DNA of 35,895 bases, taken from NCBI GenBank assembly GCA_009908725.1, contig JAAAOT010000381.1, forward strand, positions 1 to 35,895. The letters run 5' to 3'. Positions 1-35,895 of the stretch are shown here, piece by piece. The stretch is from Bacteroidota bacterium. Lineage in GTDB: Bacteria > Bacteroidota > Rhodothermia > Rhodothermales > Salinibacteraceae. The position numbers were made by a program, and so were the translations under genes. Under the pieces are notes generated by a model. The model did no database searches. It was not told the origin of the DNA and worked only from the letters and a program-made list of their open reading frames with translations. Positions within the stretch are counted from its first letter, which is position 1. Each line of letters opens with the position of its first letter.

Positions 1-64
1 AAAGGGGAACGGGGGAAAGGGGGAGAGGGAGAAAGGGGGAAAGGGGGATTTGGGATGGGGGATT
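1..64. repeat. Purine-only octamer array
   Basis: The window opens with eight consecutive 8-base words, almost all G and A. Typical units are AAGGGGGA (three times), AAAGGGGA, ACGGGGGA and GAGGGAGA, ending with the T-containing units TTTGGGAT and GGGGGATT. Bases 11-38 recur exactly at 7828-7855. The repeated G-runs could form G-quadruplex or triplex structure. The array may continue beyond the left edge of the window. No coding sense is apparent. Confidence 0.75.
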
Positions 65-184
65 TTGAATCCCGGCCCTAGAGTCGCCGCCCGTGATCGC
101 GGTGAGCGGCTTCGGGGAAGAGGAAGCCTACGTGCTCAACCTTGACTGACTTCCCCGACCTAACGCCGTCACCCCCAACACCTA

Positions 185-224
185 CCTGCACACATAAACA
201 CATACAAACATACACACAAGTACA
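185..224. repeat. CA-rich octamer array
   Basis: Five 8-base words follow each other without a gap: CCTGCACA, CATAAACA, CATACAAA, CATACACA and CAAGTACA. They share the pattern CAnnnACA or close to it. The array lies in the non-coding stretch downstream of the MltD-like gene. The units are degenerate, so the period is more convincing than the identity of any single unit. Confidence 0.5.
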
Positions 225-279
225 CCCCACCCCGAAGCGGACCGCCCGGTCTCCATCACCACACGCTCGCACATTCCCA

Positions 280-327
280 CCTTCACACCTCAACACCTCA
301 ACACCTTAACACCTCAACACCTTCAAA
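280..327. repeat. CCTCAACA octamer array next to the mltD stop codon
   Basis: Six 8-base units in perfect register: CCTTCACA, CCTCAACA twice, CCTTAACA, CCTCAACA, CCTTCAAA. The array ends 14 bases from the stop codon of the minus-strand MltD-like gene, so it would lie at the start of that transcript's 3' untranslated region. The unit CCTCAAC(A/G) also occurs in the array at 8113-8176, which links the two loci. Apart from this and the two other arrays, I see nothing gene-like in 1-341. Confidence 0.75.
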
Positions 328-341
328 CATCCAACCGTAAA

Positions 342-1976
342 CTACCGTGTGCTCGCGAGTTGGCCGTTGGCGTTGCTGTGGTCGGAGGCGTCGGCCGTGG
401 GTAGCGTGGGCACGGCAACGGGTCGCGTCGCTCGGCTTCCGTATCGGACGCGGATGGGGCGCGCCTCGGCGTCGGCGACGATCTCGCTGTTGCCGAGGTA
501 GCGCGCAGCCGGGACGGTCAGCGTTCGTCCCACCTCGATCTGTCCGGGATGCACGTTGTTGGCTTGGAGCAGCGACGGACGGCTGACGTGATACCGCTTG
601 GCGATGTGTCCTACGCTTTCGCCCGTCTGCACCGCGTGCTTCAGGTAGGACGCACGCTCCTCTTCGGGCAGGGCGTCGAAGTTCTCCCGGAACGTGGGAT
701 AGCTACCGTACGGCAGGCGGATGTAATACGGCTCCTTGGAGGGCGGAACGCGGTCGCCGCGAAGCTCTGGATTCAGGGCGCGAATCTTCTGAAGATCCGC
801 CTCGGCCAGTCGTGCGACCTCGTGAAGCTCAAGCGTCGCGTCCACCGGTACATGGTCGAACGCGTACCTCGGCCCGGCCGTCACGCGCTTGAGGTCGAAG
901 GCGGCGGGATTGGAGATGATGATCGACGTGGCGATAAAGAGCGGGACGTAGTTGCGCGTCTCTTCCGGCAGGTTTTCATAGATGTCCCAGTACGTCGGCT
1001 CGCGGTCCATGTAGCGTCGGGCTTTCGCGAGCTCTCGCTTGACCCGGGCCGGGCTCACGTTATAGCCCGCGAGCGCGAGATGCCAGTCGCCCCCGAAGAG
1101 CTCGTGCAGGTCACGCAGGTGTCGTGCGGCGGCTCGCGTCGCCTTCTCCGGGTCGCGGCGCTCGTCGACCCAGGGATCGATCGTCAAGCCGTACCGCCGA
1201 CCCGTCTGGGCAACGAACTGCCAGATCCCACCGGCCTGCGCATGGCTGTGGGCGTACGGGTTCAACCCGCTTTCCACCAGCGCCAGATACTTCAGCTCGT
1301 CCGGGACGTTTTCTTCCGCAAAGATGTGCTCGATCATGGGGAAGTAGGTCTCGGCCCGCCGCAGCCACGGGTAGAGGTGCAGATTTCGGTTTTTCAGAAG
1401 GAACGCCATCGCTTCCTTCACGCGGTCGTTCACCGTCATCGGTACCTCCGTGTTCATCTCACGCAGGTCCGACGGGAGCTCGTTCTCCAGGCGGGGATCC
1501 GAGCTGTGGTTGACAGCGGCGAACAGCCCGTTGCGCAGGTCATAGATGCTTCCTCGCGGTAATTCGAGGGTGTCGGGCACGCCGTAGACCTCCCCGTATT
1601 CGGCGGTGATCGCGTTGTAGACGTTCTGAAAACGCGGCTGTCCGGGCAGACCCGGCCGCCGAATCAGACGATCCAGGTCTCGGATGGCTTCATCGAGGAT
1701 GCGACGGCTCTGGACGGAGTCGCCTCGCGCCTGCATGGACATCAACTCGGCCTGACGCCGGTAGAGGCGTTCGATGTGACGATAGGCCTCCTGCTCGGTG
1801 ACCGAGTCGGTATCTACGGGATGATTTGCGAACAGAACGTCGTTGGTTTTCACATCCACCCACGTCCACGACGTATCGGGGTTTACCTCCGACGGGCTCA
1901 CCGCGGACTGATTGACCCACGCGGACAGCAACAGACCGATAAGTGCGACGAAAAGCAGTAGCGTTCGCTTTGTCAT
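342..1976 (-). CDS. mltD: Membrane-bound lytic murein transglycosylase (MltD-like) with LysM
   Basis: Predicted to cleave peptidoglycan glycan strands, forming 1,6-anhydromuropeptides in the periplasm. The ATG at 1976 is chosen because it starts a signal peptide or anchor (residues 1-25, MTKRTLLLFVALIGLLL) and has GAGGGGG about 8 bases upstream, one of the few clear ribosome binding sites in the window. An in-frame start 17 codons earlier is less likely. The lytic transglycosylase (SLT) domain spans roughly residues 210-370. Its catalytic glutamate is E235 in ALVESGLNPYAHS, followed by AGGIWQF and LALAGYN motifs. A degenerate LysM-like segment precedes a clear C-terminal LysM (about 447-489, GESVGHIAKRYHVSRPSLL) that should bind glycan. 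The 544-residue length and domain order fit the MltD family. The gene is separated by 453 bases from the sensor kinase upstream. Confidence 0.93.
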   Translation of the reverse strand: MTKRTLLLFVALIGLLLSAWVNQSAVSPSEVNPDTSWTWVDVKTNDVLFANHPVDTDSVTEQEAYRHIERLYRRQAELMSMQARGDSVQSRRILDEAIRDLDRLIRRPGLPGQPRFQNVYNAITAEYGEVYGVPDTLELPRGSIYDLRNGLFAAVNHSSDPRLENELPSDLREMNTEVPMTVNDRVKEAMAFLLKNRNLHLYPWLRRAETYFPMIEHIFAEENVPDELKYLALVESGLNPYAHSHAQAGGIWQFVAQTGRRYGLTIDPWVDERRDPEKATRAAARHLRDLHELFGGDWHLALAGYNVSPARVKRELAKARRYMDREPTYWDIYENLPEETRNYVPLFIATSIIISNPAAFDLKRVTAGPRYAFDHVPVDATLELHEVARLAEADLQKIRALNPELRGDRVPPSKEPYYIRLPYGSYPTFRENFDALPEEERASYLKHAVQTGESVGHIAKRYHVSRPSLLQANNVHPGQIEVGRTLTVPAARYLGNSEIVADAEARPIRVRYGSRATRPVAVPTLPTADASDHSNANGQLASTR

Positions 1977-2429
1977 CCATTTCCCCCTCGAATCAGGGGG
2001 TCCTATGAGCAAACCTGCGCAATGCATCTTGACGGCAAATCACGCGCCGAACGAATCCGGCCACGGAGCCGTCGTCACCTGCCGGTACCACCAGCAACGG
2101 CGTGAGACGCTGAGACATATGAAGGAGGGCCCTGTTGGAAAAGCCGCTCCAGACCCCGGAAGCGTAACATGAGTCCCGCCCTGCTCCCCTCTCAGGGTGT
2201 TTTCAACATGCTTCCGCCCCGAATACAGGGTGTCCGTACCTGCCGGTCATCTGCCGGTTTCCCTTACATGAGGGCGTTTGTCGGCATCGTTAATGATGCG
2301 AATGCGCCATGGGCCGATTATGAAATATCCAAGATATAGCTCGTTCGACACGGGAATGGTCTCTTTCGTCCATCTGGCCGGTCGCTTTTTCTACCGTCTG
2401 AGGATGGGAAACGGCCCGATCAGTGCAAG
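1977..2429. other. Intergenic stretch upstream of mltD with two inverted repeats
   Basis: No gene is apparent. The stretch should hold the minus-strand promoter of the MltD-like gene. Two operator-like inverted repeats stand out in an AT-richer patch: GCATCGTTAATGATGC at 2284-2299 (one mismatched base pair) and ATATC-N3-GATAT at 2325-2337. The octamer CTGCCGGT appears three times between 2075 and 2260. I could not identify a convincing -35/-10 pair. Confidence 0.4.
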
Positions 2430-5400
2430 CTATTCCGCAGACGTGGAGGCTGATATCGATCCGTTGGTTCGGTCTGACCGGCCGGACAAGCGACCGTCCC
2501 GGGACAACAGAACCTGAAAGCGGGTGCCGACACCCTGCTCGGAGTCCACGAGGATCTGCCCCCCGAGCGCTTCGACGAGCTGTCCGGTCACAGCGAGCCC
2601 GATGCCGCTCCCCTCGTACGCCCGGTCCATGCCCTGGGACTGCTGCTCGAAGCTAATGAAAAGGTCCGGGATAAACGCTGCGTCGATGCCGATGCCCGTA
2701 TCCTCCACAGCAATGCCGACCTCATTCTCGTCTTCCCAGACCGACACGTTGATGTGTCCCGTCGCCGTGAACTTGATGGCATTGTCCACAAGATGATGGA
2801 CGACGCGTTCGACGAAGTAGCGATCCAGGTACGCGTACACGGGCTCGGTTGGGATCTGCGACTCGACCGCTAGATCCTTTCGTTCTGCCTCACCGGTCAG
2901 ATCTTTCATCACATCGTGTACCGGGTCCCGGATGTCGATCCACTCCGGCATCGGTTGCATCGTCCGCGCCCGCAGGCCGGCGAGGTCGAGGATGGCGTTC
3001 AGCGTGTGAAGGAGCCGGTACCCGTTGTTTTCGATCACCTCCAGGTGCGGCGCCATTCCGTTCGGGGCCTCGTCCTGCAGGAGCCGCGCAAAGCCGATAA
3101 TGTTGGTCAGAGGCGTTCGGAGTTCGTGCGACGTGTTCGCCATGAAGTACTCCTTCATGCGATTCACCTCGCGCAACCGTTCGTTCGCCCGGGCGAGCCG
3201 GCGGGACAGCTGCTGCTCAGCCTGCAGCTTCTCTTCAGTCCGCGTGGTTTTGGCTTCCGCTTTCCGGCGGCGACGTACGGCCACGCGATAGCGCCAGATG
3301 GACGCCAGCCCGACCAGGCCTAACAGCACGTACCCGATGTAGGCCCAGCGCGACCGGTACCACGGCGGCGCCACAATGATCTGGAGGGTCTCGGTCTCGC
3401 TGACGATGCCGTCGATCGTCCGAGCCTGGACCTGCAGCCGGTAGGTGTCTTCACGCAGGCCGGGAAGGTCGATCTCGGCGCGCCGCGACCAGTTCGACCA
3501 GTCGGCCGACTCGCCCAGGAGGCGCGTTCGGTAGAGCGCCGGCGTCTCAGCGTCGAATCGGGGCGCGGCAAACTGTACAACGAGGCTGTTCATGGCGTAG
3601 GAGATCGACAGCACCGAGCCAGGGTCGGCGTGACTTCCACGGACGACGGTTTCATCCGGCCCGGCCAAGACGCGGCGCACCAGGACGGACGGTGCAAGCG
3701 GCGAGTCGGCGGGGGACGTCGGCCGGTAGCGCAATAGGTCGTCTCCTCGTCCGATCCACAGGTCGCCGGACGGCGCCTCATGCAGGCGAACGGTCTCATT
3801 CACCCGAAAACTCAGCCCGGGAACCGGCGTCCAGTCGATGGCGACAGGAGACGTACTCGTCCTCTTGCCGGCGAAAAGGCGGGTGCCCTTCACGATCCAG
3901 GCATCGGCGCGACCGCGTTCCGGCGTGTACAGAAACGTTCGGACCGGGCCATCCCCGTCCGGCACGAGGTCGGGTGCCGGCTCGAACGATTCCGACGTCT
4001 CGTCCCAGGTGTACACCCCCGAACGGGAGATCAGCAGAAGGCGCTCGTCCGCCACGGTGAGCGAGAACCCCTCCACCGCGGTCGCCGGGTCGACCGAAAG
4101 GTGACGGGCCGTGGTCAGCTCCGGTATGTCCTCAACCGAGAAACGCAGGACCGTGTGCGGATCCGTCGCCCCCCAGATCTCGCCTCGGAATTCGGCAAGG
4201 CTGTGCGGCGTGGCATCCAGGTCCGTGGAACGTTCGGTTCTCCAGGTGCCCCCTTCGTTTCGCACGACGGTGAGCCCGCCGCGCATGGTCGATATGAGAA
4301 GCCGATCCGGCATCGACGATGGGACGAACAGGGCGTGGGCGTTGCGCCGGATCAGCGTCGCCGGCTCCTCGCCGGTTCGGAGCATCCAGGTGCGGGACAG
4401 GTCGTCGACCACAAGACCCCGCCGCGTGACTTCCAGTCCATTCACGACCGAAGACCCACGCACGCGCTGAAAGGGATCTGCAGCATCCGGTAGGTTGCCC
4501 GATGACTGCTCCCGCATGCGAAAGAGCCCGGACCCGGTCCCGACAAAGAGCTGGTCATCGAACGTGGTGACGGCCTCCACCTGGCCACGGAGTCCGGACC
4601 GCTCGCCGTAGTGCTCGACGTTCGGCAGACCGCCGAATCGCATGATCCCTTCGTTGTTGAACCCGATCCAGGTTTCTCCGTCCCGCCCGGAGTGCACTGT
4701 ATTTACGACGCCGTCCGGCAATTCCTGGCCCGGCCGCAGGTGGTACACGATTGACCCCTCCGGATCCATGACGACGACGCCCCGGCCGAGTGTGGCGAGC
4801 GCGTAGAGCGGCTCCCCGCCATCCTGTGCGATGGACGCGCCGGAATAGACGCGCGTCGTCCGAAGGATCGAGTCGGCCTGCACCGATGTGGGCCGGGCGC
4901 CGGATTCGTTCAGCAGATAAACCCCTGCGGTTGCGGTGACGGCGATCATGCCTCCGCTCGGGTGAAGCGCCAGGAAGTGAATCGCCCGGTTCTCGAAGGA
5001 GGCGCCGCCGGGGATGGGGCGCAGCGTCCCACCCACGAGTTCGAGAAGGCCTCGCTCGAAGTCGCGCACAAAGAGCCGGCCGTCGACCAGATGCGTCGTA
5101 TGAAAGGTATCATCGCTTCGCCAGACGTCGAGCGCGGAGCCGTCCCATCGGTAAATCGCGCGTTGCGTCTGAAAGTACGTGTACTGATCCGTCGCACCCG
5201 CGAACCAGACGGTACCGGTGCCGTCGACATCCGGACGCCGGTCCTGCTCGCGGAGCCGGGGGAGCAGCGACCGGAACGTGAGGCGACCCTTTTCCCCCGG
5301 CACGAGCACGCCAATGTCGTCGTTCGTACCGGCGTACATGCGACCGTCGTGACCGAGCGCCAGCGACCGTGCCGTTCCGATCGCAGCACCTTCGTCGGTT

Positions 5401-5801
5401 GAGTCGATCGGAATAGTGAGCCAGTGTTCGCCATCGAACATCTGGACGCCCCGATGACTCCCGGCAATGTAGAGGACGTGACTGGAATCCTGAGCGATAT
5501 CCCATACCTGGCGTTCCGACGGCGTGGCATCCGGATCATAGTGCATCACCGGATGCGGCAGCCCCTGCGGATACGTGTCGCCGCCCGGAGACTGCGCGTT
5601 GACCGGGCGCAGCGTTGCCAGCACCAGAAGGAGGAGCGCCGCGCCCGCAGCCATCCACCGAATCAGCCGCCGCGGCGTGCGCGCACGCTCACCAGCCAGG
5701 ACCGGCCGGCATCGCGGACGGTGACAGACTACCGACAAGATCCGTGGATCGGGCACGTGGACCGGGCAAGAGAAATGGGCGAGCGAAATCGTACGTCGCA
5801 C
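2430..5801 (-). CDS. Membrane sensor histidine kinase with N-terminal propeller and Y_Y_Y-like domain
   Basis: Predicted inner-membrane sensor kinase with a large periplasmic sensor. Residue numbers use the GTG at 5801. The start is uncertain, because the ATG at 5654 (residue 50) begins the hydrophobic signal segment directly. The region to about residue 700 is repeat-rich (ALGHDGRMYAGT, GRDGETWIGFNNEG) and resembles the Reg_prop propeller of Bacteroidota hybrid sensors. A Y_Y_Y-like beta domain follows, ending near APPWYRSRW, then one membrane helix (819-837) and a coiled coil. The kinase core has the H-box SHELRTP with phospho-acceptor H892, the N-box DNAIKF near 1007, DTGIGID near 1034 and GSGIGLAV near 1064. 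Unlike classic hybrid (HTCS) proteins, there is no receiver or AraC-type domain after the ATPase domain, so a separate response regulator is needed; none lies in this window. Confidence 0.9.
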   Translation of the reverse strand: MRRTISLAHFSCPVHVPDPRILSVVCHRPRCRPVLAGERARTPRRLIRWMAAGAALLLLVLATLRPVNAQSPGGDTYPQGLPHPVMHYDPDATPSERQVWDIAQDSSHVLYIAGSHRGVQMFDGEHWLTIPIDSTDEGAAIGTARSLALGHDGRMYAGTNDDIGVLVPGEKGRLTFRSLLPRLREQDRRPDVDGTGTVWFAGATDQYTYFQTQRAIYRWDGSALDVWRSDDTFHTTHLVDGRLFVRDFERGLLELVGGTLRPIPGGASFENRAIHFLALHPSGGMIAVTATAGVYLLNESGARPTSVQADSILRTTRVYSGASIAQDGGEPLYALATLGRGVVVMDPEGSIVYHLRPGQELPDGVVNTVHSGRDGETWIGFNNEGIMRFGGLPNVEHYGERSGLRGQVEAVTTFDDQLFVGTGSGLFRMREQSSGNLPDAADPFQRVRGSSVVNGLEVTRRGLVVDDLSRTWMLRTGEEPATLIRRNAHALFVPSSMPDRLLISTMRGGLTVVRNEGGTWRTERSTDLDATPHSLAEFRGEIWGATDPHTVLRFSVEDIPELTTARHLSVDPATAVEGFSLTVADERLLLISRSGVYTWDETSESFEPAPDLVPDGDGPVRTFLYTPERGRADAWIVKGTRLFAGKRTSTSPVAIDWTPVPGLSFRVNETVRLHEAPSGDLWIGRGDDLLRYRPTSPADSPLAPSVLVRRVLAGPDETVVRGSHADPGSVLSISYAMNSLVVQFAAPRFDAETPALYRTRLLGESADWSNWSRRAEIDLPGLREDTYRLQVQARTIDGIVSETETLQIIVAPPWYRSRWAYIGYVLLGLVGLASIWRYRVAVRRRRKAEAKTTRTEEKLQAEQQLSRRLARANERLREVNRMKEYFMANTSHELRTPLTNIIGFARLLQDEAPNGMAPHLEVIENNGYRLLHTLNAILDLAGLRARTMQPMPEWIDIRDPVHDVMKDLTGEAERKDLAVESQIPTEPVYAYLDRYFVERVVHHLVDNAIKFTATGHINVSVWEDENEVGIAVEDTGIGIDAAFIPDLFISFEQQSQGMDRAYEGSGIGLAVTGQLVEALGGQILVDSEQGVGTRFQVLLSRDGRLSGRSDRTNGSISASTSAE

Positions 5802-5912
5802 CGGCCGAGCGATGGGCGCACGTCGTTATATGCGGGACGGCCGGAAACGTCTCTTCCTTCTCAGAAACCGACAACAAGAAGCAAAACGCCATCGCCGAGG
5901 CAAGACAAAACA

Positions 5913-5929
5913 ATAAAATTCAATTTTAT
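5913..5929. promoter_or_regulatory. AT-rich palindrome upstream of the sensor kinase
   Basis: A perfect 17-base inverted repeat, ATAAAATTCAATTTTAT, with eight-base arms around one central base. It lies 112 bases upstream of the GTG at 5801 in an AT-rich island of an otherwise GC-rich region. On the minus strand it is flanked by TTTTG on one side and TTGTTTTG on the other, which resembles the Bacteroidota -33/-7 pattern (TTTG, then TAnnTTTG) at about 20-base spacing. This suggests a promoter with an overlapping operator. Confidence 0.45.
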
Positions 5930-5960
5930 AGCGCAAAACTCCGCGATGCGGTTCCACCAT

Positions 5961-5997
5961 AGAAAAACCGGCAGACCTCGACGTGGGATCTGCCGGT
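5961..5997 (-). terminator. Intrinsic terminator of the carboxylase gene
   Basis: A nine-base-pair stem pairs 5967-5975 with 5989-5997 (ACCGGCAGA with TCTGCCGGT) around a 13-base loop. On the minus strand it is followed by a run of T. It sits 39 bases past the stop codon of the carboxylase gene, and separates that gene from the sensor kinase. Confidence 0.85.
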
Positions 5998-6035
5998 CGG
6001 AACCGCTTGCTGTTAATTCAACGCAGACGGATCGT

Positions 6036-7655
<1,620 letters not shown>

Positions 7656-7817
7656 GGCAACGGGTCGGAAAGAAAAAGTCGGAACGGCGGGCCGGAGAAG
7701 CATGCATCAACGGTCATCTCGCGACAGCAGAGGGACCGGCCCTTTCGGACAGAAAAGTAGGCCCCAGCGGGAACGACGTCAATGAAAAAGAGGGGGATGT
7801 CTGAAGACGTCGATGTG

Positions 7818-7857
7818 CGAAGGGCAGGGGGGAAAGGGGGAGAGGGAGAAAGGGGCG
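7818..7857. repeat. Purine octamer array, second copy
   Basis: Five 8-base units in register: CGAAGGGC, AGGGGGGA, AAGGGGGA, GAGGGAGA, AAGGGGCG. Bases 7828-7855 are identical to 11-38. This 28-base exact match, 7.8 kb apart, shows the two loci share an origin. The array is about 160 bases upstream of the carboxylase start. Confidence 0.7.
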
Positions 7858-7955
7858 ATCGCTGGGCTGTGATCCTGATGGTCTGCTTGTATGTCTGTTG
7901 GCCCTCGGAAGCCCACCGTTGTGGTAGGGCCTGGGTATGATTCTGCGAACAGACG

Positions 7956-7986
7956 GTGATCGGGGTTCAGGTGATCGGGGGTTCAG
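7956..7986. repeat. Tandem 15/16-base repeat
   Basis: Two adjacent copies differ by one inserted G: GTGATCGGGGTTCAG (7956-7970), then the same with five G (7971-7986). A partial third copy begins GTGTTGAC. The GGTTCAG piece also appears in the heptamer array at 26943, so this may be a short member of the same class of word repeats. Confidence 0.6.
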
Positions 7987-8112
7987 GTGTTGACGCCTTC
8001 GCGTGCTCGTGCGCGGGGAGACGGCAACAGATTTTGTGTACGAGGGTAGGGGCGATCTCCTCATCCGACACGTCCCATCCACCGCTCACGATACAGAATC
8101 CTGACGCGTCAC

Positions 8113-8176
8113 CGATCCTTCGCCTCAACGGTCCTTCGCCTCAACGAGCTAACGCATCAACGAGCCAACGATCCAA
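8113..8176. repeat. Octamer array abutting a stop codon
   Basis: Eight 8-base words in perfect register, each beginning with CG: CGATCCTT, CGCCTCAA, CGGTCCTT, CGCCTCAA, CGAGCTAA, CGCATCAA, CGAGCCAA, CGATCCAA. The array stops one base short of the stop codon of the hypothetical gene (minus strand, stop at 8178-8180), so it begins that transcript's 3' untranslated region. Read in a shifted phase, its unit CCTCAACG matches CCTCAACA of the 280-327 array. Confidence 0.8.
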
Positions 8177-8177
8177 T

Positions 8178-9608
8178 TCAATTTCCTTCACGAAAGCGTT
8201 GCTCCACGGCGTTTGTGAAGTGGACGGCGGCGTCGCTGTAGATGTTGATCTTGTGGGCGCGGAAGACGTCCCGGGCGATGATCTGCGAGGCCTTGCCCCA
8301 AGAGTCCGCGGTGTCTAGTCGGAGGAGGACTTGCTCGTAGTCGTCGAGGTCGCCGTCGAAGAGTTGTCGGACGAAGACGCCTCGCTGCGGGGGGTTGCTT
8401 TTCCCGAAGACGCTCTGCTCCAGTGCTTCGATGTCGGCCTTCTCGTTGTCGCTCAGCGACACCGGTTGGCCGGCGGGGGACTCGTTGGTCTGCGGCTTAC
8501 GGCCGGTGGCGACGTCGCCCGACGGTGCGTCGTCGAACGGGTCGTCGGACTCGAACGGCGAGGAGAGGAACTCTTCCCGTGGCGCATCCGAATCCCGTGG
8601 CGCGTCCGAACGGCTACCGCCGGCTCCTCTCGAGCGCCGGTACTGCGCCCACAGGGGCTGGTCGCCACCGTCCGGGGCTCCGTTTCCGCGACTCGAGCCG
8701 GAGCCCGGTCCCTGCCGAAATCGTTTCCAGAGCGGCGTGGCCCCGTCATCCGGCTGCCCGGCAGCAGGTGCTCCGAGTCCCCAGTCGTCTTCTTCCCAGG
8801 GTGCCGGGTCGGACGAGCGCAGCGGCTCCGCTTCGGGGGCGCGTTCGTCCGTGGTACGCTGCTCGGTGAGAATCCGGCGCAACCCGGAGGCCCCGATCCG
8901 CGACTGCCCGTCGGCTTCGAGTTGCTGCAGGCGACGGAGGGCCCGGTCATGCCCTTTGTCCTCAAAAAACCCCTGCAACGGCTGGATTGGCACCTCATCC
9001 CGCCCCGTCGCTGTCTCGGTAAGGTTCAGCAGCGGTTGCAGGAGATCCATCCACTGCTCCCGGGTGTACTCGCTGGTCAGGCGCTGGTCGATCTTCAAGA
9101 GGAAGCGCTGGAACGTGCTCCGGTCGAACGTATCCAGGTCTTTGCGCTCGGCATACGCCTCAACGGCATTCTGCAGGTACGTGTACGCCTCAAAGAATTG
9201 CATGCGCCACCGGATGCGGTCGAGCGGCAGTGCCCCCGTCTGTTTCCCGAACACGAAGTCCGTGAGGACCGGCGTTGGCTGGAGGAGATAGGCGCTGACG
9301 TAGCGACACGCCTGCTGCAGGGCTCCCGTCCACTCCTCTTCCGGGATGCGAGCATGGCGGGACAGAACGTCCTGCAGATCGGAAAGGGCTTCGCGCACAC
9401 CTGGCGCGTCATACGCCACCCAGTCGCTACCGGCGCGACGAAGGCGACGGCTTTCATGCCGGCTCTGGTGCCGGAGCAACTGGAGCAGGAAGTGCCGGAT
9501 CGGGTCCGGCATCGGACCGCGGTTTACATCGGGCCGAGCGTACGCCTGCTCGGGCGGGTACGACGACAGAAGACGCTCGTAGAGCGGGTCAGCGATGGAA
9601 CGAGACAT
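8178..9608 (-). CDS. Hypothetical protein with disordered middle and conserved-looking C-terminus
   Basis: No family recognised. The ATG at 9608 (MSRSIADPLYERLL) is preferred; an in-frame ATG 22 codons upstream would add a Cys/His-rich stretch that looks non-coding. The product is about 476 residues, soluble, without signal peptide or membrane segment. Residues about 1-250 look alpha-helical with several Trp/Arg-rich helices. About 270-390 is low-complexity Gly/Ser/Asp/Pro-rich, probably a flexible linker. The last 85 residues form a compact region (FGKSNPPQRGVFVRQLFDG, then IIARDVFRAHKINIYSDAAV) that is the best query for remote-homology search. The gene lies 125 bases downstream of the TonB-dependent receptor on the same strand and may be transcribed with it, but nothing shows a functional link. 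Confidence 0.8.
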   Translation of the reverse strand: MSRSIADPLYERLLSSYPPEQAYARPDVNRGPMPDPIRHFLLQLLRHQSRHESRRLRRAGSDWVAYDAPGVREALSDLQDVLSRHARIPEEEWTGALQQACRYVSAYLLQPTPVLTDFVFGKQTGALPLDRIRWRMQFFEAYTYLQNAVEAYAERKDLDTFDRSTFQRFLLKIDQRLTSEYTREQWMDLLQPLLNLTETATGRDEVPIQPLQGFFEDKGHDRALRRLQQLEADGQSRIGASGLRRILTEQRTTDERAPEAEPLRSSDPAPWEEDDWGLGAPAAGQPDDGATPLWKRFRQGPGSGSSRGNGAPDGGDQPLWAQYRRSRGAGGSRSDAPRDSDAPREEFLSSPFESDDPFDDAPSGDVATGRKPQTNESPAGQPVSLSDNEKADIEALEQSVFGKSNPPQRGVFVRQLFDGDLDDYEQVLLRLDTADSWGKASQIIARDVFRAHKINIYSDAAVHFTNAVEQRFREGN

Positions 9609-9733
9609 CGTGCGGCAGTCGGGAGCAGACAGAGGGAGAAACCGGCACTCGCCGGAATGAAACACCGGGTCCACCTAACGTACGCAGCAGGTAAACGTTT
9701 TTCAGCGCGCAGACTACCACACGGATTTCCGCC

Positions 9734-12031
9734 CTACAGTTCAACTTTCAGTCCCACGTAGGGCACCACCGGAAGCTGGTTGACGCGCCGCAGCTCGGCA
9801 AGGTCGAAGTAGAAAATATTTGACCGATCGTAGATGTTGATGGCCCCGCCCTGCAGGTCGAAGTCGGCCGCCCCCAGCGTGAAGGTGCGGCTGACGGACA
9901 CGTCCAGGCGGTGGTACACCGGCAATCGCGCATCATACGGGCGGTCGAAAATAAACCGGGGCGAGCCGAAATCCTCCGACGGATCCTGTTCCAGACCGCG
10001 CTGGTCGATGAAGCTGTCGAACCCATACACCTGTGTGTAGGGAAGCCCGCTGCTGAACTGCCAGCCGATGTTCGCCTTCGCGAGGCCGAAGTCGTACTCG
10101 ACGGTGGCGTTGACGCGGTGGCGCTGATCATGCGGGGGGTTGTATTCCTGGAATCCGCCCCCGAACCAGTCGCCGAAGTCCCCCTGCTGGGCTTCATATT
10201 CGACGACGCCGAAGCCATACCCGACGAAGCCGTAAAAATCGCCCCGTTCATACGTGGTCCGAACGTCGACCCCGAACGACCGGCCTTCGGCCAGCGTGGT
10301 GACGGTCGTGAACCGGCTCAGCGTACTCCACTTCGGAACGGGAAGGTTGCTGATCCAGCGATGATATCCTTCAACGGATACGTTCAGCCCCGGAAGAACC
10401 TGATCCGACACGCCGAGCAGCGCGTGGATGGACTGAGCGCGCTTGTCGTCGATCGGCGCCGGAACCCAGGCGGTGAAAACAGAGCCTGCGTCCCGTTCAT
10501 CGCTGATCCCCTCGAACGTTTGCTGGTATAGCCCCGTCGCGAAGTTGATTGTCGGTCCGTTTTCCCCGAAGAACCGTGCCTGTCCGCGAAGGCGGGGCTC
10601 GATGCTCATCGGATAGGTGGTCGGCCACACGATCGCTACGCCGGGTGTGAGATCGATCGTCGATACCGGAGAGAACGTGACGCTCGAAAAGCCGCTGAAC
10701 GTAAACAGTTCATCTTCTTCCACGTCGAAGACGCCGAAGCTCTCGCCCACGTCGTACGAGTACTGATTCACTTTCGCCGCGAGGCCCCAGTTCCACTCGG
10801 TGTTGCCGATCGGAAGCGTTGCGGAGAGGTCGGTATGGAAGCGGAAAATTTTGGCCGAACGGTCCCGGATGGCACCTGAACCGGTCGAGTTCTCGTAGCG
10901 GGACACGCCGCTCGTAACTTCGAAGAGCGAAGAGTTTTCCGGCACGAGGAGCACGCATCGGCCGGCCAGCACCCGGTTCTCGGCCTCGAACGTGTCGGCG
11001 CTTCGCGGATCGATCCGCCCCCGATCGTAGGACGACAGAAGCGAGACGCCGCATTGCGACCGTTCGCCGGAATCATGCAGCTTCAGGTAGAAGTCGTTGA
11101 ACTTCAGCGGCACGTCCGTGCTCAGATACTGCGGCGCGGTTTCTTCCACGACCGACTGCCGGGCGGAAACGAGAAACGAGAACGAGTCCTCTACGAGGGG
11201 CCCTTCAGCCCGCAGCTCGACCAGGAACGGGCTCGCCGACGCCGCCGCGCCGAACTTCTTCTTGTTTCCCGGTCGCATCGTTACATCCAGAACGGACGAG
11301 ATCCGATCGGAATACTCGGCCCCGAATCCACCGGCGTAGAAGTCGGCCGACGACACCATGTCTTCGGAGAAGATGGAGTAGAAGCCGATAAGGTGGAACG
11401 GATTGTAGACGAGCGTACCGTCCATCAGCACGAGGTTCTGCGATGGGGTGCCCCCTCGCACGAAAAGCTGCCCGCCGCGGTCGCCGACCGACACGACGCC
11501 CGGGATCGACTGAAGGTACGACGCGATGTCGCCCGTCGGGCTCGGCGTGGGGATACGCTCAATGTCGGCCACGCGGACCCGCTGCTTGCCTGCCTCCAGC
11601 TTGGCGCTTCCCCCTTCGGCCTCCACGGTGATCTCGTCCAGTTCCTGTGCGCTCGGCTCGATCTGGACGGACTTGGTCACATAAGAATCGGAGGTCTCCA
11701 GCCGCACAGTGTCGGTGTACGTCTGGTAGCCGACGAAGGACACGCGGAAGAGGTACGTGCCACGGCCCACGTCCTCCAGCCGGTAGAATCCATCTTCCCC
11801 GGTTGAGGCAGCGGTCACGAGCGAGCCGTCGAGCGTCGCGAGGACGACGTTTGCATCAACGAGACCGGTGCCCGTTTCAGCATTCGTGACGAAGCCGCGG
11901 AGTCCGACTGCATCCTGCGCCTGCACGGTGGGCACAAGCAGAAGCACCATCACGGCCAGGATAGGCGAAAACGAGGACATCCGGCGCGGGGCAGGTCGCA
12001 TAGATGCTGGAGGGTTCAGGGAAAAACGCAT
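9734..12031 (-). CDS. TonB-dependent outer-membrane receptor with carboxypeptidase-regulatory-like domain
   Basis: Predicted energy-coupled beta-barrel importer of an unknown ligand. The start at 12031 is the most upstream in-frame ATG; the ATGs at 11998 or 11980 are possible and would place the signal peptide (SPILAVMVLLLVPTVQAQ) nearer the N-terminus. After the signal comes a carboxypeptidase-regulatory-like domain (about 42-130, VTNAETGTGLVDANVV, EDGFYRLEDVGRGTY), then a TonB-box-like ELDEITVEAEG. The plug domain (about 150-270) includes SYLQSIPGVVSV, QLFVRGGTPSQNLVLMDG and VYNPFHLIGFYSIF. The remainder is an aromatic-rich barrel. At 765 residues it is shorter than SusC proteins, and no SusD partner is present. 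Two DUF4249 lipoproteins lie directly upstream on the same strand, a pairing typical of Bacteroidota. The three probably form an operon. Confidence 0.92.
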   Translation of the reverse strand: MRFSLNPPASMRPAPRRMSSFSPILAVMVLLLVPTVQAQDAVGLRGFVTNAETGTGLVDANVVLATLDGSLVTAASTGEDGFYRLEDVGRGTYLFRVSFVGYQTYTDTVRLETSDSYVTKSVQIEPSAQELDEITVEAEGGSAKLEAGKQRVRVADIERIPTPSPTGDIASYLQSIPGVVSVGDRGGQLFVRGGTPSQNLVLMDGTLVYNPFHLIGFYSIFSEDMVSSADFYAGGFGAEYSDRISSVLDVTMRPGNKKKFGAAASASPFLVELRAEGPLVEDSFSFLVSARQSVVEETAPQYLSTDVPLKFNDFYLKLHDSGERSQCGVSLLSSYDRGRIDPRSADTFEAENRVLAGRCVLLVPENSSLFEVTSGVSRYENSTGSGAIRDRSAKIFRFHTDLSATLPIGNTEWNWGLAAKVNQYSYDVGESFGVFDVEEDELFTFSGFSSVTFSPVSTIDLTPGVAIVWPTTYPMSIEPRLRGQARFFGENGPTINFATGLYQQTFEGISDERDAGSVFTAWVPAPIDDKRAQSIHALLGVSDQVLPGLNVSVEGYHRWISNLPVPKWSTLSRFTTVTTLAEGRSFGVDVRTTYERGDFYGFVGYGFGVVEYEAQQGDFGDWFGGGFQEYNPPHDQRHRVNATVEYDFGLAKANIGWQFSSGLPYTQVYGFDSFIDQRGLEQDPSEDFGSPRFIFDRPYDARLPVYHRLDVSVSRTFTLGAADFDLQGGAINIYDRSNIFYFDLAELRRVNQLPVVPYVGLKVEL

Positions 12032-12110
12032 AACAGAAAATCAGAAACAGAGGGTGGGCCGAAACGAGAGCCTGGGTCAAGGGCGACGCGGATGCGTGCT
12101 ACCAGGCGCA

Positions 12111-13028
12111 TCAATCACATTCCTGCTCTCGTCGCTCGTAGGGGACATCCACGGTGTTGGTCACGCTCGCGAAGACCAATCCGAGCCCACCGTCTACGTT
12201 GTCGTAGTTTCCGGGAAGAGAGACCGACTCGAAGTCTTCAAACAAGAACTCCGCTCCAGGAAAATCCGGGCCGACGGAGCCGTATCTTAGGATCACGTCA
12301 TTGGGTATGGCTGGAGGCGGTAGCTCTTGCCCCTGAAACGCATCCCCCAGAATCTCGAGGGCGACTCCCTGAAGATCGCGGGTCGCATCGACGAAGTAGC
12401 TGGCCTGCTTGTCGATGTCATTGTCTGCAGCGAAGTCGTTCAACTTCGGATACGTACCGACCACCGACGGAGTGATATAGACCGGCGTGAGCAGCCCGAT
12501 TCGATCGCCCTGTCGAGGCTCAATTTCGACCGAGAATCCGGTGGGGGTTCCCGGCAGCATGTCTGTCGTGTCGCCGCAAACACGCATCGAATCCATGGAC
12601 AGCGTGGGCAGGCCCTTCGGCGTGGTGAACTCCGCGCTGGCACGGGCCCCGTCGGGGCTTTGAATATCGACGCGATACACGGTCGACGAGTCGATCGAGC
12701 CGTCGAACACGAAATTTCGGACAACGCGTTGTTCGGAGAAGACCAGATCCTCCGGCTCCATTGAGAAGACCTCTCCGTTGGACGTATTCGTCAGCTCGAC
12801 CGTGAGCTTCGGATCCTGCGGCACGCGGCTCGACAGTGAGTCCCGCAAATCCTCGACCCGAAGGACGTGGCGCGTGTCGGCGACGTTAAACTGGCCGAAC
12901 ACCGAGAATCGGGTATCGGACTCCACAAACGGGCTGATAGCAGTGTCGCACGCTCCGAGCGTGCCCGTCATGATCAGGGCAAACAGCAGGAAGGCAAGCG
13001 ATCGGCCGGAAGAAGGGTACGGGCTCAT
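12111..13028 (-). CDS. DUF4249 family lipoprotein (copy proximal to the receptor)
   Basis: Predicted outer-membrane lipoprotein that partners the adjacent TonB-dependent receptor; its biochemical role is unknown. The ATG at 13028 is chosen because it gives a clean lipoprotein signal peptide (RSLAFLLFALIMTGTLGAC), with the lipobox Cys about 27 residues in. Upstream in-frame codons look non-coding. The mature protein begins CDTAISPFVESDTRFSVFGQFN, which fits the DUF4249 opening, and continues with an immunoglobulin-like beta pattern to a Cys near the C-terminus. It is about 305 residues. It aligns by eye with the next gene upstream at the start (CDTxIxP, FSxFGxxxV, LRD), so the two are tandem paralogs. 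The receptor begins 80 bases downstream. Confidence 0.88.
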   Translation of the reverse strand: MSPYPSSGRSLAFLLFALIMTGTLGACDTAISPFVESDTRFSVFGQFNVADTRHVLRVEDLRDSLSSRVPQDPKLTVELTNTSNGEVFSMEPEDLVFSEQRVVRNFVFDGSIDSSTVYRVDIQSPDGARASAEFTTPKGLPTLSMDSMRVCGDTTDMLPGTPTGFSVEIEPRQGDRIGLLTPVYITPSVVGTYPKLNDFAADNDIDKQASYFVDATRDLQGVALEILGDAFQGQELPPPAIPNDVILRYGSVGPDFPGAEFLFEDFESVSLPGNYDNVDGGLGLVFASVTNTVDVPYERREQECD

Positions 13029-13211
13029 AGAGCGCGGAAGTAGCGAGATGGCATACAGCGAGTAAAAACAGGCAAAGAGCCTGAGTGACAACATCCGGTC
13101 GTTCGAACGCGCGGTAAACTCTGGAATCGCGCACGAATTCCGGCGGGCCACCGCCGACCGGGGTTCTTCATCGTATTGCAATATTCATGGTCGGCCGCTG
13201 GACCGCATCGG

Positions 13212-14153
13212 TCACGGTTCAATGACGTCGCAGGTAGGCGCCTCCCCCCCGACGCGAAGTAGCCGGGATGTGCGCGCCGAGCTGAACACGGCACCAAATC
13301 CCTTCTCCACCGTCGAAAGCTCGGGCGAAGCACGCACTTCCAGGTTTCCGCTGACGTAATCCGGCCCCGGCCAGCCTCGGTTCGATGACGCCACTTCCAA
13401 CAGGATCGCATCGGGAATCGGGGCCGGCCGGCCGGCTGGACAGGGGGTAAGGCTGCGGTACTGCACGCATGCCAGGTCTTGCTGCGGCCGGATGATGACG
13501 TCCACGGAGTCGGTCACCTCCTGCTGCTGGTACACCCGTTCGAGTGTTCGAATCGTGAAGCGTTGCCCGATCGCAAAGTAGATGACGCGGAGCTCGCTCA
13601 GTTCATCCGTACCCCGCGTCGATACACGAACGCGAAACGGTCGCGGCTGCTGCGCTCCGACCTCCGGATCCAGGCACGTCGTCACGGCATTCGGCGCCTC
13701 CACGACTGGCGGACCAGCGGGCGTCCGAAAGATGGTCCGTGCCGTCTGCCCGCTCACCTCATCCTCTACGGACAACTCATATGGCGTATCGAGCAACAGG
13801 TCGTTCGGCACCACCATGTTGTAGACCGCACGGTCCTCTACCGAATCCAATCGGACCGGCATCTCCGAGGCCGTCTGCCTCTCAACATTCGTCAGACGCG
13901 CTCGCAGTTCGTCCTTCGCGTTCGCACCGCTCGGGACCCCGTCGCGCAACCGCGTCACCCGGACCTGCGACGTATCCCCGGGCGATGTGACATCGATCCG
14001 CCCGAAAAGGCTAAACTGATCCGAACTGTCCTTGTAGGGTTGAATCGACGTGTCGCAGCCAAGCACCGACAACGCGAGGACGACGCACAGAAGCGTCGGC
14101 GTGATGCGGGATAAAGGGTGGTGCGCAGGAGTCGGCACAGTGGCACAGCTCAT
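13212..14153 (-). CDS. DUF4249 family lipoprotein (distal copy)
   Basis: The second DUF4249-type lipoprotein and the first gene of the likely receptor operon. The ATG at 14153 gives a signal peptide (SRITPTLLCVVLALSVLGC) with lipobox LGC; the mature protein starts CDTSIQPYKDSSDQFSLFGRID. It is about 313 residues, with beta-rich composition and Cys residues in its second half (TTCLDPEVG, LACVQYRSLTPCPAG) that might form disulfides. It differs a good deal from the proximal copy beyond the N-terminal motif, so the two copies may have different jobs, for example different ligand or receptor contacts. Its promoter should lie in the 577-base divergent intergenic region. No recognisable ribosome binding site precedes the start. 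Confidence 0.86.
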   Translation of the reverse strand: MSCATVPTPAHHPLSRITPTLLCVVLALSVLGCDTSIQPYKDSSDQFSLFGRIDVTSPGDTSQVRVTRLRDGVPSGANAKDELRARLTNVERQTASEMPVRLDSVEDRAVYNMVVPNDLLLDTPYELSVEDEVSGQTARTIFRTPAGPPVVEAPNAVTTCLDPEVGAQQPRPFRVRVSTRGTDELSELRVIYFAIGQRFTIRTLERVYQQQEVTDSVDVIIRPQQDLACVQYRSLTPCPAGRPAPIPDAILLEVASSNRGWPGPDYVSGNLEVRASPELSTVEKGFGAVFSSARTSRLLRVGGEAPTCDVIEP

Positions 14154-14730
14154 CGGAAGTGGAAAACCGCATGACTCCGAAACCTCGCGGCTCCAGCGAC
14201 AGCCTCCACGCAGGATACACGCAGGAAAGCGGGACGCGAACGCGGCAGTGTGGGGACGCCAGAAGAGGAAGTATCCTGACCGCCGATCTCCAGCAGATAC
14301 GGCAATCGGCCTGGCCTGCACGCATCATATGAAATTGACCCTAAAGAAGCCAGAGGCAGACATCGCCCGACGGCCCGACCCCACAGCAGTCAAACAGAAA
14401 GACGTCGCCCGCACTCCTTCAGGCAGCGTTGCATGCGTGTTACTTACGCGCGTAGCGCCGACGTTGACCATCGACACTACTGTGAAGATTGTGTGCGCCA
14501 GGTCCCTTCTCGGGCCAGCGCCACAAGCGGGCACCGGCGCCGCCCGGTGACACGGCACGGCCGCGTGTCCGGCATGAATGCGTTCTGTCTTCACGTGGAC
14601 CGACTCGTCCACGGTTGGATGTGCACGAAGCGCCGTCTATCTTTGGTGATCGAATGAGACCGTGCGGACTCAGTACTGTCGCACGTTTCACCCTCGCCCT
14701 CACTGCGCGCCCTTCGAGAGCCCTCTGGCT
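14154..14730. other. Divergent intergenic region between receptor operon and ABC genes
   Basis: No supported gene; the short open frames here have a composition unlike the neighbours. It must carry promoters for both directions. One hairpin is visible (GACACG at 14549-14554 with CGTGTC at 14564-14569, nine-base loop), without a T-run. If the GTG at 14662 rather than 14731 starts the membrane protein, the region is 69 bases shorter. Confidence 0.4.
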
Positions 14731-15993
14731 GTGGACGCCGCCCCTCACCTTCCGTCACCGACCCGACGCGCCTCATCGGCCACGAGCCGGCTGGCGTATG
14801 TCCTGCTCCTCGGCATCATGATCTATGTTGCCGCGCTCCTTGCGGGGGATGCCACGCTGGACGGACGGCGCGTTGGACTCCGGATGTGGGCGTTATTGTC
14901 GGCAGGGGTTTTCGCCGTGGCGGCTCCGAACGTGCTGGCCCCGGACCCTCACGCGCCATTAATGCAGCTCCTGAACCGGTCGCCGGGGCAGCTGTTGCGC
15001 CAGCAGCTCAGCCGGTGGGGAGCCGTCCTCGCACTCTTTGTCCTGCCCGTCTGGGTGCTCGCCTTCTTCGACACGACGTCCCCGGCCGCCGGGCTCACGG
15101 CCAAGCTCTCGCTCGCGGTGCAGGCCACGATCGTAGTCCTGGCCACCGGCCTGTATGCCTTCGACGTGTATGCCACCATCGGCCGGCTGTCGCAGGACTG
15201 GCACGAGGGCAAGCGGGGAGGATGGTACCAGAGCGTCAAGACATCGGGCTACGGGTTCGATGTGCCCATGGGCCTGGTCCCCGCGCTCTTCGCGACGGTT
15301 CGTTGCTTCGGGGCAGGCATTGTCGTCATTCTCGCCGCCGCGACGCTCTTCGGCATGGCGCCGGCCGCCGCCTGGATCCCGGGCGCCGCCTTCCTGATCT
15401 GGAGCGGCATTCGCATCGCTCGTCACCGCCCGGCGTTCGACCGGCATTACTACCACACAAACGCCTTCTACGACGAAGTGCTGGGCGGCGGCAGCGTTGG
15501 CCCCTCCACCCGCGACCCGGTGGAAATCGACAGTCTGTACTGGATTCCGCACCGGTTTCGGCCGGCGGCGTGGATCAGCCTCCGACAGCTCGACCGCCGT
15601 CTTCCCCTTGGCCGACTCGTGGCACTCGGGCATGTCATCTTCTGGATTCTGCTGGCGCAGGAGGCTGCGCCGGCCGCTATCACGTCAACCCTCCTCCTCA
15701 TCGTCGGCATGCAGAACGGCGTGATCGGCCTGCTGGCCGGCGAGCGCATGTCCGCCCCCACGTTGCAGCTCACCCTCCACTCCCCGCTTCACTGGTGGGG
15801 CGTGCGCACCCTCGCCAACCTGCGGTGGCTGGCGCCGCTCCTGGCGAGCCTCGCCCTCGTCGCCACGGTAAGCGACGCCATGCCGTGGTCCAGTCTCGCC
15901 GTGTGGGCGGCAGTCGACATCGTCGCCGCCACCGTCGCTGCGGGGCTCACGACCGTCGCCGTGGAGGGCCGCACGCGCCGCCAGTATCGATAA
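14731..15993 (+). CDS. Multi-pass membrane protein, probable ABC exporter permease
   Basis: Probably the membrane half of a two-gene ABC transporter, because an ABC ATPase follows 49 bases later. The substrate is unknown. The GTG at 14731 is preferred; the GTG at 14662 adds 23 residues with a non-coding look (Cys/His/Arg-rich). The 420-residue product has about eight to ten hydrophobic segments: LAYVLLLGIMIYVAALLAG, then WALLSAGVFAVAAPNVLA, and a C-terminal group ending AAVDIVAATVAAGLTTVAVEG. A hydrophilic stretch in the middle (DRHYYHTNAFYDEVLGGG, then EIDSLYWIPHRF) would be a loop. I recognise no specific permease family, so the assignment rests on topology and context. Confidence 0.75.
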   Translation: MDAAPHLPSPTRRASSATSRLAYVLLLGIMIYVAALLAGDATLDGRRVGLRMWALLSAGVFAVAAPNVLAPDPHAPLMQLLNRSPGQLLRQQLSRWGAVLALFVLPVWVLAFFDTTSPAAGLTAKLSLAVQATIVVLATGLYAFDVYATIGRLSQDWHEGKRGGWYQSVKTSGYGFDVPMGLVPALFATVRCFGAGIVVILAAATLFGMAPAAAWIPGAAFLIWSGIRIARHRPAFDRHYYHTNAFYDEVLGGGSVGPSTRDPVEIDSLYWIPHRFRPAAWISLRQLDRRLPLGRLVALGHVIFWILLAQEAAPAAITSTLLLIVGMQNGVIGLLAGERMSAPTLQLTLHSPLHWWGVRTLANLRWLAPLLASLALVATVSDAMPWSSLAVWAAVDIVAATVAAGLTTVAVEGRTRRQYR

Positions 15994-16042
15994 CGGCCGC
16001 CCCCGCGCATTCGCCGCTGACTTCCCCTCGCTTTCGTCCTCC

Positions 16043-16657
16043 ATGCTCGTCCTCGACTCCGTTACGAAGCAGTACGGCCAGCACGAGCCGGTCATCCGCT
16101 CGATGTCTCACACCTTTGAGCCGGGTACGCTGACCATGCTCGTCGGACCGAATGGAGCGGGCAAAACGACGCTGCTCCGGATGCTGTCAGTCCTTGCCTA
16201 TCCGACGTCCGGAAGCGTCCACTACGACGGCCTGGACATTCACGACACGCCGTATCGGTACCTGAAGCACGTCGGCGTTGTGCACGCCGAGGCCGGACTG
16301 CCGGAGCACCTCACCGCGGTTGAGCTACTGGAATGGGTTGCCCGGAGTCGCTACACCTGGGACGCCGGTGGCGCCGGGCGCATCGGCGACCTCGACGATC
16401 GGCGGGTCAACCTGCTCGGCACGTACTCCAGCGGCATGCTCAAAAAGGTGCAGATCGGCGCCGCCTTCATCGCCCAGCCCGAGGTGGTTCTGATGGATGA
16501 ACCGCTCCGCTCGCTCGACCGCGCGACGACCGAAGCCACCATCGGCATGGTGGAAGAGTTCGTCCACGACGGCGGCATCGGCATTGTCGCTTCGCACTTA
16601 GACAGCGAACTGCGCGACCTTGCCACGGAGATCGTCACGATGGGGGAGCCGGAATAG
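16043..16657 (+). CDS. ABC transporter ATP-binding protein
   Basis: Cytoplasmic ATPase that would power the membrane protein encoded just upstream. All core motifs are visible: Walker A GPNGAGKTT (K41), signature YSSGMLKK, Walker B VVLMDEP, D-loop SLD and H-loop ASH. The Q-loop position reads VVHAEAGLPEHLT, without the usual Gln, as in many ABC-2-type export ATPases. At 204 residues it is a minimal nucleotide-binding domain without a C-terminal extension. The start at 16043 is the first ATG and gives the expected N-terminus (MLVLDSVTKQYG). The LxxHLT region and pairing with a single multi-pass protein suggest an exporter rather than an importer; no solute-binding protein is nearby. Confidence 0.92.
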   Translation: MLVLDSVTKQYGQHEPVIRSMSHTFEPGTLTMLVGPNGAGKTTLLRMLSVLAYPTSGSVHYDGLDIHDTPYRYLKHVGVVHAEAGLPEHLTAVELLEWVARSRYTWDAGGAGRIGDLDDRRVNLLGTYSSGMLKKVQIGAAFIAQPEVVLMDEPLRSLDRATTEATIGMVEEFVHDGGIGIVASHLDSELRDLATEIVTMGEPE

Positions 16658-16692
16658 AACGTCTTGCCCCGGGCGTACGCCGCTCACTACGA

Positions 16693-16727
16693 ACGGCGGT
16701 GGCGCCACCTCCGGGCACCACCGCCGT
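16693..16727. terminator. Hairpin between convergent genes
   Basis: A perfect ten-base-pair stem pairs 16693-16702 (ACGGCGGTGG) with 16718-16727 (CCACCGCCGT) around a 15-base loop. It lies midway between the ends of the ABC ATPase (plus strand) and the ene-reductase (minus strand), where a shared terminator is expected. Neither side has a T-run, so Rho-independent action is uncertain. Confidence 0.5.
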
Positions 16728-16756
16728 CTGAATCGTCCCATCTGCCGTGCAGGTCG

Positions 16757-17911
16757 TCAGCCGCGGGCGGCCAGTTCAGCAAGCTGATCGATCGTCTCGA
16801 TCTCTGCCTCTCCGTTCTGGATCTCGTCCCACGTGGGATAGTCCGTGTAGCCCTCGGCTCCGCCGTTATAGAAGGTGCTCTCGTCCGGTACGTTGACCGG
16901 AAGCCCCTCTCGAAGCCGACGCGGAAGATCCGGATTGGCGAGGAACGATCGCCCGAAGGTGACGGCGTCAGCGTAGCCGGACTCGACCGCGTGGCTCGCC
17001 GTTTCGCTGTCGTAATTACCGTTCGCGATCAGCACTCCCGCAAACACATCGCGGATCGCGGAGAAAACCTCACGGACCTCTCCATCCCCGGTGACCGGCG
17101 GTTTCGGGTCCGACGGTTCGACGAGATGCAGGTAAGCCAGACCGGCCTCGTCTGCGACGCGGGAAGCCGCTGTGAACGTCTCCACCGGCGTATCGTCCGA
17201 CATCGAGTTGAAGCCGGACAGCGGGGACAGGCGAAGGCCGACGCGTTCTGCTCCCCACACATCAACGACGGCATCCACGACTTCCTGCAGAAAACGGAGC
17301 CGGTTTTCGAGCGAACCGCCGTAGCGGTCCGTTCGCTTGTTGGAGCCGGATCGGAGGAATTGATCGATCAGGTAGCCGTTTGCGCCGTGGATTTCCACCC
17401 CGTCGAATCCAGCTTCGAGGGCCCGCTCTGCGCCGCGGCGGTACTGCTCGACCACGTCGGCGACCTCGTCCGTTTCGAGCGCATGCGGCGTCTCGAAGGG
17501 CTTCATCTCCATGTTCGCTGTAAGCGTTTCCCCTTCCGCTGCGATGGCGGACGGCGCAACCGGCTTTTCTCCGCCATGATACGAAGAGTGAGATATGCGC
17601 CCGACGTGCCACAGCTGAAGCACAATTCGGCCATCGGCCTCATGCACCGCGTTCGTAACGAGCTTCCACCCGTCCACCTGTTCGTCGCTGTGGATTCCGG
17701 GCGTGCGCGGGTACCCCTGCCCTTTCGGTGCGACCTGCGACGCCTCCGTGACGATGAGCCCGGCGGATGCCCGCTGCCGGTAGTATGTGGCATTCATCTC
17801 GCCCGGCACGTTGCCCTCCCCCGCCCGGTTGCGCGTAAGTGGTGCCATCAGCACGCGATGAGGCAGGGAGAGCTCGCCGGCTTCGAGAGGACGGAATAGA
17901 GGGGATGTCAT
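16757..17911 (-). CDS. nemA: Old yellow enzyme family ene-reductase (NemA-like)
   Basis: FMN-dependent oxidoreductase that reduces activated C=C bonds, nitro compounds or nitrate esters with NAD(P)H in the cytoplasm; a typical detoxifier of reactive electrophiles. The 384-residue length is normal for the family. Visible landmarks: LMAPLTRNRA near the N-terminus (T26 next to the flavin), LQLWHVGR, the substrate-binding pair in EIHGANGYL (H175, N178, with Y180 as candidate proton donor), DRYGGSLENRLRF, and a C-terminal phosphate-binding stretch ending AVTFGRSFLANPDL. It is encoded 160 bases downstream of a NemR-like TetR gene on the same strand. A perfect palindrome 91 bases upstream of the start suggests its own regulated promoter. 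The symbol follows the E. coli analogue; orthology is not proven. Confidence 0.93.
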   Translation of the reverse strand: MTSPLFRPLEAGELSLPHRVLMAPLTRNRAGEGNVPGEMNATYYRQRASAGLIVTEASQVAPKGQGYPRTPGIHSDEQVDGWKLVTNAVHEADGRIVLQLWHVGRISHSSYHGGEKPVAPSAIAAEGETLTANMEMKPFETPHALETDEVADVVEQYRRGAERALEAGFDGVEIHGANGYLIDQFLRSGSNKRTDRYGGSLENRLRFLQEVVDAVVDVWGAERVGLRLSPLSGFNSMSDDTPVETFTAASRVADEAGLAYLHLVEPSDPKPPVTGDGEVREVFSAIRDVFAGVLIANGNYDSETASHAVESGYADAVTFGRSFLANPDLPRRLREGLPVNVPDESTFYNGGAEGYTDYPTWDEIQNGEAEIETIDQLAELAARG

Positions 17912-17962
17912 ACAATCTGCGATTGGGTCCGTAGTTCAGCGCAAGGTCGGTACCGGGCCATG

Positions 17963-17974
17963 TGAGCCGGCTCA
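17963..17974. promoter_or_regulatory. 12-base palindrome in the ene-reductase leader
   Basis: TGAGCCGGCTCA is a perfect palindrome 52 bases upstream of the ene-reductase start. It could be a second operator or an RNA hairpin in the 5' untranslated region. It has no visible counterpart upstream of the DJ-1 gene, unlike the site at 18002. Confidence 0.35.
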
Positions 17975-18001
17975 TTTCTTCCGTCCGTGCAATCTCGGTA
18001 C

Positions 18002-18015
18002 GGAACGATCGTTCC
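18002..18015. promoter_or_regulatory. Candidate operator upstream of ene-reductase
   Basis: GGAACGATCGTTCC is a perfect 14-base palindrome 91 bases upstream of the ene-reductase start, in the gap between the regulator gene and the enzyme gene. It matches 12 of 14 bases of GAAACGGTCGTTCC at 18794-18807, upstream of the DJ-1 gene. Both are followed by the 9-mer TTCCAGAAT within about 20 bases. Likely binding site of the NemR-like repressor (inference). Confidence 0.6.
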
Positions 18016-18071
18016 AGAATTGGGCGTAACGGTGTTGTATTCCGCCGAGATCGCCGGTGGACCGTCCGGCA

Positions 18072-18656
18072 TCAGGCCTCCGCTAGGACCGAGAGGGTCT
18101 GATCGATGACATCCTCCAGCACGGCCTGATCCGGTCGTAGCTGTGATGTCACGTGGATCCCTCGGTAGGCATTGGCCAGAAACCGCCCGGCCGCGACCGG
18201 ATCCAGGGCGTCGTCAATTTCCCCGGCGGTCTGCCCTCGGCGCACCGCCATGGCGAAGGCATTTTCCATCCCCTGAAGACTTGCCGCCGTGCGCCGCCCG
18301 ATTTCCTCGTCGCACCGTGCGCGCTCGACCGTAGCATTGACGACGAAGCAGCCCCGGCCGTCGTCGTCCGAGCAGGCGACGCCCGCCTCCTCGAACACCC
18401 GTCGTATGCATGCAAGTGGCGACGAACCGTCGTCGAGGCGCTCCACCAGCTCGCGCGTTTCGCGATTCCGGTACCGGTCCAGGGCGGCCAGATACAGGTC
18501 GTGTTTGCTACCGAAGGTCTCGTAGAGGCTCGACCGGCTCAGGCCCGTGGCCTCCACAAGATCCTGAACACTCGTTCGCTCGTACCCTTCTTCCCAGAAC
18601 TGACGCATCGCACGATCGAGCACGGCGTCGGGATCGAACTCTTTGGTCCGGGGCAT
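18072..18656 (-). CDS. nemR: TetR-family repressor, NemR-like
   Basis: Predicted DNA-binding repressor relieved by reactive electrophiles or oxidants. The ATG at 18656 (MPRTKEFDPDAVLDRAMRQF) gives 194 residues, the normal TetR size; an in-frame upstream extension is Arg-rich and looks non-coding. The helix-turn-helix is at about 26-50 (TSVQDLVEATGLSRSSLYETFGSKHDLY). The ligand domain has C83, C95, C103 and C115. C103 sits in DGRGCFVVNATVE, which by eye corresponds to the redox-sensing Cys106 region (SGCLTV) of E. coli NemR (family knowledge). It lies upstream of the ene-reductase on the same strand and divergent from the DJ-1 gene, so it probably controls both and itself. The symbol is by analogy. 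Confidence 0.85.
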   Translation of the reverse strand: MPRTKEFDPDAVLDRAMRQFWEEGYERTSVQDLVEATGLSRSSLYETFGSKHDLYLAALDRYRNRETRELVERLDDGSSPLACIRRVFEEAGVACSDDDGRGCFVVNATVERARCDEEIGRRTAASLQGMENAFAMAVRRGQTAGEIDDALDPVAAGRFLANAYRGIHVTSQLRPDQAVLEDVIDQTLSVLAEA

Positions 18657-18793
18657 AAGAACGCGAGGGTTACTGAGGGTACGACATCGGACGCGCCGGG
18701 AAGGCCGATCTCGAAGCACACGACGTGTCGGCACACGCCATATGAACATTCCAGACATCCCGGCCTATTTTGCCGTATGCGTACCGGCAGGAC

Positions 18794-18807
18794 GAAACGG
18801 TCGTTCC
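18794..18807. promoter_or_regulatory. Candidate operator between regulator and DJ-1 gene
   Basis: GAAACGGTCGTTCC is an imperfect palindrome that matches the perfect one at 18002-18015 in 12 of 14 positions. It is 82 bases upstream of the DJ-1 start and 137 bases upstream of the regulator start. One site here could therefore control both divergent genes. TTCCAGAAT follows at 18818-18826, as it does at the other site. Confidence 0.55.
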
Positions 18808-18889
18808 ATACCATTCATTCCAGAATCGACTTGCTTGCATCGGTCCAGCCGATCGACTTTCCTTCCCTGTTTTCAAACGAGGACGCTCC

Positions 18890-19600
18890 ATGAGCACATC
18901 ATCGTCAACCCCGTGCATCCTGATGGTTCTCACGTCGCACGAAGAACTCGGCGACACCGGCAACAAGACCGGATTCTGGCTTGAAGAGCTCGCCGCACCT
19001 TATTATGCGTTCGTCGATGCAGGCGCGAACGTGACGCTCGCGTCACCGGCCGGAGGACGTCCCCCGCTTGATCCGTCGTCGGATGAGGACGACGCGCAAA
19101 CCGAGGCCACGGAGCGGTTCAAGTCCGACACCGAGGCACAGAATCGGCTGGACAGCACCACGCAACTGTCCGACATCGACCCGGCAGACTACGACGCCGT
19201 CTTCTTCCCCGGCGGACACGGCCCGATGTGGGACCTGGCGACCAGTGACACGGCGGCGAAGCTCTTGTCCCGCTTCTTCGAAGACGGAAAGCCCGTCGGA
19301 GCCGTCTGCCACGGTCCGGCCGTCTTCACCAGCCTTCCTCCGCAGGACGCGCGGAAATACCTCGGCGACAAGACCCTGACGGCGTTCACCAACACCGAGG
19401 AGGCGGCTGTGGGCCTCGCCGATGTCGTGCCGTTTTCGCTGGCCGACGAGCTTCGGGAAATCGCTGCAGGCTTCGAGCACGGTAAAAACTGGGAGTCGTT
19501 CGTCATCATGGACGACAATCTCGTGACCGGGCAGAACCCGGCGTCATCCGCTCCCGCGGCCCATGCCCTGCTCGAACTTCTCGGCGTGACGTCGAACTAA
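18890..19600 (+). CDS. DJ-1/PfpI superfamily protein (glyoxalase III / Hsp31-like)
   Basis: Class I glutamine-amidotransferase-like protein. Relatives act as cofactor-free glyoxalases, aldehyde deglycases or chaperones against methylglyoxal-type damage in the cytoplasm; which activity applies is not visible. The ATG at 18890 gives 236 residues, the usual size for the Hsp31-like branch. The nucleophile elbow is AVCHGPA (C140, followed by H141). An acidic residue candidate lies in GNKTGFWLEELAAPY (E32/E33), a signature of this branch. FFPGGHGPMWDL is also conserved. The gene diverges from the NemR-like regulator and shares an operator-like site with the ene-reductase. An intrinsic terminator follows, so it is a single-gene transcript. 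Confidence 0.9.
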   Translation: MSTSSSTPCILMVLTSHEELGDTGNKTGFWLEELAAPYYAFVDAGANVTLASPAGGRPPLDPSSDEDDAQTEATERFKSDTEAQNRLDSTTQLSDIDPADYDAVFFPGGHGPMWDLATSDTAAKLLSRFFEDGKPVGAVCHGPAVFTSLPPQDARKYLGDKTLTAFTNTEEAAVGLADVVPFSLADELREIAAGFEHGKNWESFVIMDDNLVTGQNPASSAPAAHALLELLGVTSN

Positions 19601-19655
19601 CATCGCCCACGCGACGTGAGCGTCTCGCACGACGGAACGCTTCAGCAGCACTCTG

Positions 19656-19690
19656 CGCCCCGACCGCCGTCAGGTTCCGTCGGGGCGTTT
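19656..19690 (+). terminator. Intrinsic terminator of the DJ-1 gene
   Basis: A nine-base-pair stem pairs CGCCCCGAC (19656-19664) with GTCGGGGCG (19679-19687), followed by TTT. It lies 55 bases past the DJ-1 stop codon. Confidence 0.75.
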
Positions 19691-20124
19691 CGTGTGCGGG
19701 GATCCGCGACCGGGGACCGCATCCCACGGACCGCTTCGCAGCGATAATGCCCTCTCCTCTGCGGCGGCATCTCCGCTGAGGTGACATTGGCCTCCTGCCT
19801 GAACTGCAACCGCCTGCGCCGTTCGGCCGGCGGCGTACCTATCGTCCCCCCTCCGCGCGGACCGTCCCGCGGGACGCCACCGGCGCACGTCGCCTCATCC
19901 GATGGCTATCGCCGCAGCGGACTTTGCTTTTTAAATAGCTCATTTGAGGCAAAACGAAACAGCTGCCAGCTTCAGCCCATCCATCCCCCGATATACCGCC
20001 GAGAAGGGTGGCGCACCCGGGCGCGCCGCAGGATGAGCCGTGAACGCAGACTATACGAGCCTTCGTGCGTCAACGGAGATACGGGGAAGCGCGATACTTA
20101 CGTCGGCGAGATCGCCAATTGTGC

Positions 20125-20153
20125 TTGGCGGCTTGATCCCCTCACTGTACCAT
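20125..20153 (+). promoter_or_regulatory. Candidate promoter of the pilin-like gene
   Basis: TTGGCG (20125-20130), a 17-base spacer and TACCAT (20148-20153) match the sigma-70 pattern at 4 of 6 bases in each box. The predicted start of transcription, near 20160, coincides with the start of the leader stem at 20161. The match is weak and the group often uses a different promoter pattern. Confidence 0.35.
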
Positions 20154-20160
20154 GGTGCCT

Positions 20161-20221
20161 GCGCTGCCGAGACAGCTTCCCTCGTCCGGGGACTCGCGGG
20201 CACCGCTCACCACGGCAGCGC
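20161..20221 (+). other. Leader stem-loop before the pilin-like gene
   Basis: GCGCTGCCG (20161-20169) pairs perfectly with CGGCAGCGC (20213-20221), enclosing 43 bases. A second helix, GGTGCC (20154-20159) with GGCACC (20199-20204), would cross it to give an H-type pseudoknot, or would compete with it. The structure lies 68 bases ahead of the start codon. It resembles no known riboswitch that I can name, and may stabilise the mRNA. Confidence 0.4.
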
Positions 20222-20288
20222 CCCGACGCCGTTCATTCCGTTTCAGCGCCTTCACGCCCCTTAGATCCACGTATAGCATCACAACACC

Positions 20289-20747
20289 ATGGGACAGCAG
20301 CAATTGATTCTCCTCGTACTTGCAACCGTGATCGTCGGCCTTGCTACGGTCGTCGGCATCCGTGCCTTCTCTGAGAACTCCGCCAAGTCCAACGCCGACG
20401 CGCTGATGCAGGACGCGGTGCGGATGGCAAGCGACATTCAGGCGTGGGTGCAGAAGCCCGCTCCGTTCGGCGGCGCGGGAGACGGCGAGGACTGGACGGC
20501 TGCCACGCTCGCGGACATCGGCTATCCGCTCACGAGCGGTAATTACGAAAACCTGAATGGTACGTTTACGCTCTCCAGCGGCCTGATTACGGGGACGCAC
20601 GATGCAGACGGGGACGGGACGGTTGATCAGGAGGTCCAGGTTCGGGTCTGCGGCCTGCGCGATACCGATATCGTCGGCGCCATTATGCAAGTGGGCGCAC
20701 AGTCGTCCGGTGCCACGGCTCCGGCGTGTGCGGCAGCCACACCCTAA
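20289..20747 (+). CDS. Small pilin-like protein (MGQQQ type), probable filament subunit
   Basis: Probably the major subunit of the pilus-like machine encoded downstream. The 152-residue product starts MGQQQLILLVLATVIVGLATVVGI, so a hydrophobic helix begins directly after five residues. It continues into an amphipathic helix (SNADALMQDAVRMASDIQAW), as in type IV pilins. The canonical processing site (Gly followed by Phe/Met and Glu at +5) is missing; Gly2 is the only candidate cleavage point. The C-terminal half is small and beta-rich with a DADGDGTVDQE loop resembling a calcium-binding motif, plus two Cys (VRVCGL, APACAA) that could form the disulfide loop of pilins. It is first in the cluster, separated from pilC by a strong hairpin, which suits a highly expressed subunit. 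Confidence 0.72.
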   Translation: MGQQQLILLVLATVIVGLATVVGIRAFSENSAKSNADALMQDAVRMASDIQAWVQKPAPFGGAGDGEDWTAATLADIGYPLTSGNYENLNGTFTLSSGLITGTHDADGDGTVDQEVQVRVCGLRDTDIVGAIMQVGAQSSGATAPACAAATP

Positions 20748-20808
20748 CGTCGCGCCGGTCTTCCGCAGCGGAGCGCGAGAGAATCAGTATGCGGCAGTTC
20801 CCTGCGAA

Positions 20809-20837
20809 CCCCGTCCGGGATCCGTCCCGAGGCGGGG
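20809..20837 (+). terminator. Hairpin between pilin-like gene and pilC
   Basis: CCCCG (20809-20813) pairs with CGGGG (20833-20837), and inside it CGGGA (20816-20820) pairs with TCCCG (20825-20829), capped by a TCCG loop. No T-run follows. It most likely acts as a partial terminator or an RNA-stabilising element that raises the pilin mRNA relative to downstream genes (inference). Confidence 0.5.
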
Positions 20838-20898
20838 CCGCGCCGCGGATGTAGTCCCCTGATCGCGCTCCGTTCCTTGCCTGACCCGCACCTCCCTC

Positions 20899-22257
20899 AT
20901 GCCCGTTCGCGAATATCGATTTAGCGGCGTAAACACGATGGGCGAGCCCGTCCGCGGGACCGTCTTCGCGCCAAGTCGGCGTGCCGCCACGAAGCGGATC
21001 GAGGACCTGTCGGAGAAGCATCGATTTCGCACGGACGAGGTCCGGCGGCGTCGCACCTTTCTTTACAAGGTGAGAAACGCATCCGGTCGTCTTGCGCGGG
21101 GCGAGCAGAAAGCCTACAGCGCGGACGAAGTCCGAAACGCGCTCGAGCGGATGGGGCTGGAGGTGATCAAGGTCGAGCGGAAGCTGCTAGACCTGCAGCC
21201 AAAGCCGTCGAGCACCGACATCGTCATGTTCGTGCGTCTGGCGGCCAACATGCTTCGACGGCAACTGCCGTTCGACGAGATCCTGACGCTCCTGGCGGCC
21301 GACTCGTCGAGCAAGCCGCTCCGGCAGATGATGCGGGACCTGCAGACCGACCTGAAAAGCGGGATGAACGCGCAGAATGCGTTCATGAAGCACCAGCACG
21401 TGCTGGGGAAATTCACGGCCTACATGCTCGGCCTCGCCGCATCGAGCGGCAACATGGCGGACATGTTCGAGTCGACCGCCCGGTATCTCGAGCGCAAGGA
21501 CGAGTTTCAGAAAAACGTCCGCAGCGCCCTCATCACGCCGGCGATCACGCTTTTTGCGACGATAGCGGCCTTCGTCTGGTACGTGTGGTACATCATTCCG
21601 TCGTACGCGGGCCTGTTCGCAAATTACAACGTCACGCTCCCCCCGCTCACGCAGGCATCCCTCTCGTTCGCCGGCTGGATGGATGCGAACTGGCTGTGGG
21701 TATCGGGTGTGCTGGCTATTCTCGCGGTGGCCGCCGTCGCCTGGTCGCAGACCACGCGCGGGCGCTTTCTCATCCACAAGCATATGCTCCAGATCCCGAT
21801 TCTCGGGTCGCTCCTGCACAAGCTCAACCTGGAGGTCTTCTGTCGCGTGTTTGCCGTGCTCTACAGCGGGGCCGGCGAGAACGAGGAGGTGATGAACATT
21901 GCCGCCGAGGCCACCGGCAACACCTATATCGAGCACCAGATCAAGACGATTACGGTGCCGATGATGATGGCGCGAGGCACCGACCTGATCGAAGCGATGC
22001 AGGCCTCGGACGTTTTCACGCGGATGACCATCGCCCGCTTCCGCTCCGGCTCCGAGACGGGCGCCGTGCGCGAGAGTGCGGAAGAAATGGCCGACTTCTA
22101 CGAAAAGGAGACGTCGCTGAAGCTCGCGCAGACCGTGGAGACGATCAAAACCGGCGTCGCCATCGTGATCTCGCTCATGGTCGCGCTGCTGACCATCATC
22201 TCCGCGGAGTCGGCGCTTATCCAGCCGAGCAGCACGGACATCATGATGAACCGATGA
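20899..22257 (+). CDS. pilC: Type IV pilus / type II secretion inner-membrane platform protein (PilC/GspF)
   Basis: Polytopic inner-membrane platform protein that couples the assembly ATPase to pilin insertion. At 452 residues it is slightly longer than typical PilC/GspF (about 400). It has an N-terminal cytoplasmic extension (about 1-100, including SADEVRNALERMGLEVIKVER), then two GspF repeats. The first starts at VMFVRLAANMLRRQLPFDEIL; the second at HKLNLEVFCRVFAVLYSGAGENEEVM, each with the family pattern of an F-R-L-A/L-Y-S-G helix bundle. Three membrane segments are visible: ITPAITLFATIAAFVWYVWYI, WLWVSGVLAILAVAAVAW and the C-terminal GVAIVISLMVALLTII. The ATG at 20899 gives the usual opening (MPVREYRFSGVNTMGEPVRG). 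pilB starts 43 bases downstream, so co-transcription is likely. Confidence 0.95.
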   Translation: MPVREYRFSGVNTMGEPVRGTVFAPSRRAATKRIEDLSEKHRFRTDEVRRRRTFLYKVRNASGRLARGEQKAYSADEVRNALERMGLEVIKVERKLLDLQPKPSSTDIVMFVRLAANMLRRQLPFDEILTLLAADSSSKPLRQMMRDLQTDLKSGMNAQNAFMKHQHVLGKFTAYMLGLAASSGNMADMFESTARYLERKDEFQKNVRSALITPAITLFATIAAFVWYVWYIIPSYAGLFANYNVTLPPLTQASLSFAGWMDANWLWVSGVLAILAVAAVAWSQTTRGRFLIHKHMLQIPILGSLLHKLNLEVFCRVFAVLYSGAGENEEVMNIAAEATGNTYIEHQIKTITVPMMMARGTDLIEAMQASDVFTRMTIARFRSGSETGAVRESAEEMADFYEKETSLKLAQTVETIKTGVAIVISLMVALLTIISAESALIQPSSTDIMMNR

Positions 22258-22300
22258 CACTGCGTTCGACTCCCGCCTTTGCCCGACCGTTTCCGCCGAC

Positions 22301-24274
22301 ATGGATGCACCCAAGTACCGTCTGAACACGATCCTTGACGTCGCAAAGGCGAACGGGGATGCGACCGAGGTCGAACCGGCCGCCGACCCGGCCATGGTTT
22401 CTGCCGACGCGTCAACCGCTCGGGGCGCCACCGAGACCGAATCGCCCGGAGACCGGACCCGGCTACCCGACGGAGCCCTCAGAGACCGAGTCGTGATGCG
22501 CCTTGTGTCGGACGGCGCGATCAGTGTCCTGCATGCGCGTGAGGCGGTCGACCTCTGGGAGCGGCAGCAGGAGACTGAGATGTTGTGGCGGGTTCTCGCC
22601 CGACACCCGCGCGTGGACCGGGAGGCGGTGTTCGCAGAAGCGGCGTCGACGTACGCATTCGCCGCCGAGCCCGTCGGCACCGGCGACGATATCGACATCG
22701 ACTTCGTCCGCCATATCGTCGAAAGCCTGGACGGCGACCACCAGGACCGGATGCTCGCCTTTCGCCTCCTGCCCGTCCGGTACGAGGCCGATTCGCGCCG
22801 GGGCATCCGAAAGCTGATCTTCGCCACGCATGACCCGATGAAGCCGGAGGTCTTTCACCTCCTGCAGGACATCGGCATCCAGCACTTCGAGCTTCGATAC
22901 GCGGCGGAGACCGACGTGGCGACGCTGCTGGATGAGCTGTTCCCCCGTCGCAACGAGTACCTCGAACGGATTCAGGCGGATGAAGACGCGCAGGCCTTCG
23001 ACCTCGGCGCGAGCTACCAGGAACGTGGATCGCGCCTTGTCGACGAGGATGAGCTGGAAGCTGAGATCAACCGCTCCGCCCTCATCAACCTGTTTGAGGC
23101 CACGCTCGTCGAAGGCGTTCGCGGCGGCGCGTCCGACATCCACATCTTCCCCAACGAGCGGCGCCAGACGGAATTCCACATGCGCGTGGACGGTGTCCTG
23201 ACGCTGTGGCACACGCAGGACAAAGTCCATCCCGAGTCCATGCTTGCCGTCGTCAAGGACCGGTGCATGAACGTCGACCGGTTCGACCGCGACGCCGCCC
23301 AGGACGGGTATATCCAGCGCACGGTCGACGACAAGCTGATCCGGTTCCGCGTGTCGATTCTCCCAATTGCGACCTCGGACCGGGAGGTCAAATCCGAAAG
23401 CATCGTCATCCGGATTCTGGATGACTCGAAAGTGTTCACGGATCTGTCCGCGATCAACCTCCACCCGGTCGCCCTCAAGCGATTCGAGCGGGCGATCAGC
23501 CAACCCCATGGCATGGTCATCATGACCGGACCGACGGGGTCGGGGAAAAGCACGACGCTGGCGGCAGCGCTCCACGGCGTCATCAGCCCGCAGCGCAACG
23601 TGCTGACGATCGAAGACCCGGTCGAGTACATCATCCGCGGGGCGCGACAGATCAAACTCGGGCCCCGGCTCAACCTTGAGGGGGCGCTGCGATCTATCCT
23701 GCGCCACGACCCGGATGTGGTGATGGTCGGGGAGATGCGTGATCGCCCCACAGCCGAACTCGCGATCAAGCTCGCTAACACGGGTCACCTTACATTTTCA
23801 ACCCTTCACACGAACGACGCCCCAAGTGCGGTCAGCCGCCTGTTCAAGATGGGCATCGAGCCGTTTCTGATCGGATACGCCATCAACCTCGTCGTCGCGC
23901 AGCGACTTCTCCGGAAGCTGTGCCCGACGTGCCGGGAGGTGGACCCGGATCCCGACCCGGTGCTGCTACAAGAACTCGGCTTCTCAGATGATGAGATCGA
24001 TTCCATCACCCTTTACCGGCCCGGCGATGAGTCGTCCTGCCGCACGTGCAACGGCCAGGGCTACAAAGGTCGCCAGGCCATTGCCGAAGCCTTGTATTTC
24101 AGCCGGGAAATCCGCCACCGGGTCGTCGACGCCGGCGACTCGATCGATGAAGACGGCATTCGCAGCCTCGCCATCCGGCAGGGCATGATGACGCTGCAGG
24201 CCAGTGCCCGCGAGGTGGTGAAGCGCGGCGAAACCTCCGTCGATGAAATGATTCGCGTCGTCGCCAGCGAATGA
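22301..24274 (+). CDS. pilB: Assembly ATPase (PilB/GspE)
   Basis: Cytoplasmic hexameric ATPase that drives subunit addition. The 657-residue length fits PilB with an N-terminal MshEN-like region (about 60-230, VDLWERQQETEMLWRVL, then IRKLIFATHDPMKPEVFHLL). The catalytic part is complete: SDIHIFPNE, Walker A GPTGSGKSTT (K416), Asp box LTIEDPVEY, Walker B DPDVVMVGEMRD and His box TFSTLHTNDAPSAVSRL. The four-Cys zinc-binding motif of assembly ATPases is present at C541, C544, C580 and C583 (LCPTC, then SCRTC), which separates it from PilT. The ATG at 22301 is the first start after pilC. Codon use matches the neighbours. Confidence 0.96.
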   Translation: MDAPKYRLNTILDVAKANGDATEVEPAADPAMVSADASTARGATETESPGDRTRLPDGALRDRVVMRLVSDGAISVLHAREAVDLWERQQETEMLWRVLARHPRVDREAVFAEAASTYAFAAEPVGTGDDIDIDFVRHIVESLDGDHQDRMLAFRLLPVRYEADSRRGIRKLIFATHDPMKPEVFHLLQDIGIQHFELRYAAETDVATLLDELFPRRNEYLERIQADEDAQAFDLGASYQERGSRLVDEDELEAEINRSALINLFEATLVEGVRGGASDIHIFPNERRQTEFHMRVDGVLTLWHTQDKVHPESMLAVVKDRCMNVDRFDRDAAQDGYIQRTVDDKLIRFRVSILPIATSDREVKSESIVIRILDDSKVFTDLSAINLHPVALKRFERAISQPHGMVIMTGPTGSGKSTTLAAALHGVISPQRNVLTIEDPVEYIIRGARQIKLGPRLNLEGALRSILRHDPDVVMVGEMRDRPTAELAIKLANTGHLTFSTLHTNDAPSAVSRLFKMGIEPFLIGYAINLVVAQRLLRKLCPTCREVDPDPDPVLLQELGFSDDEIDSITLYRPGDESSCRTCNGQGYKGRQAIAEALYFSREIRHRVVDAGDSIDEDGIRSLAIRQGMMTLQASAREVVKRGETSVDEMIRVVASE

Positions 24275-24305
24275 CCAGCGACCGTCGCGCTTCCCCGAAG
24301 CCGCC

Positions 24306-24920
24306 ATGCACCTTCTGTACTCCCTCATCGCCCTGATGCTCGTCGGCGTGCTCGCGCTGAACTCGATGCGCACGGCCACGCATGCGGAGCAGCGGATTCT
24401 CAGTAATGAGATCATGACGCAGGTCACCGGCGTGGCCGACGAGGTCTTCGATCACGCCGCCGGCTACTGGTTCGACCACGCGGTCGACGAGTCCCGGTCG
24501 GCCATTCAGCCCCCGATCTTCCCGCTGATCGAGGCGCATCAGACGAACCTTCTGACCACAACGAGCGACGTGCCGGGGGCTACGGTCGACGGCTGGGGCG
24601 GCTGCACCGATGCGATTTATGCGCTGGATACAAACATGGGCCAGCGTCGGCTTCAAAATACCGCGCGCCCCCTCACGTGCGACGACCTCGACGACCTCCA
24701 CGGCCTGTCGATCGAAGTGGAGCGAGACGGCCTCACGTACGACGTCACCGTCGCCGTGGAGTACGTGCTCCCGACCAACCCGACCGTCGTGTCGTCCTCT
24801 CCGACCTTCACGAAACGAGTGACGCTGACGATCACGTCGGCGGACTACGAAATCGGCGGCAGCCCGCTCGAAGTGGTGCTCTCCCGCGCATTCATGTACG
24901 ACCGTGTGACGGGCACGTGA
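24306..24920 (+). CDS. Single-pass pilin-like subunit (first minor subunit)
   Basis: No family recognised. The 204-residue product begins MHLLYSLIALMLVGVLALNSMRTATHAEQRI: an N-terminal membrane helix, with no leader, continuing into an amphipathic helix, as in minor pilins. The remaining part is globular, beta-rich and periplasmic, with two Cys (GWGGCTDAIY, LTCDDLDD) that may form a disulfide. There is no prepilin peptidase motif. It lies 31 bases after pilB and 59 bases ahead of another protein of the same architecture, which suggests GspH/I/J/K-like pseudopilins that cap or prime the filament. Position and topology support this; sequence similarity does not. Confidence 0.72.
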   Translation: MHLLYSLIALMLVGVLALNSMRTATHAEQRILSNEIMTQVTGVADEVFDHAAGYWFDHAVDESRSAIQPPIFPLIEAHQTNLLTTTSDVPGATVDGWGGCTDAIYALDTNMGQRRLQNTARPLTCDDLDDLHGLSIEVERDGLTYDVTVAVEYVLPTNPTVVSSSPTFTKRVTLTITSADYEIGGSPLEVVLSRAFMYDRVTGT

Positions 24921-24979
24921 CCCATGCCGACTGCTCCGCCCAAACCGGCAGGTTGAGCCGGACTTTCTGAGACTGCGAG

Positions 24980-25603
24980 ATGAGCATCTGGATTGAATAC
25001 ATATCGGCGTTTGCCGTCGCCTCCTTCGTCGCGGTGACCCTGTTCGTCGTTCAGTTTCGCTCGCAGGAGGTGTCGATCGACAGCACGCAGTACCGGTCCG
25101 TCAAAACGGCGGCTGTGGACGTTGTCGAGATGATCGAGAGCGACATGAAAAACCTCGGCGGCCAGCATCCCTCGAACTCGGCCCTCACGACGTTCGGCCT
25201 TCCCGGCGGCGCTGCATTCGGGATCCAGAGCGCGCCGGACACGACGAATGTGCCGCACACCTTTCGCTTCTACGCGCCACGACAGCGAGGCGCGGCGCCG
25301 AGTGTCATCCGGTACGAATGGGCCGTTGAAGACAGCATCCAGCTATCGGATGGCACGCAGCGTCCCCTGTACACCTTCCGGCGATTCGTGGACGGGAGCG
25401 TCGACGGCGAAAGCAACGGCGTGCTGACGAAACTCTCGTTCAACCTGTTGGAGTCTGCAGGCAATGCGATCACAAACCTCGACCAGACTGAGCAGGTCTT
25501 TGTCGAAGTCCGCGCCATCTCCCCGCTCGGCCGCAGCCGGACGGTCGGGGAGACGCGCTGGTCCAGCACGTTTCGACCGCATGCCCTGACCATTCACCGG
25601 TAG
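24980..25603 (+). CDS. Single-pass pilin-like subunit (second minor subunit, GspJ/PilW-like)
   Basis: A 207-residue protein beginning MSIWIEYISAFAVASFVAVTLFVVQF, an N-terminal membrane helix carrying a Glu at position 6 but no Gly cleavage site. It is followed by a helix (YRSVKTAAVDVVEMIESDMKNLGG) and then a beta-rich domain (TFRFYAPRQRG, IRYEWAVEDSI, PLYTFRRFVDG). That order, including 'IRYEW ... LYTFRR', resembles GspJ/PilW-type minor pilins, in which a strand reporting bond or variable type follows the helix; the similarity is loose. It lies between two other single-pass subunits. Its place in the operon suggests a role at the filament tip. Confidence 0.7.
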   Translation: MSIWIEYISAFAVASFVAVTLFVVQFRSQEVSIDSTQYRSVKTAAVDVVEMIESDMKNLGGQHPSNSALTTFGLPGGAAFGIQSAPDTTNVPHTFRFYAPRQRGAAPSVIRYEWAVEDSIQLSDGTQRPLYTFRRFVDGSVDGESNGVLTKLSFNLLESAGNAITNLDQTEQVFVEVRAISPLGRSRTVGETRWSSTFRPHALTIHR

Positions 25604-25636
25604 GCGCGCTCCCGCCGCCATCACCTTTCCCTCGTT

Positions 25637-26941
25637 ATGGAACGGATCGTTCTCTTCCTGGTGCTCGGCGCCTTCCTCACGGGTTCGATGTACACGTTGA
25701 ACGTGGAGTCGAATACGCGCGACGCGGACGATGCGCTCCACCGATACCAGTATAAGGAACTGGCTCGGGACGCGGCCCTCGCCGGGCTCCGTCGCACCGT
25801 CGCGAGCCTCGCCCGGGATGCCCATACCCCCTGGAACGGGCATGATACGTACGATCTCGGCCGGACGCCTTACGGGGACGGAGCGTACGAGGTCAACGTC
25901 GAAACTGTTGCCGGCCAGGCCGACACCGTGGACGTTTACGTGCTCGGCATGTACGGGCCGGATTCTATCCGCATCGACGCCCGGTACGAGCGCGCCCAGG
26001 ACCTCGGCGGCGTCCCACCCGCCTTCCGATCCGTAATTCTGACGGACGATCTCCTTCAGGTTCGTGGCGACATCACGGTCACGACCCTGGACCCCGGGCT
26101 GAACGCCAACATCCACACCAACGGCGAGCTACGGACGAACGGCAACGCCTTCATCGTCGAGGGATACGGCACGTATGCCGACGCGAGCAACACCAGCCAG
26201 CCCGACAATTTTCAGCCGCGGATCGACTACAACGGCCCGGAAAGTAACGTCCTACAAGTCCCGGAGATCACGCTGCCGGACGCTCGCCTCGATAGCAGCG
26301 ACGCGGATGTTCACTGGGTGGACACGGACAACTGGCCAGACCTCGTACTCGAACCGGACCCGGGCTACCCGACCGCCGTCCTCAACATCCAAAACGAGAT
26401 CTACGGCCCCGGCGGCTTCTGCACTGACGGTCGGATCCCGCCGAGCGTGTGCTGGCCCGACGGCAATCCGGTCCTCGGGGACACAAAGGCCTTCGTGTGG
26501 TGGGTCGCGGGCAACATCGACATGACCAACGTGCAGGTGCAGGGCAACGTCGTCCTGTACGCCGACGGCTACCGAACGATCAACGGGACTCCCGACGCGG
26601 CCCCCGGCGCCGGTCTGCTGCTCGAGAACGACATCACCGGCGGCCTGACCGCGAATGACCAGACCCAGCTCATGCTGCGGACGGCCGGCGAGGTTCATGT
26701 TCGCGGAAACGACCGGATCACCGGAAGCATCTGGGCCAACGCCGACGTGACGTTCTACGGCACACCGGACTTCTACGGCAACGTCCTCGCCCCGGGCGCA
26801 CGATTTGAAGGCCGCGGCGACTTCACGCTGACGTACGCCGCCCCCTCAAAACTGATCACCACCCCCGGCTACCGCAACGACGACCCGATCGGCCCGGTGC
26901 TCATCGGCTACGCGGAATGGGACGAAGAGCATCTGCCTTAA
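25637..26941 (+). CDS. Large single-pass subunit with repetitive beta region (PilX/GspK-like position)
   Basis: A 434-residue protein beginning MERIVLFLVLGAFLTGSMYTLNVES, again an N-terminal helix without a leader. A helical stem follows (YQYKELARDAALAGLRRTVASLA), as in PilX/GspK-type minor pilins. The rest has repeated short beta turns (NANIHTNGELRTNGNAFIV, DITGGL, GSIWANADVTFYGTPDFYGNV), which suggests a beta-solenoid, with one Cys pair (GGFCTDG, SVCWPDG). Its size and position as the third pilin-like gene suit a tip subunit or adhesin. The stop codon is followed after two bases by a long heptamer array and a gap, so the first transcription unit of the cluster may end here. Confidence 0.7.
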   Translation: MERIVLFLVLGAFLTGSMYTLNVESNTRDADDALHRYQYKELARDAALAGLRRTVASLARDAHTPWNGHDTYDLGRTPYGDGAYEVNVETVAGQADTVDVYVLGMYGPDSIRIDARYERAQDLGGVPPAFRSVILTDDLLQVRGDITVTTLDPGLNANIHTNGELRTNGNAFIVEGYGTYADASNTSQPDNFQPRIDYNGPESNVLQVPEITLPDARLDSSDADVHWVDTDNWPDLVLEPDPGYPTAVLNIQNEIYGPGGFCTDGRIPPSVCWPDGNPVLGDTKAFVWWVAGNIDMTNVQVQGNVVLYADGYRTINGTPDAAPGAGLLLENDITGGLTANDQTQLMLRTAGEVHVRGNDRITGSIWANADVTFYGTPDFYGNVLAPGARFEGRGDFTLTYAAPSKLITTPGYRNDDPIGPVLIGYAEWDEEHLP

Positions 26942-26942
26942 A

Positions 26943-27104
26943 GTTCAAGGTTCAGAGTTCAAGGTTCAGAGTTCAAGGTTCAGAGTTCCGGGTTCTGGGT
27001 TCCGGGTTCTGGGTTTTGGGTTTTTGAAGTCGTCATTCCCAACTCCCCATTCGCAATTCGTCATTCGCAGTTCCCCATTCGCAATTCCCCATTCGTCATT
27101 CCGC
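26943..27104. repeat. Heptamer array (22 units of 7 bases in two blocks)
   Basis: Block one (26943-27026) has twelve adjacent heptamers: GTTCAAG/GTTCAGA alternating three times, GTTCCGG/GTTCTGG alternating twice, then GTTTTGG and GTTTTTG. Eight bases later, block two (27035-27104) has ten heptamers, mostly ATTCGCA, ATTCCCC and ATTCGTC, with ATTCCCA, ACTCCCC, GTTCCCC and ATTCCGC. All but a few fit RTTCNNN. The array starts two bases after the stop codon of the preceding gene. The layout resembles the heptanucleotide STRR arrays of filamentous cyanobacteria (known class, similarity in layout only). Confidence 0.85.
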
Positions 27105-27216
27105 TTCGATCTGACCTCAGCCGGTGGATGAGTTCACTGCGCCGGAAGCTACATTCATGTGGCCATTTCGTTTACACGGATGCGAGGGTTCGGCGCATCG
27201 ATCTTTCGTTTCGGGA

Positions 27217-27251
27217 TTGACGCCTTGAGCCCCGGGGATACGATACTTTCG
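27217..27251 (+). promoter_or_regulatory. Candidate promoter for the second pilus transcription unit
   Basis: TTGACG (27217-27222), a 16-base spacer and TACGAT (27239-27244) fit a sigma-70 promoter; TACTTTCG (27244-27251) also fits the Bacteroidota -7 box TAnnTTTG at 7 of 8 bases. A transcript from here would start near 27252. This supports the downstream GTG at 27309 as the start of the PilT-like gene. Confidence 0.4.
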
Positions 27252-27308
27252 ACACGTCCTGTCCAACCATGGGGGCGTTCTCCTGACTCTTCTTTTCGCA
27301 CCCTCGCT

Positions 27309-28595
27309 GTGAATGCTTCCCCGCCGCCCGTTTCGAGTAGTGAGACGGCGCCGCCCACCCATGCAGGATCGACCGCGATTCACGTTCCGGATTCGTTCGT
27401 CGACCTGGCGCGGTCAGCCCCGGAGGATTTGTCCGGGCTCCGGCGGATCCGCTGGCTCGGCCGTCGCCTTGACCGGCTGCCGGACACGGATCGGCGACAG
27501 GCGAAGGACGACCTCGACGCGCTCGCGGCACACATGGTGACACTGCACGCATCCGACCTCGATCTCGGTGGTCCGGCGGCGGCGCATCAGGTCTGGTTTC
27601 GCGTCGACGGACGCAAACAGCCGTATCCGGACATAGGCACGTTCGACCTTGCGGCCACGGACGTCTGGCTCCTCAGCATTCTGGCCGACCACCAGCGCGA
27701 CACATTGCTGCACCGCTTCAGCGTCGACTTCGGCCATAGCCTTGCGGTTCATCCCGACGAACCCGATCGCCGGTTTCGCGCCACGGTCTACTTCGACAAC
27801 CAGCACGTGGCTCTCGGCATGCGGCTGCTGGCGTGGAAGCCCCGTCCGCTGCGATCGCTCGGCTTTCACCCGCTCGTCGAGCGCGGCTTTCTGTTCCGGT
27901 ACGTGCGCGACGGGCTGACGCTTTTCACCGGCGTTACCGGCTCCGGAAAAAGCACCACGCTGGACGCAATCGTGGACGCCAACAATGAGGACGCGGCGGC
28001 GCATATCCTGATCGTCGCACAGCCGCTGGAGTTTATTCATACATCGAAAAAGTGCATCATCCGCCACCGCGAGGTAGGCACAGATGTCCAGAGCTTCGTC
28101 GACGGCATGGTGCAGGGGCTTCGGCAAGACCCGGACATCGTCATCGTCGGGGAAATGCGTGACTCGGAAACGATCTCCACCGCGATGGAAATGGCAGACA
28201 CCGGGCACAAGGTGTTCTCGACACTTCACACCGGGAGCGCGATCGAAACCATCGACCGGATCGTCGCCGAATATCCGTCCGAGGAACAGCACCGCGTCCG
28301 GAACCGCCTCGCCGACGTGTTGCGCTGCGTCGTTTCGCAAAAACTGCTTCCCTCAATCGGCGGCGGCCGGACGCTCGCCAAGGAGGTTCTCTGGATGACC
28401 CCAGCCTCTCGCGCGGCCATCAAAAACGGCAACGTGCCCGAAATTTACCAGATGATGTGGCAGGGGCACGACCAGGGGATGATCACGCTTGAGCAGAGCC
28501 TCGCGCGCCTCGTCCGGCGCGGGGAGGTGGCCACGGACACCGCCCTGAGCTACGCCAACAACAAACGCCGCCTCCTCCACATGCTGAGGTCTTGA
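27309..28595 (+). CDS. pilT: PilT-like ATPase with degenerate Asp box
   Basis: Secretion ATPase of the PilT type, which in pili powers retraction. The GTG at 27309 (residues from MNASPPPVSSS, 428 aa) is preferred because a candidate promoter lies inside the longer frame that opens with a GTG at 27159. The N-terminal domain has TLHASDLDLGG (the ASDLHL motif with His changed to Asp) and WFRVDG. Catalytic motifs are Walker A GVTGSGKSTT (K214), Walker B DPDIVIVGEMRD and His box FSTLHTGSAIETIDRI. Two PilT hallmarks are altered: the Asp box IEDPIEF reads VAQPLEF, and AIRNLIRE reads ASRAAIKN. No Cys motif is present. It heads the second block of the cluster, ahead of the alignment-complex genes, and may be a divergent or regulatory motor. 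Confidence 0.9.
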   Translation: MNASPPPVSSSETAPPTHAGSTAIHVPDSFVDLARSAPEDLSGLRRIRWLGRRLDRLPDTDRRQAKDDLDALAAHMVTLHASDLDLGGPAAAHQVWFRVDGRKQPYPDIGTFDLAATDVWLLSILADHQRDTLLHRFSVDFGHSLAVHPDEPDRRFRATVYFDNQHVALGMRLLAWKPRPLRSLGFHPLVERGFLFRYVRDGLTLFTGVTGSGKSTTLDAIVDANNEDAAAHILIVAQPLEFIHTSKKCIIRHREVGTDVQSFVDGMVQGLRQDPDIVIVGEMRDSETISTAMEMADTGHKVFSTLHTGSAIETIDRIVAEYPSEEQHRVRNRLADVLRCVVSQKLLPSIGGGRTLAKEVLWMTPASRAAIKNGNVPEIYQMMWQGHDQGMITLEQSLARLVRRGEVATDTALSYANNKRRLLHMLRS

Positions 28596-28635
28596 CGCCT
28601 CGCTTCCGCTTCTTCCGCCCGAACTGGTATTCTCG

Positions 28636-30456
28636 ATGTCTGCACCCGACCCCTCGCCCGTCCTCGGCGTATCGCTCACGCCGCATACCATTGAAGCGGT
28701 GCTGCTCCGCGCGGTGGAGGGGCACCCCGTCATCGTCCGCCGGTTCGCACGGCCCCGACCGCGCGTCGGTGAGCCGTCGCTTGCCAGCGATTACGCATCG
28801 AGCCTACCCGGACTGAAAGGCACCGAGGACGCCGACTTCACCCTTCAGGTCGGTGCGTCGGCGGTATCGGACGACCTGCCCTTCGACGCGTCGCTCGACC
28901 CACTCGGCACGGACGGGCGTGAAACGATCTCCGGCGACGGAGCGGGAGCAAGCAACGGAGGCCCCCGCCTCTTCGCCGCCCCCCTCCGGGAGATTCTGAC
29001 CGAATGCAGGGAGATCGGCTGCCCGAACCCGGACGTCGTCTTCGTCGCCGGACCGCCGGACGTCGCCCACGTCGAACTCGCAGGCAACCTCGCTGACACC
29101 ACGTCCAACGGGTGGCGGGAGACGGTCAAGCGGTACCTGCAGTTCGGGCGCTCCACGCAGGGAGGGCCTCGAGTGGCGGCCCTACGCTCCGTCTACAAGG
29201 GCGGCTTTGACGCCCGCCGCGTGCGCTTCCTCCCGATGACACCGGCCGCCAGCGGCACCGCCCGTCACCTCGCGCTCGTTCCCACGCATCGCGACAGCGT
29301 CACCCCGACGGTACAGACCGGCTTCGGGCCGAACCGCGACGTAACCCTATCGGCGCGCCGCATGGACGCGGAAGTGGCGATCCACGTCGACGTCGTGCGT
29401 CGCTACCTCGTCCCCGAGCCCGACCAAACCACCGCCGTCATCCGCGTCGGTGCGGAGGACACGCTCATCCTCTTCATGCGCGGCCCGGCCCTTCGACATG
29501 TCGAACACCCGCGGTCGGTCACCTCCTACGACGCGCCGGACACCATCGCGTCGCGCGTGCTGCTTTACCAGGACGAACAGCAAATCGAACGGATCGACGC
29601 CGTCGTGCTCATCGGCGGGCCCCGTGACGAGCGGCTCGTCACCAGCTTCCGGCAATACTACCCGGACGCCGCGATCGGACGCCTGCACGAACTCCTGCTG
29701 AAGGAGAACGTCGGCGCTGCCGAGGACGTGCTGCATACCCTGACACCGGAGTCCGGCCCCGCACTGGCTGCTGCGCTTCGCGTCCTCGATGAGCCGGTCG
29801 ACGACGACCTCAACCTGTTCGACCGATCCGTCCAGCAGACCGCGCGCCCCCTTCCCTTCTTCGCGTGGCACACGGTCGCCATGCTCCTCGTGATCCTGGC
29901 CTCGACGCTTTTCTTTGTCTGGCGTTACGTAGAACAGCAAACCGAAATCGCGCAGCTTCAAACCCGAATTCAGTCCAACCCGGTCGCTCTGCCCGACATT
30001 TCACCGGCTGATCTCCAGCAGCGCGTAGATAGCCTCAATGCCGTGCACGCACAGTACGCCCGATCCCTCGAGGTGCTCGACTCCCTGCTACTGGGCAGCA
30101 CGGAATGGAGCACGACCATCGCCCGTACCGCGCGGCAGACGGATGCTATTGAAGGTATCTGGTTCGAGGAATGGTCGCTGTCGCCCGATCAGATCACGCT
30201 TCGTGGCAACGCGATGGATCGCAACCGCGTCGCGACGCTGGCGCGCAACCTCGACGGCGTCGTGCATGAGGTGATGTACGCCGACATCGACGATGCACGG
30301 GTCTACCCATTCGAAATCACGATTCCGCGCGACATCTCGATGCCGGACGCCGCGCTGGCCCTCCGAGAACGAAATCTCGACGCCGAGGCGGCACGCTCGA
30401 TCACCGGGGAGGCCATCCTCGACGCGGACCTCGAAACCGTTCCGGCCGCGCCCTGA
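28636..30456 (+). CDS. PilM-PilN fusion (GspL-like) alignment-complex protein
   Basis: A 606-residue protein in which the cytoplasmic actin-like PilM part and the membrane PilN part appear to be one chain, as in GspL of type II secretion. Residues about 1-400 read as an actin-like (ASKHA) fold: PVLGVSLTPHTIEAVLLR at the start, VDVVRRYLVPE and TTAVIRVGAEDTLILFMRG in the middle, and IDAVVLIGGPRDE near its end. One membrane helix follows (about 412-433, HTVAMLLVILASTLFFVWRYV), then a coiled coil and a ferredoxin-like PilN domain (TARQTDAIEGIWFEEWSLS, ITLRGNAMDRNRVATLARNL). An acidic tail closes the chain. The assignment rests on pattern, not on high identity. The ATG at 28636 follows pilT by 40 bases, and the PilO-like gene follows by 29. 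Confidence 0.82.
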   Translation: MSAPDPSPVLGVSLTPHTIEAVLLRAVEGHPVIVRRFARPRPRVGEPSLASDYASSLPGLKGTEDADFTLQVGASAVSDDLPFDASLDPLGTDGRETISGDGAGASNGGPRLFAAPLREILTECREIGCPNPDVVFVAGPPDVAHVELAGNLADTTSNGWRETVKRYLQFGRSTQGGPRVAALRSVYKGGFDARRVRFLPMTPAASGTARHLALVPTHRDSVTPTVQTGFGPNRDVTLSARRMDAEVAIHVDVVRRYLVPEPDQTTAVIRVGAEDTLILFMRGPALRHVEHPRSVTSYDAPDTIASRVLLYQDEQQIERIDAVVLIGGPRDERLVTSFRQYYPDAAIGRLHELLLKENVGAAEDVLHTLTPESGPALAAALRVLDEPVDDDLNLFDRSVQQTARPLPFFAWHTVAMLLVILASTLFFVWRYVEQQTEIAQLQTRIQSNPVALPDISPADLQQRVDSLNAVHAQYARSLEVLDSLLLGSTEWSTTIARTARQTDAIEGIWFEEWSLSPDQITLRGNAMDRNRVATLARNLDGVVHEVMYADIDDARVYPFEITIPRDISMPDAALALRERNLDAEAARSITGEAILDADLETVPAAP

Positions 30457-30485
30457 CGCGCCTGTCGCACCGACCCTGGGATCCT

Positions 30486-31442
30486 ATGAAAACGCACCTC
30501 AACACGCTTCTTCTCCTCGTCGTCGCCCTCGCCGTCTCCGGGGCGGGCTACTACGTAACGGAGATCCGCCAGCCCGCCACGCTACAGCACCTTCGCGACG
30601 TGGATCGCGTCGCCCGCCTGCAGCATGCACAGGTCGCACAGCTACTGGCCGAAGCCGAGCAATCCTCCGATCGGGCCGATGCCACGGTACGGCGCTGGAA
30701 CTCGCGGTACCGCTACATCCCGGCCTCTCTGTCTACATCGGACGTGATCGAGTACCTGGAAGAGCTCACGCCCTCCGGGTTCGAAGCATTCGACGTTCGC
30801 CTCGACGGCATCGAGGCGTCGCCTGATGTCGATCACTATTCGTTCACGGTCGACGGCACCGGGTCCTACGCTGCGATCTATGACTTCATCTGGCAGATCG
30901 AGAACCGGCCGGACTTCTATCGCATCCGCGACCTGGAGATGGGCCGGATCACCGTCGTCGATGGAAAAAGTGGGACGCGCGGCCAGGAGATGGTCCGCTT
31001 TTCCCTGCTGCTCGACGTGTTCTTCGGCGGACTGGACGGGCTCAGCGCAGATCGCGACCTGCTTGCGACGGCGCCCGAAGACGTGCTGCCGGAGCGCGAC
31101 GTCCCGCACAATTCGTTCTACCCGCTTGTCCGCGAACGCGTCCGCGCCAGCGGCCCGGGCACAGCCGGACAGGTTGACATCCGCCACGCCAGCCTGGTCT
31201 CCATCGCCGGGTCGCGCGCGATTTTTCAGGACGGCAATACACAGTTCATCGTGTACGAAGGCTCCTCCGTCGCCTACGGCACAATCGTTCGCATCGACCC
31301 GCTGAACGTCGTGGTACGCGCCAGCCTGACGATTGACGGCAAGACGGAGATCGTGGACATCCAGATGGAAAGCACCCGTCCGACGTACCGGCAGGCGGAG
31401 GGGAACGCTCAGCTCGTACCGGTCGAAACCGGCCAACCCTGA
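30486..31442 (+). CDS. PilO-PilP fusion, alignment-complex protein
   Basis: A 318-residue single-pass protein. An N-terminal membrane helix (about 7-25, NTLLLLVVALAVSGAGYYV) and a coiled coil (LRDVDRVARLQHAQVAQLL) lead to a PilO-type ferredoxin-like domain (about 90-190, YSFTVDGTGSYAAIYDFIWQ, FYRIRDLEMG). The C-terminal part (about 230-305) has the short beta pattern of PilP or the GspC homology region: HASLVSIAGSRAIFQDGNTQFIVYEGSSVAYGTIVRI, then VVVRASLTIDGKTEIVDIQM. PilP normally links the inner-membrane PilN/O pair to the secretin, and here it appears to be built into PilO. The gene directly precedes the secretin gene, which fits that role. The domain calls are by eye. Confidence 0.78.
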   Translation: MKTHLNTLLLLVVALAVSGAGYYVTEIRQPATLQHLRDVDRVARLQHAQVAQLLAEAEQSSDRADATVRRWNSRYRYIPASLSTSDVIEYLEELTPSGFEAFDVRLDGIEASPDVDHYSFTVDGTGSYAAIYDFIWQIENRPDFYRIRDLEMGRITVVDGKSGTRGQEMVRFSLLLDVFFGGLDGLSADRDLLATAPEDVLPERDVPHNSFYPLVRERVRASGPGTAGQVDIRHASLVSIAGSRAIFQDGNTQFIVYEGSSVAYGTIVRIDPLNVVVRASLTIDGKTEIVDIQMESTRPTYRQAEGNAQLVPVETGQP

Positions 31443-31534
31443 CGCGCACTGCTGTCGCCGTCCGCTTCCTTCCCCTGCTGAACCGGGGCCGATGCGGGCG
31501 GCCGTCTCCCTACCGCTCGCTATCAATCGCCCCT

Positions 31535-32920
31535 ATGATCTCTTCGTACGCCCTGCGTCTTCCCCGGCTGTCGTTCGCCGGCCGGTCTGCGGTCGTCGCC
31601 GCCGTGCTCGCCGCTCTGCTATGGTCCACCGTGGCCCCGGCGATGGCGCAGGAGCCCAGCCGGCGCCAGCTCCGCACCTACATTCCTCCCGAACAGCTCG
31701 TCTCGTTCCTCCCAACGACGCCCTTCGACCAGTTCGTCGAGTTTCTGAACCCGCTGTTCGTGAATGTCACGGGCAAGCAGGTGATCGACCCGGAGTCACG
31801 GTCCGAACCCATCGGCGTATCCGTCACCCGAATGCAATTCTTCGATGCCTTCGAGCTGGTTCTGGAGGCAAAAGGGCTCAGCTTCCGCGAGACGGATCGC
31901 TACTTTATCGTGCAGGAAGGGATGCCGATGGAAGACCCCGCCATGGTCCAGCAACAGGGTCCGATGCCGTCTGCTCCCGCCGTCGACCCGCTGCCAGCGA
32001 CGCTGGAAACACCGGAGGTCGTCATCAGCGCGCTTCTTTTCGAAGTCAACCTGTCCCGTGCCCGAGAACTGGGGCTGGACTGGAGCGTCTTCATCGGGCA
32101 GCAGACCGGCCAGCAGGGCGATCAGCAGGGCGACGATCAGGGCCCCCGGTTCAAACTCCGGCCGAAGAACCTCGGCGGAGCCATCGGCGACTTCTTCCGC
32201 GAGGATGAGCTCAGTACACCGGATGAAATCGACTTCGGCGACCTCGCCCGGTTCTTCCGTGCGCTCGAGGACGACGGAATCGGCAAGACCCTCGCCCAGC
32301 CCTCCGTCGCCGTCCAGAGCCGGGAGCAGGGGCGCATCCAGATCGGCTCCGACATTCCGATTCAGGTGCGCGACTTTGCCGGCAACACCATCACGCAGTT
32401 CATCTCGACCGGGATTATCGTCGACGTCACGCCCACGCTGATCTCGGAGGCCCTTGCCGACACCGCGGGTTCCCCCGAAATCGCCTTTGTACACCTCGAC
32501 GTGAACGTGGAACGGTCGAGCGGGCGCCCGTTCGGGGCGAGCATCGCCGTCGACCGAAACACCGCGGACACCCAGGTGCTGCTGCTCGACGGGGAGCAAA
32601 CGGTCATCGGCGGGCTCTACTCGTCAGACATCGCCACATCCCGGCGCGGCATCCCGCTCCTGAAGGATCTTCCGCCCTGGGTCTTCGGCCTGCGCTATGT
32701 GTTCGGGCGCGAACAGAAAACGATCGCCCGCCGCGAACTCGTGATCGTGCTGCAGGCAGAAGTTCTCGACCCCATCCCCGAGCGCGCACGGAAGTCACTG
32801 CCGGATCAGTTGCTTGAGCAGCGACGAAAAGAGGTTCAGGAGCGCATTCGACGGTTCGACGACGAGGTCAACCGGCGGCTCGGCCCGGATGCGGTGCTTC
32901 CGAGCAAGGTCGACGACTGA
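31535..32920 (+). CDS. Secretin (GspD/PilQ family), compact form
   Basis: Outer-membrane channel through which the pilus or secreted protein leaves. The ATG at 31535 opens a signal peptide (about 1-39, ending APAMAQ). At 461 residues it is shorter than usual PilQ/GspD. There is one small N-domain (about 45-130, FDQFVEFLNPLFVNVTGKQ, VTRMQFFDAFELVLEAKGL) rather than several, then the secretin core (about 175-430): EVVISALLFEVNLSRARELGLDW, IGKTLAQPSVAVQSREQGRIQIGSDIP, GIIVDVTPTLIS, LLLDGEQTVIGGLYSSD, IPLLKDLPPW, and RRELVIVLQAEVL. A charged, coiled C-terminal tail (QRRKEVQERIRRFDDEVNRR) is unusual. A hairpin (32927-32932 with 32943-32948) follows the stop codon. No pilotin is visible. Confidence 0.92.
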   Translation: MISSYALRLPRLSFAGRSAVVAAVLAALLWSTVAPAMAQEPSRRQLRTYIPPEQLVSFLPTTPFDQFVEFLNPLFVNVTGKQVIDPESRSEPIGVSVTRMQFFDAFELVLEAKGLSFRETDRYFIVQEGMPMEDPAMVQQQGPMPSAPAVDPLPATLETPEVVISALLFEVNLSRARELGLDWSVFIGQQTGQQGDQQGDDQGPRFKLRPKNLGGAIGDFFREDELSTPDEIDFGDLARFFRALEDDGIGKTLAQPSVAVQSREQGRIQIGSDIPIQVRDFAGNTITQFISTGIIVDVTPTLISEALADTAGSPEIAFVHLDVNVERSSGRPFGASIAVDRNTADTQVLLLDGEQTVIGGLYSSDIATSRRGIPLLKDLPPWVFGLRYVFGREQKTIARRELVIVLQAEVLDPIPERARKSLPDQLLEQRRKEVQERIRRFDDEVNRRLGPDAVLPSKVDD

Positions 32921-33051
32921 CCCGTGGACAGGTGCTCGTCGGCCTGTCTGCCTGCCGGTCGGGTTGATCATCACACCGTCGCACACCCGCCGAACCGAGC
33001 ACCGCCCGGCCGTCCCGATGATTCTTGCTACGCCAAAAACAGGCCCTGCCG

Positions 33052-33939
33052 ATGACGCTCGTTCCGTCGCTGACCCGGGCGCGACCGCTGCGTACGGTTC
33101 GACCCGCATCCGGCGCCCTGATTCTGGCGGTGGTCGTGATTCATTCTGCACTGACGGCGCTGTTTTTCGCTCCGGATTTCCAGATGTTCGTCAGCCGACC
33201 GATGACCGAGGCGACGGCCGGCGTGGCGACGCACGTGCTCGTTACCAACGCGCTGGAGTTCGCGGTCCTGATTGCTGGATGCATGGTCGTCGTCGGGGGA
33301 CTGCGCCTCGGCGACCTCGGCCTGCACCGACGGGGCATCGCCGTCGCCGTTCTCGCCACGCTCGTGATCTGGGGACTGACGCAACTGGTGATGCACGCGC
33401 TGTCCGTCGTCACGAACACGCCCGCGATCTTAAACCCGGTCTGGATGTACCCGATGGCATCGGAAGCCATTGGACGACCGCTACCCGGGCTATTTATCGC
33501 AGCGGGTGTGGAGGAGGTGATGTATCGTGGCTTTCTTCTTCCCCAACTATATTACCATGCTCGCGGATGGGGACTTCGAGGTTCTGGGCGCCGCCTTTTC
33601 GTCGCCCTTTGCATCTCGCAGTTGCTGTTCGGCGTCAACCACATCCCGGCGGGCATCGCTGCAGAGCTTTCCGCCGGCGAGATCGCTTCCTACGTGACGA
33701 TGGCGGCTCTGGTGGGCGTTTTCTTCTCGGTACTCTACCTTCGCACTGCAAACCTGTGGCTGGTCATCGGCCTCCACGCGGTCCTCAATCAACCTCTCTC
33801 TTTCTACCTCAGCCCCCTCGATCCCTCACTCGTCGTATTGATTCTGGGCCTGCTGCTGACCCTCGCGATTCCGTTTCTTCGCCGGGTCCTGCCGCCGTCC
33901 ACCCCGTCGTCCCCCCCGGCGTCGCCGCCGACCGGGTGA
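33052..33939 (+). CDS. CPBP (Abi/CAAX-type) intramembrane metalloprotease
   Basis: A polytopic membrane protein with the three CPBP glutamate/histidine motifs: EEVMYRGFLLPQL (E154, E155, R159), FGVNH (H197) and HAVLN (H242, N246), so the catalytic site looks intact. The ATG at 33052 (MTLVPSLTRARP) is preferred over an in-frame TTG at 33025. The 295-residue chain has about eight hydrophobic segments. The product is a probable protease of the Rce1-like superfamily, whose bacterial members act in membrane proteolysis, bacteriocin immunity or unknown functions. It lies between the secretin and the PKD/SPOR gene and starts 132 bases past the secretin, so it may belong to the same operon. A role in maturing pilus-like subunits is possible only as speculation. 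Confidence 0.9.
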   Translation: MTLVPSLTRARPLRTVRPASGALILAVVVIHSALTALFFAPDFQMFVSRPMTEATAGVATHVLVTNALEFAVLIAGCMVVVGGLRLGDLGLHRRGIAVAVLATLVIWGLTQLVMHALSVVTNTPAILNPVWMYPMASEAIGRPLPGLFIAAGVEEVMYRGFLLPQLYYHARGWGLRGSGRRLFVALCISQLLFGVNHIPAGIAAELSAGEIASYVTMAALVGVFFSVLYLRTANLWLVIGLHAVLNQPLSFYLSPLDPSLVVLILGLLLTLAIPFLRRVLPPSTPSSPPASPPTG

Positions 33940-33966
33940 CGCCCGCTGCACCATGCTGCTGACGTA

Positions 33967-35537
33967 ATGACCCGACTGTCCCTCCCGATCCTCCTGCTTG
34001 TCCTGGCCGGGCTCGCCCTGCCGGCGGCCCGCGCGCAGGATGCCGAACCCGTGCAGGTCCTCGAACTGCACGGGCCGCGCTCTCTGTTTGCCGGCGCCGT
34101 AGCGAACTATCGGGCACGGGTGTCGGACGAGTCGACGCGACCGATCGGGTTTCTGTGGCACTTCGGTGACGGGATCGCGTCCGAGGGAAGCCTTGTCGCC
34201 CACCGGTATGCCTTGCCCGGCACCTACACGGTGAGGGTCATCGCTTACAACACGGCCGGGCGCGACACGATGTCCACGACGGTTCGGGTCTCGCCCGCTC
34301 CGGATGTCACCGCCATCCCCGATCCGCCGAGCGAGGTGCAATCCACGCAGGGTGCCTCAACCGCCGAACGCACCGCGCCCGCAGCCGAACTGCCATCCCC
34401 GAGCATCTCTCGTCGGGACGTGCGGAAATCCCTTTTCAGCCGCCACCCCATCGTTCCCGCATCGGATGGCTACACCTGGGTGCTGGCGTCCGACCTGTGG
34501 AGCGAGCGCCTTCACCGAAAGCGCCTGAAGTACCGGCTGCAGGGATTGCGCGTCGAAGTTATGGCAGACACGACGGGAAGCGGCAGCCCCGTCTACCGCC
34601 TCATCGCCGGTCACTTCAAGACCATCGGACAGGCGTTGATCGCCCGGTCCATGCTCAAGGTCGACGAGTCGAACCTCCAGCTCCAAGCGTTCTCGCCCGA
34701 CGGCATTCAACTCGCGATGGCGGCCTTTCCGGACGCCCTCCGGCAGCTGGATCCCGCCGATCGAACGTGGCTCGACGCCCTCCCCGAGCCGACCGTTGCC
34801 GACATTCAGCCGCCCTCCCCTGACGCACACGAGGCCCCCGAAGGGATCGCCACGACCGGGCCCGCCCCCACGCCATCGGCATCGCCCAACATGAGTCGAC
34901 GCATCCCGGAGATACCTTCCCCGGGCTTGCCCTCCTGGGTCTGGTTCGTTGCCGGCCTTGCCGTCGCATCGGCGACAGGCATCGTATCGCTCATTCTCTA
35001 CGGCCGACGATCGGCCGGCCGACCGCTTCCGCGACCGCCTCTACCAAAAAAAGCGCTGCCGCCGATCGGTCTCCGGACCGGGCGGCGGCGGCGTCCCAGT
35101 CCAGCAACGGCAGCACACCTGCTCCGAAACCGGCGCCCACCCCGCCCGTCGCCGACGACGAGGCCGGAGGCGGCGACACGGAACCGTCAGACGCCGACGC
35201 TCCAGCACCGGCGGCGCCAGAAGCGCCCACTCCAGACCCGGCGGCTCCGGCAGCCGCCGACCACCTCACCAGGGATCACGAACCGCTGTCCCCGCCGTCG
35301 GACGTCAACATGGCCTGGCCCGACGATCAGGAGAGTGAAGCTCCCCTTCCGATCACCGCCTTCCACGTCGTCGTGCCGGAGGATGTGGAGGTCACGCCAC
35401 CCGAACCGTGGCCGCATCCATCCACCTGGAATGTGCCGGGACGCGGCTGGGACGATCTCAACGACATGGCATCCTCCGACCCGCCGGCCGAATCGCCCAC
35501 ACGGGAACCGAGGCGCGATGATGAGGTCGTTTCCTGA
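33967..35537 (+). CDS. PKD and SPOR-domain membrane protein with -1 frame change
   Basis: Predicted envelope protein. A signal peptide (1-23, ending AARAQ) is followed by a PKD domain (about 30-115, GFLWHFGDGIASEGS, HRYALPGTYTVRV), a low-complexity linker, and a SPOR-like domain (about 165-250, YTWVLASDLWSERLHRKRLK, YRLIAGHFKTIGQALIAR) that in other proteins binds denuded peptidoglycan. A membrane helix follows (about 321-346). The zero frame runs on to 35763 as an Arg/Pro-rich tail, which also overlaps the next gene. In the -1 frame an acidic, Ala/Pro-rich halophile-type tail (ending EPRRDDEVVS) runs from about 35052 to the TGA at 35535-35537. The biological product is therefore probably the -1 fusion, 523 residues if the shift occurs at the A7 run. 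The cause may be programmed frameshifting, an indel or a sequence error. Confidence 0.75.
35046..35086 (+). promoter_or_regulatory. Slippery heptamer and stem-loop, candidate -1 frameshift signal
   Basis: The zero frame reads CCA AAA AAA GCG, so the A run (35046-35052) is the heptamer A-AAA-AAA in the correct register. Five bases later (GCGCT), GCCGCC (35058-35063) pairs with GGCGGC (35081-35086), and CGGTC (35067-35071) pairs with GACCG (35076-35080) around a TCCG tetraloop with C-G closure. GAT (35064-35066) is a bulge. Slippage by -1 leads directly into the acidic open frame. GC-rich triplet repeats nearby raise the chance of accidental pairing. Confidence 0.5.
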
Positions 35538-35729
35538 CATTGATCTCCAGGGCGAACGCGCCGGACAACTGCACCCGCGGGTTGCGAATGGCGGTCATTG
35601 CGTCCATTTTATTCGTACCAAGACGACACCGCGCGCCGCCTACCGCATGCGGTCGTCCCTCCGATCCATCGCTCCTTCCGCACCCCGTCCGCCGGTCTCA
35701 ACTCTTTTTCCCTATCTCGACCCGGAACC

Positions 35730-35895
35730 ATGGCAAAACGTACGTCCGATCCGTTTTCGCTGAGCGATGAAGAGCTCCTCGAGGAAATCATCGACCTGCA
35801 CCGGCAGGGCCACGATGCGGAAGCCGTCACGCGGGCTCTGGAAGAGCAATACGGTGCTTCCCGCGTCGATCGATTCGATCTCGTCAGCGTGATCC
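35730..35895 (+). CDS. Hypothetical protein, N-terminal fragment cut by the window edge
   Basis: No family recognised. The ATG at 35730 opens a frame of 55 complete codons that continues past the right edge. It begins MAKRTSDPFSLSDEELLEEI and is Glu/Asp-rich and probably helical (DLHRQGHDAEAVTRALEEQYG), with a composition typical of this organism. It lies 192 bases past the end of the -1 frame product and starts inside the zero-frame extension of that gene, which is another reason to doubt that extension. No ribosome binding site is visible. Function is unknown. Confidence 0.7.
   Translation, partial: MAKRTSDPFSLSDEELLEEIIDLHRQGHDAEAVTRALEEQYGASRVDRFDLVSVI

Follow-up and report, generated by a model that had tools for sequence, protein, structure and literature searches.

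A run of short tandem repeats of about 160 bases lies directly after the stop codon of a gene in a 35,895-nucleotide stretch of DNA (below, the window) from a draft genome of the Salinibacteraceae, and poses the question of what kind of element it is and how it came to be there. The upstream stop codon, TAA, occupies positions 26939 to 26941, and the first GTTC starts at 26943 (Table 1). From there a first block (26943 to 27026) comprises 12 heptamers, 10 of which begin with GTTC in one unbroken run, and a second block (27035 to 27104) comprises 10 heptamers, 9 of them of the form RTTC. Along the first block the units drift from GTTCAAG and GTTCAGA through GTTCCGG and GTTCTGG to GTTTTGG; those of the second are ATTCGCA, ATTCCCC, and ATTCGTC, which on the opposite strand include GGGGAAT and TGCGAAT. 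A sequence-only reading of the locus had described a strict 7-base register that survives this drift. The register does hold within each block, but not across both, the second being displaced by one base relative to the first (27035 - 26943 = 92 = 13 × 7 + 1). Phased RTTC runs reach 10 units here, as against a maximum of 3 both in 200 first-order Markov windows of equal length and in 5,000 simulations with the array's own composition. Chance is thereby ruled out as the origin of the array, as the sequence-only reading had implied, and the shuffled-sequence test that it had proposed produced nothing comparable.

Table 1. Features of the array locus and of a second arrangement of the same kind in the window
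Feature	Position	Strand	Basis or content
Second arrangement of the same kind	4..334		G-rich period-8 GGGGAAAG (4-48); C-rich period-8 ACACATAC (190-225) and CACCTCAA (262-334)
Upstream gene, DUF7305-like (weak match)	25637..26941	+	ORF call, homology
G-rich arm	26940..27024	+	Period 7; lag-7 score 38.9 (motif-free), TRF, 10-unit GTTC run
Short spacer between arms	27027..27034		Sequence
C-rich arm	27035..27104	+	Period 7; lag-7 score 16.6 for 27037-27101; unit list
Downstream gene, PilT/GspE-like T2SSE ATPase	27159..28595	+	ORF call, homology

The surrounding region (20899 to 35763) is a type II secretion/type IV pilus-like locus with T2SSF, two T2SSE ATPases, the DUF7305-like protein, PilN, a secretin, and PKD proteins. 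The true start of the ATPase gene next to the array probably lies downstream of the GTG used for the call, since homology to the sister species begins at residue 65. Homologues of the second T2SSE gene in two genomes (L029 in G019 and L030 in G018) carry one in-frame stop codon each.

The array is not a local single-site oddity, a notion excluded by matches throughout the genome and in its relatives. The window genome (a 4.05-Mb draft in 394 contigs, 84% complete, with 2.4% contamination) contains 122 matches to four phased GTTCN3 units and 108 to four phased ATTCN3 units, with none for the reversed controls; in all, it has well over 100 arrays, with periods of 7 or 8 only. The sister species (99% complete, and the only other species of the genus compared) has 169 five-unit phased RTTC matches, with none in the control. 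A motif-free tandem scan of 800 kb of the latter genome recovered 40 period-7 and 17 period-8 arrays, with 0 to 3 for each of the other periods tested from 4 to 15. Unit families include GTTCAGG, ATTTCGC, and GGGGATT at period 7 and GTGTGGAA and AACGTCCC at period 8. RTTCNNN, put forward as the unit by the sequence-only reading, fits the window array but is one of several unit families in the window genome, where period-8 arrays occur too. An exact 25-base GTTCAGG/GTTCAAG array is found at 111 places in GTDB genomes, spanning Desulfobacterales, Geobacter, Acidobacteria, Bacteroidetes, Ignavibacteria, Chlorobiaceae, Planctomycetota, Verrucomicrobia, and one ANME-1 archaeon. Within the window, a stretch between two genes (7822 to 8176) is probably a third G-rich/C-rich site: GGGGGAAA forms a short G-rich array of period 8 there, GGTGATCGGGGGTTCA occurs twice, and CGCCTCAACGATCCTT makes up a C-rich array. 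A genome of the same order (G032, family f9; e.g., C35:11112-11143) has about 20 dispersed copies of a heptamer string in fixed order, ATTCAGCGTTCCTTGTTCGGTGTTCGATATTC. Elsewhere the units are shuffled, and this string has the look of a copied element, not of a product of slippage.

The arrays share a polarity and a placement. Among neighboring arrays less than 800 bp apart in the genus data, a G-rich array precedes a C-rich one in 45 cases and follows it in 1 (29 and 0 in a first subset of these data); at the GTTCAGG loci of other phyla, the corresponding counts are 31 and 3. The window pair, whose lag-7 segments are 12 bp apart, obeys the same G-to-C order. Arrays are intergenic in 154 cases, as against 14 inside ORFs, and coding sequence is accordingly rejected as their explanation. 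Taking the G-rich strand as the reference, 62 of 100 G-rich arrays start at -20 to +15 bp of an upstream stop codon, as against 10.4 expected if they were spread uniformly over the same gaps; among C-rich arrays the count is 1 of 79 (expected, 7.4). The gene calls rest on a simple ORF and GC3 rule, and individual distances may therefore be off, yet the contrast is large. The window array very probably belongs to this stop-anchored G-to-C family.

Repeats of this class have been described before. The G-rich heptamers GGGAATC of Xanthomonas and GGGGAYT of Nostoc were reported by Rehm et al. 2015 (PMC4692102), who found that about 90% of the GGGAATC repeats of Xanthomonas are intergenic, that they lie on the coding strand close to the stop codon or across it, and that they form 70 to 75 convergent pairs. 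The window array resembles these in its 7-bp period with at least four units, in its intergenic position 0 to 50 bp past a stop codon on the coding strand, and in its membership in a convergent G-to-C pair. It differs in that its units are GTTCNNN and ATTCNNN rather than GGGAATC or GGGGAYT (the other strand of the C-rich arm has GGGGAAT only in part), and in that here many units are present per genome, period 8 occurs too, and the two arms are of different unit families. STRR and TAACTGA heptamers are known from Cyanobacteria, Beggiatoaceae, and Bacteroidetes (MacGregor 2015, PMC4679880), likewise as dispersed intergenic arrays across distant phyla; TAACTGA, unlike the present repeats with their drifting units at stop codons, is nearly invariant and lies mostly just upstream of start codons. 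The kinship with cyanobacterial STRR heptamers proposed by the sequence-only reading is supported. What that reading missed is that the array is one of well over 100 in its genome, is a G-rich/C-rich pair, and belongs to a class already known from both papers, though not described in this lineage or with these units.

That reading, which named STRR heptamers as the nearest known class, also missed that the same architecture flanks a family of protein-coding genes. ORFs beside the cross-phylum arrays include TIGR02436, “four helix bundle protein,” to which family (PF05635) the protein encoded by the intervening sequences (IVS) of 23S rRNA belongs (S23/IVP). These intervening sequences are elements with arms of complementary sequence, and their gene was once known mainly from ribosomal RNA. 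In the order to which the window belongs, 8 of 27 IVP genes have a G-rich array upstream and a C-rich one downstream within 400 bp and none has the reverse, compared with 7 bracketed genes among 1,144 control genes from the same genomes (Fisher p = 1.5e-10). The G-up/C-down bracket recurs at 14 of 22 nonredundant plasmid IVP loci, from Nostoc, Calothrix, Anabaena, other Cyanobacteria, Gemmatirosa, Riemerella, and Azospirillum, and at 14 of 23 IVP loci in IMG/VR, with no reversed case in either set and counts of 0 to 1 for control periods; no IVP gene was found in phage genomes. The arm units differ from locus to locus (GGGAAAA, GGGAGTA, GTGTAGG, GGGAACA, GGTGACA, GTTCAAG, and GGGCAGGA), but the two arms of a locus carry the same unit: their periods are equal in 37 of 37 bracketed loci, and the pairing energy of cognate arms is -50.6 kcal/mol versus -19.4 kcal/mol for noncognate arms. 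Arms are typically 30 to 31 bp, or about four units. One bracketed locus, from Azospirillum (L337), sits inside a 23S rRNA gene, implying that a classical IVS can have this bracketed-arm anatomy. Moreover, in 11 of the 14 plasmid elements, annotations and array positions put no more than 0 to 7 bp between a stop codon and the start of the G-rich arm, and this anchoring, common to IVP elements and gene-less arrays, is the strongest point for a common nature of the two.

The plasmid loci also document how the arms are acquired. Empty-site records aligned clearly for three of four plasmid IVP insertions. A 428-bp insert in Trichormus plasmid C, missing from Nostoc linckia with a flank identity of 99%, includes both arms and duplicates GTAAT, which holds the stop codon TAA; the other two inserts (479 and 494 bp) have TACTAAG and TTAG at both ends. 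No arrays are present at the aligned empty sites, and the arms hence arrive together with the IVP gene. On a Nostoc edaphicum plasmid (L325), an IVP element in antisense orientation separates nrdB from nrdA, its insertion point coinciding with the nrdA stop codon; the empty site is in Calothrix NIES-4105.

At the level of whole genomes, PF05635 is present in 23 of 24 genomes with arrays of five phased RTTC units versus 29 of 90 without them (p = 8e-9, for 114 genomes of the order and by a test that ignores shared ancestry). Motif-free array density is zero in the stretches of two IVP-free genomes and 25 to 50 per Mb in IVP-bearing ones. Against a link speak the many genomes that combine IVP genes with few RTTC arrays, although one of them (G012) has arrays of other units, and the more than tenfold excess of arrays over IVP genes.

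Comparison with the sister species bears on how long gene-less arrays persist. Eleven array sites of the window genome had both flanks mapped together in its stretches, and at 8 of these an array is present there as well, differing in unit number and sequence; at one such site, 4 versus about 9 GTTC units stand around an identical 22-base spacer. The remaining three, the window site among them, have no clear array in the sister species, where a terminator-like hairpin stands in place of the array at the window site and at one other. Retention at 8 of 11 sites fits long persistence as well as mobility. The search of relatives that the sequence-only reading had suggested found such arrays in related genomes but none at the window site, from which an array is absent in all 15 homologous loci of the family examined. 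A clean empty site was found for none of the gene-less pairs.

Several accounts can be set against this evidence. The arrays could be neutral and microsatellite-like: seeded by chance in intergenic DNA, they would have grown by replication slippage and eroded by substitution without the help of any mobile element, and IVP elements would merely be prone to similar arrays. The different unit numbers around a conserved spacer at the orthologous site, the drift of units along the array, and the unmatched arms of gene-less pairs all agree with such a history, which nonetheless predicts neither the restriction to periods 7 and 8, nor a G-to-C polarity of 45 to 1, nor stop-codon anchoring of the G-rich strand only, nor the bracketing of IVP genes by arms that arrive with them; we regard it as rather unlikely. 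Selection on a host element at the 3′ end, i.e., a transcription terminator, an mRNA 3′ stabilizer, or a G-quadruplex after the stop codon, was considered by Rehm et al. 2015 and would account for the G-rich sequence lying on the sense strand past the stop codon, for persistence at most orthologous sites, and for the hairpins at two of the sites where the sister species lacks an array; for Xac, a higher frequency of transcript starts or stops in G4-forming repeats has been reported (PMC4692102). Against this, the window array folds no better than shuffled sequences (z = 0.58), many units cannot make a three-layer G-quadruplex, the account leaves the C-rich arms of tandem gene pairs unexplained, and terminator-like hairpins are not significantly rarer beside arrays (8/37 versus 165/517), so that replacement of terminators by arrays is not supported. 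An RNA stem is rejected by the same fold value, and no Rfam match was found in the window at gathering thresholds, in both of which respects the array is unlike an intrinsic terminator or a known structured RNA. This second account is, in our estimate, unlikely.

A third possibility is that a reverse transcriptase, acting like DRT10 in a telomerase-like fashion, added templated repeats to DNA ends, which were then joined to give head-to-head G-to-C arrays. The polarity is that of fused telomeres, and bacterial reverse transcriptases that make tandem-repeat DNA exist (PMC12632851). Unlike the DRT10-type system with its tandem-repeat cDNA product, neither the window genome nor the 99% complete sister genome has an RVT_1 gene (E<=1e-8), RVT_1 is unassociated with arrays across the 114 genomes (4/24 versus 26/90, p = 0.30), and stop-codon anchoring is not explained. 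A resident enzyme of this kind is not supported by these profile results, and we consider the whole scenario highly improbable.

We favor, with roughly even confidence, the reading that the window array belongs, as a member without a gene, to a dispersed family of paired short-tandem-repeat elements that spans phyla and is related to IVP elements. In each element a G-rich arm with a period of 7 or 8 bp precedes a C-rich arm, and the G-rich strand is anchored at a stop codon. The gene-less arrays may be relatives or derivatives of IVP elements that arose by insertion at stop codons, after which slippage would have changed the number of units and mutation their sequence. The IVP protein perhaps acts on them in trans, comparable to RAYT with REPINs, where likewise one coding element with matching ends is accompanied by many gene-less copies at the 3′ ends of genes; the ends here are tandem heptamers and the protein a four-helix bundle, as opposed to the palindromes and Y1 transposase of REPIN/RAYT. 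As for the window array, it is probably a footprint that serves the host gene little or not at all.

With the S23/23S-IVP element the window array shares periodic arms of 7/8 bp, G-rich upstream and C-rich downstream, at a stop codon; unlike that element, it lies outside rRNA, its arms (GTTC versus ATTC) are not complementary, and no PF05635 gene is present in the window, where our own IVP HMM matches no ORF. The unmatched arms of gene-less pairs, the window's included, are the main counterevidence to kinship with IVP elements: cognate arms of such pairs pair no better than random ones (rank 0.44 to 0.55), and, in the genus, 30 of 45 pairs combine a period-7 with a period-8 arm. The search for decayed IVP genes between the arms of gene-less pairs recovered none, yielding only the known intact gene. 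For the PF05635 protein we know of no recombinase activity and no catalytic motif, nor, to our knowledge, has a function been established for it in three decades; among the relatives that sequence comparison recovered, 2GSC (XCC0516) alone has a solved structure. It is because of the unmatched arms, the lack of IVP remnants, and the lack of a known catalytic motif that we infer trans-mobilization rather than assert it and hold the explanation as a whole no more firmly than stated above.

The new part of these findings is the link between IVP four-helix-bundle genes and 7/8-bp arrays. S23/IVP genes go unmentioned in Rehm et al. 2015, and a full-text search of the open-license literature, outside which most subscription journals lie, returned no paper joining IVP/S23 genes to heptamer arrays, which does not by itself prove novelty. 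More tentatively, and with less confidence than we place in the reading of the window array, we suggest that S23/IVP genes could be part of a widespread family of small mobile elements that have inverted arrays of 7- or 8-bp units as their ends and insert at stop codons, that the abundant heptamer repeats of many bacterial genomes, including the window array, could be their gene-less relatives, and that the 23S rRNA IVS could be a special case. The heptamer repeats of Xanthomonas, Nostoc, Beggiatoaceae, and other bacteria have so far lacked an origin, for which the link to IVP suggests a source. The polarity, the 7/8-bp period, the placement at stop codons, and the co-arriving arms tie together two open questions, the origin of the heptamers and the function of IVP, and both become testable. 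In plasmid CRISPR loci (L330, L332, and L336), we observed IVP genes with heptamer arms between cas6 and cas4 and between cas10 and cmr3, the gene of L336 having an 8-bp arm on one side; Zhang et al. 2013 (PMC3936711) had noted, in cas loci, 18 IVP genes in the vicinity of cas4 and cas6. The link to arrays offers a reason for the presence of IVP genes inside CRISPR-cas and other operons.
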